Shown piece by piece: positions 1 through 64,000 of a DNA stretch of 64,000 nt. Position 1 is the first letter of the stretch. Each line of letters starts with the position of its first letter. The notes under the pieces were generated by a model. The model searched no databases. It was not told the origin of the DNA and saw only the letters and a program-made list of their open reading frames with translations. This DNA comes from Pseudomonadota bacterium (GTDB lineage: Bacteria; Bdellovibrionota; Bdellovibrionia; Bdellovibrionales; JACTMU01): NCBI GenBank assembly GCA_014584465.1, contig JACTMU010000014.1:62001-126000 (forward strand), given 5' to 3'. The position numbers were made by a program, and so were the translations under genes.

Positions 1-105
1 GAGAAACAGCCAGTTGACCACACCTCAAACACTGGTGTGTATCGAAATAAGACTATGGTGGTGGGAAACACTAATGGAGATAAAGGTTCTATGACCCAAC
101 TTTGA
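1..105 (+). CDS. 3' end of an unidentified gene (partial)
   Basis: A frame open from the first base of the window runs 34 codons and ends with TGA. The residues are polar (they include VDHTSNTGVYRNKTMVVG) and are not recognised. It would converge on the RqcH-like gene and overlap its 3' end by 17 bp. It is too short to be sure that it is coding. Confidence 0.35.
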   Translation, partial: EKQPVDHTSNTGVYRNKTMVVGNTNGDKGSMTQL

Positions 106-1366
106 AAGTGGATTCGTTTCGAAATGTCACACGCCCCAATCGATCTCCCTTAATGGGAGTGACGAAACGGCATTCGGTGGCAATGACTTCAAATTGTCCC
201 ATCGATCTCAGAGTCTCTCGATTATGAAAGGACTCCTTGATGATCCATTGAGCAACTTTCTTTAGATCTTCTGGACCTGGGGTATCACCTCTCTTTTTGT
301 GAAGAATGGCGTGAGCCGAAGGATAGTCTTTCAGGTGAATCCACAGATCCCACGGTTGAGATTTTCGAAGGAGTTGAAGGTTGTCTTTTGCGTTCTTTCC
401 CATAAAAACAACATATGATCCAACCATAAGCTTACGGGTCTTAATTCCCAGTTTTTCATACCAACTTTTGGATCTTCCAGCAATGTTCCCAACGGTCTCA
501 TCATCCTTGGAAGGCACCTCTTCTTGTGATTGTAAATCTGCCAATTCGCTTTCAAGTTGACGGATGCGTTCAATTGTTCGAAGTCGCTTCTGTTCAATCT
601 CCTTTGCCTTTTTGAAGACGAACTCAATATTCCAAGCTAGAGTTTGAGAAGAGTCCACAAAATCGGACAATTCATGAGGAATGCTCTTAAGGCCGTGACA
701 CTTGAGCCATTCTCCAGCTTCACGCCACTTGGAACTGTCCTTAAGTGAGAGCTCCTCTTTCACCCGTTGGAGAACTTTACATTTCTTTTCAATGGTCATC
801 TGTCGATGAGATATTCCAGACACGACTCCTTTTGTTCGCGCCTTTAGAGAGGTCCATTCGGATCGAATCTCTTCGATCGATCGTTCCGTCGAAGGTCGAT
901 TCTTAGGTTGAAAGTAGTCATCTCGCAGATCTCCGAGATCCTTAACCTTGAACCAACTGATCTGTTTTCCAGAACTTTTGGCGATAAGATTTTGACCGCC
1001 TGGGAGCAGTCGGATCTCAATTTTGCATTCATCGCCGTTGTTTTGAAGTAAGTCTATTTCTACCACTCTGCCTAAATTTTCGAGCCGTTGAATTGAGTTC
1101 ACGATCTTCCCCACAGCATGGCTTCTTAAAAAAAGTCCCGTAGGCTTCACAATGGACTTCTTCGTGGGAGCCTCAGGTAAAGGGAAAAGGAGGGGAAGCT
1201 TTGGGTTCATCTCTACCCAGATCCAGAAAGCCCCCCTCTTCCAGATCTTAAGACCTACTCCGCCTCCTGAGGTTCTAACCTCCTGAACCGTACCGCCCAA
1301 TAGTCCTTGGAGGTGGTTCACAATTTTGTCTAATTCTGATATGGTCAAGGGCTTCATAAGGTCCAA
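89..1366 (-). CDS. rqcH: NFACT/RqcH-family ribosome quality-control protein
   Basis: The 425-aa protein starts with a fibronectin-binding-A/NFACT-N type region (residues about 1-125, with LLGGTVQEV). A charged coiled-coil middle follows (about 165-285). The C-terminal NFACT-R (DUF814) RNA-binding domain begins near residue 297 with GRSKSWYEKL and contains VGSYVVFMGKNAKDN and DLWIHLKDYPSAHAIL. In known members this family binds stalled 50S-nascent chain-tRNA complexes and adds alanine tails. At 425 residues it is shorter than the usual ~560, so parts of the NFACT-N or HhH region are reduced and full RqcH activity is uncertain. The chosen TTG start has AGGA five bases upstream; an ATG three codons further on (1357) is the alternative. 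The gene stands alone, with convergent and divergent neighbours. Confidence 0.85.
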   Translation of the reverse strand: MDLMKPLTISELDKIVNHLQGLLGGTVQEVRTSGGGVGLKIWKRGAFWIWVEMNPKLPLLFPLPEAPTKKSIVKPTGLFLRSHAVGKIVNSIQRLENLGRVVEIDLLQNNGDECKIEIRLLPGGQNLIAKSSGKQISWFKVKDLGDLRDDYFQPKNRPSTERSIEEIRSEWTSLKARTKGVVSGISHRQMTIEKKCKVLQRVKEELSLKDSSKWREAGEWLKCHGLKSIPHELSDFVDSSQTLAWNIEFVFKKAKEIEQKRLRTIERIRQLESELADLQSQEEVPSKDDETVGNIAGRSKSWYEKLGIKTRKLMVGSYVVFMGKNAKDNLQLLRKSQPWDLWIHLKDYPSAHAILHKKRGDTPGPEDLKKVAQWIIKESFHNRETLRSMGQFEVIATECRFVTPIKGDRLGRVTFRNESTFKVGS

Positions 1367-1413
1367 TTTTATCCTGACTTCTAAATTCTTACAATAACCC
1401 CCCGATAGGATAG

Positions 1414-1569
1414 AGTCAGCTTTGTTATGTAATCTGCGATTTTCGTGATTGGCCTACAGAGGAACTCAAAGGATGGGAAGTTCCGGCCAAAGGTGAGAGA
1501 CCCAAGTTCGATTGGTATTTCCCGGTGATGTCTTTGAAAATGACGGGCCGGCTGAAACGAGGAATCTAA
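1414..1569 (+). pseudogene. Startless open frame ending next to a small gene, possible gene remnant
   Basis: From the TAG at 1411-1413 to the TAA at 1567-1569 one frame stays open for 51 codons with protein-like composition (for example DWPTEELKGWEVPAKGERP). No ATG, GTG or TTG lies early in it. The stop directly abuts the ATG of the next gene. It could be the 3' end of a decayed gene, or it could be chance. Confidence 0.22.
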
Positions 1570-1884
1570 ATGGACAAAATACGTGAAGCCATTGATGATG
1601 ATTCAGAGAAAGATCGGCTTTTTGCTATCTTTGAACACCATTTTCTTAACTGCACGGTCGCAGAGGAGTCACCCGATTCGTTCATCGATAGGGTTGTCAG
1701 AGATTTTATCGTGCATCTCTCCTCTTTTGGGCACATTCCTGAGAGGGTTTTAAACCATCTCAAAGAGGATCTCCGAGAGGAGGTCGGGCAGATGTATCGA
1801 AAGAAAACCTATGGTCAGATCAATCTTACGGATCTCAAGCACTGTGCTCAACGACGGCTGCAGAGACCTCGGAGATATTCATAA
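1570..1884 (+). CDS. Hypothetical protein, 104 aa
   Basis: The protein is not recognised. It is acidic in the first half (MDKIREAIDDDSEKDRL) and basic at the C-terminus (LKHCAQRRLQRPRRYS), with no signal peptide or membrane segment, so a small cytosolic helical protein is likely. The ATG directly follows the TAA of an upstream startless frame. Its 3' end overlaps that of the minus-strand gene at 1879 by 6 bp, a compact convergent arrangement that suggests both are real. No function can be inferred. Confidence 0.55.
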   Translation: MDKIREAIDDDSEKDRLFAIFEHHFLNCTVAEESPDSFIDRVVRDFIVHLSSFGHIPERVLNHLKEDLREEVGQMYRKKTYGQINLTDLKHCAQRRLQRPRRYS

Positions 1885-2100
1885 ATCTCTTTGGTAGATC
1901 GCCATCAACTGCCGTTTGAGCTTACTGATCAAAAGCGCACACTCTTCTAAAGATTGGTCCAGGTGAGTAACTTCAGAGAGTTCCTTCGTAGTGTCATTCT
2001 TCTTAAGCTTTTGCACCTGCCTTTGTGCTTTGACAAAGGCGTTGGAGAGATCGTGAACACTGACGAAGAGATCCTTTTCACCTATCATATCTGAGTCCAT
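1879..2100 (-). CDS. Hypothetical small coiled-coil protein, 73 aa
   Basis: The product starts MDSDMIGEKDLFVSVHD. I chose the ATG at 2100 because an AAGGA Shine-Dalgarno lies five bases upstream; a longer frame opens at 2133 without a clear site. The rest is helical and charged, with regular leucines (SKLKRQLMAIYQ), like a short coiled coil. There is no signal peptide or recognisable domain. It may be a small regulatory or structural protein. Confidence 0.5.
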   Translation of the reverse strand: MDSDMIGEKDLFVSVHDLSNAFVKAQRQVQKLKKNDTTKELSEVTHLDQSLEECALLISKLKRQLMAIYQRDL

Positions 2101-2478
2101 AGATATCCTTAAGAATTCATTGGTATGAATCACACATTCTCACCAGCCGCCAATAATGTCTTCATCATCCCAGTGGTTCAACCACTAGCAGATCATCTAA
2201 AAGGGCGGTAAGCAATATATTATCAAATAAGACCTTGGATGGGGTGTTACGGTGTGCCCGGCGGGGAACCTGTTTTCGAGTGAATTTCCATAAGTTTTTC
2301 TTATATCGAGGCGAACGGACGAAAGGCTAGCCAGAGGCGCTAACTCGAGGAGGTTCAACAAAGGTATAAGGAATACTTATGACAAATTCACCGAAATGAG
2401 GTTTCGTGCCAGGCACTACGGTACGGCTCTTGCTTTTAGTCCAGTTGTGCTCCAAGAGGGGGCGCGAAAGGGGGCCGG
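2101..2478. other. Intergenic region holding a repeat A copy
   Basis: This is the gap between divergent genes. It contains an imperfect inverted repeat at 2280-2391 (family A, listed separately), then the sequence GTGCCAGGCACTAC near 2406 shared with family C elements. I see no gene and no convincing promoter. Confidence 0.6.
2280..2391. repeat. Repeat family A, diverged copy
   Basis: The left arm (2280-2307, beginning GTGAATTTCCATAAG) pairs with the right arm (2363-2391). The core holds GGCTAGCC and GCGCTAACTCGAGG. The same core and the ATAAGTTTTCCTTATACC block occur at 10.1, 12.3, 27.2 and 57.9 kb. Here the outer GGGGCTGTCCGG ends are missing, so this is an old or different subtype. Confidence 0.75.
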
Positions 2479-4605
2479 ATGAGAGACTCGATTCTAAAAT
2501 GTATCACAACTATTACGATGATCTTCTTGGTTCAAGGGGTTTGGGGACAAAACAGCTCCGAAAAGGAGCCTGTTGAAGGTGAACCAGGTCAGCTGGAAAT
2601 GCCAATCGATGAGGCGATTGAAACTAAGGCAATGGATCCAATCAAAGAGGTGGATTCTGGAAAGGATGTGGAAAAACTTGAGGTGATAGGATCTCATATC
2701 AAGCGAATCAACATTGAGGGTCCATCTCCAGTTATGATCTTAGATCGGGAGGATCTCAATCGAAGTGGTTACAACTCGGTCTCGGATGTCTTGCGGGACA
2801 CCACCGTGAACTCATTTGGTTCGACCAAAGAGGCGTCGGGAAGCAATGCCGCAGGTGTTGCCCATGTCAATCTTCGAGGGCTTGGCTCCGGTCGAACATT
2901 GGTTCTTCTCAATGGGAAGAGGCTTTCCTCAGATGCGGTTACGGGGGCTGTGGATTTGAATCTTATTCCCATGGCAGCGGTTCAACGAATCGAGATTCTT
3001 AAGGACGGAGCCTCAGCACTTTACGGTTCTGATGCGCTTGGTGGAGTGGTCAACATTGTAACTTATAAGGATTTCTCAGGAACAGAGATGAGTGTACAGC
3101 AGTCGCTCACAGAGATGCCTGGGGGTAAAAAACTCGAGGTCAGTGCGGTCAACGGCATTTCCAGCTCTCGTTTCAACATTGTCAACGTAGTTCACTATCG
3201 AAAAAACGACACCATTTTTTCTCGAGATCGAGAGTGGTCAAGAGAGGGTTACAGTTTAACTGGAAGCCCAGGGAGCTATCGGATCGTAAATCCCGACGGA
3301 TCCAAAAGTGCGTGGATGGCGGACCCTCAATGCCCTGCCAGCGACATCATCGTCAGTGATGGAAACTCATTTTGCAAATTCAACTATCCACAATATTCAA
3401 CGGACCTACCAGGACTGGAGCAGATCAGCCTCATGACAGAGGGGAACGTCGAAGTGGGCCCTGACTGGACGCTCAATGGGAGGTTGAGTCTCGTAGAAAA
3501 GAACAATCAGTGGCAATACGCTCCTTCGCCAGCGCCACCGCTTCGTGTTCCAAGCGATGTTGCAAGCAACATCGCAGGTGTGCCCTCAGGAAGTGCGGCC
3601 GACATTCGATACCGAACGGTGGAGCTCGGCAATCGCGTGAGTGAGATCAAAACCCACGCGGCAAGTGTCGGAGTTGGGGCCAAAAGCGGATTTGGGCTTT
3701 GGGAGGTTGAATTTGGAACCAACTACAATGTTGTGAAGAGAGATGACATGGGTGTCAGTGGGTACGCTCTAGAAGACAAACTGAAGGACGCAATCATTTC
3801 TGGGAGCGTCAATCTTTTAGCCCCCGAAGGGCAGAGAGGAGATCTTTCTGGAGTTTCTTATGAGCCGTGGCAGAAATCGACATCGGATGTCTTCAGCATG
3901 GATGCCAAAATCAGTGGTGAAATAGGGATGGCTGGTGTGGCTCTTGGGGTAGGTGCAACCTCAGAAAACTACAAAGATGAATTTGATGAGGAGACCGAAA
4001 AACAGAATGTTCTTGGAAGCGCAGGAAGCAGCGGTGGAGGTGGGCGCAAAACTCAATCTCTATTTGGAGAGGTTTCAATTCCGGCATCTTCGATCGTGGA
4101 GGTTCAAATAGCGGGGAGACATGACCAATTTAGTGATTTTGGATCAACAACAAATCCTAAGCTTGCAGTTCGCATACAACCTCATCCCACAACTTTAATT
4201 CGAACTTCAGTAGGTACCGGCTTCAAAGCCCCACTGCTTGTGGACATGTACGCAGCCGACAGCTTTGGATACCCCACCTTCACCGATGCGGTCATGTGTG
4301 AAAAGGTCAAGTCGACCAATCCTGACTCGCTCTACTGCTTACCCCAACAGTATCTTGTTCAGTCTGGGGGTAATCCCAATCTCAAAGAGGAAAAATCGGT
4401 GTCAGCAAACATCGGTGTCATGTTTGAACCTTCAGGAAAGACTCCAGTTGGATCGCTCAACATGGGTTTTGACTTTTGGGGCACGAAGCTTACCAACGTG
4501 GTCGATATAGACTACAATGACATCATGCAGGCCGAGTTGGCGGGGCATAATCTTGCCGCCACCGGAGTCATTATTGACCGAGACCAAGATGGAAGCATCA
4601 ACTAA
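2479..4605 (+). CDS. TonB-dependent receptor, cut by an in-frame stop
   Basis: This is an outer-membrane TonB-dependent receptor. A signal peptide covers residues 1-23, a TonB-box-like stretch lies at about 65-72 (EKLEVIGS), and a plug domain at about 75-195 contains LRGLGSGRTLVLLNGKR and EILKDGASALYGSDALGGV. Barrel strands follow. The frame stops at a TAA (4603-4605) after 708 codons, but the same frame continues without interruption to 5099 and completes the barrel. In a conceptual full length of 873 codons only one is a stop. The receptor heads the TonB2-type operon, so its ligand would be the operon's likely cargo; the ligand is unknown. A truncated barrel lacking its last strands would normally not assemble. 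Confidence 0.85.
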   Translation: MRDSILKCITTITMIFLVQGVWGQNSSEKEPVEGEPGQLEMPIDEAIETKAMDPIKEVDSGKDVEKLEVIGSHIKRINIEGPSPVMILDREDLNRSGYNSVSDVLRDTTVNSFGSTKEASGSNAAGVAHVNLRGLGSGRTLVLLNGKRLSSDAVTGAVDLNLIPMAAVQRIEILKDGASALYGSDALGGVVNIVTYKDFSGTEMSVQQSLTEMPGGKKLEVSAVNGISSSRFNIVNVVHYRKNDTIFSRDREWSREGYSLTGSPGSYRIVNPDGSKSAWMADPQCPASDIIVSDGNSFCKFNYPQYSTDLPGLEQISLMTEGNVEVGPDWTLNGRLSLVEKNNQWQYAPSPAPPLRVPSDVASNIAGVPSGSAADIRYRTVELGNRVSEIKTHAASVGVGAKSGFGLWEVEFGTNYNVVKRDDMGVSGYALEDKLKDAIISGSVNLLAPEGQRGDLSGVSYEPWQKSTSDVFSMDAKISGEIGMAGVALGVGATSENYKDEFDEETEKQNVLGSAGSSGGGGRKTQSLFGEVSIPASSIVEVQIAGRHDQFSDFGSTTNPKLAVRIQPHPTTLIRTSVGTGFKAPLLVDMYAADSFGYPTFTDAVMCEKVKSTNPDSLYCLPQQYLVQSGGNPNLKEEKSVSANIGVMFEPSGKTPVGSLNMGFDFWGTKLTNVVDIDYNDIMQAELAGHNLAATGVIIDRDQDGSIN

Positions 4606-5099
4606 ATCACGGCTCCACTTCAAAATCTATCGGCTCGAGAAATTCTTGGAATCGATCTTCATTTTGAAGATAAGATTGCGCTTCCAAAGGGAAATCTTAA
4701 GTTTCAGACGGAACACTCACATCTCTTCTACTTCAAGGAGGAGGGGTTCCCTGGGTTAGGTCTTGAGAATGTCCTAGGAGAGAATGGACGTCCAAATTGG
4801 AGAAACACCACGAGCCTCCTCTATGAGCCCTTTGAGAGTTTAGAGGCAGGCCTCATTGCCAGAACGATCTCCAATCACAAGAAATCGGTTGAAGCCAATG
4901 GATTCATAAAACAATACACAGAGTACGATCTTCAAACGAGTTATCATACTCAAAAGAGTGGAACTGTGACCGTTGGGATCAAAAATCTTTTGGCATCAAC
5001 GCCACCGCTGGATGACAGCAACATTAACGGTCAACTGGACACGACTCTCTATGATGAAATTGGTCGGCAGGTGTACATTAACTACAAACATAGGTTTTA
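4606..5099 (+). pseudogene. C-terminal barrel part of the interrupted TonB-dependent receptor
   Basis: It is read in the same frame as the receptor upstream, directly after its TAA. The translation begins ITAPLQNLSAREILG and ends YDEIGRQVYINYKHRF. The ending has alternating strand residues and the terminal phenylalanine used for recognition by the BAM complex. It has no start signal of its own. The simplest explanation is a single substitution, for example TAC or TAT (Tyr) to TAA, or a sequencing error. Confidence 0.85.
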
Positions 5100-5102
5100 A
5101 TT

Positions 5103-5912
5103 ATGAAAAAGCGTGACAAGATCCTCTTTCCAAACAAAGCACGGGGTCTCTTTCTCTTTCTCTTTCTCTTTCTGGTATGTGAAGGCCATGCTGAAAATGA
5201 GAGTAAGTCGATAGAGAAGCTGGACCAAATCACTCAAGAGCAAACCCAAACCAATGAACAGGGAAGAGCGTCTCAAAAGAAGATCGAAAAGATCGCGGAA
5301 GAGACTCGTGATCTCATCCATGAGTATCGTACGACCCTCAAGAAAGTAGAGACAACACAGATCTACAACAAGCAACTCAAGGAGATCATTGAGTCCCAAT
5401 CAAAGGAGATGACCAAGATCACAGAGGATATTGAAAATCTTAAAGAAACAAACAAGAACATCCTACCACTTGTCACGCGCATGGTGGAAACGTTGGAAAA
5501 ATTCGTAGAACTTGATGTCCCCTTTCTTGGAGAAGAACGAAAAAGCAGAGTTTCTCAGATCAAGGAGTTGTTGAAGCGAGCCGATGTGACAACCTCTGAG
5601 AAATTCCGTAGAGTTCTTGAAGCCTTTCAAATTGAAAATCAATACGGCAAGAGCATTGAGACGTATCAAGGGATTCAGGAGGCCAATGGTCAAGCGTTGA
5701 CCGTGGACTTTCTTCGTATTGGACGATTGATCTTGATTTACCAAACTTTGGATGGAAGCCAAATGGGGCTTTGGTCTCAAAAGGATCGTACTTGGAGTGA
5801 TCTTGACTCCTCCTTTCGAAACGAAGTTCGAAAGGGGATTCAAATGGCAAAAAAACAGAAGGCACCGGATCTGATCCAACTTCCGATTGCGCAAATTGAG
5901 GTGAGGAAATGA
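5103..5912 (+). CDS. DUF3450 family periplasmic protein of a TonB2-type system
   Basis: The 269-aa protein has a signal peptide (hydrophobic LFLFLFLFLVCEGHA, cleavage near residue 30). Long coiled-coil helices follow (about 35-125), then a globular C-terminal half with TVDFLRIGRLILIYQTLDG. That layout and motif are those of DUF3450 proteins, which stand before TtpC/ExbB genes in TonB2 clusters of Vibrio and Shewanella and are thought to assist energy transfer in the periplasm. The start lies 3 bp after the receptor frame's final stop. The stop overlaps the next ATG (ATGA). The signal peptide is encoded by a perfect CTCTTT hexamer repeat. Confidence 0.85.
   Translation: MKKRDKILFPNKARGLFLFLFLFLVCEGHAENESKSIEKLDQITQEQTQTNEQGRASQKKIEKIAEETRDLIHEYRTTLKKVETTQIYNKQLKEIIESQSKEMTKITEDIENLKETNKNILPLVTRMVETLEKFVELDVPFLGEERKSRVSQIKELLKRADVTTSEKFRRVLEAFQIENQYGKSIETYQGIQEANGQALTVDFLRIGRLILIYQTLDGSQMGLWSQKDRTWSDLDSSFRNEVRKGIQMAKKQKAPDLIQLPIAQIEVRK
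5148..5171 (+). repeat. Hexanucleotide repeat (CTCTTT) x4 inside a signal peptide
   Basis: Four perfect CTCTTT units encode alternating Leu-Phe in the hydrophobic core of the DUF3450 signal peptide. Gain or loss of units would keep the frame and only change the core length. Confidence 0.9.
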
Positions 5913-7276
5913 AACATCGATTTGGAATTCTTATTTTATTTGGGATGGCGGTCATGAGTTTCGTGGTTGGGGCAAATTACGCCAACGCCATTGGGAGTCT
6001 TGATGAGTTGCTTCAAAGAGTCAAGGGCGATCAAGAGATATTGAATCAAGAAAATGCAAAACGTGAACAGACCTTTCGCGAAAAACGGGATGATCAAAAA
6101 AAGTTGCTGAGCGATGCTCAGAGAGAACTTCGACAAGAGGAAGAGGTGACCCACAAGTTGACTCAGGAATTTGAGAAGCAAGAGAAGGAGTTGCAGCAAC
6201 ACCAGGAGAAGCTTGATCTTGCAATAGGAACTTTAGGGGAGATGTTCGGTGTTGTCCGCCAAGTTGCAGGGGATTTTCAAAGTGAAATCACGAACTCGGT
6301 CATTTCTGCAGAGATCAAGGATCGATCTGAGTTTCTTCAGAAGCTTGCAGATGCAAAGGCTCTGCCAAACTCTAAGGACCTGGAGCATCTTTGGTTTCTT
6401 CTTCAGGAAGAGATGACCGAGTCGGGAAAGACGGTTCAGTTCACCTCTAAAGTCATTAAGATGAGCGGAGAGCAAAAGGAGCAAAAGATCATTCGAGTTG
6501 GAGCGTTCAATTTGATCTCTGAAGGACTCTATTTGAGTTATCACGGCGATACGGGGCAGACCGTGGAGCTAGCTCGACAGCCCGAAGGGCAATTTTTGAA
6601 TTTGGCTGAAGAACTTGCTGAACAGGTAGAGACCGATCATTTGAAATCGTTTGGCGTTGATCCCTCACGAGGATCCATTCTTGCTCTCTTGGTTGAGACC
6701 CCGACCCTTTGGGAAAAAATAGAGCAAGGAGGATTGATTGGCTACGTCATCATGGTGCTCTTAGCTTTAGGACTTGCCCTTGTTGCAGAAAGATACATTG
6801 TCCTTAAAAGAGAGTCAGATCAGATTCTTCGACAGTTAACTTCGGAGACCATTTCTGAGACCAATCCATTAGGAGAGTTGATCTCGGTATTTCGAAAATC
6901 TCAAGATGATGATTTAGAGTCTCTCGAGTTAAAGCTCGATGAGGTGATCTTGAAGAAAGTTCCAGAATTGAATCGAGGGATCAGTACAATCAAACTCCTC
7001 TCAGGAGTGGCTCCTCTTTTGGGTCTTTTGGGAACAGTGACCGGTATGATCGTGACTTTTCAGTCCATCACACTTTTTGGGACAGGTGATCCTAAAATCA
7101 TGGCAGGAGGTATCTCACAGGCATTGGTGACGACCGTTCTTGGCCTCGTATGCGCAATACCTTTACTTTTGTTGCACAACTTCATTCAGGGTAAGAGCAA
7201 ACGAATCATTCAGATCCTCGAGGAGCAGAGTGCGGGATTGATTGCCGAGAGAGTCTGTACAGGGAGTGGTCAATGA
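5909..7276 (+). CDS. ttpC: TtpC-like MotA/TolQ/ExbB proton channel protein
   Basis: The 455-aa protein has an N-terminal signal or anchor (residues 1-27) and a long periplasmic coiled coil (about 30-110). A periplasmic domain follows, then a MotA/TolQ/ExbB channel domain in the last ~190 residues, with membrane segments near GYVIMVLLALGLALVAERYIVL and in APLLGLLGTVTGMIVTFQ. The N-terminal extension separates TtpC-type proteins from ordinary ExbB. In Vibrio TonB2 systems TtpC is essential in addition to ExbB/ExbD. The start and stop overlap the neighbouring genes by 4 bp, which implies translational coupling. Confidence 0.88.
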   Translation: MKHRFGILILFGMAVMSFVVGANYANAIGSLDELLQRVKGDQEILNQENAKREQTFREKRDDQKKLLSDAQRELRQEEEVTHKLTQEFEKQEKELQQHQEKLDLAIGTLGEMFGVVRQVAGDFQSEITNSVISAEIKDRSEFLQKLADAKALPNSKDLEHLWFLLQEEMTESGKTVQFTSKVIKMSGEQKEQKIIRVGAFNLISEGLYLSYHGDTGQTVELARQPEGQFLNLAEELAEQVETDHLKSFGVDPSRGSILALLVETPTLWEKIEQGGLIGYVIMVLLALGLALVAERYIVLKRESDQILRQLTSETISETNPLGELISVFRKSQDDDLESLELKLDEVILKKVPELNRGISTIKLLSGVAPLLGLLGTVTGMIVTFQSITLFGTGDPKIMAGGISQALVTTVLGLVCAIPLLLLHNFIQGKSKRIIQILEEQSAGLIAERVCTGSGQ

Positions 7277-7788
7277 TTCTCGGATTTGAGGAACTCATAC
7301 GAAACTTCATTCAGGCAGGTGGATGGGTTTTGGTTGTGATCTTGATGACAACCCTTGTTCTATGGACTCTCATTGTGGAAAGGCTTCTCTTTTTTCGTAA
7401 GCCTGTTCGGAGAATTATAGGGGAAGCGGTCGATCTGTGGAACCAGCAGAAGAGCCACAGTTCTTGGAGAGCACATAAGATTCGAGAGGCTAAGATTTCT
7501 CAGGCCAAAGAGATCTTTTTCCATTCTATATCGACCATCAAGACGCTGGTTCTCTTGTGTCCGTTGCTAGGATTGTTGGGAACAGTGACAGGCATGATCG
7601 CGGTGTTTGATTCTCTAGCAATTGTGGGAACAGGGAATGCGCGAATGATGGCTTCAGGGATCTCGATGGCGACCATTCCCACGATGGCGGGGATGGTGGC
7701 CTCAATTTCGGGTCTCTATTTTGGCTCACGCCTGGAAGAGCGAGCCCAACAGGAAGTCGACAGACTTTCCGATGAGATGAAGTTTTAG
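7273..7788 (+). CDS. exbB: ExbB-type proton channel subunit
   Basis: The 171-aa inner-membrane protein has three membrane segments: about 15-40 (WVLVVILMTTLVLWTLIVE), one containing CPLLGLLGTVTGMIAVFDSL, and one containing ISMATIPTMAGMVASISGLYFGS. It forms the proton-motive-force motor with ExbD. The ATGA overlap with ttpC and the 10-bp gap to exbD show that it belongs to the same operon. A TolQ assignment is less likely because no Tol-Pal genes are nearby. Confidence 0.9.
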   Translation: MILGFEELIRNFIQAGGWVLVVILMTTLVLWTLIVERLLFFRKPVRRIIGEAVDLWNQQKSHSSWRAHKIREAKISQAKEIFFHSISTIKTLVLLCPLLGLLGTVTGMIAVFDSLAIVGTGNARMMASGISMATIPTMAGMVASISGLYFGSRLEERAQQEVDRLSDEMKF

Positions 7789-7798
7789 GAGAGAAGAG

Positions 7799-8212
7799 AT
7801 GAAGAGAAGAAGTCGATCCATTCAAGATGAAGAGGCGAGCATAGATCTTACACCCATGTTGGATGTTGTTTTCATTATGTTGATCTTTTTTATTGTGAGC
7901 ACCTCTTTTCTGAAGGAGTCAGGATTGACGGTCCAAAGACCTTCAGCCAAGAGTGCGCAAAAGAAAGAGAGCGGCCATATCATGATCGGGATCTCAGAGA
8001 ATGGGGAGATCTGGATTGACAAAAGGCAGGTGGATATTCGCTCTGTAAGAGCCAACGTGGAGCGACTTCATGCCGAAAGCCCCGAAGGTTCTGTGGTGAT
8101 TCAGGCGGATAGATCATCAAAAAATGGTCTTCTTGTTCAAGTGATGGATCAGATCCGATTGGCCGGAGTGAACAACATATCCATTGCAGCACGCATCGAG
8201 GACTCAGAATGA
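7799..8212 (+). CDS. exbD: ExbD/TolR family protein
   Basis: The 137-aa protein has a short cytosolic N-terminus, one membrane helix (LTPMLDVVFIMLIFFIV) carrying the conserved proton-path aspartate at residue 22, and a periplasmic domain ending IAARIEDSE. A GAGAAGAG Shine-Dalgarno precedes the ATG. It works with ExbB to transmit proton motive force to TonB. Its stop overlaps the tonB start (ATGA). Confidence 0.92.
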   Translation: MKRRSRSIQDEEASIDLTPMLDVVFIMLIFFIVSTSFLKESGLTVQRPSAKSAQKKESGHIMIGISENGEIWIDKRQVDIRSVRANVERLHAESPEGSVVIQADRSSKNGLLVQVMDQIRLAGVNNISIAARIEDSE

Positions 8213-8838
8213 ATCAGAGAGTTGTGTATGCTTTTGCAATAGGTGGTGTGGTCACGATGCTTTTGGCCTACATTATGGCCCAACTCATCTATGGCAATGC
8301 AGCTCGTCCACGAAATGCCTCAAGCGAACCATTGATCGAGTTCATTCGTATGAAGAGCGAGTCGATCACGCAGGTGCGTAAGCGGGAGCTACCGAAAAAG
8401 GTCGAGGTTCCAGAAAAGAGGCCCCCTATTCCGCGCTCAGAGATCGTAAACTCAAAGCCGACGAATGAGATGGCCTCTATGAAAGTGCCGAAACTGGATC
8501 TTTCGCTCTCACTGGGCGGAGGAAATGGCCCCTATCTGGGTCAGGTTATGGAGGGCGGACCTAACGGTGAAGTGATGCCTCTTGTGCGAATTGAACCCCA
8601 ATATCCACGCAAGGCTGCAATGGATGGGAAAGAGGGATGGGTTCTTTTGGAGTTTGATATTACCGAGCTAGGAACAGTTGAAAACGTTCGTGTTCTACAA
8701 TCTCAACCTGTGAGACTCTTTGACACCGCAGCAAAAAATGCGCTCATAAAGTGGAAGTACAAGCCCAAGATCGAGGAGGGAAAGCCCATTTCTCAACCAA
8801 ACAATCGAGTCAAGATCGAGTTTTCGTTGAAAGGATGA
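8209..8838 (+). CDS. tonB: TonB energy transducer
   Basis: The 209-aa protein has one N-terminal membrane anchor (residues about 5-28), a proline/lysine-rich linker (ELPKKVEVPEKRPPIPRSE) and a C-terminal TonB domain (about 120-209, with RIEPQYPRKAAMDGKEGWV, VLQSQPVRLFD and WKYKPKIEEG). The linker is short, like TonB2 rather than TonB1 proteins, which fits the DUF3450/TtpC context. It delivers motor energy to outer-membrane receptors such as the one at 2.5 kb and, plausibly, BtuB at 25 kb. Confidence 0.93.
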   Translation: MNQRVVYAFAIGGVVTMLLAYIMAQLIYGNAARPRNASSEPLIEFIRMKSESITQVRKRELPKKVEVPEKRPPIPRSEIVNSKPTNEMASMKVPKLDLSLSLGGGNGPYLGQVMEGGPNGEVMPLVRIEPQYPRKAAMDGKEGWVLLEFDITELGTVENVRVLQSQPVRLFDTAAKNALIKWKYKPKIEEGKPISQPNNRVKIEFSLKG

Positions 8839-8842
8839 TCGT

Positions 8843-10123
8843 GTGAAACCACAAGTGAAAATCTTCTCTGTTCTGTTGCTAGTCTTGGCTTTTCTGACCA
8901 ACTCTTATGGTGATCAGAACGACGGGAGCGTTGCAGCGATCTTTCCAAAACTTCATAGTAGAGAAAAACGCGACTCTCTTCGAGGGCGATCTTCTGGTCT
9001 TTTGCCACAGGCTCTTCACAAACATCTTTCAAGGGCCCACGGATATTTGGCTAAGGGAGAGTATGCTCAATCGGTTCAACTTCTCAAAGAGCTTCTCAGC
9101 AAATATGGGGAGAGACCTTCAGAGCTCTCTCAAATTGAGCAAACTCTGGCATTTGCTTTAGCGCAGAAGGGAGAGGGTCCGCAGGCCATTCGATACGCAA
9201 AGAAGGCTCTGGATCAAGAGAGTTTACCTGAAGCGGCTACGTTGAGTTTGCTTTATCTCTTGTCACAGCTCTACTTGTCTACGGGTCAGAATGGATTGGC
9301 AAGTCAGACCCTCCTTGAATGGTTTGGGTACGTTGAAAATCCCTCCCCCCAAGCGTACATTCTTAGAGCGATGCTTCTAGCTGAGGAGGGTAAGAAGAGG
9401 GATGCGCTTTTTCATGTTGAGAAGGCGATCTCTTTGAGTGACCATCCCGAAGAGAACTGGCTCCAGTTTGCGGCAGCACTCCACATTGAGGAGAAGAGAT
9501 ATGCCAAAGCTGTTCCCTATTTGAAACAGCTGACAGCTCAGCACCCTGAAAAGAGTCAGTATTGGAAGCAATTTTCATCGCTTCACAGCGATCTTGAGCT
9601 ACAAAATCAAGCATTGGCGATCAATGAAATGGCCAACAAGTGGGGGCATGTCACCGAAGAGTCCGAGATCCTGGCCCTTGCATCTTTGTATCTCAATGCG
9701 GGCATTCCTCATGAGGCTGCAAAGCTGATCGAGCGCTCGATGGCCTCTCAGAAGGTGGCTGCTTCAGAAAAGAGTTGGTCCTTGCTCTCTCAAAGCTGGC
9801 TTGATGCTGAGGAGTTCGAAAAGGCAACCGTGGCACTTCATCGAGCCGCAGAGCTCTCCTCATCAGGCAGGCTCTATGCTCAGCTTGGCCAGATCTACCT
9901 CGACCAAAATGAGTGGACCAAAGCGATCCAGGCCCTGGAAAAGGCACTCAAAAGGGGTGGTCTCAAAGAAAAGGGGCGAGCCGAACTTGCCCTCGGCATA
10001 GCGCACTTCTATTTGAACCAGAATAAGAAGGCGCTTGATTATTTTCAGGTTGCCGAAAGGGAGTTGGGCAAGGACAGCGAGCAAGCTCGCCAGTGGACCA
10101 AGTACGTAGGGGCTGTCCGGTAA
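8843..10123 (+). CDS. Exported TPR protein of the TonB2-type operon
   Basis: The 426-aa protein has a signal peptide (residues 1-23, LLVLAFLTNSYG) and at least eight tetratricopeptide-like helical pairs (for example KAVPYLKQLTAQHPEKSQYW, and AQLGQIYLDQNEWTKAIQAL near the C-terminus). TonB2 clusters of Vibrio and Shewanella end with a similar TPR gene, whose product supports the transducer in the periplasm. It starts 4 bp after tonB. Its last codons (VGAVR and TAA) are contributed by the terminal sequence of a family A repeat, so the native C-terminus has probably been replaced. Confidence 0.85.
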   Translation: MKPQVKIFSVLLLVLAFLTNSYGDQNDGSVAAIFPKLHSREKRDSLRGRSSGLLPQALHKHLSRAHGYLAKGEYAQSVQLLKELLSKYGERPSELSQIEQTLAFALAQKGEGPQAIRYAKKALDQESLPEAATLSLLYLLSQLYLSTGQNGLASQTLLEWFGYVENPSPQAYILRAMLLAEEGKKRDALFHVEKAISLSDHPEENWLQFAAALHIEEKRYAKAVPYLKQLTAQHPEKSQYWKQFSSLHSDLELQNQALAINEMANKWGHVTEESEILALASLYLNAGIPHEAAKLIERSMASQKVAASEKSWSLLSQSWLDAEEFEKATVALHRAAELSSSGRLYAQLGQIYLDQNEWTKAIQALEKALKRGGLKEKGRAELALGIAHFYLNQNKKALDYFQVAERELGKDSEQARQWTKYVGAVR

Positions 10124-10233
10124 TTCCATTTTTGCCGATTTCTATAAGTTTTCCTTATACCTTCGTTGAGCCTCCTCGAGTTAGCGCCTTTGGCTAGCCC
10201 TTCGTATCAAAAAGCGAATTACCGGACAGCCCC
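10109..10233. repeat. Repeat family A, MITE-like complete copy
   Basis: The 125-bp element has perfect inverted ends (GGGGCTGTCCGGTAATTC at left, its complement at right) flanked by TACGTA on both sides (10103-10108 and 10234-10239). The interior holds CTATAAGTTTTCCTTATACC, CTCGAGTTAGCGCC and GGCTAGCC. It has no coding capacity. It overlaps the end of the TPR gene and supplies its stop codon. The structure fits a miniature inverted-repeat transposable element. Confidence 0.85.
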
Positions 10234-10283
10234 TACGTAGAAAAGAGCCTCCGATAGGGACAGAGAGAGGTGCGACGGTAGCA

Positions 10284-10394
10284 GGTGCCAGGTTCCGATT
10301 GTTGGTCACACCAAGTTGAATTCAAAACAGCTCTTTGTTGGTGCGGCTCAACGTTGGTGCGGCTCAACGCGTCCAGCAATCGGAACCTGGCACC
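10284..10394. repeat. Repeat family C: inverted GGTGCCAGG arms around a tandem 16-mer
   Basis: The left arm 10284-10301 (GGTGCCAGGTTCCGATTG) is the exact complement of 10377-10394. The spacer contains two perfect copies of a 16-bp unit (GTTGGTGCGGCTCAAC, 10337-10368). The right arm ends one base before the stop codon of the minus-strand hydrolase gene. It could act as a transcript-end hairpin. Confidence 0.8.
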
Positions 10395-10395
10395 T

Positions 10396-12099
10396 TCATG
10401 GTTCTCCCTGCCATGTGATGAGGGCCGGGTTCCGCTTAAGCGGGGAGCCATCTTTTTCTTTGATGAGAAGATTGGCATTGGCCCATCGTTCAAGCATGCG
10501 AGCCTCTGTTTCCGTAGCGGGAATGAAGACGTTGGAATCGATCAACTGGGTAAGTGGAACTTGGATCTCTTGTGAAAAGATACAAGAGGCTGGGACGGCA
10601 TCCTGATCAATGTAGTTGCGACAGATGGTTTCACTATACCCAGTGTTTTCCACATAGTTGCCATTGAGGTAGCTGAGATGGAGCGTGAGCTCTGCGCTGT
10701 TGACTTGAGCTGACCAGCTAAAATTCAAATACATCGAGTCTTTAGAAAGAGAGGTGCTGGCTGGCCATGGAATGACTGCCGACCTTGTCGTAATCTCGCG
10801 TTCATAGTGTTCACTGTGAGAGATAATGTATGAGCGCAAAAGGGCTGATACATGGGCCCAATCGTAGCTTGCGCTAAGGGCGCAATGGCTCCCATATCGA
10901 AATGAACTCACTCCAAGCTGTTCTGATTCGGAGTTTTCAAGTTTTGCCGCAAGTTGATCACCATTGGATTCAGCTTTTATACCTGGATCATTCTTGGAGT
11001 AGAGCACAAGAGTTGGAGTTTGAATCTCGCTCAGGTTCTGATTGAGGAAATTGGATTCACGCCAAAAAACATCTGTGTTTTCAAAGGATTGCATAAAGGG
11101 TTTCATCAACCACTCAGAGGCTTGAGCACGTTTCCACTCCGTTTGAAGTGAAATCACCGCAGTCAATTCGGCAAGATTGTCCTTTTTGAGATTGCTGTGC
11201 GCAAAGTAAGACCTCATCTCTGGATTGGCAGTTAGGATTTCATTGATGGTGATGAGAGATCCTCGTCGAAGTCGAGGTCCTAGCAGCCAATCGCTGAACA
11301 TCTCTTGTGTTGAAGCTTCAAGGTTGACAGGGGGGCACATGGCCACAAAACTATCTAAAGGTCTCTCTCCTCGCTCGGTAAGGTTGTAATTGTTGTAGAT
11401 TGAAGCAAAGAGTTGAGCGTGGCCACCCAAGCTGACTCCGACTGCGTGCACTGAAGATATTCTGTCTGCGAATTCAAATCTTGAAGATCTTAGAAATTGT
11501 GCTAGGCGAATCACTTGACGACCCTCGGCAATTCCGCCGAAAAAGATGGATCCGTTGTCAATCTGATATTCACTTCCGGTGATGTTGCCAACCAAGAGAA
11601 CATGAAAGGGTGATTCATCAAAGAGATGGGCCAAAAGCATGTTCACTCCAAAACCGGAGCCGAGGTTGCAAAGGCTCCCACACTTGGCAATCACAAGAGG
11701 TCTCGGTCGACGATCCTCTTTCATCAAAAGAACAGCTCGTGATATGGTCCCATCTTCGAGATTGATTTGAAGCTCTTTAGCAAATCGGTTTTCGGAAATT
11801 TCATACTCAAGGAAGGCAATCGATAAAAGAGAGGTGAGGCTTCCCTTGGAGTGCCCCTTCGTCAAGACATCTTCACATTCTTTGAAGTAGTCCTCGATGA
11901 CCTTTCCTTGATACCTCGATGATCTTTTCTGAGACTCCAGGATGATTCGAGTGAGATCTTCTGTGGAGCACTGTCTGTTCCAATGAGATCTGGTTAACTT
12001 CCCTTGGCCATCATATTGATGCACGTCCAATTTATAGCTGGCAGACGCACGAGTTGATAGGGCTGCGACCAGCACAAGATAGATCAATAAACTTTTCAT
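10396..12099 (-). CDS. Exported alpha/beta-hydrolase-fold protein
   Basis: The 567-aa product starts at the ATG preceded by GGGGAGGA; an upstream in-frame ATG (12138) would put extra residues before the signal peptide MKSLLIYLVLVAALSTRASA. The nucleophile elbow GVSLGGH gives Ser224. Plausible triad partners are Asp371 (LVLYSKNDPG) and His405 (YGSHCALS). An esterase, lipase or peptidase of the periplasm or outside is likely; the substrate is unknown. The C-terminal ~150 residues look like a beta-rich extra domain and end with KRNPALITW, a motif shared with the lipoprotein at 48.8 kb. It is monocistronic, with a family C element at its 3' end. Confidence 0.7.
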   Translation of the reverse strand: MKSLLIYLVLVAALSTRASASYKLDVHQYDGQGKLTRSHWNRQCSTEDLTRIILESQKRSSRYQGKVIEDYFKECEDVLTKGHSKGSLTSLLSIAFLEYEISENRFAKELQINLEDGTISRAVLLMKEDRRPRPLVIAKCGSLCNLGSGFGVNMLLAHLFDESPFHVLLVGNITGSEYQIDNGSIFFGGIAEGRQVIRLAQFLRSSRFEFADRISSVHAVGVSLGGHAQLFASIYNNYNLTERGERPLDSFVAMCPPVNLEASTQEMFSDWLLGPRLRRGSLITINEILTANPEMRSYFAHSNLKKDNLAELTAVISLQTEWKRAQASEWLMKPFMQSFENTDVFWRESNFLNQNLSEIQTPTLVLYSKNDPGIKAESNGDQLAAKLENSESEQLGVSSFRYGSHCALSASYDWAHVSALLRSYIISHSEHYEREITTRSAVIPWPASTSLSKDSMYLNFSWSAQVNSAELTLHLSYLNGNYVENTGYSETICRNYIDQDAVPASCIFSQEIQVPLTQLIDSNVFIPATETEARMLERWANANLLIKEKDGSPLKRNPALITWQGEP

Positions 12100-12242
12100 A
12101 GTTCCTCCCCAAATCCGGACGCAACGTACCAGGAACATTTTATAGCATCAAGCATTTGGAAAAGATTACACGGACCTCGACAAAAAATGACCATGTAATA
12201 TTTTCAACAGTTAGAAACACAACCTATCGAAATCGGCAAAAG

Positions 12243-12341
12243 TGGAAAGTCCGGAACAGCCCTTAGTTAGCGCCTGGTAAACCTTATTTCGGCGAATTCA
12301 CCATAAGTTTTCCTTATGCCAAGGCGTGCCGACAAAATTTT
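12243..12341. repeat. Repeat family A, degenerate remnant
   Basis: Fragments of family A appear in scrambled order: GTCCGGAACAGCCC, GTTAGCGCC, then GCGAATTCACCATAAGTTTTCCTTAT. The remnant ends directly at the nfo stop codon. The rest of the 12.1-12.34 kb gap shows no gene. Confidence 0.6.
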
Positions 12342-13226
12342 TTACTTCGTGATGAAGGAGTAGAGGGTCTCGATTTCCTTGGGCCAAAGAGTTTCGTCAA
12401 TCGTCTCCAGAATCAGAGGAATGTTGTTGAAGCGGTCATCGTTCATCATGCGCTCAAATAGAGGCCATCCCAGTTCGCCTTCACCCAGGGAGTGATGACG
12501 ATCCACCCGGCTCGAGAAGAGAGACTTTGAATCGTTGAGATGAACTCCCCGTAGAAATTCAAAACCGATGGTTTTTTCAAAGAGGGCCATGGTCTCTTCG
12601 TAGTTCTGTTGAGTTCGCAGGTCATAACCCGACGCAAAGGTATGACAGGTATCTAGACAAACTCCAACTCGTCTCTTATCTTTTACCAGGTCAATGATGT
12701 CTCGAATTTGTTCAAAACGATATCCTACGGAACCTCCTTGTCCAGCAGTGTTTTCGATGACCAGAGTGACCGTTCCATTTCGCTTGTGGGCTTCGTTGAG
12801 AGATTGGGCCACAAGTTTAACACAGTCACCTTCAGAGATGAGTTTCTTGTGGGATCCTGGATGAAAATTTAGAAGTGTAAGGCCAAGCGCTTCACATCGA
12901 TCCATCTCATCGACAAAGGCATCAAGGGATTTTTTACGATCTTCCTCAATAGGCGTTCCCAGATTGATGAGGTAGCTGTCATGAGGTAAAATGTGATCGG
13001 GAGTGAACTTAAACTCCTTACACTTTTCTTTGAACTCAGAGATTTCACTCTCTTTCAAGGGGGCCGACTTCCACTGTCTTTGGTTTTTGGTAAAAAAAGC
13101 AAAGGCTTTGCCACCGATTTCATGAGCATGGATCGGCGCATTTTGGACCCCCCCGGAGGCGCTCACGTGAGCGCCAACGTATTTGAGGGTCGCCTTAGAA
13201 GAGAGAGGTTTCTTATTGCTTTTCAT
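12342..13226 (-). CDS. nfo: Deoxyribonuclease IV (AP endonuclease)
   Basis: The 294-aa protein matches the Nfo family in length and motifs: [16 protein letters not shown] at the N-terminus, [35 protein letters not shown] and HLNDSK, with the final QVxLETxxE-type region seen as [10 protein letters not shown]. These supply the trinuclear zinc site that cleaves abasic sites in base excision repair. The 5' end overlaps the FHA gene by 14 bp, so it is the last gene of the pyrE operon. Two repair glycosylases (mpg, ung) lie 30 kb away. Confidence 0.95.
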
Positions 13227-14226
13227 CTTTTATCTGTAATTTTCTCTGGAGAATCTTACCACGATTTTTCTCAATGTTGCGCACAGAACCCTCGATTTTT
13301 GTAAGGATTTCTTTGTAATCTCCGGGTTCAGACCACACAGGGATCAACGGATAGCCGACAGCAGCCTGTGGCGCATAGCGAATCCCTGTCTCTTCATCAA
13401 AGTACTGCAGGCCCAACAAACCAAAGGTGCAGATTCCTAAAAAACCGCCCACCCACATTGAGATGATGGACCTCTTAGAATGGGGGAACAAAATCTTCCC
13501 AATCGAAAAGAGGAACCAAAAGAAGAGAGAAAAGAAGACGACCCAGCTTAAAACCTCTCGAAACCAGCTGTCACCGAACATAAAATCAATGGTTTCACCA
13601 AAGACCTGGAGTGTGTAAAGGATGATAATGGCGGAATTGACCACCACGACGATGTTTCCAAAAAAGTATTTGCGGTTTTGAAGCTTTGAAAATCCAGAAA
13701 GGACCGAGGAAACAAGAAGTCCGAGCAAAATCGATGAGACGAGAGCTCCCGCAAAGTGGGTGATGATCTGGTGTTGAAGTCCATAATTGAGGTAAAAATT
13801 AAGGCCTGCAAGTGAGGTCAAGGCAAGAACCTGAAGAAGATAGTTAAGGATGGCCCGCCATCGATCGTGGCGCTGGTATTCTTGAATGAGCTTGGAATAA
13901 TCAATCTCTTGAGTTAAATCGGAATCCCACTCTTCCAAGAAAAATTGGATGCGACAGTGGCCCAATAAGACTTCGAGATTGTTTTCAAGAACAATGTGAT
14001 TTCGTTTTAATCCTCCCATAAAGAGACCATTTCGACTGTCTTGATCGCGTATGATGAAGCGATTTCCTTCACGTTCTATGATGGCGTGATGGCCCGATAT
14101 GGCGTCATCATGTAAAATGATGTCATTTTTGATGGCACGCCCAATGGAGCATGGAAAATCGCGAATCTTGACGATTTGAGGGGATTTGGACTGCGGTGTG
14201 TAGATCTTAAGGACGACCAGGCTCAT
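13213..14226 (-). CDS. FHA-domain multispan membrane protein
   Basis: The 337-aa protein has an N-terminal forkhead-associated domain (residues about 5-95) with the phosphothreonine-binding signature: [17 protein letters not shown] and DQDSRNGLF. Roughly five hydrophobic segments follow between 125 and 280, then a charged cytosolic tail. FHA domains bind phosphothreonine, so it probably links a Ser/Thr kinase signal to the inner membrane; no kinase is in this window. It overlaps the protease gene by 20 bp and nfo by 14 bp, which indicates strong coupling. Confidence 0.75.
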
Positions 14227-15547
14227 TAAGACGTATTCCCTCGATGAATTGCGAAAAGAAGTTGGTGATATTTTCTAGAGTAAAACCAGTCAATGTTGCA
14301 GAGGCACTCAGGATGGGCCGTTCGGTGTTCAATGACAAGAGACGAATTTCAAAGTTGTAGAGTTTGGGATATTTCACATAACCTCGAAGGCAATAACGAA
14401 CAAAAAATGGTGTGTTGGATCTGTTCATGATCTTACCTTCATTGCAGTCGAACTTGGTGAGAATCTCATTTTTATGGCTGAAGGTGCTAAAGAGGATGTT
14501 CGAGGAGTAGTTTGAATTCAAGCCCTGTTTTGCGACGTTCAGGAGCTGCCAATAGGTAAGGCGACTGGAACTGAAAGTCTGATAGGAGAACTCAAAGGTG
14601 CCCGTTGAGATTCCATGGTTGAGAAAGGCCGAAGAGTTTAAATAACACTGTTCGGACAGGCTTTGATAAAATCCGTCATCATCATCATCATTGTTGCCCC
14701 AACATTTCGCAAACTGGTGGGGCTTGGGGACAATCCAATCGCCGATGGTTTGACGGTCTTGAAAACCCTTTGAAAGTTCCATGACAAGTTCATTTTGAAT
14801 AAGTTCAATTTGCTCTTGGATCTTCAGGTGAATTGAATCATTGCTCATGGCCACGGAGTCAGAAGGATTATAACTCTCTTTAAGTCTTTTCACATGGTCG
14901 ACAGGAACAGAAAAGGAGACGCTTTGAGACAAAAAAAGGACCGAAACGTTGACTCCGACGACCTCTCCCTTCTCATTGACGGTGGGGCCGCCACTCATGC
15001 CCGAATTGAGCGGAGAGGCCATATGGACTTGGCTGTAGGGACCCTCTTTGAGGATGCCATTGTAATTTCCCTCTGTGATCGACATATTGAGGTCAAGAGG
15101 CATGCCAATTGAAAAGATCTTTGCTCCCTGTGCAGGCATGGAGGGGGCCAGTTTCAAGTGGTCTGAAAACTCACGGTCGACTCGCAAAAGGGCAAGATCG
15201 TGAATGAGGTCAATGGAGACGATGTGGGCCTCGTGACTTTGCTCACCATCCATGAGGTAGAGGTGGTAACCCTTCTCTTCCTGTATGGCAGAGGCAACAA
15301 CATGGTAGTTGGTGATCACAAGACCTGAGGATGCAATCGCAAATCCCGTTCCGTAAGAGGCTTTCGGAGTGTTGGGTCCAAATGAGGTCTTGATTTGAAA
15401 GACAGAACGTTGGACCTGTTCAAAGACCTTTTGAGCAAGAGAACTTTTAATTGAGGGGATCTCCTCTTCTTGAGCATGGCTCGTGGGTTGATCCACTGTG
15501 AGGTTCAATAAACCAAGACAAATAAGGAGGTAACCCAAGATTTTCAT
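14207..15547 (-). CDS. Exported trypsin-like (S1C) serine protease without a PDZ domain
   Basis: The 446-aa protein has a signal peptide (1-25). A chymotrypsin-fold protease domain follows with His82 (ITNYHVVA), Asp117 (HDLALL) and Ser185 (NSGMSGGP), as in the DegP/HtrA family. Instead of PDZ domains, residues about 240-446 form an unrecognised domain with an acidic NNDDDDDG loop and several cysteines. This may be a substrate-sensing or anchoring module. It overlaps pyrE by 4 bp upstream and the FHA gene by 20 bp downstream. Confidence 0.8.
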   Translation of the reverse strand: MKILGYLLICLGLLNLTVDQPTSHAQEEEIPSIKSSLAQKVFEQVQRSVFQIKTSFGPNTPKASYGTGFAIASSGLVITNYHVVASAIQEEKGYHLYLMDGEQSHEAHIVSIDLIHDLALLRVDREFSDHLKLAPSMPAQGAKIFSIGMPLDLNMSITEGNYNGILKEGPYSQVHMASPLNSGMSGGPTVNEKGEVVGVNVSVLFLSQSVSFSVPVDHVKRLKESYNPSDSVAMSNDSIHLKIQEQIELIQNELVMELSKGFQDRQTIGDWIVPKPHQFAKCWGNNDDDDDGFYQSLSEQCYLNSSAFLNHGISTGTFEFSYQTFSSSRLTYWQLLNVAKQGLNSNYSSNILFSTFSHKNEILTKFDCNEGKIMNRSNTPFFVRYCLRGYVKYPKLYNFEIRLLSLNTERPILSASATLTGFTLENITNFFSQFIEGIRLNEPGRP

Positions 15548-16095
15548 TTAGAGACGGAGTCCTTGAGTTCGTTCATTGTAAAAAGAGAGTGGTGGGAAAG
15601 TCCGATCTCTTTGAGACGAGGCTCTTCGCCTGCACCACGATAAATTACACACAGAACATCTTGAACGATCGCTCCACTTGTTCGAAGATCTTTCGTGCTC
15701 AAGACCACTTGGCCCCCTGTGGTGATCACATCTTCGATGATGCAAAGCCTTTTTCCCAAAATATCTCCACCCTCAGCAAACTGAGTTGTCCCATACTCCT
15801 TTGCCCTCTTTCTCACAAAGATCACGGGGATTTCTGTCTCCAACGAGAGAGCGGTGGCAATCGGGATTCCTCCCATTTCCAAACCGGCCAAGTATTGGGT
15901 GCCTTTTGGGACAAGTGGTGCCATGAGTTTGGCGATCTCTCGTAAAAGATGGGGACGCGACTCAAAGCGATATTTATCAAAATATTCATCCGAATAGGAA
16001 CCTGAGCGGAGCAGAAATTTTCCTCTCAAATAAGATACGTTGTAAATCTCTTTGGCCAATTCGATTCGGCTCACGGCGCGTGGCTCCAAGTTCAA
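15544..16095 (-). CDS. pyrE: Orotate phosphoribosyltransferase
   Basis: The 183-aa enzyme of UMP synthesis joins orotate to PRPP. The PRPP-binding loop IEDVITTGGQV, the LAGLEMGGIPIA region, FVRKRAKEYGT and the flexible loop are all present. Length is within the family range. It is the first gene of a four-gene overlapping operon (pyrE, protease, FHA protein, nfo), an unusual partnership for a pyrimidine gene. Confidence 0.93.
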   Translation of the reverse strand: MNLEPRAVSRIELAKEIYNVSYLRGKFLLRSGSYSDEYFDKYRFESRPHLLREIAKLMAPLVPKGTQYLAGLEMGGIPIATALSLETEIPVIFVRKRAKEYGTTQFAEGGDILGKRLCIIEDVITTGGQVVLSTKDLRTSGAIVQDVLCVIYRGAGEEPRLKEIGLSHHSLFTMNELKDSVSK

Positions 16096-16230
16096 TTTCT
16101 CAAGGCTCCTTTTTCACGGACTCTACGCTGTCATGAAGGAGTTTTGAAGTCAAACTGGGACTCATTGGATGGCATATTTCATGCAAATATTTGGCTATGA
16201 GGTCAATTTGTCTCTTATGGAGAGGTCGTC

Positions 16231-16380
16231 GTGAGTCGTACCGAGGGAGTAAATTCATTCCGAACCAAAAATTTCTATTCCTTGAAGACCATCCTAATCA
16301 TATTAGGGGTCTTAACTGGGCTCGTTCTCTTCCTTGCACTGTTGGGTGATCCAAGTCAAATATTGAGGATCTCCCTCTAA
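16231..16380 (+). CDS. Possible 49-aa membrane peptide or truncated gene
   Basis: A GTG with GGAGAGG five bases upstream opens a 49-codon frame. A basic N-terminus is followed by one clear membrane helix (LKTILIILGVLTGLVLFLALL) and GDPSQ. It may be a small membrane protein or the surviving N-terminus of a larger membrane protein. It overlaps the 3' end of cutA by 69 bp on the opposite strand, which weakens the case. Confidence 0.35.
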   Translation: MSRTEGVNSFRTKNFYSLKTILIILGVLTGLVLFLALLGDPSQILRISL

Positions 16381-16647
16381 AATAGGGAGAGTCAGAATGC
16401 ATGGGACTTCGTAGGAGTGGTTCTTACGAAGAGTCTCAATGATGGCTTCGACCTGGCTCTTCACAGTCTTAAGAATAAGAACGGTTTCAGAATCCTTTTG
16501 TACTTCGCCTTTCCATCGATAGAGGGAGGTCATTTTTGGAAAGACATTTGCACAGGCAATCCGTTGATCGTCGATAAGAATTTGAGCGAGGTGCATCGCC
16601 TCGCTCTCATCCTTCGTTGTCACATAAATGATCCGCGCTTCAGTCAC
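16312..16647 (-). CDS. cutA: CutA family divalent-ion tolerance protein
   Basis: The 111-aa trimeric cytosolic protein has the family signatures YVTTKDESEAMHLAQILI, ACANVFPKMTSLYRWKGEV, SETVLILKT and YEVPCILTLPI. CutA is linked to copper tolerance in E. coli, although its biochemical role is unsettled. It starts 18 bp downstream of the EF-G stop on the same strand, so it is probably cotranscribed. Confidence 0.93.
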   Translation of the reverse strand: MTEARIIYVTTKDESEAMHLAQILIDDQRIACANVFPKMTSLYRWKGEVQKDSETVLILKTVKSQVEAIIETLRKNHSYEVPCILTLPILEGDPQYLTWITQQCKEENEPS

Positions 16648-16665
16648 TGTGAAAATAACCCAAAA

Positions 16666-18771
16666 TTATTTCTTATCAGCGGCACGTTTTTCCTGAAGCT
16701 TCTTGACCAACTCATCTTGAAGCTGTCGTGGCATAGGAGCATATCGGGCAAACTCCATAGTGAACTCACCTTTTCCTTGAGTCGCAGAGCGCAGGTCCGT
16801 TGAGTAACCGAACATCTCGGTCAAGGGAACCTCAGCTTCGACCGTGACAAAACCTTCGGCCGTCTGAGTGCCTTGGATCATTCCACGTCTTTGGTTGATC
16901 TGCCCCATAACGTTTCCTTGAAACTCTTCAGGAGCCGAGGTTTCAAGTTTCATGAGTGGTTCAAGACCAATGGGGTTCGCGCGATCGTAGGCCTGTCGAA
17001 AGGCTGCGATTCCACAAATACGAAACGCCATCTCACTTGAGTCCACATCATGGTAGGCGCCATCGGTCAGGACACAGCTAACCCCAACGATGGGGTACCC
17101 AATAAGGGTTCCTTTGTCCATACATTCACGAAAGCCCTTATCCACGGCAGGAATGTACTCCTTAGGAATTCGTCCCCCAACAACCTTGTTGTGAAACTCA
17201 TAGTTTTGTTCGATTCCCTGAGGGATAGGCTCAATCCAGCCAATGACCTTGGCAAATTGACCCGCACCACCAGTCTGTTTTTTGTGAGTGTAGTCATATT
17301 CGCCCTTACAGCTGATGGTTTCACGAAAAGCAACTTGAGGTTTCCCAGCAATGACCTCAGCTTTAAATTCTCGCTTCATCCGTTCGATGTAGACTTCAAG
17401 GTGAAGCTCCCCCATCCCTGAAATGATGGTCTCGTTGGACTCTTCATCTCGATGGACTCGGAAGGTAGGATCTTCGCGGCGAAACTTATCGAGCGCCTTT
17501 GAAAAATTGGCTGAAGTAGCCTTCTCCTTTGGAGCAACCGCCAGCGAAATCACCGGATCAGGAACATGCATTGAGGTCATGGCAACGTTCACGCTTCCAT
17601 CGGTAAAGGTGTCTCCAGAGGCACACTCCACCCCAAAGAGCGCTACAATGTCACCTGCATAGGCCACTTCAACATCTTCCATTTCATCTGAATGCATTCG
17701 CACAACTCGAGGTATTTTCACCTTTTTTCCGTTGGTCGAATTGATGATGAAGTCTCCCTTCCTCATGGTTCCTTGGTAGATCCTCATGTAAGTCAATTGG
17801 CCAAATCGCCCATCTTCAAGCTTAAAGGCTAAGGCCACAAGGGGTTTGTCTGGATTGGACTCAAGTGCGATTTTCTCCTCACTCTTATCAAGGTCAAGCG
17901 CTTCGTTCTTCACCTCAAAAGGGCAGGGTAAGTAACTGGTAACTCCATCAAGGAGTGTCTGCACACCTTTGTTCTTGTAGGCTGAACCCATCATCACCGG
18001 AACAAACTTAAGAGAGAGTGTCCCCTTTCGGATCGCTCTGCGGAGTTCATCTTCTGTAGGTTCCTCTTCCATTAAGAATTTTTCACCAAGCTCTTCATCA
18101 AAGTCGGCCGCCGCAGCCACAAGTTCCTGGCGGGCAATTTTAACTTCGTCCATGATCTCTGCGGGGATATCCTTTTCCGTTACAATCTCACCATCGTCAC
18201 CAGAAAAGACAAAGGCTCTCATTTTTATAAGATCGACGATACCTTCATGTCGATCTTCAAGTCCGATGGGATATTGAAGTGGAACTGCATTAAGTCTTAG
18301 CTTTTCACGCAAACCCTCAACCACACGTTTGGGGTTAGCTCCAGAGCGGTCGAGCTTGTTGATAAAGGCAATCCGAGGGACATTGTAGCGCCTCATCTGG
18401 CGATCTACAGTGATGGATTGGGACTGCACACCAGCTACCCCACAAAGCACAAGAATCGCGCCATCAAGAACACGAAGAGCACGCTCCACTTCGATCGTGA
18501 AGTCCACGTGTCCGGGAGTGTCAATGATGTTCACAATGGTGTCTTTCCACTTCACCTGGGTTGCTGCCGATTGAATTGTGATTCCCTTTTCTCTCTCCAA
18601 ATCCATAGAGTCCATTTTGGCCCCGACACCATCTTTTCCTCGGACCTCATGGATCTGATGAATGCGCCCCCCATAAAAAAGGACGCGCTCCGTCAACGTC
18701 GTCTTTCCTGAGTCGATATGAGCCGAAATTCCAATATTACGTACCTTCTCCTGATCCCATTCTTTAGCCAT
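16666..18771 (-). CDS. fusA: Elongation factor G, mtEFG1/spdEFG1-like
   Basis: The 701-aa translational GTPase has the G1 loop AHIDSGKT, the G3 motif DTPGH, the G4 motif NKLD and the domain IV/V signatures ([29 protein letters not shown]). It drives tRNA-mRNA translocation. The N-terminus ([29 protein letters not shown]) reads like mitochondrial EFG1 and the spirochaete-planctomycete-deltaproteobacterial spdEFG1 rather than E. coli FusA. It is not in a str operon; cutA follows. Confidence 0.93.
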
Positions 18772-27334: not shown

Positions 27335-28443
27335 TATGTAGAACGAAGATCATCAGGCACATCGCCCGTCTCAATGGCCTTGGAGAGTCGCAAGTGATCG
27401 GGATGGCCCAAGATTCGCGCTATATCCCCAGCCTTTGTTTCAGGTGCATTGCCAAGATAGGTCTTCTTAAGACGTTGAACTCGATTGTAGCTCTCTGTTA
27501 TATCATTGCCACTCAGATCACCGCCATCGATGGCTTCCAGGATTGCATCCAAGGCAATTCCTGGTGAGCTAGGATCGTTGCAATAGAGCAAAATGTCATT
27601 TCCCGCCTTCAAAGCTTGCACTGCAATCATCTCTTGGCTGTAATGATCTCTTAATGCTTTCATATCAAGGTCATCTGTAATGACCATGTTTCGATATCCG
27701 AGATACCTGCCACGTAAGATATCTTTTAAAAAAATCTTTGAGAGGGTCACTGGCCATTCAGGATCAATCTTCGGAAACTTAATATGAGCGGTCATCACCA
27801 GATCAAGTCGAGCCCGAAAAGCTTTCTTAAATGCAATGAGTGGACCGCCTTCAAGTTGCTCCAGGGTGCTGTCATCAACAGGGAGTTCCAAATGGCTGTC
27901 TGCAACTGTGTTGCCGTGGCCAGGAAAATGTTTGCCACAAGGGATCACATTTGCCTTGATATACCCGCGAACGAGCGCTGAGGCATGTTTGGCTACGTGT
28001 TCAGGATCGTTTCCAAGAGATCGATCTCCAATCACCTTGTTGTTGGCGTTAGTTAAAGTATCAAGTACTGGGGCAAAATTAAGATTGATCCCAACCGATG
28101 CAAGTTCGCTTCCCATGGCATGGCTGAATTTAAACGAGACGGCTGTAGAATCAACTTTGCCTAACATCTTCAAAGCGGGCCACTGAGTGAAGGGAGCTTT
28201 CAGTCGGTGAACGCGGCCTCCCTCCATATCGACTCCTACAAAGAGAGGGGCTTTCTCAGGGAGCTCTTTTTGGAGTTGTTGAATTGAAGTGCATAAAGAG
28301 TGAATCTGTTCAGCTGATTCAAGATTTCTTTCAAAGAGGATCACCCCACCAATATTGTTCTTAACAATAAACTCTTTTTCATCTGCGCCAAGACTTTTAC
28401 CCTTTAGACCGATGATGAACAGCTGGCCCAATTTTTGTCTCAT
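27334..28443 (-). CDS. nagZ: Beta-N-acetylhexosaminidase, GH3 family
   Basis: The 369-aa cytosolic enzyme removes GlcNAc from anhydromuropeptides in peptidoglycan recycling. The GH3 signature KHFPGHGNTVADSHLELP, FVGVDMEGGRVHRLK and the nucleophile region MVITDDLDMKAL are present. Its stop codon is formed by a family A repeat and its flank, so the last residues (RST) may not be ancestral. AmpD/AmpG partners are not in the window. Confidence 0.92.
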   Translation of the reverse strand: MRQKLGQLFIIGLKGKSLGADEKEFIVKNNIGGVILFERNLESAEQIHSLCTSIQQLQKELPEKAPLFVGVDMEGGRVHRLKAPFTQWPALKMLGKVDSTAVSFKFSHAMGSELASVGINLNFAPVLDTLTNANNKVIGDRSLGNDPEHVAKHASALVRGYIKANVIPCGKHFPGHGNTVADSHLELPVDDSTLEQLEGGPLIAFKKAFRARLDLVMTAHIKFPKIDPEWPVTLSKIFLKDILRGRYLGYRNMVITDDLDMKALRDHYSQEMIAVQALKAGNDILLYCNDPSSPGIALDAILEAIDGGDLSGNDITESYNRVQRLKKTYLGNAPETKAGDIARILGHPDHLRLSKAIETGDVPDDLRST

Positions 28444-28615
28444 TGAATAAAACCTCCGGTTACCTGAATATCAATCTACATTTACAGTCACTTCAACATT
28501 AAGCATCGATTCTATCATGATGCAGGTCTTAACAATGATATTGGACCATGATTGAGATTTGAAATCAAACTGTTTAGGTTTTAAAGAAAATCGAGAGATG
28601 GAATTTGCGAGCTTT

Positions 28616-28757
28616 AACCCGGATCTGAAATTAGAAATGGAGATAAAAATCATCAAAGATGCTGCCAGAGCATAAAGCGCAGAGAAAATAGGCCGAGGCG
28701 TATCCCCAGTGATACGGTGAGGTCTATTTTTTCGAGCACTTCTGCTCTGGTGGCGGC
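28616..28757. repeat. Repeat family B copy inserted in the end of a dppC-like gene
   Basis: It begins AACCCGGATCTGAAATTAG and continues with blocks that are complements of the 51.1 and 62.5 kb copies (GTATCCCCAGTGATACGG, GAGCACTTCTGCTCTGG). Its two halves can fold onto each other as an imperfect hairpin. The outer right end is missing, so the copy stops inside the permease reading frame and encodes the last ten residues of that gene. Confidence 0.8.
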
Positions 28758-29563
28758 TGATCAAGTAGATCTCGTAACCCATCGCCAAAAAGATTAAATC
28801 CTAGGACTAGTATCAAAATGGCCACACCGGGGAAGATGCTTAAGTGAGGAGCTTCAATAAGGACCCCTCTTCCTGCATTGAGAAGGGCTCCCCAACTTGG
28901 AGTCGTAGGAGGTGCACCAAGACCAAGAAAACTCAATCCCGATTCTGATATGATCGTTCCTGCCATTGAGAAAGTAGCTTGGACGACGACGGGTCCAACA
29001 AGATTGGGCCAAATGTGGCGTACGACAATGCGGGTAGGACGCGCTCCAATGGCTTGCGCCCCTACGACATAGTCACGAGTTTTCAAGTGCAGTATTTCGC
29101 CTCGAATGAGTCGAGCAAAACCTGTCCAGCTTGTAATGGTCATGGCGAGGACCAGGTTCTTAATGGAAGGGCCTAAAACTGCCACCATCGCAAGAGCCAA
29201 AAGAAAACCAGGAAAGGCGTAAAACATGTCGATGATGCGCATGATGGCCATGTCAATGGCACCACCTAGATAACCTGCAAGCGACCCAATGATAAGTCCT
29301 AAAAGCACACCAGTGAGAACGACCACCATGGAAACAAGCAGGCTTATTCTGGCGCCATAAACAACCTTGGCAAAAAGGTCTCCTCCGTTTTGATCCAGTC
29401 CAAAGGGGTGAGACAGGGAGGGAGACTCCAGTCGATGCGGTAAATCCATTGCAAATGGATCATGAATTGAAATCCATGGCGCTAGGAGGGCGACCAAGAT
29501 CATAATTAGAATGAGCGTACCACCCACAACCATAAGAGCTCTTTTTGATCCTATCTTTTTCAT
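28724..29563 (-). CDS. Dpp/Opp-type ABC permease (DppC family), C-terminus supplied by a repeat
   Basis: The 279-aa inner-membrane permease has an N-terminal helix (LMVVGGTLILIMILVALLAPW), then HPFGLDQNGGDLFAKVVYGARISL and the EAA-loop region ATSWTGFARLIRGEILHLKTRDYVVGAQAIGA-like (seen in pieces as TSWTGFARLIRGE and VVGAQAIGA). It ends normally to FNLFGDGLRDLLD and then reads PPPEQKCSKK out of a family B repeat. Related proteins end near DPKLRR, so only the tail was replaced. It pairs with the DppB-type gene upstream; no ATPase or binding protein is adjacent. Confidence 0.87.
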   Translation of the reverse strand: MKKIGSKRALMVVGGTLILIMILVALLAPWISIHDPFAMDLPHRLESPSLSHPFGLDQNGGDLFAKVVYGARISLLVSMVVVLTGVLLGLIIGSLAGYLGGAIDMAIMRIIDMFYAFPGFLLALAMVAVLGPSIKNLVLAMTITSWTGFARLIRGEILHLKTRDYVVGAQAIGARPTRIVVRHIWPNLVGPVVVQATFSMAGTIISESGLSFLGLGAPPTTPSWGALLNAGRGVLIEAPHLSIFPGVAILILVLGFNLFGDGLRDLLDQPPPEQKCSKK

Positions 29564-29587
29564 TTCTGCTCTACCCTCATTGTCCCC

Positions 29588-30505
29588 CTAACTGAGTCTC
29601 ACTCTTGGATTTACAATCGCATAAGAGAGGTCGGTTACAAGGTTCACCAATACATAGGTGACGGCAATGAAGAGAACACAACCTTGGACCAGTGGATAAT
29701 CTCGTTGTTGTATGGCAGAAAAAAGTAGAGTTCCGATTCCTGGCCAGTCGAAGATGGTCTCTGTGATGACTGTTCCAGTTAATAGAGCTCCAACTTGAAG
29801 CCCCAAAATGGTGATGATGGGGCTAAGGGCATTCATAAGTGCATGTTTGAAGTAGATAGGTAGAGGGCTAAGGCCTTTTGCTCGAGCGACCATGATGTAA
29901 TCTTCTTTGATGACATCCAGCATTTGAGATCGAGTCATACGCATGACGATGGCAGAGAGCATGACAGCAAGGCTTAGGGCGGGCAGAATCAGATGCTCAA
30001 CACCCCCTCGCTCGCTGATCGGAAGCCAGTCTAGCTGAACCGCAAAGACTAAGATCAACATAGGTCCTAGCCAAAAGCCTGGCATGGACATTCCGAAAAG
30101 CCCTCCAACTGAGACAAGGTGGTCCACCCAACTGTACTGTTTGACCGCTGCCAAAACGCCCAGTGGGACACCGATTGCCACGGTCAAGAGCATGGCGGCG
30201 ACGGTCAGCTCCACCGTTGCGGGAAATCGATCGACGATTTCAGAAACAATAGGTCTTCGACTTTGAAGAGAATTTCCCAATTGGCCCTTCGCCAAATTTT
30301 TCAGAAAAATTGTATATTGATCCCAAAGGGGTTGATCGAGTCCAAGCTCCTTTCGAACACGATCTTTATCAAGATGGGATGCTTGATCTCCCAACATCAG
30401 ATCCACCGGATCGCCTGGGATCAAATGAATCAGAAGGAAGGTGAGCGTAAAGACACCAAGCAGTACGGGAATTGTTGCAAGGAGCCGGCGAACTAGATAG
30501 CTCAA
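29588..30505 (-). CDS. Dpp/Opp-type ABC permease (DppB family)
   Basis: The 305-aa permease has six helices and the family motifs LIHLIPGDPVDLMLGDQA, RKELGLDQPLWDQY, DRFPATVELTVAAML and FDWPGIGTLLFSAIQQRDYP. It should form the transmembrane pair with the DppC-type protein 24 bp downstream. The substrate, probably peptide-like, cannot be told from the sequence. A full dppABCD operon lies at 43.8 kb, so this is a second, incomplete set. Confidence 0.88.
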   Translation of the reverse strand: MSYLVRRLLATIPVLLGVFTLTFLLIHLIPGDPVDLMLGDQASHLDKDRVRKELGLDQPLWDQYTIFLKNLAKGQLGNSLQSRRPIVSEIVDRFPATVELTVAAMLLTVAIGVPLGVLAAVKQYSWVDHLVSVGGLFGMSMPGFWLGPMLILVFAVQLDWLPISERGGVEHLILPALSLAVMLSAIVMRMTRSQMLDVIKEDYIMVARAKGLSPLPIYFKHALMNALSPIITILGLQVGALLTGTVITETIFDWPGIGTLLFSAIQQRDYPLVQGCVLFIAVTYVLVNLVTDLSYAIVNPRVRLS

Positions 30506-30508
30506 TAA

Positions 30509-31279
30509 TCAACCACCTTTGGGCGGTAAAAGAGAGTGTTTCCCTTTAGGAATTTCTCCAAAAAGTGAAATCAAGGTTTTCTCAGGAAACCCCACATTCT
30601 TGACGGCTTCTTGGGATGATACCGTGAGTTCCGTGCTTACGTTTTGGGCAGGCGAAAGGGTCGCAAGAATCTCACCCTTATGGTTCACATAACTGACAAA
30701 CTTTGCCTGCTTAAAGTCATTGAGAATCTTGAAAACCTTTTGTCCTTTGTAGAGCTCCTCGCTTGCAATGAATGCGGTGCCATTGGAAACAGCACCATCT
30801 TCTTCCGCAATGGCTTTGTAATCATACTTAAGTCCTGTCTTCATGCCATTTTTGCTTTGGAGCATCACATAAAGTAGGTAGGAGGAAAGAAAGACATCAT
30901 CACCAATCTTTTGCTGAATAGGAGTGACCTTACCATCTTTGGTGATTGTGCCACTCATGGTTTGGTTTTTGAATTTTGCATCAATGAGAGTCACTCCGGA
31001 GATCGTGCTTGTTCCAGTAAATTGATAGGAAATAGGAACAAAACTCTTGGATGCAATGGCCTTTATACTCTCTGTGATGTTACCTCCAGTACTATTAACT
31101 TTGGTGAAGCTTGTACAGGTAAACTCACCCTTCGTGCTGTCAAACTCATACTTCAATATGACGTAGCCCACATGGACTCCACCTAAAATAACTTTGGAGT
31201 ACCCTTCAAAGAGGACCTCCGCACGGACCAAAGTCGATAAAAGGATCAAAACTAAGATCAAAAGAGTTCTAATGAACAT
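30509..31279 (-). CDS. Exported protein resembling DUF3108
   Basis: The 256-aa product has a signal peptide (FIRTLLILVLILLSTLVRA) and a beta-rich body (VLFEGYSKVILGGVHVGYVILKYE-type strands; SYQFTGTSTISGVTL), resembling DUF3108 periplasmic proteins. Its stop lies 3 bp before the DppB-type gene, so the three genes are likely an operon. It may be an accessory of the transporter, but the function is unknown. Confidence 0.55.
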   Translation of the reverse strand: MFIRTLLILVLILLSTLVRAEVLFEGYSKVILGGVHVGYVILKYEFDSTKGEFTCTSFTKVNSTGGNITESIKAIASKSFVPISYQFTGTSTISGVTLIDAKFKNQTMSGTITKDGKVTPIQQKIGDDVFLSSYLLYVMLQSKNGMKTGLKYDYKAIAEEDGAVSNGTAFIASEELYKGQKVFKILNDFKQAKFVSYVNHKGEILATLSPAQNVSTELTVSSQEAVKNVGFPEKTLISLFGEIPKGKHSLLPPKGG

Positions 31280-31377
31280 GCCCTCCAGTCACACATTATC
31301 GGAAGCGGCCCTTGTGCTGTCAAAGAGTTTTCCGGAAGGCTCTTAACAATTTCAGAGGAATTCGTCATACTTTGTAC

Positions 31378-33351
31378 ATGATCCATCAACAACGGGGCCA
31401 GATCTCCATCTTTGTTGCTCTGATATTCCCAATTCTCTTTGTGTTCTTTGCAATGGTGATCAATGTGGGTTTGGTGGTCCACGATAAGGTGAATCTGCAA
31501 AACTCTGTGGATCTTGCAGTCTATTATGGAGCTCAACGACAGGCTGAGATGTTAGGAGCCATTGCTCACGCCAACTACCAAATTCGCCAATCTTGGAAAC
31601 TCCTAGCGTTTCGATATCGAGTCACGGGATCGTATGCAGACACAAATCACCCTCTAAGCATAAAGAAAGACAACATCAAGGCTGACGATAAAGATTACCT
31701 CAACAAGAAGGTCCCTTCAATTTGTCTCTCACACAAAGGGTGGAGTGACATTAAGTCTCAGCAGAATGTGTGTCATACAGATCAATTGAGCATTGTCGAA
31801 ATTCCTCCGGTGGATGTGATTGCTCCGCACACCCCATTCAATGCAGCCCTAACCTTTTTGATTGATGAGTTACGTAAGGCCTATGATGACAACTGCGCCT
31901 CCCTTGGTCCGTTGAATTTTGGGTGGGGAGCAGCCATCTTCTATGCCTATAAGATGGATCAAGCCAACCGAAGGGCTTTGATTTATGCTCTTGCGGAAAA
32001 ACTTTCAGAAAGCACAAGTGAGTTCTACGACATTGAAGGTGAATCGGTTCGAGAAGGTATGATGAAGACTCTTGAGAAGAACTTAACTATTCCTAATCTG
32101 GAATCGCTAGGATCGGTTGAGATTTTTAATTCCATGGCTCATCCTGCGTTGGGAGGTGGAGCCAAGGAGCGTGCTCGCAGATGGCTCCCCTCGATTCTCA
32201 TCTCTCCAGCACTTAAGTACTCGGCAGATACGAGTCCCAAAGGTGGTGGGTGTGACATCAACCCAGTATATTTGAAAAATCCTCAGCCTCAAGACCTCGG
32301 AAAACACTTTTGGCTTAAGCCGTTGATCATGGAGCCATCCACAGAAGATCTGCTTCACTCCTCTCTTGGAGTCGAGAAGAACCCTTGGGCCATGGCCTAT
32401 GTTGGAATGAAGGTGCAGGCATCTCCTCGGAAGATCTTTGCTCCCTTTGGAGGTTCTGTCCATCTAAATGCCAAAGCCTTTGCAAAGCCCTTTGGCGGTC
32501 GAATGGGTCCCTGGATGTCTCCGAGCTGGGGGCGTAACGATCTTCAATCCAATGGACCACCATCAGACTACATCGACCCTCTTCTTCCTCCACGTAAATC
32601 CAACGAGGGAGATATCGCCCATCTCTCCAACGATCAAGCGTACCGCTACTTTCCAAACCATTCACGATTTCCTGGAGACAAACTGGGGTTGGCGTCCGCC
32701 ATGGCGGTTGTGAGGGTGAACAATGCCAATTGGAATCGCGAAACAATGGCGATCGAGGATTTTGAAGACATCGTCAAAGATGTGGCCAAGGAGCCCAAGG
32801 CCAACATCATGGCGAAAAAGACAATGGGAAAGGTGGAGATGGCAGCCATCTCTCCGGATCTCTTTGACATTACCTACTACTCCATCGATCCCAATTGGGA
32901 CGCATCCTACAAAGCGGGATTGTCCACATCAAGCGCAAAGCAAATCTTTGCACCCTCGTTCAATATTCGAGGTGATCTCGCAGCCAATCTAGGTAAGAAA
33001 AAGGGGAAGCTCGATCCTACCATCGGCGGACAGATCGAAATCGCCAATGACTCCGATTTTCTCAATAGAGCCAATAAATACTTCTATCTGGTCAAGAGAC
33101 CAGAACATGTTCTTACTGGATGGGTCGGGAAGGGAGCGATGGACTATGAACTCAACGAAGCAGCCTTTGGCCAATGCAGTGGTTGGGCCAAAAAGGAGGT
33201 CTCCATTCCTGGGATGTGCTATGCAGGAGGGCGAACGGGATACTCGGTGAAACTGGTATCCAAGGACTACTTGTCATCCTCTGAGTTTAAACTTGGTGGC
33301 AAAGATCAAACAACAGGTCCCCTCCTCAATCCGCCTCCCGAAGATTTCTAA
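31378..33351 (+). CDS. TadG-like secreted/membrane protein
   Basis: The 657-aa protein starts MIHQQRGQISIFVALIFPILFVFF; the frame is open further upstream, to 31312, but that part is not protein-like. The N-terminal helix with a preceding RGQ and the following VGLVVHDKVNLQNSVDLAVYYGA are typical of the putative Flp-pilus assembly TadE/TadG N-terminal region. The large remainder is extracytoplasmic, rich in Pro, Gly and Asp, and not recognised. No tad ATPase or secretin gene is adjacent. Two TadB/TadC-like genes lie at 59.9 kb. Confidence 0.62.
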   Translation: MIHQQRGQISIFVALIFPILFVFFAMVINVGLVVHDKVNLQNSVDLAVYYGAQRQAEMLGAIAHANYQIRQSWKLLAFRYRVTGSYADTNHPLSIKKDNIKADDKDYLNKKVPSICLSHKGWSDIKSQQNVCHTDQLSIVEIPPVDVIAPHTPFNAALTFLIDELRKAYDDNCASLGPLNFGWGAAIFYAYKMDQANRRALIYALAEKLSESTSEFYDIEGESVREGMMKTLEKNLTIPNLESLGSVEIFNSMAHPALGGGAKERARRWLPSILISPALKYSADTSPKGGGCDINPVYLKNPQPQDLGKHFWLKPLIMEPSTEDLLHSSLGVEKNPWAMAYVGMKVQASPRKIFAPFGGSVHLNAKAFAKPFGGRMGPWMSPSWGRNDLQSNGPPSDYIDPLLPPRKSNEGDIAHLSNDQAYRYFPNHSRFPGDKLGLASAMAVVRVNNANWNRETMAIEDFEDIVKDVAKEPKANIMAKKTMGKVEMAAISPDLFDITYYSIDPNWDASYKAGLSTSSAKQIFAPSFNIRGDLAANLGKKKGKLDPTIGGQIEIANDSDFLNRANKYFYLVKRPEHVLTGWVGKGAMDYELNEAAFGQCSGWAKKEVSIPGMCYAGGRTGYSVKLVSKDYLSSSEFKLGGKDQTTGPLLNPPPEDF

Positions 33352-33405
33352 GGTGCCAGGCGTATTTTTCGGATGCTTTGCATCCGAAAAATACGCCTGG
33401 CACCT
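33351..33405. terminator. 26-bp perfect hairpin on a stop codon (repeat family C)
   Basis: AGGTGCCAGGCGTATTTTTC continues into CGGATGC, then a TTT loop and the exact complement. The stem is 26 bp. The first base is the last base of the TadG-like gene's TAA. No U-tract follows on either strand, so it may act as an RNA-protecting or rho-blocking hairpin rather than a classical terminator. The outer GGTGCCAGG arms match the element at 10.3 kb. Confidence 0.75.
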
Positions 33406-33431
33406 GTTACACTTTATTGCTATAGAGTGTT

Positions 33432-34370
33432 ATGCTTCAGGAGACCAATTATGTGACCTCCCACCTATGGGAGGGGCCCAAGTACCTTGATCCGCCGAAA
33501 CAGATGTGGAGGAGGTGGATGGCCCATTTGAAGGGGGTTATCTGCTTTTCAACGATCTTTGGACTTCTCGTCGTCATCAACCTTTTTCAGACCTCAACCT
33601 TGCTGGTATGGTTGTTCTCTCGGAAGCTGTTTTGGTTTCTCAATCGCTGTTGTGCGGCCTTTTGGTGGGGACTTGTCGTTTTTTGGTTTGAAAAGCTATA
33701 TGGAATGAAAGTGGTTTTTACGGGCGACAACGTTCCCTCTGGTGAGAATGTTGTACTGATTGCCAATCATCAAGGAATTACGGATGTGCCGGCCATAATG
33801 AGTTTTGGTTTGAGAAAGAGGCGTTTAGGTGATCTCAAATGGTTTGTGAAGGACATCATTAAGTATGTTCCTGGGCCAGGTTGGGGGATGCTCTTTTTGG
33901 GTTGCATCTACGTCAAACGCAACTGGTTTGCAGACAAGGGGCGCATCTATAAGATCTTTGATCGATTTAGGAGATCTAAGATCCCCTTTTGGATTATCTC
34001 CTTCGTTGAAGGAACTCGTATTACATCAGAAAAACTGAAGAGGAGCCAAAAATTTGCTCGAGCTAAAGGTCTGTCGATTCCTAGACATGTCATGATCCCG
34101 AAGGCCAAAGGATTTGCAGCCTCCGTGACTGCCTTAAGAGAGGAGATAGATGCTGTCTACGACGTGACGATTGGCTATCCTCAAGGAATTCCCTTGGCAT
34201 GGCAGATCGTTCAAGGAGAAGTTAAGGAGATTCATGTGCACGTGGATCGAGTTGACATCACAGAGCTGCCAACGGAAGAAAGTGAACTTACTCATTGGCT
34301 TCAGAAACGATTTGAAATGAAAGATCGTCTTCTTGCTCATCTTTACGTGCACAAAGCATTTCCTAATTAA
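33432..34370 (+). CDS. PlsC-like lysophospholipid acyltransferase (YihG/LCLAT1 type)
   Basis: The 312-aa inner-membrane protein has a hydrophobic N-terminal third (ICFSTIFGLLVVINLF, LFWFLNRCCAAFWWGLVVFWF) and acyltransferase motifs: NHQGITD (H-x4-D), YVKRNW, FVEGTR and the late IPKAKGFAASV. These match 1-acylglycerol-phosphate acyltransferases of the YihG/LCLAT branch, which remodel phospholipids. An ATG at 33519 with GGAGG six bases upstream is an alternative start that would begin at the membrane helix. Confidence 0.85.
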   Translation: MLQETNYVTSHLWEGPKYLDPPKQMWRRWMAHLKGVICFSTIFGLLVVINLFQTSTLLVWLFSRKLFWFLNRCCAAFWWGLVVFWFEKLYGMKVVFTGDNVPSGENVVLIANHQGITDVPAIMSFGLRKRRLGDLKWFVKDIIKYVPGPGWGMLFLGCIYVKRNWFADKGRIYKIFDRFRRSKIPFWIISFVEGTRITSEKLKRSQKFARAKGLSIPRHVMIPKAKGFAASVTALREEIDAVYDVTIGYPQGIPLAWQIVQGEVKEIHVHVDRVDITELPTEESELTHWLQKRFEMKDRLLAHLYVHKAFPN

Positions 34371-34411
34371 AGCAGGCTCTAATTAGTGCCTGGACAGCTC
34401 CACGAAAGGAG

Positions 34412-35782
34412 TCAACCTCGATGCCAGGCTTTTGGCTGCAAGAAAGTGTCGATGCCCAGGTAAGAGAGAGTGACGCCAATTCCAGACCCCTTGCGTCCAG
34501 TCCATGGGAGTTCAGGAGTCACACGGTCACAACAGTTCCAGTACACCGTGCCCGAATTAAGCTGGGAGAGGACTCGCTCAGCACGCTTTTCATCTTTTGT
34601 GTAGATCCCACAGGTCAATCCGTAAGAGGTGTCATTCATCAGTGATATGGCCTCTTGATCGTCTCGAACTTTTTGGACGCAAACGAGGGGGCCAAAGGAC
34701 TCCTCCCTCATCACCCTCATCTTGTGGTTGACCTTAGTAAGAAGCGTCGGTTCGAAGTAGTTTCCGGGGCCCTTGACTCGATGGCCGCCCAACTCCAGAT
34801 GAGCTCCCTTTTTGAGGGCATCTCGAATCTGAGATTCAATGATCTTGATCTGTGGGGCTCTCGTCAGCGGTCCAATGTAGGTTGTCTCCATGTTTGGATC
34901 ACCGATGACAAAGCCACTGATGGTTCGTTTCAAAGCCTCTACGAATTGAGTGTGAATGGCTTTATGAACGTAGATGCGTTCAACAGAGCAACATCCTTGG
35001 CCTGTATTGTAGAATGCACCATCAGCAACAGCCGTCGCAGAGGACTCAACATCCACATCTTCACAAACATAAATGGGGTCTTTCCCTCCCAGTTCCAGTT
35101 GAACCTTCATCAATCGATGGGCCGATTGAGCAGCAATCTTCGCTCCGGTCGCATTGGATCCCGTGAAGAAAATGGCATGAATGGGTTGCTGCAAGAGTTT
35201 TTGGCCAATTGGACCGCCTCCTAAGATCAAACCAAAGAGATTTTTTGGGAGTCCCGATTTTTGAAAGAGTTTTTCGATTTCTACGCCTGTTAATGAGGCC
35301 CACTCCGAAGGCTTGTAGAGAACAGCGTTGCCCGTGAGCAGTGCGGGAACAAAGACATTCACACCCACAAGATAGGGATAGTTCCATGCTGAAATGTTCG
35401 CAACAACCCCGAGGGGCTCAAAGGTGATCTTTTGCTGGTCGTCGATGACCACGGGTTTAAGGCGAGCTTCAGTAGACTTTAGAAAAAAATCAATTCGCTT
35501 AAGGGCCGATCGAATTTCGTTTCGAGACTGTACAATGGGTTTACCCACTTCCGAAGTTAAAACATGAGCCAAACGCTCAAGATTTTCGGTCACAAGGTCG
35601 CGAAATTTTGCAATGACGGAAACTCGTTCTGTCCAAGGCGATAGACTCCAGGCCTTTTGAGCTTGCTCAGCAAGACGGAATTTTCTTTCTATGGAGGAGG
35701 CAGTATCTGCCCTAAGCTTCTTCAAGATCTTTCCGGTTGCGGGATTTAAAACATTAAGAACCTTTTCGTTTTTGGATTTCAT
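34412..35782 (-). CDS. NAD(P)-dependent aldehyde dehydrogenase
   Basis: The 456-aa soluble enzyme oxidises an aldehyde to a carboxylate. Catalytic Cys264 (NTGQGCCS) and general-base Glu230 (QLELGGKDP) are present, as are SAWNYPYLVG and the cofactor segment FFTGSNATGAKIA. It is slightly shorter than typical 480-500-aa members. It overlaps the C26 hydrolase gene by 29 bp and is the last gene of a six-gene operon. In the proposed route it plays the part PuuC has in putrescine breakdown. Confidence 0.9.
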   Translation of the reverse strand: MKSKNEKVLNVLNPATGKILKKLRADTASSIERKFRLAEQAQKAWSLSPWTERVSVIAKFRDLVTENLERLAHVLTSEVGKPIVQSRNEIRSALKRIDFFLKSTEARLKPVVIDDQQKITFEPLGVVANISAWNYPYLVGVNVFVPALLTGNAVLYKPSEWASLTGVEIEKLFQKSGLPKNLFGLILGGGPIGQKLLQQPIHAIFFTGSNATGAKIAAQSAHRLMKVQLELGGKDPIYVCEDVDVESSATAVADGAFYNTGQGCCSVERIYVHKAIHTQFVEALKRTISGFVIGDPNMETTYIGPLTRAPQIKIIESQIRDALKKGAHLELGGHRVKGPGNYFEPTLLTKVNHKMRVMREESFGPLVCVQKVRDDQEAISLMNDTSYGLTCGIYTKDEKRAERVLSQLNSGTVYWNCCDRVTPELPWTGRKGSGIGVTLSYLGIDTFLQPKAWHRG

Positions 35783-36512
35783 TGAAAAACTCCTTTAAGA
35801 GAGGTCGCGCATCAAGTAGAGAGGGATCGTTTGGATCCTGAAATTCTGGGTGCCACTGAACTCCAACAACAAACGGGTGTCGAATGGACGAAAAGGCCTC
35901 AACGATCCCATCTTCCTTCGAACGTGCCTCTATTTTTAAAAGGTCCCCCAAACGATCGATCGCTTGGTGGTGAACCGAGTTGACCTTCACTTCACGATCT
36001 TTCGGAGAAAAGATCTGGTCCAAACGACCCCCTGGCTCGATCACCACCTGATGAAAAAGTTGATCATAGACATTCCAATCCCGATGGCAGAGAGCCTTTG
36101 GTTTCTGAGTTGGAATATCCTGAAAAAGCGTTCCACCGAAAGCTACGTTTAGAACCTGAGCTCCCCGGCACAGACCAAGTACAGGTTTGTTCTCTTTCAG
36201 GCAGAGCTGAATCAATTCGATCTCAAGTTGGTCGCGAATGGCATCTCCGGACCACTCTGGTTTCAAAGGTGTTTGGCCATACGACGGTGGTGCGACGTCA
36301 GATCCCCCCTGCAGAAGAAGTCCATCGATTTCTGAAACGAATTTTTCTAATGAGATCTTTCCGTGAGATGGAATGATCAAGACAGGAAGGGCACCTTCTC
36401 TCATGATCCATTGGGCCGTGGACTCTTCCAAATAATAAAGAGTCTTTCCCTTAAAAACAGCCCGTGTAAAGTCCTTGTGAAAAAAACAACATGGAAGGCC
36501 GATTCGAAACAT
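35754..36512 (-). CDS. Class-I glutamine amidotransferase-like gamma-glutamyl hydrolase (peptidase C26, PuuD-like)
   Basis: The 252-aa product starts at MFRIGLPCCF; an earlier in-frame start at 36611 would overlap the dehydrogenase gene heavily. It has the C26 triad: Cys115 in LGLCRGAQVLNVAFGGTLFQD, His221 and Glu223 in GVQWHPEF. The LLLQGGSDVAP oxyanion region is also typical of PuuD, which hydrolyses gamma-glutamyl-GABA to glutamate and GABA. It lies 2 bp after the alcohol dehydrogenase gene and 29 bp into the aldehyde dehydrogenase gene. Confidence 0.87.
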   Translation of the reverse strand: MFRIGLPCCFFHKDFTRAVFKGKTLYYLEESTAQWIMREGALPVLIIPSHGKISLEKFVSEIDGLLLQGGSDVAPPSYGQTPLKPEWSGDAIRDQLEIELIQLCLKENKPVLGLCRGAQVLNVAFGGTLFQDIPTQKPKALCHRDWNVYDQLFHQVVIEPGGRLDQIFSPKDREVKVNSVHHQAIDRLGDLLKIEARSKEDGIVEAFSSIRHPFVVGVQWHPEFQDPNDPSLLDARPLLKEFFNEIQKRKGS

Positions 36513-36514
36513 AG

Positions 36515-37702
36515 CTATTTCTTCTTTCGGTTTCTTGATGTGCCAAGTGCAATTGTAAAAATCTTGTGAAGATCTTTTTTCAAAACCGGTCGTGGATTGC
36601 ATTGGTGGCATCCATCACTAAAGGCCACATCAACCAGTTGATCGAGATGGTCTTTTGTAACGTTTGCCTCAGAAAGAAAAGTTGGAATCTCAATCCGTTT
36701 CTTGAGTTGATGAATCCATCGAATAAAACTCTGTCCATCTTTAAGACCAATGCGAGTCGCGATGGCCTTGAACTTTTGTGCTTGACCCTTGAAATTAAAC
36801 TCCATGGTGTAGGGTAGGAGAATGCCATTGGCAAGTCCATGATGAAGGTCACAAACAGTAGAGAGAGCGTGAGCACAGGAGTGGGTAACCCCTAAACCCT
36901 TTTGAAAGGCAACAGCACCCATCATTGCGGCATGAAGCATATCCATACGGGCGGCAAGGTAGACATCATCATCGACGCCTTTTGTATGTTTCTTGGCGCC
37001 GACAGTGGCGATGGCCAAAGAACGCGCAACCATAGTGATTCCCTCAAGGGCAATTCCGTCGCAAAGAGGATGAACACCTTTGGCAAGATAGGCCTCAAGG
37101 AGGTGAGTTAAAGCATCGAGGCCGGTCGTTGCCATTATGCTTGCAGGAAGATCTAAAGTCAAAGTTGGGTCAAGGTAGACTTTGATGGGCATAAGTTTGG
37201 GTGAGAAGAGAATTTTCTTAATCTTGGTTTGGTCATCTGAGATCACAGAACTTCGTCCGACCTCGCTTCCTGTTCCTGCCGTAGTGGGGATCGCAATGAT
37301 CGGCGGTATGGTTTGATCAATACTTTTAGCACCGGGACGATCTTCATAGTCAAAAAGATCTCCCTTATGGTGAATGAGGATCGCAATTGCTTTTGCAACG
37401 TCAATGGCAGCCCCACCTCCAATGCCCACGATGCAGTCGGCAAACTGAACGCGATAGGAATCGGCGCCTGCTTCAACCTGCTTCTTTGTAGGATTTCCCC
37501 AAACCTCAGAAAAGAGTGTTGGGGTTAGATCTGCCTTCTTAAGGGAGTCAATCAATTGAGTTAGAAAAGACATCTTTGCAACACCACGATCTGTGACAAT
37601 CAGGGGGCGATGAAGACCTTGATCTTTTAGAAAAGAGGGAAGTTGCTCCGAAGCCCCTTTGCCCGCAGTGATCTTTGTTGGAAACTGATATTCGGATATC
37701 AT
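36515..37702 (-). CDS. Iron-containing alcohol dehydrogenase
   Basis: The 395-aa group III dehydrogenase has the nucleotide site VGIGGGAAIDVAKA and IPTTAGTGSEVGRSSV. The metal ligands lie in TTGLDALTHLLEAY, GVTHSCAHALS and DLHHGLANGILLPY. It interconverts an alcohol and an aldehyde with NAD(P). In the operon it sits between a glutamate ligase and a gamma-glutamyl hydrolase, where it could oxidise a gamma-glutamyl amino alcohol. The 30-bp gap to the GCS2 gene supports cotranscription. Confidence 0.92.
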   Translation of the reverse strand: MISEYQFPTKITAGKGASEQLPSFLKDQGLHRPLIVTDRGVAKMSFLTQLIDSLKKADLTPTLFSEVWGNPTKKQVEAGADSYRVQFADCIVGIGGGAAIDVAKAIAILIHHKGDLFDYEDRPGAKSIDQTIPPIIAIPTTAGTGSEVGRSSVISDDQTKIKKILFSPKLMPIKVYLDPTLTLDLPASIMATTGLDALTHLLEAYLAKGVHPLCDGIALEGITMVARSLAIATVGAKKHTKGVDDDVYLAARMDMLHAAMMGAVAFQKGLGVTHSCAHALSTVCDLHHGLANGILLPYTMEFNFKGQAQKFKAIATRIGLKDGQSFIRWIHQLKKRIEIPTFLSEANVTKDHLDQLVDVAFSDGCHQCNPRPVLKKDLHKIFTIALGTSRNRKKK

Positions 37703-37732
37703 AAATTTCTCCTTAGACTCAGGATGGCCTAG

Positions 37733-39028
37733 TTAGTGCGAAGTTGGTTTGAACGCGATTGTATCCAAAAGATGATCCCAACCCTTGCCAAAAGCTTTGA
37801 CTGCGTTTTGACCAGGATTTTCGAGTCTCCGTAAACGCTGTTTGCAGGGCTCTAAGAAGATCTCTTCCCCCATTTTTCGTTGTTTTAGACCTATTTCGGC
37901 CATATCAATGAGATTGCTCAGAAAATTCGTTTTGGGTTCTGGGGCGTTAAGTCCATAGAGTGCGACTTCCTTAAGATAGGCATACATGATAGACCAGTAG
38001 TTCGCGCCTAGAGATTCCCGAATGAAACGATGGGCCGCCTCTTCTGCTTCGATCAAACCAAGTGACAGGGCTGCAACAGACATCGAGCTTTGCTGAGGCT
38101 GTTGACAACAGGGGCGAATCTCGAGTGTGCCATGGTGAGCTCTTGCTCGTGCGTGATTCCAAAGGTAGTGGTCGTGAACAAGAAAAGCCTCAAAGGGGTC
38201 TGGAGCTTGGTTCACAATATCTTGAAAAGGTCGATCTACCTCGAAGTAGGATCGTGAATCTCTCAGGATCAAACATCTCTTGCTCATCAATCTCTTGATG
38301 AATTCCGTAAGATCAAAGAAGGGTGTGGGAATCATGCCAAAAGATTCATCTCTAAATTGTTCGCTCATCAGCTTCTCGCGTGATGAGATGGCGGATTCCT
38401 TTCCACCAATGACCGAAGAGTTCCCGCAAAGCGAAACCAGCACAGGGGCAATGAGATTTCCATAGTTAATCATATTTAGGACTTCATCTCGGCAGAGGTT
38501 GACATGGACCTGATCGCTTGCAGTCATTGTAAAAAGAAGCCATCGCTCTCCAAGGATTCGATGAAGAAGTTGGTATCTCTGCTTTGACACCATGTTTGAT
38601 GGATCCATGTCGCTTTTGGGTTGAATTCCAAAGCCAAGCAAACGAAGTCCAGCATCGGTCACTCTTTTCAAGAGATGATCGATTGCCTGGTTCATAATGT
38701 TTTGCAGTTCAAAGAGGTTGTTGCAAGGTCTACTGATGATCTCAATCGTTCCCTTTCCCACCTCCGATGAGTACGAAAAATCTTTTCCTTCGAGACCTAC
38801 GAGGAACTCAGTAGACCCATAGTCAAAGCAGGTTCGAAATTGAATGGCTCCGTCATTCAACAGGGGCCACAAGGTCGAAATGTCTGCCATTTTTCCATTT
38901 TGATGGACTACGGGAAATTCCGCTTCACGCCCAATAGTTCGCTGAGGTTTTGGGCGACCTACCGGGAATCGATTCAAAAATGTTTGTAAAATCTGCGATG
39001 ATTCATCCAAGCTTGAAACTCCCAGCAC
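37733..39028 (-). CDS. GCS2-family glutamate-cysteine ligase-like enzyme
   Basis: The 431-aa protein resembles the ATP-grasp-unrelated GCS2 family (plant-type/EgtA-like gamma-glutamyl ligases). Features are TIGREAEFPVV at the start, GKGTIEIISRPCNNLFEL, GFGIQPKSD, TASDQVHVNLCRDEV and ARARAHHGTLEIRPCCQQP. The family joins the gamma-carboxyl of glutamate to an amine, usually cysteine. No glutathione synthetase or ergothioneine gene is nearby; the neighbours are an alcohol dehydrogenase, a gamma-glutamyl hydrolase and an aldehyde dehydrogenase. A non-cysteine amine substrate is therefore plausible. Confidence 0.85.
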   Translation of the reverse strand: MLGVSSLDESSQILQTFLNRFPVGRPKPQRTIGREAEFPVVHQNGKMADISTLWPLLNDGAIQFRTCFDYGSTEFLVGLEGKDFSYSSEVGKGTIEIISRPCNNLFELQNIMNQAIDHLLKRVTDAGLRLLGFGIQPKSDMDPSNMVSKQRYQLLHRILGERWLLFTMTASDQVHVNLCRDEVLNMINYGNLIAPVLVSLCGNSSVIGGKESAISSREKLMSEQFRDESFGMIPTPFFDLTEFIKRLMSKRCLILRDSRSYFEVDRPFQDIVNQAPDPFEAFLVHDHYLWNHARARAHHGTLEIRPCCQQPQQSSMSVAALSLGLIEAEEAAHRFIRESLGANYWSIMYAYLKEVALYGLNAPEPKTNFLSNLIDMAEIGLKQRKMGEEIFLEPCKQRLRRLENPGQNAVKAFGKGWDHLLDTIAFKPTSH

Positions 39029-39061
39029 TTGCGCTTCAAAAAATCTCTGTCCCGCCTGCCA

Positions 39062-39808
39062 CTAGTTAAATTTATCTATGATCTTAGGTAAGTCACGAAG
39101 ATCTTTGCAAAGAGCTGAAGCATAGGAGCTCATGCTTCCTCGGTCGATCACTCCCGTGAATAAGATAGCCTTCATGCCAAGTGCCATGGGGCCAGTAACG
39201 TCATTGGACTCCCGATCTCCGACATGGATCATCTCATTTAAGGGGACGTTGAGGATCTCTGAAGCCCTTCTGAATACGATAGGGTCAGGTTTTGATGCGC
39301 CGACTTCATCTGAAAAGACAAGTCCCGAGAACAGATGATCAAGACCCCAATGAGCAAGAAGCTTACGAATCCCTCTCCCTGGGGTATGAATCGTGTCTGA
39401 GATCAAACACAACTTGTACCTCTTTGCGAGAATCTCGAGGGTTTCCAGGGCAAAGGAGACACAATCTGGAGGGATCTCGGTCTCCATAGATTCGATTTCA
39501 TTCACAATTTTACCAAAATTCGGTGTAGGCTTTATCTTTAGGTGGAGGTAGAGTTCGAGGAACCGATCCTGAACCGTGGGTGTTTTGTGTTGAGTCTTCC
39601 ATTGCATTTGGAACTTTTCATTTGCAAACTTAAATGCCTCACGAACCTTTTCAGGAGAGAGTTGGGGGTGAACCCGGCCAATTTCATCGAGAAAGAGTTG
39701 TTCCCGAGCACCACTTTTAGAGAGTAAGCCGAGATTTTTTCTCTTTGGTTCGTCTGAATCATCTATTGCAAGGGTATCCCAGAAATCAAATGTAACTGCT
39801 TTAATCAT
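39062..39808 (-). CDS. HAD-superfamily (subfamily IA) hydrolase
   Basis: The 248-aa soluble protein has motif I VTFDFWDTL (nucleophile Asp8), motif II LCLISDT, a lysine in SDEVGASKPDP and motif IV HVGDRESNDV. The usual acid/base aspartate two residues after the nucleophile is replaced by Trp, as in dehalogenase-like or some divergent HAD enzymes, so phosphatase activity is not assured. It lies 9 bp downstream of mscS and 33 bp upstream of the ligase gene, within the operon. Confidence 0.85.
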   Translation of the reverse strand: MIKAVTFDFWDTLAIDDSDEPKRKNLGLLSKSGAREQLFLDEIGRVHPQLSPEKVREAFKFANEKFQMQWKTQHKTPTVQDRFLELYLHLKIKPTPNFGKIVNEIESMETEIPPDCVSFALETLEILAKRYKLCLISDTIHTPGRGIRKLLAHWGLDHLFSGLVFSDEVGASKPDPIVFRRASEILNVPLNEMIHVGDRESNDVTGPMALGMKAILFTGVIDRGSMSSYASALCKDLRDLPKIIDKFN

Positions 39809-39817
39809 GTTGCCCCA

Positions 39818-40780
39818 TTAAGGTGAGCCCTCCGGCTGTTTTTGCCATTCAATCTTCAAGGGCTCACTCGTCGATCCCACAACAAGTGTTCGATAGGGAA
39901 ACGGAATCTCGATCCCCTCATCATCAAAGGTCCTTTTGATTCTTCTTAAGAACTCTCTACCCACATTCCACTGTTCACTTGGTTGAGTTTTGATCCGTCC
40001 CTTAATGACCACGCTGGAATCACCAAAGCTGTCCAGACCAAATATTTCGATCTCTTCAAGAATCCTTGATTCAAAATCAGGATCCTTTCTAAGTTGCTCG
40101 CCAACCCCTCGGATGACCGAGCTCACTCGGTCCACATCTTCCTTGTAGGCAATGCCGATTTCAAAGACATAGGCGGACCATTGATAAGTCTTGTTGGCTA
40201 AGGTGTTGATTGTGCCGTTAGGGAAAACGTGAACGGTTCCCGTGAGATCCCTAATTGAAACTGTACGAAAATTCACCGACTCCACCAGTCCTCCGGTGCC
40301 ATTGATCACTACGACGTCCCCAACGCGAACTTGATTTTCAAGCAACATAAAGAAGCCCGAAATGATATCTCGTACAAGATTTTGAGCACCAAAACCAATT
40401 GCCAAACCTGCGATCCCGGCACTGGCGAGAAGTGGGCCGATCTCCAAACCTGTTTCGCCTAAAATCACAAGTCCACCAACGACCCATAGGGCCGATAAAA
40501 TGGCTCGCTTCAGGAGGCGAAAAAGTGTTTCGACTCTTTTTTGTGCCTCAACGGGGGAGCCTCCAAGGAGGTTGCTCTTTGCAACAACACGACTTTCCGC
40601 CCGATTCATCGCAAAGCGAATGGCCCTCGAAACTAGCCAGACGACCAGAACAATAAGAGAAATCCTCAAGGAGGCCTCAAGAATTCGGTCCCATGGAATC
40701 TGGTTGATCGTCTTGATGATAAGATCCAACATAATAGGGGTAGTTTTAACATATTCTTTTGTGAGATCAAACATTTGCAA
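39818..40780 (-). CDS. mscS: MscS-family mechanosensitive channel
   Basis: The 320-aa inner-membrane protein has three N-terminal helices. The pore helix region reads LLASAGIAGLAIGFGAQNLVRDIISGFFMLLENQVRVGDVV, the hallmark of MscS (shown here only to locate the beta domain after it); NGTGGLVESVNFRTVSIRD follows. It releases solutes on osmotic downshock. It is the first gene of the operon with the HAD, ligase and dehydrogenase genes, only 9 bp before the next start, so one promoter upstream of 40780 probably serves all six. Confidence 0.93.
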   Translation of the reverse strand: MQMFDLTKEYVKTTPIMLDLIIKTINQIPWDRILEASLRISLIVLVVWLVSRAIRFAMNRAESRVVAKSNLLGGSPVEAQKRVETLFRLLKRAILSALWVVGGLVILGETGLEIGPLLASAGIAGLAIGFGAQNLVRDIISGFFMLLENQVRVGDVVVINGTGGLVESVNFRTVSIRDLTGTVHVFPNGTINTLANKTYQWSAYVFEIGIAYKEDVDRVSSVIRGVGEQLRKDPDFESRILEEIEIFGLDSFGDSSVVIKGRIKTQPSEQWNVGREFLRRIKRTFDDEGIEIPFPYRTLVVGSTSEPLKIEWQKQPEGSP

Positions 40781-40917
40781 ACTTCAACGCACTCTGAGGT
40801 GGACTGCTGTTTGAAAGGCCAAGGACTGGATTTGAGTGATTCAGTGGCCCCATTTCACCCGCAACTGGTCAAAATAGGGGGATTGATTTGAAATGTGAGA
40901 TGGTGAAATAATCACTT

Positions 40918-41496
40918 ATGGTCAAACAATGGAAAATCATTGCTGTCGCAATCCTCCTCTCCTTTTGCATACCACTTAAAGGAAATGCATTTCTGCTTGA
41001 TTTTAATGCATTCTACTTGAGTGATGGGTTGACCTCCTCCACCAACACCTCATCTTCGCGAAGTGTCGGAGATTTTGCATTGGCACTCAATTTGAATCAG
41101 GATGCAACGCTCTTACTTGGTGCAGGAATCAACTCGATCAGTGTGATGGACAACGATGGAACCAACACCACGGAGTGGACCACGTTGGATTACGGCCTGA
41201 AATTTGTGGGATTCTTCGACAGTGTGAAGCACTGGGGCTTGGGACTAACTTACAATCTGGTCGCTCAAGGGACCTATAAGACGGCAAGTGGCACTGCCCA
41301 TTGGAGAGGCACCAGTGCCATCATCTCGTTTGGTTACAATCCAATCATCGCAAATCTTATGTATTTTGGAATTCGCCTTAACTACTACATGGCTATGTAC
41401 AATGAGAGTTCGATCGATGGAAATAACTACGTGAATGAATCCAATCGTCGGTCTTACATCTATCCTACTATCTACTATAGCATTCGCTTCAAATAG
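40918..41496 (+). CDS. Predicted outer-membrane beta-barrel protein
   Basis: The 192-aa protein has a signal peptide (about 1-24, AVAILLSFCIPLKGNA) and alternating amphipathic strands (FALALNLNQDATLLLGAG, WGLGLTYNLVAQGTY, YIYPTIYYSIRF). It ends close to a terminal aromatic residue (RFK). An 8-stranded barrel is plausible. The family is not recognised. Its TAG is the first base set of a family D repeat. Confidence 0.6.
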   Translation: MVKQWKIIAVAILLSFCIPLKGNAFLLDFNAFYLSDGLTSSTNTSSSRSVGDFALALNLNQDATLLLGAGINSISVMDNDGTNTTEWTTLDYGLKFVGFFDSVKHWGLGLTYNLVAQGTYKTASGTAHWRGTSAIISFGYNPIIANLMYFGIRLNYYMAMYNESSIDGNNYVNESNRRSYIYPTIYYSIRFK

Positions 41497-41657
41497 TGGC
41501 TGGCGCGAAATGGCCAAATACTTCGTTGCCTCGCTCAAATCTCACTTCAACGTACCTTAGCAGTACGCCTGCGTTCGATTTGAGCATCGGCGCCTCGTCT
41601 TTGCCCATTATCGCCAGCCACGAGTTTAAGGCTGGCGCGAAATGGCCAAATACTTCG
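41497..41657. repeat. Repeat family D, inverted and direct copies
   Basis: TGGCTGGCG at 41497 pairs with CGCCAGCCA ending at 41620 and encloses a GTACCTTAGCAGTAC palindrome. A 28-bp sequence starting GGCTGGCGCGAAATGGCC occurs at 41498-41525 and again, in the same orientation, at 41630-41657. Weaker relatives lie near 19890, 48670 and 57800. No coding capacity is seen. Confidence 0.75.
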
Positions 41658-41674
41658 CGTCAGGCACTACTTAT

Positions 41675-42028
41675 CTAATGGATGTTGCGACTCTTAAGTA
41701 GATCGGAGATTGCGCTGTCTCGACCCTGGCCGTCGATCATCTGGTCGCAAATTGCGGCAAGATGAGCCTGAATGCCCGCTCGCGCTTTACTTATTGCGTC
41801 AAAAATATCACGACTCTTTCCAATCGACTCGAAACGAAGCTCCTTCCACACGAACACAAGTGCCACACTGAGTTCTCCACGCTTATTTCCCACATCCTTG
41901 ACCACAAAGCCAAGAAAGGCGTCTTGAGGAAGGAGCGCCTTAAGTTCAGAGACCTGTTGATATATGTACGCATTAACTTCCCTCTGGGAAAAGCCTAATG
42001 GAATAGAATTTGGACCAATCATCTTCAT
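41675..42028 (-). CDS. Small protein resembling HPF/RaiA hibernation factors
   Basis: The 117-aa cytosolic protein has a strand-helix layout. VFVWKELRFESIGKSRDIFDAISKARAGIQAHL resembles the HPF/RaiA pattern in which a strand precedes xxDlyxAIDxaxdkLexQ. The usual basic ribosome-binding residues are few. It may be a diverged ribosome-associated protein, or the similarity may be superficial. No clear Shine-Dalgarno is seen before the ATG; the ATG at codon 3 is an alternative. Confidence 0.5.
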   Translation of the reverse strand: MKMIGPNSIPLGFSQREVNAYIYQQVSELKALLPQDAFLGFVVKDVGNKRGELSVALVFVWKELRFESIGKSRDIFDAISKARAGIQAHLAAICDQMIDGQGRDSAISDLLKSRNIH

Positions 42029-42069
42029 GTTTTTATCTTGGGTGCTTTTTTGTTAATGTCAATGCAACC

Positions 42070-42657
42070 TTATGTCGGTATTTCGGAAAAAAGGCGAAAT
42101 CGGAGTGGCCAAAATGCGGCATCTCCAGCGTAGTTGATGCCAACCCTGGGAGTTGCTTCGATTCTCAATTTCTCAGGGCGTCGGGCTTGAGAAGGTTCTT
42201 CAATGTAAATTTGCTCCCCAACCAAGGATGCTCCATCGAAACTTCGATCGATTCCAAGGGCTTGACAAAGTTTGCCAGGTCCATTGGTGAGATCTTCTGG
42301 ATCTCCTTTCACTCTGCGCCAATTCTGCATGGTCCTGACACCTTCGAGAGGGAGGAGCGCTCTCACCAAGACCGCCTCAGGGGCCGTTTCTGTCGTTACA
42401 ACGTTGAAGCAATAGTGCATTCCGTAGACAAAATAGACGTAGGCATGGCCGCCCGGAAGGTACATGGATTGAACACGCTGGGTCCTTCGTCCACCAAAGG
42501 TGTGGCAGGCCGGATCATCCAATCCTAAATAGGCCTCTGTTTCAATAATGAGTCCAGAGAGGCGCTGACGGCCGTCATCACGAACAAGAACTTTTCCGAG
42601 GAGCTCTTCAGCAACCTCAATTGTATCACGTTGATAAAAATCTCGAATTAACTTCAT
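42070..42657 (-). CDS. mpg: 3-methyladenine DNA glycosylase (AAG/MPG family)
   Basis: The 195-aa repair enzyme has LAEELLGKVL-like start (AEELLGKVLVR), IIETEAYLGLDDPACHTFGGRRT with the catalytic Glu, MYLPGGHAYVYFVYGMHYCFNVV and ALLPLEG, as in the human AAG/Bacillus Mpg family. It removes alkylated bases by flipping. It is divergent from ung, 168 bp away; together with nfo in this window it provides base excision repair steps. Confidence 0.95.
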   Translation of the reverse strand: MKLIRDFYQRDTIEVAEELLGKVLVRDDGRQRLSGLIIETEAYLGLDDPACHTFGGRRTQRVQSMYLPGGHAYVYFVYGMHYCFNVVTTETAPEAVLVRALLPLEGVRTMQNWRRVKGDPEDLTNGPGKLCQALGIDRSFDGASLVGEQIYIEEPSQARRPEKLRIEATPRVGINYAGDAAFWPLRFRLFSEIPT

Positions 42658-42825
42658 TTTTCAAAGTCCATATTCAATGATGTGCCAGTAGTCAACTCTC
42701 TCAAGAGTGGACCTTCGGAGGTGCAACAGCGAAATGTATTGACGGATTTTGTCACATTTTCTAACTTTGACGCTATTTCGTGCCGGACACTATTTCGTGC
42801 CAGGCGCTATTTATAGGGGGTAAGT

Positions 42826-43530
42826 TTGCAAGAAGAGGGTGTTCAAAGGGAAGTGCAAGAGCAATTCAAGATGGAACCCTCCTGGAAGGAACATCTTTCT
42901 GGTGAATGTGCAAAATCCTACATGAGTGGTCTACGTCAATTTCTCTTGGACGAATTGAGGGATAAGAAGGTGATCTACCCCAAGCCCTCCCAATATTTTG
43001 AGGCCTTCAATCGAACGCCCTATGATAAAGTGAAGGTGGTGATTCTCGGGCAGGACCCCTATCACGGTCCGGGACAGGCCCATGGACTTTGCTTTTCGGT
43101 GCCCAAAGGGACGCCTCTTCCACCATCACTTAAGAACATATATCAGGAGTTGAGTGAGGATCTCAAAGTTCCCGCACCTCGAGAGGGCTCCCTTGAGAGA
43201 TGGGCGGAGCAAGGTGTGCTGCTGCTCAATGCAGTTCTCAGTGTTGAAAAGGGGTGTGCCAATTCGCACAGCGGGAAGGGATGGGAGGAGTTTACCGATC
43301 GGGCCATTGAGGCTCTCAATCAACGAAAAGATCCGGTGATCTTTGTCTTGTGGGGAAGCTACGCTCAGAAAAAGGGGGGGATCATCGATCGCAAACGGCA
43401 TGTGGTACTTTCTGCACCCCATCCCTCTCCACTTTCTGCACATCGAGGTTTTTTTGGCAGCCGCCCCTTTTCCAAGATCAATGAACATTTGATTCAAATG
43501 GGAAAAAATCCCATTCGTTGGATCGACTAG
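42826..43530 (+). CDS. ung: Uracil-DNA glycosylase, family 1
   Basis: The 234-aa enzyme has the water-activating motif GQDPYHGPGQAHGLCFSVP and the leucine-loop motif HPSPLSAHRGFFGSRPFSKIN. It removes uracil from DNA. The start is TTG with AGGGGG five bases upstream; an ATG at 42871 is the alternative. A GTGCCAGGC family C fragment lies immediately upstream of the ribosome-binding site. Confidence 0.96.
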   Translation: MQEEGVQREVQEQFKMEPSWKEHLSGECAKSYMSGLRQFLLDELRDKKVIYPKPSQYFEAFNRTPYDKVKVVILGQDPYHGPGQAHGLCFSVPKGTPLPPSLKNIYQELSEDLKVPAPREGSLERWAEQGVLLLNAVLSVEKGCANSHSGKGWEEFTDRAIEALNQRKDPVIFVLWGSYAQKKGGIIDRKRHVVLSAPHPSPLSAHRGFFGSRPFSKINEHLIQMGKNPIRWID

Positions 43531-43540
43531 AGAGGCAGAT

Positions 43541-43705
43541 GTGGTATCCTTTCGGACCCAAAAGGGCGACTATTTTTGCCGATTTCGAAATCATGAAGCT
43601 CAGATCGAATGTGGGGGCGTTCAAATTTACGATAAGGCATTTGGCCCTTTTGCTCCAGAGCGACGACGCATTACCATACAATCGAATTTGCGTGGCGCCC
43701 AATGA
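43541..43705 (+). CDS. Small unannotated-size gene after ung, 54 aa
   Basis: A GTG 11 bp after the ung stop, with AGAGAGG five bases upstream, opens a 54-codon frame. The product has protein-like composition (VSFRTQKGDYFCRFRNHEA, IYDKAFGPFAPERRRITI), two cysteines and no membrane segment. An overlapping frame in this gap looks less coding. It is probably cotranscribed with ung. The family is not recognised. Confidence 0.45.
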   Translation: MVSFRTQKGDYFCRFRNHEAQIECGGVQIYDKAFGPFAPERRRITIQSNLRGAQ

Positions 43706-43801
43706 GCTGATATGTCTCTCTGTTGAGTCCCACTTTGTTTGTTGATTTGGGAAATAACTTTAAAGAGATCAGGAGCTATTTTTGGTCGGGAGGAATGATC
43801 C

Positions 43802-45379
43802 ATGAAAGCATTGAGCGCTTTTCTCATTCTATGTTTTGCTTCATTAGGAAATGCGAAAACATTTGTCTATTGTTCAGAAGGGAGTCCGAGCACTTTTAAT
43901 CCACAGATGGCAAGCGATGGGACCACATTCAACGCCAGTTCACGGACCATCTACAATCGGCTGGTCGACTTCAAACAGGGATCGACGGAGATCATCCCTT
44001 CACTGGCGACCACTTGGAAGGTCTCTGGGGATGGACTTCACTATACATTTCAACTTCGTAAAGGAGTGAAGTTTCACTCCAATGAAAACTTTACTTCGAC
44101 CCGTGAATTCAATGCCAATGATGTTCTCTTTTCATTTAATCGAATGAGACTCAAGGATCATCCTTACCACAAAGTCAATGGGGGTAATTATGAGTACTTT
44201 GAATCCATGGAAATGGGATCGTTAGTTAAAGAGATCAAGAAGATCAATGATTATGAGATCGAGTTTATCCTTGCAAAGCCAGAGGCTCCTTTTTTAGCGA
44301 ATATGGCGATGGATTTTGCAAGCATCTTGTCCGAAGAGTACAGCGCCAAGTTGGCCAAAGAGAAGAAAGAGGTTGAGATTGATACTCATCCAATCGGGAC
44401 GGGGCCCTTTGTTCTCAAAAAGTATGTAAAAGATAATATCATTCGATACGAAGCCCATCCCGAATATTTTGAAGGAAAGGCATCCATCGACAAGTTGGTC
44501 TTTACGATCACTCAGGATCCCAGTGTGCGTTTTCAAAAGCTCAAGACGGGTGAATGCAATTTCGTGGCCTATCCTGCACCCACGGATCTGGAAAAGATGA
44601 GAGCGGATAAGAACATCACCGTGTTGGAGGAAGCGGGACTGAATGTTGGGTACATTGCAATGAATGTGCAAAAGGCCCCGTTGAACAACCCACTTGTTCG
44701 TCAAGCGATTCACCATGCGCTCAATCGCAGCAGTTACATTGCCGCAATCTATTTGAACAATGCGGAAGTGGCGAAGAACCCCATTCCTCCCACAATGTGG
44801 AGTTACAACGACACAGTAAAGGACTATGAATATTCGCCTCAAAAGGCCAAGGAGTTGTTGAAGAAAACAGGATTTGAAAAGGGTCTTGAGCTCGAGTTGT
44901 GGACCCTTCCTGTTTCTCGTCCCTACAATCCCAATGGAAAGAAGATGGGAGAGCTGATTCAGGCCGATCTCAAGGAGGTTGGGATCAACCTCAAGCTGAT
45001 CTCTTTTGATTGGCCCACCTATCTTTCTAAGGCTCGAACAGGGGAGCATCAAATGATTCAGATGGGTTGGACCGGGGACAATGGTGACCCAGACAATTTT
45101 TTAAGTGTGCTCTTGGGGTGTGGAAGCATTGAGGGTGGGAGCAACTATGCCCGTTGGTGTGATAAGGAATTTGTCAGCCATATCGATCAAGCAAAACGGA
45201 TCACCGTTCAATCTCAAAGAGCCATACACTATCTTAAAGCCCAAGAGATCTTTAAGAAGAGCGCACCGTGGGTGACGTTGGCGCATGCGAAGGTGTATCG
45301 AGCGATGTCCAAGAATGTCGTCGGATATAAGATCAGTCCGTTTGGGGCTGACACATTTTATGGAGTGGACTTAAAATAG
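43802..45379 (+). CDS. dppA: Dipeptide-binding periplasmic protein
   Basis: The 525-aa family 5 solute-binding protein has a signal peptide (1-18). Its N-terminus KTFVYCSEGSPSTFNPQMASDGTT and the late QMGWTGDNGDPDNFLSVLL are close to E. coli DppA, which binds dipeptides and haem. IGTGPFVLKKYVKDN and LRKGVKFHSN are also typical. It heads a dppABCD operon. GGGAGG lies upstream of the ATG. Confidence 0.93.
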   Translation: MKALSAFLILCFASLGNAKTFVYCSEGSPSTFNPQMASDGTTFNASSRTIYNRLVDFKQGSTEIIPSLATTWKVSGDGLHYTFQLRKGVKFHSNENFTSTREFNANDVLFSFNRMRLKDHPYHKVNGGNYEYFESMEMGSLVKEIKKINDYEIEFILAKPEAPFLANMAMDFASILSEEYSAKLAKEKKEVEIDTHPIGTGPFVLKKYVKDNIIRYEAHPEYFEGKASIDKLVFTITQDPSVRFQKLKTGECNFVAYPAPTDLEKMRADKNITVLEEAGLNVGYIAMNVQKAPLNNPLVRQAIHHALNRSSYIAAIYLNNAEVAKNPIPPTMWSYNDTVKDYEYSPQKAKELLKKTGFEKGLELELWTLPVSRPYNPNGKKMGELIQADLKEVGINLKLISFDWPTYLSKARTGEHQMIQMGWTGDNGDPDNFLSVLLGCGSIEGGSNYARWCDKEFVSHIDQAKRITVQSQRAIHYLKAQEIFKKSAPWVTLAHAKVYRAMSKNVVGYKISPFGADTFYGVDLK

Positions 45380-45449
45380 AGGGTTGACTCGTTACGAGCT
45401 ATAGATGTAGAGGCCGTATTGGATCGATGAAGAGTGTTGTAGTTGAGAT

Positions 45450-46460
45450 ATGATTCGTTTTTTCTTGAGTAAAGCGTTTTCGCTGATCTCTGTACTGATC
45501 GGCGTAACGCTCATTGCATTCATCATGATACGGCTGATACCGGGCGATCCCGTCCTTATGATGTTGGGGGAGCGTGGAGCTTCTCCTGAGGCCATGGCCG
45601 AGATGAGGGCCAATCTGGGCTTGGATCAACCGGCCTCAATTCAATATATGAATTTTCTTTGGAGGGCGGTCCAGGGCGATCTTGGTCAATCGGTCGTTTC
45701 ACGCAGAGCGGTCTCTGAGGAATTTTTCGATCGCTTTCCAGCAACGTTGGAACTTGGGATGGTGGCTCTGCTCTTTGCACTCTTTGTGGGTGTACCCTTG
45801 GGAATTGTGGCAGCGGTAAAGAGAAATTCATTTTTCGACTACTGCTTCATGGGCACCTCTTTAGTGGGATATTCAATGCCCATTTTTTGGTGGGGCCTCA
45901 TTCTTATTCTTTTTTTCTCAGTGCAACTTGGGTGGACTCCGGTTTCTGGTCGATTGAGCGTCATGTATGAGGTTGACGCCGTCACAGGATTCATGTTGAT
46001 CGATACGCTCTTCAGTGAAGATGGGATTGCGGCCTTTTGGGATGCATTCAAGCATCTCATCCTTCCATCAGTTGCAATGGGGACCATTCCACTTGCGGTT
46101 CTAGCAAGAATGACTCGTTCCAGTTTGTTGGAAGTTTTGGATGAAGATTACATTCGGACGGCGCGAGCCAAAGGGGCCAATTCGTGGAATGTGATCGTGA
46201 TTCATGCACTTCGAAATGCACTTATTCCTGTCATCACGGTTTTTGGGCTTATGGTGGGCTCCATCATCACAGGTGCGATTCTCACCGAGACCATTTTTTC
46301 ATGGCCTGGCATTGGGAAATGGCTCGTGAAGAGCGTTGAGGCTCGTGACTATCCAGTGATTCAAGGTGGAGTCTTTCTTATTGCTTCAGCCGTGGTTCTT
46401 GTGAATCTTTCAGTTGATTTTCTCTATGTGATGATCAATCCAAGAATGAGGACGCGGTGA
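45450..46460 (+). CDS. dppB: Dipeptide ABC transporter permease DppB
   Basis: The 336-aa six-helix permease has IRLIPGDPVLMMLGERGAS, RANLGLDQPASIQY, DRFPATLELGMVAL, TARAKGANSWNVIVIHALRNALIPV and TIFSWPGIGKWLVKSVEARDYP. It pairs with DppC 13 bp downstream. It is the second gene of the operon, 70 bp after dppA. Confidence 0.93.
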   Translation: MIRFFLSKAFSLISVLIGVTLIAFIMIRLIPGDPVLMMLGERGASPEAMAEMRANLGLDQPASIQYMNFLWRAVQGDLGQSVVSRRAVSEEFFDRFPATLELGMVALLFALFVGVPLGIVAAVKRNSFFDYCFMGTSLVGYSMPIFWWGLILILFFSVQLGWTPVSGRLSVMYEVDAVTGFMLIDTLFSEDGIAAFWDAFKHLILPSVAMGTIPLAVLARMTRSSLLEVLDEDYIRTARAKGANSWNVIVIHALRNALIPVITVFGLMVGSIITGAILTETIFSWPGIGKWLVKSVEARDYPVIQGGVFLIASAVVLVNLSVDFLYVMINPRMRTR

Positions 46461-46473
46461 GAGGGTCGAGATT

Positions 46474-47334
46474 ATGAGAGAGATGGTGGCTGAATTTTGG
46501 GGCTCGTTTCGAGAAAATCGTGGTGCGGTGGCGGGCTTTGTGGTCATTGCGATTCTCGTTCTGATCGCGCTTTTGGCTCCGTGGATTGCCCCATATGATC
46601 CATCTCTTGTTCACGAAGATGCGTTTAAGATCCCTCCGATTTGGGAGAGCGGTGGTGATGGACGATTTCTCCTCGGGACGGACGATTTAGGACGAGATCT
46701 CTTAAGTCGGCTTGTCTGGGGTTCAAGGGTTTCTTTGGGGGTAGGATTTTTGGTGGTTCTCATTTCAGCCTCCATTGGAACGGTCCTAGGTCTTCTTGCA
46801 GGATATTGGGGTGGATGGATCGATCTTGTGATTATGAGATTTGTCGATATTTTGATGTCTCTGCCAAGCATTTTGTTGGCCATCGTCGTGGTGGCAGTTT
46901 TAGGTCCAGGTTTGGTCAATGCGATTTGGGCCGTCAGTGTGGTTGCACTTCCTGGCTTCATTCGTCTTGTTCGAGCCTCGGTCGCTGTGGAAAGGGACCG
47001 TCAATATGTGACGGCCTCTCGAAGTTTCGGAGCAAGTCACCTTCGTCAAACGTTTATCAATATTTTGCCAAACTGTCTTGCGCCCCTGATTGTTCAATCC
47101 ACCCTTGGTTTTAGTGACGGAATTCTTAATGCGGCGGCGTTGGGATTTCTTGGATTGGGGGCGCAACCCCCTCAGTCAGAATGGGGGACGATGTTGTCCG
47201 ATGCGCGCTCCTACATAGAGACGCTCCCTTGGTTGGTCACTCTACCGGGAATATGTATATTGGTGGTGGTCTTGGCATTTAATTTATTAGGTGACGGCTT
47301 AAGAGATGCCTTCGACCCTAAATTGAAAAGGTGA
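46474..47334 (+). CDS. dppC: Dipeptide ABC transporter permease DppC
   Basis: The 286-aa permease has an N-terminal helix, LLGTDDLGRDLLSRLVWGSRVSL, FVDILMSLPSILLAIVVVAVLG and the normal family ending FNLLGDGLRDAFDPKLKR. This ending serves as a reference for the altered DppC-like tail at 28.7 kb. The frame starts with ATG after GAGGGTCGAG. It precedes dppD by 6 bp. Confidence 0.93.
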   Translation: MREMVAEFWGSFRENRGAVAGFVVIAILVLIALLAPWIAPYDPSLVHEDAFKIPPIWESGGDGRFLLGTDDLGRDLLSRLVWGSRVSLGVGFLVVLISASIGTVLGLLAGYWGGWIDLVIMRFVDILMSLPSILLAIVVVAVLGPGLVNAIWAVSVVALPGFIRLVRASVAVERDRQYVTASRSFGASHLRQTFINILPNCLAPLIVQSTLGFSDGILNAAALGFLGLGAQPPQSEWGTMLSDARSYIETLPWLVTLPGICILVVVLAFNLLGDGLRDAFDPKLKR

Positions 47335-47340
47335 GTTTCA

Positions 47341-48312
47341 TTGTTAGAGGTAAAAGATCTTACTGTTTCATTTCAAACTCGACGAGGAGTCATTAAGGCT
47401 GTGGATCGCCTCTCCTTTTCGCTGGGGGTTGGGAAAACCCTGGGAGTTGTAGGCGAATCGGGTTCTGGCAAAAGCGTCACGAGTCTCGCCATCTTAGGTC
47501 TCCTTGCAAAGAACGCGGAGATCACATCGGGGGAGGTTTTCTTTTTTGAAGAGGATCTGATGCATACGACGGATCGCCGTCGACAGGAGATTCGTGGTGG
47601 AAAGATTGCAATGATTTTTCAGGATCCTATGACCAGCCTTAACCCCTGTTACACGATTGGCTATCAGATTGAGGAGGCTCTCCGCTTGCACGAAAGATTA
47701 AGTTCCGGAGAGCGGCAGAGTCGAACTGAAGAGCTTTTGACCAAGGTGGGAATTCCTGATGCGAGATTGAGAATGAAGAGCTTTCCCCATCAACTTTCTG
47801 GGGGGATGTCTCAACGAGCCATGATTGCCATGGCCATCGCATGTGGGCCGAAGTTGTTGATTGCAGATGAACCGACCACAGCACTGGATGTCACCATTCA
47901 GGCCCAGATTCTCTCTCTCCTGCGTGAGTTAAAGAATGAGCGCGAGATGTCGATGATTTTGATCACTCATGACATTGGAGTGGTGGCCGAAAATGCCGAT
48001 CAAATCATCGTCATGTATGCTGGACAGGCTGTGGAGATGGGCGATCGAGAAAAGATCATTGAAGATCCCCAACACCCCTACACACAAGCCCTTCTGGAAT
48101 CTTTACCTGGGAAAGCCAATGCCTTCCGAGAGCCGCTTCCATCGCTTCCCGGGATGGTTCCTGACCTCGCCAAACGTCCCTCAGGGTGTCAGTTTCATCC
48201 GCGATGCAAATTTACCTTTGAAAAGTGCCGTGCTGAAGAGCCCCCCGACTTTTTCGTGAACGGAACAAGAGTCAAGTGTTGGAAGAAAAGTCCCATTCGG
48301 GAAACGATTTAA
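47341..48312 (+). CDS. dppD: Dipeptide ABC transporter ATP-binding protein DppD
   Basis: The 323-aa ATPase has Walker A GESGSGKSVTS, signature LSGGMSQRAMIAMAIA, Walker B LLIADEPTTALDVT and the oligopeptide-type C-terminal domain with CQFHPRCKFTFEKC. The start is TTG with AAGGTGAG six bases upstream. A second ATPase (DppF) would normally follow, but the next gene is tatA on the other strand. The transporter may use DppD twice or a DppF encoded elsewhere. Confidence 0.92.
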   Translation: MLEVKDLTVSFQTRRGVIKAVDRLSFSLGVGKTLGVVGESGSGKSVTSLAILGLLAKNAEITSGEVFFFEEDLMHTTDRRRQEIRGGKIAMIFQDPMTSLNPCYTIGYQIEEALRLHERLSSGERQSRTEELLTKVGIPDARLRMKSFPHQLSGGMSQRAMIAMAIACGPKLLIADEPTTALDVTIQAQILSLLRELKNEREMSMILITHDIGVVAENADQIIVMYAGQAVEMGDREKIIEDPQHPYTQALLESLPGKANAFREPLPSLPGMVPDLAKRPSGCQFHPRCKFTFEKCRAEEPPDFFVNGTRVKCWKKSPIRETI

Positions 48313-48340
48313 TTTCAGAGGAAATTTTGATGGATAAGGT

Positions 48341-48589
48341 CTAACCTTCAGTTTGTTCACTCTTTGAGCGAGCTGCGGTGGATGCGGTCTTTTCAGCACC
48401 CGATGGGCTTCCATGAAGCTGTTCTTTCCGGGCAGATTCGGTAACATCAATTTCATCCTCACTCAGGCCTTTCTTAAATCCACGAATGGCCTGGCCAATG
48501 GATTTTCCAAGCCCCGGAATTCGACTTGGTCCAAAGAAGATCAAAACAATTGCCACAATCAACAGAATTTGCCAAGGACCTACACTCAT
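48341..48589 (-). CDS. tatA: Twin-arginine translocase subunit TatA
   Basis: The 82-aa protein has a short periplasmic end, one membrane helix (WQILLIVAIVLIFFGPSRIPGLG) with the FGP hinge, an amphipathic helix (IGQAIRGFKKGLSEDE) and a polar tail. It forms the pore for folded Tat substrates. tatB and tatC are not adjacent. It converges on dppD with a 28-bp gap. Confidence 0.94.
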   Translation of the reverse strand: MSVGPWQILLIVAIVLIFFGPSRIPGLGKSIGQAIRGFKKGLSEDEIDVTESARKEQLHGSPSGAEKTASTAARSKSEQTEG

Positions 48590-48797
48590 AGCAAAACCCT
48601 CTGGTTAAAACCAATAAAAGGTCAATAATGGTTTAATATACCACAAATTGTTTTAAAAAAAAATAGTGGGTCGAACGATATGGCGAAATGATCTCTCCTG
48701 CGCTATATGGCGCCTACGTTTGATCTGAGCTCTGGTGTCTCAACTTTAGACACCTCCACCACCATTTGATTTCGGCTGACTGAGAGAGGAGCGAGCG

Positions 48798-49745
48798 TTA
48801 CTTCTTATCCGGTTTTTCGGTCGGACAAACCCATGGGATCAGCGCCGGGTTCCCCTTGATCGTGTAGCCCTCCTCTGTGGCCAAAAGTGCTATCTGGTGC
48901 TTCTCCTTTTTTTCATCTCGTCTGCATGAGATCACAAATGTGCCGATGGGGCGTGTACAGGGTTCCACGCTGAACTTAATCGGACTCGTAGGAGTGGCAT
49001 CACATTTGATGGTGGATACACGAGTTTCCTCTTTCCCTTTAACGCGCTTCTTCTGAATGTCATTGCGGTGCAAGCTCATCGGCTGATCGCCGTCAGTTTC
49101 AAAGAGGGGGAAAGAGGCAAGAGGATCGCCAACCGGGATCACAAAATAGCCAAGAATTTTAGACTCCCAACCTGCCCGGGCTCCCAGAATGTATCCTTCC
49201 CCGTGAACATCATAATCGAGAAAGAAGCGCTCCTCTGTCTCTCCTAAAGAACCTGGATCATTTTGATGAGTGATCTTGAAATTGGAACGAACATCCGTCC
49301 ATTCCGTTCTCTTTCTATGATTTGGATGTTTGAACTTCTCATCTGATCCGGTGATCTCTCCACTGCTGAAGTAGATCTTTGGGGAGTTTCCGACAGCCTT
49401 AGTCATAGAAAAAGTTTTTACAGTATTAAGAAATCCCTTGAGAAGAGGGCATTTTTTGAATCGCACCTTGTACTCAAGTTCGTTGGATCTCTCCGAACTT
49501 GAGATCACATTAAAACATCCAAACTCTTTTTGATGTTGGATCAGAAAAGCCAAATGAAACTGATCAGCCATATCTGCAAGCTCATAGAGCAGATTGACGG
49601 AGGCGGCTTCTGCCTGTTCCTGAATCGGTTTTTGTTGGCCCCGATCACGACCCTTCAAACCGGGCTGCACCTTTGCTTTTTTAGGGTCCTTCAAGCAACC
49701 CGCCATCATAAGAAGGAGGCAAAGTAAGATGGTTAAGTTTCTCAT
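48798..49745 (-). CDS. Lipoprotein of unknown function
   Basis: The 315-aa product starts at the ATG with GGGGAG upstream. The type II signal is MRNLTILLCLLLMMAGC with lipobox AGC. A basic/glutamine-rich linker follows, then a beta-rich body with several cysteines (FGCFNVI, KKCPLLK, STIKCDA, EPCTRPIG, ISCRRD). It ends TIKGNPALIPWVCP, similar to the C-terminus of the exported hydrolase at 10.4 kb. The family is not recognised. Confidence 0.65.
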   Translation of the reverse strand: MRNLTILLCLLLMMAGCLKDPKKAKVQPGLKGRDRGQQKPIQEQAEAASVNLLYELADMADQFHLAFLIQHQKEFGCFNVISSSERSNELEYKVRFKKCPLLKGFLNTVKTFSMTKAVGNSPKIYFSSGEITGSDEKFKHPNHRKRTEWTDVRSNFKITHQNDPGSLGETEERFFLDYDVHGEGYILGARAGWESKILGYFVIPVGDPLASFPLFETDGDQPMSLHRNDIQKKRVKGKEETRVSTIKCDATPTSPIKFSVEPCTRPIGTFVISCRRDEKKEKHQIALLATEEGYTIKGNPALIPWVCPTEKPDKK

Positions 49746-49813
49746 GATCACATCTCCCCATTTTAGGGTGAGACTAACATGGGGGTTCATTTCTGTCACG
49801 CTGTTTCATTAGC

Positions 49814-51070
49814 CTAATCTTGTGGGGAATCGTTCTTATTGAAGTTTCGTGACCGTGGTCGTCGTCGGCGCGGACTGCGAACTCGTTGAGTGGGCTCTGA
49901 TGGTGTAAGAAGTGTACGTTGTTCAATCCAAAAAAAGAGTTGAGATGGAGAGAGGGAATAGTCGGCTTGACTCATCATCAGCGCCAGTGGGAATGCAGGA
50001 TGGTTTATGATCGTCATTCGTCTTCGTTCGCCTCGTCTACGAAAATCTTCCACTTTGCGAATGGAACTTTGGAGTTGCAATGCTTGGGCAAAGATCTGCT
50101 GTTCATACTTGAAGAGGCCAAGTTCGTCTCGCATAAGAGACTTAAGTTCAGAGTCGTCCAATATTTCCATGGCCCTGAGAGGGGTTTCAATCGAGGGGAC
50201 TTTGAGCGTGCGAAAATAGCAAAACACCAGATATCCAAAAAGATAGATGGGATCTGCCGGGTCAGATACATGCTGGTGAATTCGGTGAAAATAGGAGTCA
50301 AACTCCTTGATCTGTTGAGGATCAAGGTAGACCTTGTTTAGCGTCGGGCAAATCTCAGCCCAAACTCCAAAATCAGAGGCTTCATGAAATGCCATTACGG
50401 GATCTTTGAGTCGAAGCAACTTTAGAAATTCTTCACGTCGTCTGGGAAGGACTGATCGGGCCAGATCCTTAGAGTGTGTCAAGCATGCACGCCTCAACTC
50501 AGGTTCCAGCGTAAAACCAAGTTTGTGTGCTAGACGAAGTCCTCTTAAGATTCGAATCGGATCTTCCGTGAGTCGTTCGTTGGGATCTCCGATCATTCGA
50601 ATGACTCCCTCACGAATGTCTTTGAGGCCATTGCAAAAATCGATGATCTTATCTTCGATGGGATCATAAAAGAGGGAGTTGAGGGTAAAGTCCCTTCGAG
50701 AGGCGTCCTCTTCAGGAGTTCCAAAGAGATTGTCTGGACCAACCTCTTGGGCGTCAGGATCCTCATCTGGCCCAACATTTCTTCGAAAAGTTGCAACCTC
50801 GTATTGATGCTCTCCTCTTTTTACCAAAACAAGACGAAACCTTCGTCCAATCACAAAAGAACGAGGAATCAACCTCTGCACCTGCTTTGGTTTGGCATCG
50901 GTTGCAATGTCAAAATCCTTAGGGATTATGCCAAGGAGCAGATCTCTAACGCAACCACCAACCAAGTAGGCCACAAAACCATTTTTCTTAAGGGTTTCAA
51001 CTATTTCCAACGCAAATGAATCGATCCAGTGGGACTTTAACTCAGGTGTCGGAAGGGGAGATACAGACAT
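49814..51070 (-). CDS. pcnB: Poly(A) polymerase / CCA-adding-type nucleotidyltransferase
   Basis: The 418-aa class II nucleotidyltransferase has YLVGGCVRDLLLGIIPKDFDIATDA (GG...DxD catalytic motif), RDFTLNSLFYDP, IRMIGDPNERLTEDPIRILRGLRLA and a basic C-terminal tail (RVRSPRRRRPRSRNFN). This matches bacterial PAP I, which adds poly(A) to RNA 3' ends. I chose the ATG at 51070; the frame extends to 51208 only because it reads through a family B repeat. No clear Shine-Dalgarno is seen. Confidence 0.9.
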   Translation of the reverse strand: MSVSPLPTPELKSHWIDSFALEIVETLKKNGFVAYLVGGCVRDLLLGIIPKDFDIATDAKPKQVQRLIPRSFVIGRRFRLVLVKRGEHQYEVATFRRNVGPDEDPDAQEVGPDNLFGTPEEDASRRDFTLNSLFYDPIEDKIIDFCNGLKDIREGVIRMIGDPNERLTEDPIRILRGLRLAHKLGFTLEPELRRACLTHSKDLARSVLPRRREEFLKLLRLKDPVMAFHEASDFGVWAEICPTLNKVYLDPQQIKEFDSYFHRIHQHVSDPADPIYLFGYLVFCYFRTLKVPSIETPLRAMEILDDSELKSLMRDELGLFKYEQQIFAQALQLQSSIRKVEDFRRRGERRRMTIINHPAFPLALMMSQADYSLSPSQLFFWIEQRTLLTPSEPTQRVRSPRRRRPRSRNFNKNDSPQD

Positions 51071-51126
51071 ATAGAATGGATAGTGAACTAGACTCTCGCT
51101 CCGAGTCAAGAAAGAACCACGTTTGA

Positions 51127-51269
51127 AACCCGGATCTGAAATTAGAAATGGGCTAAAAACCATGAAAGCCGCCACCAGAGCAGAAGTGCTCGAAAAAATA
51201 GACCTCACCGTATCACTGGGGATAACCTTTGATGATTTTTATCTCCATTTCTAATTTCAGATCCGGGTT
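51127..51269. repeat. Repeat family B, complete copy with 25-bp inverted ends
   Basis: The 143-bp element has perfect 25-bp inverted ends starting AACCCGGATCTGAAATTAG (51127-51151 and 51245-51269). The interior contains GCCGCCACCAGAGCAGAAG and ACCGTATCACTGGGGAT, shared with the 28.7 and 62.6 kb copies. A degenerate relative follows at about 51303-51360. The element lies between divergent pcnB and the subtilase and creates spurious N-terminal extensions for both. Confidence 0.85.
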
Positions 51270-51429
51270 GAAAGAGACGGCCATGGCGTTGCAGTAACTT
51301 GTAACCCGGTTCAGGTGGCGACCTTCATGGTTTTTAGCCCATTCCTAATTTCAGATCCCAGTGGCAAATTCCAGGACTCACATCCAAAGCCGATTTTGCC
51401 GATTCTTTTAGAGTGGTGGGAGAGTGCAC

Positions 51430-52977
51430 ATGAGACAAAAAGATTCATCGTGTCATATATCTTTAAGTTGGATGATCTCCGTGAGTGTGTCGTACCTGCA
51501 CATTCTGCCGCCAACACAACTTCCTCTTCTCTTGGTAGGGCTGTTGTTTTCCTATCTCATCTCAACGGGTCGAGCATCTGCAGTCAGCGACTTTTCGGAG
51601 TCCCATCTTCAATCCCCCTTTGCGATTCAAAAGGTGATCTTGGATGAGACAGAAGGTCAAAATAGGATTGACGAGCTGTTTGTACCTCAAGCAGTTCAGA
51701 ACTTAGACCTTCTTTCTCTTACGATTAAAGATCGTCCCCGGTTGAAGTCCCTTAAGGGTGTTCGAGTTGTGATCACCGTGGACCAGAGCTGCATCCATCA
51801 GCGTGGCTTTCGCCTTACTCAACACTTTCCCCTTTTCGAGCATCCCCGATTGTCCTCTCGATATCGGGCCTATTCATTCGTATTGCGAGAGAGTCTTACT
51901 CTTGGTGCACTTGAGGCCTTGGCCGATTCTGAACCATGTCTCATCGGCATTTCAAGTCCTCGAACCTACACGATCTCAAGGCAGTTCAATGATCCATGGT
52001 TGAGCTTTGAAAAACATTTGACCACGATCTCCTTCTCTAAGGGTCAAGATCTCTTCAACAGTCCATCTCATGGTATAATTGAAGATGTTGTTGTGGGAGT
52101 GATTGACACGGGGATCGATTATCTTCATGAAGATCTTGTGGAGGTCATGTGGAGCGACTCTTCTGGGAATCATGGCTACAATTTTGTCTCTAGCAGCAGC
52201 GATCCTAGGGATGATCAAGGTCACGGGACCCACGTTGCTGGATTGATCGGGGCCAAAGGTGACAACTCGGTTGGAGTCGCAGGAGTGATGCCAACTCACC
52301 TAAAGATCGTCGCATTGAAGGCTTTAGATCAAGATGGATCAGGTGATGTCGTCGATATTGTGAACGCCATCTATTACGCTGCCGACTCGAGCAACACAGA
52401 GGGGACCAAGATTGAGGTCATCAACATGAGCCTCGGTGTTGCAGGAACCGATGTTGCGATCCAAAATGGTCTTGTTGAAGCCATCACTCAAGGCGTAACG
52501 GTCATTGTTGCAGCAGGAAATGATGGAGCTGAGTTGACTCAAAGCAATTTTGTGAGTCCAGCCTCCTACGGGGCCCTGTATGCGGGTGTCGTGACCGTTG
52601 GGTCGGTCGATGCCAAGACCAATTCTGCCAGCAGCTTTTCCAATTGGAGTACAACTTTTGTAGAATTGGCATCACCCGGCTCGGAGTCTTCTGATGGAGG
52701 AGTGCTCTCGACCTATCCGGACGACCAATATGCCTACTTTCAGGGAACTTCGATGGCATCTCCGATTGTGGCAGGCGCTGCTGCACTTTTGATTGGAATG
52801 AGTAAGACAGCAGGACTCTCAATAACACCAAGTACCGTTGAGTTGACACTTGCCACATCCGCGCAGACGGTCTCCTCTCTCCAGAGTCGATTTCGAGGGG
52901 GAGCTCTATTGAACATTCACAACATGTCGCAAGTCTTTCGTGAGATCTTGATCGATTCAGATGGAGGTCTTCCGTGA
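51430..52977 (+). CDS. Exported subtilase (S8 serine protease)
   Basis: The 515-aa product starts at the ATG with GGGAG seven bases upstream (a GTG lies two codons earlier). A hydrophobic export segment (LPLLLVGLLFSYLISTGRASA) precedes a ~150-residue prodomain. The catalytic domain has Asp226 (VGVIDTGID), His265 (GHGTHVAG), the oxyanion Asn364 (VAAGND) and Ser441 (GTSMASPIVAG). It is probably secreted to the periplasm or outside. Its stop overlaps the GTG of the next lipoprotein gene, so the two are coupled. Confidence 0.93.
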   Translation: MRQKDSSCHISLSWMISVSVSYLHILPPTQLPLLLVGLLFSYLISTGRASAVSDFSESHLQSPFAIQKVILDETEGQNRIDELFVPQAVQNLDLLSLTIKDRPRLKSLKGVRVVITVDQSCIHQRGFRLTQHFPLFEHPRLSSRYRAYSFVLRESLTLGALEALADSEPCLIGISSPRTYTISRQFNDPWLSFEKHLTTISFSKGQDLFNSPSHGIIEDVVVGVIDTGIDYLHEDLVEVMWSDSSGNHGYNFVSSSSDPRDDQGHGTHVAGLIGAKGDNSVGVAGVMPTHLKIVALKALDQDGSGDVVDIVNAIYYAADSSNTEGTKIEVINMSLGVAGTDVAIQNGLVEAITQGVTVIVAAGNDGAELTQSNFVSPASYGALYAGVVTVGSVDAKTNSASSFSNWSTTFVELASPGSESSDGGVLSTYPDDQYAYFQGTSMASPIVAGAAALLIGMSKTAGLSITPSTVELTLATSAQTVSSLQSRFRGGALLNIHNMSQVFREILIDSDGGLP

Positions 52978-54146
52978 AAGGGGGGAGATCACAGCCTTTC
53001 CTGCTTGTTCTATTGTGGATTATGGCTCTTGGTTGTACCAAGTCCGATTTTAAGGTCACTGAACCATCCTTAGGTGATGGTGGTGGAGGCGACCCATCTG
53101 AGTCGGACCTCGGAGTCCTCGACACAAATTGTATGAGTTCCAGTGCATATGATGGATGTCTTTTTTCAAAGAATCCCGTGGCTCAACTTGCAAAGGCATT
53201 GAGTGAGCCTCTTCACAAGGATTTCAATCTAAGCACCATGCAGATCTATGGGGTTCGACTTAAGAATTTGGATACGAGCGGGGGACTTTCTAACGCCTCC
53301 TTTGTCATTGTTCCAGCCACGGGATCGCCTGTGGTGGTGTCATCCTTATCCAAGTACAGCTTTAAAGATCATCCCGCATTACTTTCACAAATTTCAGCCT
53401 ACTTTTGGATGGAAGCATCACTTCGGCTGATGGAAAAGAAGATGGGGAGTCTCTATGCTAAGGAGAAATTGATCAAAGTTCATACGCGCGAGACCCTTGC
53501 GGGATGGTCTTCAACTCGAAATGAGATTGACCTTGCAACGAACGATTTAGGTAACGATATGGCCCTAGATGGTGGGATCATTGCTCACTTCGTAGGCCAT
53601 GCAAATCTCTCTTATGCAACTGAAAAGGCCATCTATGATCTCTCTTCAGATACAAATCATGTGGATTGTGTGGATGGTGTACTGCCTCTCAAGAAGGGTT
53701 GCTGCAAAGACAAAAATGGATGTTCAAAGGCCTTGGCTCTAGGAGTTGCGGACTATCAGATGACCATGGTCTTTCCTAATTCTCCGACTCTAGGAGAAAC
53801 TTGGGTGAATAAGACGAAGGGAGTTACAACTTGTGGACTCTCTCGTCATCTCGATGATTTGAGTTCGTTTACAGCAAGTCAGGTCTATCTTGCTTGTGAA
53901 AGCGAGGGTAAGTCGGGGTTTGCTCCAATGATGGGCTCTCTCTATGCTTCGATCTGGTGGGAAGTTCAAAAAATGGTGACCGATCCTTCACCACTTTATC
54001 AACTCTTTTCTGCTCACCTCGCCTATTTTAAGGGGAGCGACACCTTTCTTGATGCACTTGACCACATTACCGCTGCCGACTCTGCGCTCTTTGGGGGGCA
54101 ATATGCACCCTTTTTTGTAGAAGAGTACACGCGCCGAGGATTGTAA
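52974..54146 (+). CDS. Lipoprotein resembling a zinc metallopeptidase with lost catalytic glutamates
   Basis: The 390-aa product starts with GTG overlapping the subtilase stop (GTGA). The lipobox is MALGC (Cys21), followed by a Gly/Asp-rich linker. Residues 204-210 read AHFVGHA where gluzincins have HExxH, and about 50 residues later ALGVADYQ stands where they have EGxADY. Both glutamates needed for catalysis and zinc binding are absent, so a pseudoenzyme is likely. Many cysteines are present. It may bind or chaperone the coupled subtilase. The stop codon is the TAA of a TAACCCGGATC repeat B end. Confidence 0.65.
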   Translation: MKGGRSQPFLLVLLWIMALGCTKSDFKVTEPSLGDGGGGDPSESDLGVLDTNCMSSSAYDGCLFSKNPVAQLAKALSEPLHKDFNLSTMQIYGVRLKNLDTSGGLSNASFVIVPATGSPVVVSSLSKYSFKDHPALLSQISAYFWMEASLRLMEKKMGSLYAKEKLIKVHTRETLAGWSSTRNEIDLATNDLGNDMALDGGIIAHFVGHANLSYATEKAIYDLSSDTNHVDCVDGVLPLKKGCCKDKNGCSKALALGVADYQMTMVFPNSPTLGETWVNKTKGVTTCGLSRHLDDLSSFTASQVYLACESEGKSGFAPMMGSLYASIWWEVQKMVTDPSPLYQLFSAHLAYFKGSDTFLDALDHITAADSALFGGQYAPFFVEEYTRRGL

Positions 54147-54225
54147 CCCGGATCCTTGTCGCAACATTTCCTAGGCGAGACTATTTGATGGTCGAAAGTT
54201 TCAAACTGCAGTAGCCTCATGGTTA

Positions 54226-54272
54226 GGGGCTGATCGGCCATTCCATTTTTACTGATTTCGATCGGCTCCTAC
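54226..54272. repeat. Repeat family A, left-end fragment
   Basis: AGGGGCTGATCGGCCATTCC followed by ATTTTTACTGATTTCGAT matches the first ~45 bp of the 10.1 kb copy with several changes. No right end is present. It lies just upstream of the CbiX-like gene. Confidence 0.6.
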
Positions 54273-54295
54273 TTAATCTGAAAAGGAGAGATAAA

Positions 54296-55246
54296 ATGAG
54301 AGGTCTAATTTCTTTTTGCCGTATTTTTTTGGGCGTGGGTGCAGTCGGGACTCTGTTTTTATTGAATGTGGCATTTGCCAAGCAGGGAGTTCTTGTCACT
54401 GCCCATGGCGGAGCTCACCATGGTGGAGGTCATCATGGCGGAGGCAACCTCAATGGATGTCAAAGTGATCATGTGGCGCCATGGGATCGAAATGTGATTG
54501 AGGCGGTTGCAAAGGCCAATGAGACATTGCAGTTGGATGTGGAGATCGCATTTGGGATGTGGGACACGCAATGCATAGCCAATGCGATCACTCGTTTGGA
54601 TGAGAAGATGGCAAATCGGGGCGAGCAGTTAACGGAACTGGTTGTTCTACCTCTCTTTCTTTCTGATCACAGCACGGTGATTCGCGCACAGAAATACATC
54701 TTGAAACAGTCTGAGATCAATCCACTACCTATGGAGTTAGATCAGGTTGAATTTTCAGGGAGGATCGAGTTTCTTTCGGCCATGAACTTTGATGAGATCA
54801 TCAGTCAGATCGTGAAGAAGAGGGCTGGCGAATTGGTCGATCAGGGTAAGAGCTTGGGAACTGAGACCGCTGCGAAGATGGAGTTGACTCTGGTGATGCA
54901 TGGACCTGTCTCGTTCAAGGACAACCATAGGTGGTTGGAGATGGGACACAGATATGCCAGTGATTTGACCGACCTGGGTTTTGCGGAGATTCACGTTGTG
55001 AGTCTTCAAGATGATGCAGAGAGTCCTGTCCGAGATCGTGCAAGTCAAATTTTGCGTGAAAATGTCTCGGGCGCAGTTCAGCGAGGACACTTGTCTTTGG
55101 TGTTGCCCCTATTGATCTCTACAAATGGTATTGAAAAGGGGATTGTCGAGCGGCTTGCCAACCTCAACTATGTTTGGCAAGGAAAGACCTTGCTTCCTGA
55201 TGAGATCTTTTCTCAATTTATCATCCACAGATTGCAGAATCTCTAG
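54296..55246 (+). CDS. Exported CbiX/sirohydrochlorin-chelatase-like tandem protein with His-rich loop
   Basis: The 316-aa product has a signal peptide (about 1-28, ending NVAFA). Two repeats of the CbiX fold follow: GVLVTAHGG with ELVVLPLFLSDHSTVI in the first, and LTLVMHGP with LSLVLPLLISTNGIE in the second. A His/Gly-rich stretch (HHGGGHHGGG) directly after the first strand resembles the metal-storing loops of long CbiX proteins. Chelatases are normally cytosolic, so export is odd; a periplasmic metal carrier is an alternative. An AAAGGAGAG site precedes the ATG. Confidence 0.68.
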   Translation: MRGLISFCRIFLGVGAVGTLFLLNVAFAKQGVLVTAHGGAHHGGGHHGGGNLNGCQSDHVAPWDRNVIEAVAKANETLQLDVEIAFGMWDTQCIANAITRLDEKMANRGEQLTELVVLPLFLSDHSTVIRAQKYILKQSEINPLPMELDQVEFSGRIEFLSAMNFDEIISQIVKKRAGELVDQGKSLGTETAAKMELTLVMHGPVSFKDNHRWLEMGHRYASDLTDLGFAEIHVVSLQDDAESPVRDRASQILRENVSGAVQRGHLSLVLPLLISTNGIEKGIVERLANLNYVWQGKTLLPDEIFSQFIIHRLQNL

Positions 55247-55442
55247 TGGTGTTGAAGAAGAAGATTCATTTGAATTGTGCGCAAATGTCGCAGGTTCAAA
55301 TTTGAGCGGGCTGATCACAGGACTCAAGGGGTGAATCAGCTCGATCGGAAGGGCTTCAACCCGGATCCGGGTTTCAATTCCGACCCGAAATGTTGTGAAT
55401 AGTCATTGTCCTTGTGGATGCACTCAAGCTATTCTCTTTGCT

Positions 55443-56213
55443 ATGGTTGTCTTCAAGAATGTCGTTAAGCGGTTTGGTGAGCGTACCGTGCTCAATGGAA
55501 TCTCTTTTGAAATTCCGGAGGGAACCATACTTTTTATCCTTGGAACTTCGGGAACTGGAAAGTCGGTCTTGCTCAAAAATATAGTAGGTCTTTTAAGGCC
55601 CGATGAAGGTGAGATCTGGGTTGATCATCAAGAGGTCTCTCGATTAAGTGAAGAGGAGTTTTTTCCCGTTAGGAAGAAGTGCGGAATGGTTTTTCAGCAT
55701 CCAGCACTCTTTGACTCATTGACGGTCTTTGAGAATGTGGCCTTTGGACTTCGCCGCCATTATCGACTTTCCCATGAGGATCTTCATCAGAAGGTGGTAC
55801 AATGCTTGAAATGGGTTAAGCTTGAGGGCATTGAAGAAAAACTTCCTGCAGATATTTCCTATGGGATGCAAAAACGGGTCAGTCTGGCACGAACCGTGGC
55901 CATTGAACCTAAGATTTTGCTTTTTGATGAACCAACCACGGGATTAGATCCTGTGACAACCAATGCCGTTAATAAACTGATTCTTGAATTGTCTCGAGAT
56001 CTTCGGACCACCTCCATCATTGTGAGTCATGATATGCAATGCGCTCTTGATATTGCTGATCGCATCATTGTTTTGGACCAAGGTTCAGTTGTGGTGGATG
56101 GAACGCCCGAAGAGCTCAAAGCGAGCGATCAGCCTCTTGTGAAAGAGTTTCTTAGGGAGGTTTTGAATGCGGATCCACGAGATCAATCCACTTTGGGGGC
56201 AGGGGTGCAATGA
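55443..56213 (+). CDS. mlaF: MlaF-type ABC ATPase of a lipid transporter
   Basis: The 256-aa ATPase starts at MVVFKNVVKRFG; a GTG 16 codons earlier (55395) is an alternative. It has Walker A GTSGTGKSVLL, the signature-region DISYGMQKRVSLAR, Walker B ILLFDEPTTGLDP and SHDM. The MlaF family drives phospholipid movement between membranes. The signature motif (SYGMQKR) is the variant typical of Mla/Ttg2 ATPases. It overlaps the first mlaE by 4 bp. Confidence 0.9.
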   Translation: MVVFKNVVKRFGERTVLNGISFEIPEGTILFILGTSGTGKSVLLKNIVGLLRPDEGEIWVDHQEVSRLSEEEFFPVRKKCGMVFQHPALFDSLTVFENVAFGLRRHYRLSHEDLHQKVVQCLKWVKLEGIEEKLPADISYGMQKRVSLARTVAIEPKILLFDEPTTGLDPVTTNAVNKLILELSRDLRTTSIIVSHDMQCALDIADRIIVLDQGSVVVDGTPEELKASDQPLVKEFLREVLNADPRDQSTLGAGVQ

Positions 56214-56986
56214 AAGCGGTGATGGGTATTTTAGATGACATCGGGTCATGCATGATATTTGTTAAGGAGATTTTTCGGACCTTTTTTAGATTTCCTTGTT
56301 CGTTTCATTCTGTTTGTGATCAGATTTGGCACGTCACTTTTCAGAGCCTTTCGACAACCGCGCTTGCGGGATTTTTTGTCGGAGCAATCATGACGGTTCA
56401 ATTTACTCTCCAGGTGGCTCAGTATGGTGCTCTTGGATATCTAGGAGGACTTTCCACAAGTGGTACGATTCGCGAAGTTGGTCCTCTATTGATTGCGTTT
56501 ATGTTAAGTGGAAAGGTGGGTGCATTTACATCGGCTGAGTTGGGAACGATGCGTGTTACCGAGCAGATCGATGCCATTCGTTGTCTCGGAGCAAATCCAT
56601 TGCAAGAGATCATCTTACCTCGATACATAGCCATCATTATTTCCAGCTTCTTTCTGTTGACGGTTGGCCTGATCATGTCCATTGCAGGTGGGCTGTTATT
56701 GGGAATCTACTTTTCTGGAATCAATCCTGAACAATATTTAAAGCACATTCCAACCATCGTGACGTTGCCCTCGATCTTAAGCGGTGTTTTTAAGTGTTTT
56801 GTCTTTGCGGTGGTCCTTGCTTCGATCTGTACCTACAAAGGATATCATACCTTTGGCGGGGCTAAGGGTGTTGGAAGATCGGTCATCAATACGGCGGTCG
56901 CGAGCATGGTGAGTCTTGTTGTGGCAGATTGGTTAACCTCTCTTGTAGGGGAGACAGCTCTGCAGATTGTAATGGAGTTTGTATGA
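56210..56986 (+). CDS. mlaE: MlaE-family permease, first copy
   Basis: The 258-aa inner-membrane protein has the MlaE core: FVGAIMTVQFTLQVAQYGA, EVGPLLIAFMLSGKVGAFTSAELGTMRVTEQIDAI-type region (LSGKVGAF, TEQIDAIRCLGANP) and GGAKGVGRSVINTAVAS at the end. About five helices. It overlaps mlaF by 4 bp and the second permease by 4 bp. In place of the usual arginine in the SRVGAG motif it has GKVGAF, unlike the second copy. Confidence 0.88.
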   Translation: MKAVMGILDDIGSCMIFVKEIFRTFFRFPCSFHSVCDQIWHVTFQSLSTTALAGFFVGAIMTVQFTLQVAQYGALGYLGGLSTSGTIREVGPLLIAFMLSGKVGAFTSAELGTMRVTEQIDAIRCLGANPLQEIILPRYIAIIISSFFLLTVGLIMSIAGGLLLGIYFSGINPEQYLKHIPTIVTLPSILSGVFKCFVFAVVLASICTYKGYHTFGGAKGVGRSVINTAVASMVSLVVADWLTSLVGETALQIVMEFV

Positions 56987-57762
56987 TCTTGATCGACTCC
57001 TTGGGGGCCTCCGTTCATTTGTGGGGTAGGAATGTTTTTGAATTTTTGACCCTGATTGCATTGAGCGTTCGAGGACTCTTTTCTCCACCCTTTCGAATGC
57101 GCGAGATCGTCCGACAACTCTATGTGATCGCCAATGAGAGTGCGTTGATCATTGTCTTTTGTGTCTGTTTTGCAGCTGCAGTTATCATCATCGAGGCATC
57201 GTTTCACATGAAGTTGGTCATTCAGAACGACGCCATGGTGCCTGGTTTTGCCGCTATGTTGATCTTGCGAGAACTTGCTTCTGTGGTTGCAGCCCTTCTT
57301 TTAACATCGCGCGTAGGAGCGGGGATTGCTGCAGAAGTGGGCACGATGCAAATTACAGAACAGATCGATGCTTTAAAGATGCTTGGGATCAACCCTGTTC
57401 AGTTCTTAGTTGTCCCCCGGTGGGTGGCATGTACGGTGGGCCTCTTTCTGCTGTCGATCATTGCCAACGTAACCTGTTTTGCAGGTGCCATGATGGTTTC
57501 AACCTTCCGGCTTGGGTTTACAGCAGGTGGATTTATCAGTGCGGCCGCCACATTTGTGAGTTTAAGAGATCTAGCATTTGCTTCGATCAAGGGAGCGGCG
57601 TTTGGAGCGGTGATCCCCCTGTTCAGTTGCTATTTTGGTTTTAGGTGTAAGGCCGGAGCTGAGGGGGTAGGGTTTGCGACCACGAACAGTGTTGTTGCAA
57701 CCTCGATCTGTATTATTGTTATGGACTTTATTTTATCATGGATATTTGCAAATTTTTACTGA
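56983..57762 (+). CDS. mlaE: MlaE-family permease, second copy
   Basis: The 259-aa protein starts MILIDSLGASVHLWGRN at an ATGA overlap with the first permease. Core motifs are LILRELASVVAALLLTSRVGAGIAAEVGTM-type (RELASVVAALL, SRVGAGIAAE), TEQIDALKMLGINPVQFLVVPRW and CKAGAEGVGFATTNSVVATS. It is clearly related to but different from the first permease, so the transporter probably uses a heterodimer rather than the MlaE homodimer of E. coli. Confidence 0.88.
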   Translation: MILIDSLGASVHLWGRNVFEFLTLIALSVRGLFSPPFRMREIVRQLYVIANESALIIVFCVCFAAAVIIIEASFHMKLVIQNDAMVPGFAAMLILRELASVVAALLLTSRVGAGIAAEVGTMQITEQIDALKMLGINPVQFLVVPRWVACTVGLFLLSIIANVTCFAGAMMVSTFRLGFTAGGFISAAATFVSLRDLAFASIKGAAFGAVIPLFSCYFGFRCKAGAEGVGFATTNSVVATSICIIVMDFILSWIFANFY

Positions 57763-57851
57763 CGCTTTACGATGATTGTCCTAACCTAACTGAGTGGTTG
57801 GAGCGAAATGGTCAGACAAATAGGATGGTTTCGGCTAACAGCCCCTATCTA

Positions 57852-57945
57852 GGGGCTGTCCGGTAATTCGCTTTTTGATCGATTTTGATAAGTTTTTCTT
57901 ATACCGAGGCGGGCCGACGAAGGGCTAGCCAGAGGCGCTAACTTG
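57852..57945. repeat. Repeat family A copy between mlaE and mlaD
   Basis: It starts GGGGCTGTCCGGTAATTCG after TATCTA, which is itself preceded by CAGCCCC, so that CAGCCCCTA and TAGGGGCTG make a perfect hairpin. The interior has AAGTTTTTCTTATACC and GGCTAGCCAGAGGCGCTAAC. The right inverted end is missing. The copy separates the permease genes from the mlaD gene. Confidence 0.8.
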
Positions 57946-57986
57946 AGTTGCGATTTTACGTAATGGATTCGTTTCAGGGACGGACA

Positions 57987-58763
57987 ATGAAGGTCGAAAC
58001 AAAGGTCGGATTTCTTTTTTTGATAACATTGGCGATGGTGGGTCTCTTTGCGTATTATTTGGGTGCGTTCAACCCATTTACGAATCGCAGTGATCTCTAC
58101 GTGACCTATAATTTTGCAGGAGGTCTTGAAGTTGGATCTCCAGTTCGCGTGATGGGGATTAAGGTTGGAAAAGTCAGTGCCATAGAGTTTGATCCCAACA
58201 TGAAAGATGATCAGGGTCGCGAGGTCAAGTTGCGCATTCGAATCGCAGTTGATCGCAAGGCGTGGCCGACCATTCGTCGAGACAGTCAGTTTTTTATTAA
58301 TCTTGCAGGAGTGATCGGTGAGAAGTTTCTAGAGATCACACCAGGCAGTGTCGATGCAGAGCGGGTGGAGCCGGGTTCGATCATGCGAGGTGTTGATCCA
58401 CCGCGAATCGATCAGCTGATCTCCCAGAGCTACAGCTTGGCTGGACGAATGATCGAGTTTGTCGAGAAAAATGAGGGGACAGTGGTTGAGACGATGGATC
58501 GCATAGAGTCCCTTGTAAATAATCTGAACCGTACACTGGTCCTTCTAGACCAGGTTTCTAAGAACAAGAGAATCTCCAAGCTTTTTGATAATTCGATCCT
58601 GATCACAGAGGACTTAGCTGCACTTACCTCAAAGTTGCGTAGCAAACGGGCAGAAGAGAGCTATGAGATTGTCTATGAGATTTTAAGTCGGCTTAAGGGG
58701 CTTGATGAGAAGGAGATTCGCAAGTTTCTTCAAGAAGAGGGGATTCGCGCCAGAATCTTCTGA
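57987..58763 (+). CDS. mlaD: MCE-domain (MlaD-type) lipid-binding protein
   Basis: The 258-aa product starts MKVETKVGFLFLITLAMVGLF (one membrane anchor); in-frame starts at 57963 and 57948 are alternatives. The MCE domain (about 35-125) has VTYNFAGGLEVGSPVRVMGIKVGKV and FINLAGVIGEKFLEITPGS. A helical tail (about 150-258) follows. It is the periplasmic ring of the Mla transporter. It is separated from mlaFEE by about 220 bp containing a repeat, so it may be transcribed differently. Confidence 0.88.
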   Translation: MKVETKVGFLFLITLAMVGLFAYYLGAFNPFTNRSDLYVTYNFAGGLEVGSPVRVMGIKVGKVSAIEFDPNMKDDQGREVKLRIRIAVDRKAWPTIRRDSQFFINLAGVIGEKFLEITPGSVDAERVEPGSIMRGVDPPRIDQLISQSYSLAGRMIEFVEKNEGTVVETMDRIESLVNNLNRTLVLLDQVSKNKRISKLFDNSILITEDLAALTSKLRSKRAEESYEIVYEILSRLKGLDEKEIRKFLQEEGIRARIF

Positions 58764-58833
58764 AATGGCACCTGAAAAGGGATCGTTCATTCAACGGACC
58801 TGGTCGCGTAGGAGTTGAGGGGGTAAATATTTG

Positions 58834-59472
58834 ATGAGGAATTCGACAGAGAGAAGGTTTGGGACCAAACAGGGATGGTCACTCATGTGGTGTTGGGCGG
58901 TCCTCTTCACTTTTACATATTTCTCTCAGATTGGATGGTCGGCACCCTCAAAATCCTCTTCCAGTCGGACCTCAATCGAAAAATATCGAGAAGGAGAAGA
59001 TCTTCGAAAATCTCGACGAGCTGGGGTTGGATTTTCTCTGATGGGTCCGGCCGGCTTGGCAGGTGTTCAAATGGAGCTTAATTTTGTATCGAATTTTGGG
59101 TTTCAGATTGGAGTTGGGCAGGGAGGGGAGTTTCAATCCTTTACGGTTCAGGTGAGACGTTACACGCACGGAGAATCTTTTTGGCCCTATCTAGGTCTTG
59201 GATATTCGAGATGGTATACGATTGGAAACCCTAGAGGACCGTTGACCAAGACTTCACCAGAAATATTGGGTGAGAAGTTTCTAAGTGAATCGGCTCTCAA
59301 GGAGGGTGTGTTTTCAGAAGATCTTTTGTTTCCGTCGATTGGAATACAGTATGTGAAGATGTCAGGCCGATGGGCTGGAATTGCGGCGTTTGCAGAAATC
59401 ATTATTCTGATGGATCTTGGCGATCTCGTGGTTGCCCCCACCGGAACGTTGGGGTTTTTCTACTATTTCTGA
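58834..59472 (+). CDS. Exported barrel-like protein downstream of mlaD
   Basis: The 212-aa product has a basic N-terminus, a hydrophobic export segment (LMWCWAVLFTFTYFSQIGWSA) and a body with amphipathic strands (GFQIGVGQGGEFQSFTVQVRRY, YLGLGYSRWYTIG) ending in the aromatic GTLGFFYYF. This fits a small outer-membrane barrel. Following mlaD, it may be an envelope partner of the lipid transporter. The family is not recognised. Confidence 0.55.
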   Translation: MRNSTERRFGTKQGWSLMWCWAVLFTFTYFSQIGWSAPSKSSSSRTSIEKYREGEDLRKSRRAGVGFSLMGPAGLAGVQMELNFVSNFGFQIGVGQGGEFQSFTVQVRRYTHGESFWPYLGLGYSRWYTIGNPRGPLTKTSPEILGEKFLSESALKEGVFSEDLLFPSIGIQYVKMSGRWAGIAAFAEIIILMDLGDLVVAPTGTLGFFYYF

Positions 59473-59504
59473 TCTTGTTCCCAGATCTGATGTTCATTAG
59501 CGAT

Positions 59505-59545
59505 AAAACAAAAAAACCCCCGGCAGAGCCGAGGGTTCCTTGAGG
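59505..59545 (-). terminator. Rho-independent terminator of the H1-like gene
   Basis: On the minus strand CCCTCGGC-TCT-GCCGGGGG forms a GC-rich stem followed by TTTTTTTG. It lies about 25 bp after the stop of the lysine-rich gene. Confidence 0.88.
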
Positions 59546-59566
59546 CGCTTACATTTGACAAAGGGC

Positions 59567-59734
59567 TTAGGCTTTAGCCTTTTTCGCTCTTCGTTTTCGT
59601 GTCTTACGTGTTGTTTTCTTTGCTGCTTTTTTTGTAGCTTTCTTACGTGTCTTTCTCTTTGTAGTCGTAGCTTTTGCAGCTGACTTTTTTGTTGTTCGCT
59701 TCTTACGTGTTGATTTCTTTCTAGCTTTTGCCAT
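59567..59734 (-). CDS. Lysine/arginine-rich histone H1-like protein
   Basis: The 55-aa product starts MAKARKKSTRKKR at the ATG with AGGAGG upstream. It consists almost only of Lys, Arg, Ala and Thr in KKAxKK-type repeats, like the C-terminal tails of histone H1 and bacterial KA-rich DNA-binding proteins. It probably binds and compacts DNA. It has its own promoter and terminator, which suggests strong independent expression. Confidence 0.8.
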   Translation of the reverse strand: MAKARKKSTRKKRTTKKSAAKATTTKRKTRKKATKKAAKKTTRKTRKRRAKKAKA

Positions 59735-59799
59735 TGATTTCCTCCTAGGATGGGTACTCAATGTTGTTAATAAAAAACTTTTAAGCGTCCTTGTTTCTC

Positions 59800-59827
59800 A
59801 GTGTACTGATGTGACTCTATTCGTCAA
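59800..59827 (-). promoter_or_regulatory. Predicted sigma-70 promoter for the H1-like gene
   Basis: On the minus strand TTGACG (-35, 59822-59827) and TACACT (-10, 59800-59805) are 16 bp apart, about 65 bp upstream of the ATG. Confidence 0.55.
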
Positions 59828-59881
59828 CATTTTTTTTATTCTTTAGCACTTTTTTTGCTTTTTTTTCTAATGAGGTGATTT

Positions 59882-60631
59882 TTGATGATCGTGGTTGTCT
59901 TTCTTTTGTTCACTTTCCAGTTGATGTGCGGATTTCGAATTTTGAAAAGTTGGGTTGATTCGAAATTAATCTCGTCACAACAAATGACAAAAATTGGCAC
60001 CACTGCATTGATGGGTGATCTGATCATAACTCTGTTTTGGCCAAGAGGCTGGGTCACACTCATCTTCTATGTGATTCTCAAATTCCTTCTCATGAAAGGA
60101 GCTGAAGTTCTCATTCGTCACTATCGAGAAAAGCTCTTTGAGCGACGGTTTTCTGACTTCATGACCAAGCTGATTCTCAAAATGCAGATGGGGAGCTCAT
60201 TTCGTCAGTCCCTAGGAGAACTTTCTCGTCAAAGCGATGCTTTTACGCAACAAATTTTGAATAAAATCGTCGACGTTGTGACTTTTTCACAACATTTTGA
60301 TGAAAATCACAGCAGTGAATTTCTTGTCGAGGTGATATCCGAGTTTAAACGAATCGATCAGGAGTCTCACACGGCTTTGAAGCATTTGAGAGCGTTTCAC
60401 AGGAAGTTAAAGAAGCAAGACGAATTCCGACGTAAATCCGGTCAGGTCACCCGGCAGATTCGCGTTCAATCGGCAATGTTGGCTGTACTTTATCTTGCTA
60501 CTCTCATCTTTGTGGGATTCCAATTTGATCTAAGAAGGAATCTCTGGATTGTGACAACATCAGCTTTGGTGTTCATTGCAGGGCTTGTCTGGGTGGCCTT
60601 GGGGGGGAGAAAGAGAGAGTGGAGGGTTTAG
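59882..60631 (+). CDS. TadB-like type II secretion F-domain protein
   Basis: The 249-aa membrane protein has N-terminal helices (MIVVVFLLFTFQLMCGF, VTLIFYVILKFLLM), a cytosolic helical domain with QMGSSFRQSLGELSRQSDA, QVTRQIRVQSAMLA and two C-terminal helices. This matches the TadB/TadC T2SSF platform proteins weakly. The start is TTG or the following ATG (59885). It is coupled to the next gene (13-bp overlap). No TadA ATPase is adjacent. Confidence 0.55.
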   Translation: MMIVVVFLLFTFQLMCGFRILKSWVDSKLISSQQMTKIGTTALMGDLIITLFWPRGWVTLIFYVILKFLLMKGAEVLIRHYREKLFERRFSDFMTKLILKMQMGSSFRQSLGELSRQSDAFTQQILNKIVDVVTFSQHFDENHSSEFLVEVISEFKRIDQESHTALKHLRAFHRKLKKQDEFRRKSGQVTRQIRVQSAMLAVLYLATLIFVGFQFDLRRNLWIVTTSALVFIAGLVWVALGGRKREWRV

Positions 60632-61053
60632 CACCGCCACTGCAATGTCTATTGGATGTTAGGGCCTCAATTGAGAGTGGAAAATCCGTGCGCACCAGTC
60701 TTTTGGCTTATATTTCGAGTCGAAAGGGTTCCTTTGCCACTCTCTTGGGTCACTGGCTGGCAACCATTGAACACAAACGAGATCCGAAAGCAATTCTTGA
60801 TTCAACAGGGAGTCTCTATCGGCGATCTCTTTTAGAAATATTTGAACTTGGGCTTAATGGGCATCCCATTTTGCAAAAACTCATTGAGTTTGAGGAGGAG
60901 TTGGTGGCCGCCTGTGAAGAGGAGATTCAGAGAGATCTCGACCTGCTTCCCTTCAAGTTGCTTTGTCCGCTCCTTTTTTGTCAATTTCCAGCGTTCTTAC
61001 TTCTATTGTTGGGACCAATATTTGTGCAACTTCTTCAGGAGCTCAGTCAATGA
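60619..61053 (+). CDS. TadC-like T2SSF fragment protein
   Basis: The 144-aa product starts with GTG inside the end of the previous gene. It has a helical cytosolic part (SIESGKSVRTSLLAYISSRKG, RRSLLEIFELGLNGHP) and a C-terminal membrane hairpin with LPFKLLCPLLFCQFPAFLLLLLGP, typical of the second half of a T2SSF protein. It is half the usual length. With the preceding gene it may form a split TadB/TadC platform. Confidence 0.55.
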   Translation: MEGLAPPLQCLLDVRASIESGKSVRTSLLAYISSRKGSFATLLGHWLATIEHKRDPKAILDSTGSLYRRSLLEIFELGLNGHPILQKLIEFEEELVAACEEEIQRDLDLLPFKLLCPLLFCQFPAFLLLLLGPIFVQLLQELSQ

Positions 61054-61547
61054 GTCAGGCCCTTTGGCTCTATCTTCTTTGTATGCAACTCCTTATCGTT
61101 GAAATTGCGACCTGCACATCGCTGACTCAAAGTTACGCCCGCTCGGATGATTTGGGAACTCAGATGCAGCTACTTATGTCAGCCCAGTCTAAGAGGGAGG
61201 TGATCTCAAATTTGAGGACTTTTCAAAAGGTACAGAGGATACGCCACCTCTGTACTCAGGAACTCAAAGAGAAGCGGGTGCCCTTTGGGTGCTTTGAGCT
61301 TCTCGACCTTGAAAAGAGGCTCCGTCTCATTTCGATACAGAAGTGGCGAGACTTCTATCGCTGGCTCGACGAGATTTGTCTATCAACTCTCATGCTCCAG
61401 GAATCCGTCGTGCAGGGCCCAGATCAATCGATCCAATTGGGCCCCAGATGTAAAGCGCAATTAGGGAAAAGTCGAGCAACAGAGCGCTATCGCAACACCG
61501 AGGAGGATGCAGTCCTCCTCTTCTCATCCCGATTAGACCCACCCTAG
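61050..61547 (+). CDS. Small membrane-anchored protein of the Tad-like cluster
   Basis: The 165-aa product starts at an ATGA overlap with the previous gene. The N-terminus (ALWLYLLCMQLLIVEIATC) is a membrane helix, and the remainder is charged and helical (TFQKVQRIRHLCTQELKEKR). A frame open further upstream lies within the preceding gene and is not used. Pilin-like or TadE-like anchoring is possible but not supported by a motif. Confidence 0.55.
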   Translation: MSQALWLYLLCMQLLIVEIATCTSLTQSYARSDDLGTQMQLLMSAQSKREVISNLRTFQKVQRIRHLCTQELKEKRVPFGCFELLDLEKRLRLISIQKWRDFYRWLDEICLSTLMLQESVVQGPDQSIQLGPRCKAQLGKSRATERYRNTEEDAVLLFSSRLDPP

Positions 61548-61714
61548 TTTTCCGATCAACTTCTCTCCGATTTGAATTTTGTCCAGTGAACATTTTGTGC
61601 TCATTTGATTGAACTTCAATCCAGAAATAAAATTTTTCGAAAAATGGAGCGGATTGATGGACCCTCAGCTGTTGCCAATTGACAACAAATTATGAAAGTG
61701 AGCTACTTGAGTGC

Positions 61715-62536
61715 ATGAATCAACTTGAAGCAGTGCTACTTGGTGTTATTCAGGGTCTGACCGAGTTCCTCCCCATTTCGAGTTCTGGCCATTTGGTTTT
61801 ATTTCAGCGCTTGGTTGGGCTTACGCAGCACGATATTGCTTTTGATGTGGTCGTCCATTTAGGTACGCTTTTGTCGGTGATCACAATCTATCGGAAGACC
61901 CTCATCGATCTTCTTGGCGAATGCCTCCTTATATTGAAGGCAGGGACGAGAAAGACGGAAAGATCGAAATTGATTCTATGGATCATTGCGGGCTCAATTC
62001 CTACTGCGATTATGGGACTTCTCCTTAAGGATTTCTTTGAGTCCCTATTTTCCAACCTACTTTCTGTGGGGATATCATTGTGGATAACAGGAATTTTCTT
62101 GTTCCTAACGAAAAGGGTCAATCGAACCGAGAGTGCAGTTACCTCCTATGATTTGAAGCAAGCGGTGGAGACATTGTCACTCAAAAAGGCTCTTTTGATT
62201 GGCTTTGCCCAGGGTTGTGCGATAGCGCCAGGCATAAGTAGATCAGGGATGACCATTGCAGCTGCTCTTTTTTTGGGTGTAGAGCGCAGCACGGCGGCTC
62301 TTTTTAGTTTTCTCCTGGCGATACCTGCAGTGAGCGGAGCGGCTTTGCTTGAGCTTCGCGATGTCAATTGGAATCAGAATTGGCAATCTTGCCTGACAGG
62401 ATTTCTGGTCTCTTATATGGCAGGATTGATTGGGCTCACCTTAGTCATTCGGGCAGTCAAGAGAGGAAGACTTGAAATATTCAGTCCCTACCTTCTTTTA
62501 GTGGGTGCTTTGACCATCGTCCTCCATTTCTTTTAA
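61715..62536 (+). CDS. uppP: Undecaprenyl-diphosphatase
   Basis: The 273-aa inner-membrane enzyme of the BacA/UppP family recycles the cell-wall lipid carrier. The start is MNQLEAVLLGVIQGLTEFLP; earlier in-frame TTG at 61679 is less likely. Motifs are SSSGHLVLFQRL (with the first Glu motif in GLTEFLP) and GFAQGCAIAPGISRSGMTI. The stop codon TAA shares its AA with the start of a family B repeat. Confidence 0.93.
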   Translation: MNQLEAVLLGVIQGLTEFLPISSSGHLVLFQRLVGLTQHDIAFDVVVHLGTLLSVITIYRKTLIDLLGECLLILKAGTRKTERSKLILWIIAGSIPTAIMGLLLKDFFESLFSNLLSVGISLWITGIFLFLTKRVNRTESAVTSYDLKQAVETLSLKKALLIGFAQGCAIAPGISRSGMTIAAALFLGVERSTAALFSFLLAIPAVSGAALLELRDVNWNQNWQSCLTGFLVSYMAGLIGLTLVIRAVKRGRLEIFSPYLLLVGALTIVLHFF

Positions 62537-62633
62537 CCCGGATCTGAAATTAGAAATGGGCTAAAAACCATGAAAGCCGCCACCAGAGCAGAAGTGCTCG
62601 AAAAAATAGACCTCACCGTATCACTGGGGATAC
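62535..62633. repeat. Repeat family B half-copy at the uppP stop codon
   Basis: It starts AACCCGGATCTGAAATTAG, overlapping the uppP TAA, and continues identically to the left two thirds of the 51.1 kb copy up to ACTGGGGATAC. The right inverted end is absent. Confidence 0.85.
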
Positions 62634-62721
62634 TTAAGAACTTCCCGCTTGCGTACTTGTTGCAAAAGGAGGCGAAAAAACGATAAGATGCTTGGGTCAT
62701 CAAGTAGGATAGGGAGGTATA

Positions 62722-62940
62722 ATGGAGCGCCGCAAAGAAAAAATCCTAAAGGCAACTCAAGTAGAAAATTTAGAGTTTTTGGTTGAGGAGATGATCAAGG
62801 ATGAGCCGGAAGAGGCTTTCATCAAGTCCTTCATGCAAAAGTCGGGTTTGAGCTATTCGGAGGATCCGATAGAAAGACTCAATACGGTACTGCAGGCGCT
62901 TCATGGTCAAAAGGGTAGAAAGAAAGAGGCTCAAATCTGA
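62722..62940 (+). CDS. Hypothetical small acidic protein, 72 aa
   Basis: The protein starts MERRKEKILKATQVENLEFL after a good GGGAGG site. It is charged and helical, with no signal peptide, and ends in a basic stretch (GQKGRKKEAQI). It lies 20 bp before the cystathionine beta-synthase-like gene and is likely cotranscribed. The family is not recognised. Confidence 0.6.
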   Translation: MERRKEKILKATQVENLEFLVEEMIKDEPEEAFIKSFMQKSGLSYSEDPIERLNTVLQALHGQKGRKKEAQI

Positions 62941-62960
62941 AATCTTGTGAGGGTAAGAGA

Positions 62961-64000
62961 ATGTCAACAGTTTATGACAATATACTTCAAACGATTGGAA
63001 GAACACCGATTGTACGTTTGAAAAGGTCTGTTCCAGAAGGTGGGCATGAATTTTGGGCGAAGATTGAATCGTTCAATCCTGGCACGAGCATCAAAGATCG
63101 AGTGGCGCTCTCCATAATCGAAGATGGTGAAAAGAGAGGACTGCTCAAACCCGGTGGAACGATCATTGAAGCGACTTCAGGCAATACGGGAGTTGGACTG
63201 GCGATTGTGGCGGCCATTCGAGGTTACAAAGCCGTTTTTGTAATGCCTGACAAGATCAGTGAAGAGAAGAGAGCGATCTTACGTGCTTATGGAGCCAAGG
63301 TCATCATTTGCCCAACGGCTGTGGAGCCTGAGGATCCACGAAGCTACTACTCCGTGGCAAAAAAGATGGTTGAGATGACCCCTGATAGTTTTTACGCAAA
63401 TCAATATCACAATCCGGCAAATCCTCTTGCCCATTATGTGGGAACTGGACCTGAGATTTGGGAGCAAATGGGGAAGGATCTTGATGTTTTGGTCATTGGA
63501 ATTGGAACAGGGGGCACGATTTCTGGGATTGGAAAATATCTAAAAGAGAAAAACCCCAAGATCAAGGTCGTAGCGGCAGACCCCTATGGAAGCATTCTTC
63601 ATGACCTCTACTATTATAAGGAGGTCAAAGAGCCCCCGAAGACCTATAAGGTTGAGGGAGTTGGTGAGGACATGTTGCCAAGCAATGTCCACTTTGAGTA
63701 CATCGATGATTTTGTGCAGGTTGATGATCGATCCTCTTTTATTAAGTGTAGGGAACTTGCGGCCAAGGATGGAATTTGTGTTGGCCCCTCCTCGGCGTTG
63801 GCCCTTGTGGGTGCGATCAACTACTCCAAGAAGCTGACGAAACCATCAAAGATATTGGTGCTGTTCCCTGACAGTGGACGAGCCTATTTGAGTAAGGCGT
63901 TCAACGAGGATTGGCTGAGAGACAACGGCTTTGTTGTATCACCTCTTCACTCACACACGATTGGCGACCTTATTTCGAGAAGAAAGCGAACAGGCCCCTT
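62961..64000 (+). CDS. Cystathionine beta-synthase, partial (runs off the window)
   Basis: A PLP fold-type II enzyme with the first ~347 codons in the window. The Schiff-base lysine lies in NPGTSIKDRVA and the PLP phosphate loop is GIGTGGTISGI. EATSGNTGVGLAIVAAIRGY, NPLAHYVGTGPEIWEQ and VEGVGEDMLPSN match CBS rather than CysK. It condenses serine and homocysteine to cystathionine. The sequence after residue ~325 (SPLHSHTIGDLISRR) probably begins the C-terminal CBS regulatory domains. GAGGGTAAGAG precedes the ATG. Confidence 0.88.
   Translation, partial: MSTVYDNILQTIGRTPIVRLKRSVPEGGHEFWAKIESFNPGTSIKDRVALSIIEDGEKRGLLKPGGTIIEATSGNTGVGLAIVAAIRGYKAVFVMPDKISEEKRAILRAYGAKVIICPTAVEPEDPRSYYSVAKKMVEMTPDSFYANQYHNPANPLAHYVGTGPEIWEQMGKDLDVLVIGIGTGGTISGIGKYLKEKNPKIKVVAADPYGSILHDLYYYKEVKEPPKTYKVEGVGEDMLPSNVHFEYIDDFVQVDDRSSFIKCRELAAKDGICVGPSSALALVGAINYSKKLTKPSKILVLFPDSGRAYLSKAFNEDWLRDNGFVVSPLHSHTIGDLISRRKRTGP

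Follow-up and report, generated by a model that had tools for sequence, protein, structure and literature searches.

A predicted ethanolamine gamma-glutamylation operon in Bdellovibrionota with a HAD-GCS2 pair in place of the glutamine-synthetase-type ligase

The window, a stretch of 64 000 nucleotides, carries a run of genes for an MscS-type channel, a HAD-superfamily hydrolase, a GCS2-family ligase, an iron alcohol dehydrogenase (Fe-ADH), a peptidase C26-type hydrolase and an aldehyde dehydrogenase (ALDH) (Table 1). All six families were confirmed by Pfam, and for GCS2, Fe-ADH, C26 and ALDH no NCBIfam model gave a name above its cut-off. An earlier note on this DNA had described the six genes as co-directional with spacings of 9, 33, 30 and 2 bp and a 29 bp overlap; the shared direction was confirmed, all six genes lying on the minus strand between 40780 and 34412, and the spacings are identical. 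The mechanical reading frame of C26 opens at 36611. Its start by homology is the internal ATG at 36512 ('MFRIGLPCCFF'), which leaves a 2 bp gap to the Fe-ADH gene and yields a protein whose alignment with the relative in genome G004, described below, begins at the first residues. A promoter scan was uninformative, with fewer sites than in shuffled sequences, the GC content does not indicate recent foreign DNA, and no ethanolamine transporter was found among the neighbouring ORFs.

Table 1. Genes of the cluster, in order of transcription.
Feature	Position	Strand	Remarks
MscS-type channel	39818..40780	-	PF00924; upstream of operon, not a conserved member
HAD-superfamily hydrolase, GCS2 partner	39062..39808	-	PF00702/PF13419
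GCS2-family amide ligase, predicted gamma-glutamyl-ethanolamide synthetase	37733..39028	-	PF04107, 63.3 bits (gathering cut-off 21); GTG start
Fe-ADH, predicted gamma-glutamyl-ethanolamide dehydrogenase	36515..37702	-	PF00465 + PF25137
Peptidase C26/PuuD-like hydrolase, predicted gamma-glutamyl-glycine hydrolase	35754..36512	-	PF07722, 200 bits
ALDH, predicted gamma-glutamyl-aminoacetaldehyde dehydrogenase	34412..35782	-	PF00171, 440 bits

The synteny of GCS2, Fe-ADH, C26 and ALDH that the note had proposed to look for in related genomes is repeated in G004, a Bdellovibrionia MAG (JAUICD010000029.1) that belongs to another family of the order that includes the window genome. In this genome, the HAD, GCS2, Fe-ADH, C26 and ALDH genes stand in an order identical to that of the window, with protein identities of 44, 34, 52, 49 and 55%, respectively. 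Co-conservation of six genes therefore holds for these five and fails for MscS, which is missing from the G004 cluster and from the ORFs listed at two other loci (L166 and L168). The upstream neighbours in G004 are tatD-, holB- and tmk-like; the tatD-like gene lies directly before the HAD gene, and MscS was thus rejected as an operon member.

The candidate metal ligands of the Fe-ADH (D196, H200, H274 and H288) and the catalytic Cys-His-Glu residues of C26 (C115, H221 and E223) are conserved. When plasmids were searched by tBLASTn, the window Fe-ADH and ALDH had a set of loci in common among their top matches, and these loci are clusters of a glutamine-synthetase-family ligase (GS), ALDH and Fe-ADH in Legionella lytica, Paracoccus, Ruegeria, Photobacterium and Salipiger. 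Identity to the enzymes of GS clusters is about 35–40% for Fe-ADH and 33–38% for ALDH. The Paracoccus and Ruegeria B32 loci (L096/L097) have the same gene order as the Phaeobacter ethanolamine operon, namely RpiR, amidohydrolase, TRAP transporter, GS, ALDH and Fe-ADH (PMC10132767). An ALDH tree, built on a limited outgroup sample with two very long branches left out and controls added, places the window and G004 in one clade (100/100) with the proteobacterial GS-cluster ALDHs, and nine others, including PuuC, BetB, GabD, AldA and AldB, fall outside this clade. By this tree for ALDH and the one described below for Fe-ADH, the Fe-ADH and ALDH of the window are orthologous to the dehydrogenases of the gamma-glutamyl-ethanolamide pathway.

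Within the phylum of the window, the ALDH clade is present in 59 of 369 genomes at the threshold used, and 20 of its loci were inspected. Twelve show GS-FeADH-C26-ALDH, the order of the window, and one further locus shows GS-FeADH-ALDH. Among the other seven, two have GS in a different arrangement together with a Legionella-type amidotransferase, two start at a contig end within the cluster, two have ALDH alone and one is the G320 operon discussed below. Identities of the phylum operons to the window, taken only where the query concerned gave the best match, are 45–55% for Fe-ADH, 40–56% for C26 and 49–59% for ALDH, and the C26 of the window holds the same slot as that of the GS operons. A permease adjoins five of the 13 GS operons; all three that were scored (L164, 413 bits; L170, 404 bits; L183, 437 bits) pass the 382-bit cut-off of TIGR00908, the curated ethanolamine permease model, as does the permease of the Photobacterium locus L099 (553 bits). 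In the Fe-ADH tree, the window and G004 are nested among the GS-operon enzymes of the phylum (clade 98/95), which in turn join the proteobacterial GS-cluster enzymes at 92/80. The ALDH tree with phylum sequences likewise places them inside the GS-operon members, in a 15-row sub-clade supported at 95/85. Since the window and G004 fall inside the GS-operon members, the GS form of the operon is, on this sample and as judged from these trees, ancestral in the phylum. The recurrence of both arrangements, with HAD-GCS2 or with GS ahead of FeADH-C26-ALDH, is more than chance. Separately, four genomes of the phylum (G062:C70, G070:C37, G185:C7 and G186:C410) have an ALDH of this clade that is well conserved except for a single in-frame stop, reflecting either assembly error or decay.

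GCS2 is found in just two of the 369 phylum genomes, the window genome (G000) and G004, in both cases with HAD and in the GS slot. A query with the operon-type GS scores 700–1065 bits in three GS-operon genomes; its best match in the window genome is a partial GS at 87 bits, presumably the housekeeping GS, and in G004 it reaches 24 bits. Since no operon-type GS is left and HAD-GCS2 occupies its slot, the ligase gene was most likely replaced in place, a non-orthologous displacement within a known pathway. The GxExE metal/ATP motif of GCS2 (G33-E35-E37) is invariant, and the nearest profile in the PDB is plant glutamate-cysteine ligase, so that a Cys-like substrate is conceivable from the sequence by itself; an AlphaFold model from ten sequences was poor (pLDDT 61). 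The note had called GCS2 unrelated to the PuuA-type GS; this does not hold, as the two have a common glutamine-synthetase fold and GxExE motif (PMC2588565), and the swap was thus one between distant relatives. YbdK, EgtA and plant glutamate-cysteine ligase share with the window GCS2 the PF04107 domain carrying this motif, whereas the window protein lies below all NCBIfam cut-offs and is predicted to use an amino alcohol, not cysteine. Elsewhere in the window genome (contig C10, L001:396-3764, minus strand), genes for a RimK-like ATP-grasp protein, a YbdK-type GCS2 and an N-formylglutamate amidohydrolase stand in a row, a second amide-ligase module.

The core of the earlier reading, in which a gamma-glutamyl maker and remover surround two dehydrogenases and act on an amino alcohol, is well supported. 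The pathway itself is not new: a GS-type ligase, Fe-ADH, ALDH and amidohydrolase for ethanolamine have already been described (PMC10132767), as has a related cluster (PMC6529630). The gamma-glutamyl-ethanolamide route is known from Phaeobacter MED193, Chromohalobacter salexigens and Agrobacterium, with the enzymes ETAGA, GETADH, GAADDH and GGAH; the Phaeobacter operon proteins are induced on phosphatidylethanolamine, and the binding protein has a Kd of ~8 µM for ethanolamine (PMC10132767). The window shares with these systems the four-step logic, the homologous Fe-ADH and ALDH, and the clustering of ligase, ALDH, Fe-ADH and hydrolase. It differs in four respects. First, the ligase slot holds GCS2 instead of a GS-family enzyme. 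Second, the hydrolase is C26 rather than an N-formylglutamate amidohydrolase type or another class-I amidotransferase. Third, no TRAP transporter or permease adjoins the operon. Finally, the HAD is present in the window operon and not in the Phaeobacter-type route. The GlnA4 cluster of Streptomyces coelicolor follows the same chemistry, in which ethanolamine is glutamylated and oxidized twice, and glycine and glutamate are released; however, it uses a GS-family ligase and a short-chain dehydrogenase in place of GCS2 and Fe-ADH, and only the GlnA4 step has been characterized biochemically (PMC6529630). The Puu pathway of Escherichia coli also proceeds by glutamylation, oxidation and hydrolysis, and the window C26 is 37% identical to PuuD. 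In contrast to the window ligase, PuuA is a GS-family enzyme. PuuB is an amine oxidase, for which the window cluster has Fe-ADH instead, and PuuC lies outside the ALDH clade; a Puu-like putrescine route was therefore rejected. Fe-ADH is a usual second enzyme of the ethanolamine route, so Puu is the wrong yardstick for this cluster.

We assign a probability of about 0.8 to the reading that the five genes at 39808–34412 on the minus strand form an ethanolamine gamma-glutamylation operon in which the ancestral GS ligase was replaced in place by an Anaerolineae-type HAD-GCS2 pair. The ligase would join ethanolamine and glutamate at the expense of ATP to give gamma-glutamyl-ethanolamide, Fe-ADH would oxidize this to gamma-glutamyl-aminoacetaldehyde and ALDH would convert the aldehyde to gamma-glutamyl-glycine, from which C26 would release glutamate and glycine. 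In the ancestral phylum operon, a GS-family ligase would perform the first step, which in the window lineage would have passed to HAD-GCS2 at the same position. The HAD would probably free the amino alcohol from phosphoethanolamine or trim a phosphorylated product. We infer each of the GCS2 reaction, the substrate ethanolamine and the HAD role. In this operon, the product of GCS2 is very probably a gamma-glutamyl amino alcohol with or without a phosphate group, and the amino alcohol used is, with good likelihood, ethanolamine or phosphoethanolamine. Chances are about even that the HAD dephosphorylates either the ligase substrate or the ligase product; these three gradings are judgements and were not computed. 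The conversion of ethanolamine to gamma-Glu-Gly, one scenario of the earlier note, is the best substrate call, with TIGR00908-passing permeases beside the orthologous operons. No EutB (ethanolamine ammonia-lyase) was found in the draft assemblies of the window and G004 genomes, so that, as far as such assemblies allow, these genomes may have no ethanolamine route besides this operon.

It is very improbable that GCS2 is a glutamate-cysteine ligase for glutathione or a related thiol that sits in the operon incidentally: the Pfam family name and the plant enzyme as best PDB relative favour this, but the window and G004 genomes each have a dedicated GshA of family PF08886 at another locus (425 and 403 bits, respectively), GCS2 stands precisely in the GS slot of orthologous operons with no operon-type GS left, and the arrangement is repeated in G004. 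Both genomes also have a glutathione-synthetase-type ATP-grasp match. Since the separate GshA covers glutathione, glutathione synthesis by the operon was rejected, in agreement with the note.

The window HAD is 40–52% identical to the GCS2-adjoining HADs of G004 and Caldilineaceae. It retains the nucleophile Asp, motif II, the Lys and motif IV; motif I reads DFWDT, with Trp for the second Asp throughout the aligned or listed members, and thus departs from the phosphatase pattern DxDx[T/V]. With the other elements kept despite this Trp, a phosphatase role appears plausible. A HAD of the same family occurs in the FeADH-ALDH-HAD-GATase operon of G320 (L168:5016-9191, minus strand), in whose genome neither operon-type GS nor GCS2 was detected. 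The HAD is therefore not strictly tied to GCS2, and the G320 operon is, by its gene content, an independent link of the HAD to the ethanolamine pathway.

Outside the phylum, the search of genome contigs found GCS2 at 16 Caldilineaceae or Litorilinea loci, and within the class Anaerolineae (Chloroflexota) it is present in 37 of 396 genomes. Of the 36 distinct Anaerolineae loci with readable flanks, about 34 have HAD directly upstream of GCS2 (exceptions, L021 and L094); many of these loci are mutually close relatives, which lowers the count of independent events. Since HAD-GCS2 is a conserved Anaerolineae pair, it was probably recruited to the operon as a unit. In trees, the window HAD falls among Anaerolineae proteins and the G004 proteins lie on long branches. 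A search of Anaerolineae genomes gave no clear Fe-ADH ortholog, and in the first two Caldilineaceae genomes of the cobD type to be searched (G060 and G061), no Fe-ADH homolog passed an E value of 1e-40. The Anaerolineae GCS2 group nearest the window in the tree (L088-L092, 85/83) lies near genes for a large FAD/GcvT demethylase-like protein and for an ABC transporter that weakly matches 2-aminoethylphosphonate binding; three of the loci also have an ALDH. GS-family genes lie within ~7 kb of HAD-GCS2 at L074, L076, L079, L081 and L083; at L083, two of them flank the pair on both sides and pass the GlnA cut-off.

Most Caldilineaceae loci carry a CobD-like PLP enzyme directly 5' of HAD-GCS2 (e.g. 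L012:5978-7120, plus strand), ~25–50 bp upstream of HAD, which scores 262 bits as a Thr-phosphate decarboxylase and 203 as HisC (cut-off 290). Starting from Ser-P or Thr-P, such a gene set could yield a gamma-glutamyl amino alcohol. This adjacency was rejected as proof of substrate: the G060 copy is the best CobD candidate of its genome, the next-best match being a HisC, and G060 also has CbiB, so the enzyme may serve cobalamin. Two Vibrio plasmid loci (L070:3443-11498 on V. tubiashii p251, and L071) carry genes for ATP-grasp, MFS, ATP-grasp-like, GHMP kinase, CobD-like, GCS2 and SHMT proteins, which resembles a small biosynthetic pathway with a phosphorylated beta-hydroxy amino acid as intermediate. 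Amino-alcohol phosphates, in keeping with the predicted substrate class, could arise in either context.

These contexts bear on two alternatives to free ethanolamine as the substrate of the window ligase. First, as a variant of the ethanolamine reading, GCS2 may glutamylate phosphoethanolamine and the HAD then dephosphorylate gamma-glutamyl-phosphoethanolamide, a route without free ethanolamine. The near inseparability of HAD and GCS2 (~34 Anaerolineae loci, G004 and the window), the Caldilineaceae order CobD-like-HAD-GCS2, which would supply a phosphorylated amine, and the lack of an adjoining ethanolamine transporter in the window all point this way; however, G320 has the HAD without GCS2, and we consider this variant unlikely. 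Second, and somewhat less likely again, the same chemistry may act on a different amine (3-aminopropanol, 4-aminobutanol, 1-amino-2-propanol or their phosphates), with beta-alanine, GABA or similar as product. A substrate shift could accompany a ligase swap, and the CobD-like neighbours of GCS2 relatives in Caldilineaceae, together with the GHMP kinase and CobD-like genes on Vibrio plasmids, suggest amino-alcohol phosphates more widely. Against this, the two dehydrogenases have their orthologs in operons with ethanolamine permeases, and 1-amino-2-propanol is excluded for the full route, as ALDH requires a primary alcohol upstream. With somewhat less than even confidence, we also propose that HAD-GCS2 is a distinct Anaerolineae amide-ligase module that turns phosphorylated amino alcohols into gamma-glutamyl amino alcohols, that it was taken up by Bdellovibrionota in one or two independent events in place of the ethanolamine-operon GS, and that the Caldilineaceae product is an undescribed metabolite derived from Ser-P or Thr-P.

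The novelty of the window operon is confined to the ligase step, where GCS2 with its HAD partner fills the GS slot. The dehydrogenase step has already been exchanged among families, with a short-chain dehydrogenase for Fe-ADH in Streptomyces (PMC6529630) and probably in Meiothermus, and the hydrolase step varies among the formylglutamate-amidohydrolase type, a PRK05665-type amidotransferase and C26. In the described cases of the ethanolamine route that we found, the ligase was GS every time, and searches of open-access literature found nothing relevant on a GCS2-type ethanolamine ligase. Thus, in this modular pathway the ligase would be as open to displacement as the enzymes of the other steps. 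A family whose members are annotated throughout as glutamate-cysteine ligases would gain a specific alternative reaction, gamma-glutamyl-ethanolamide synthesis, since GCS2 replaces in place a GS ligase whose Streptomyces and Phaeobacter relatives are assigned to ethanolamine. This reaction also offers a possible chemistry for the HAD-GCS2 pair that is conserved in Anaerolineae.
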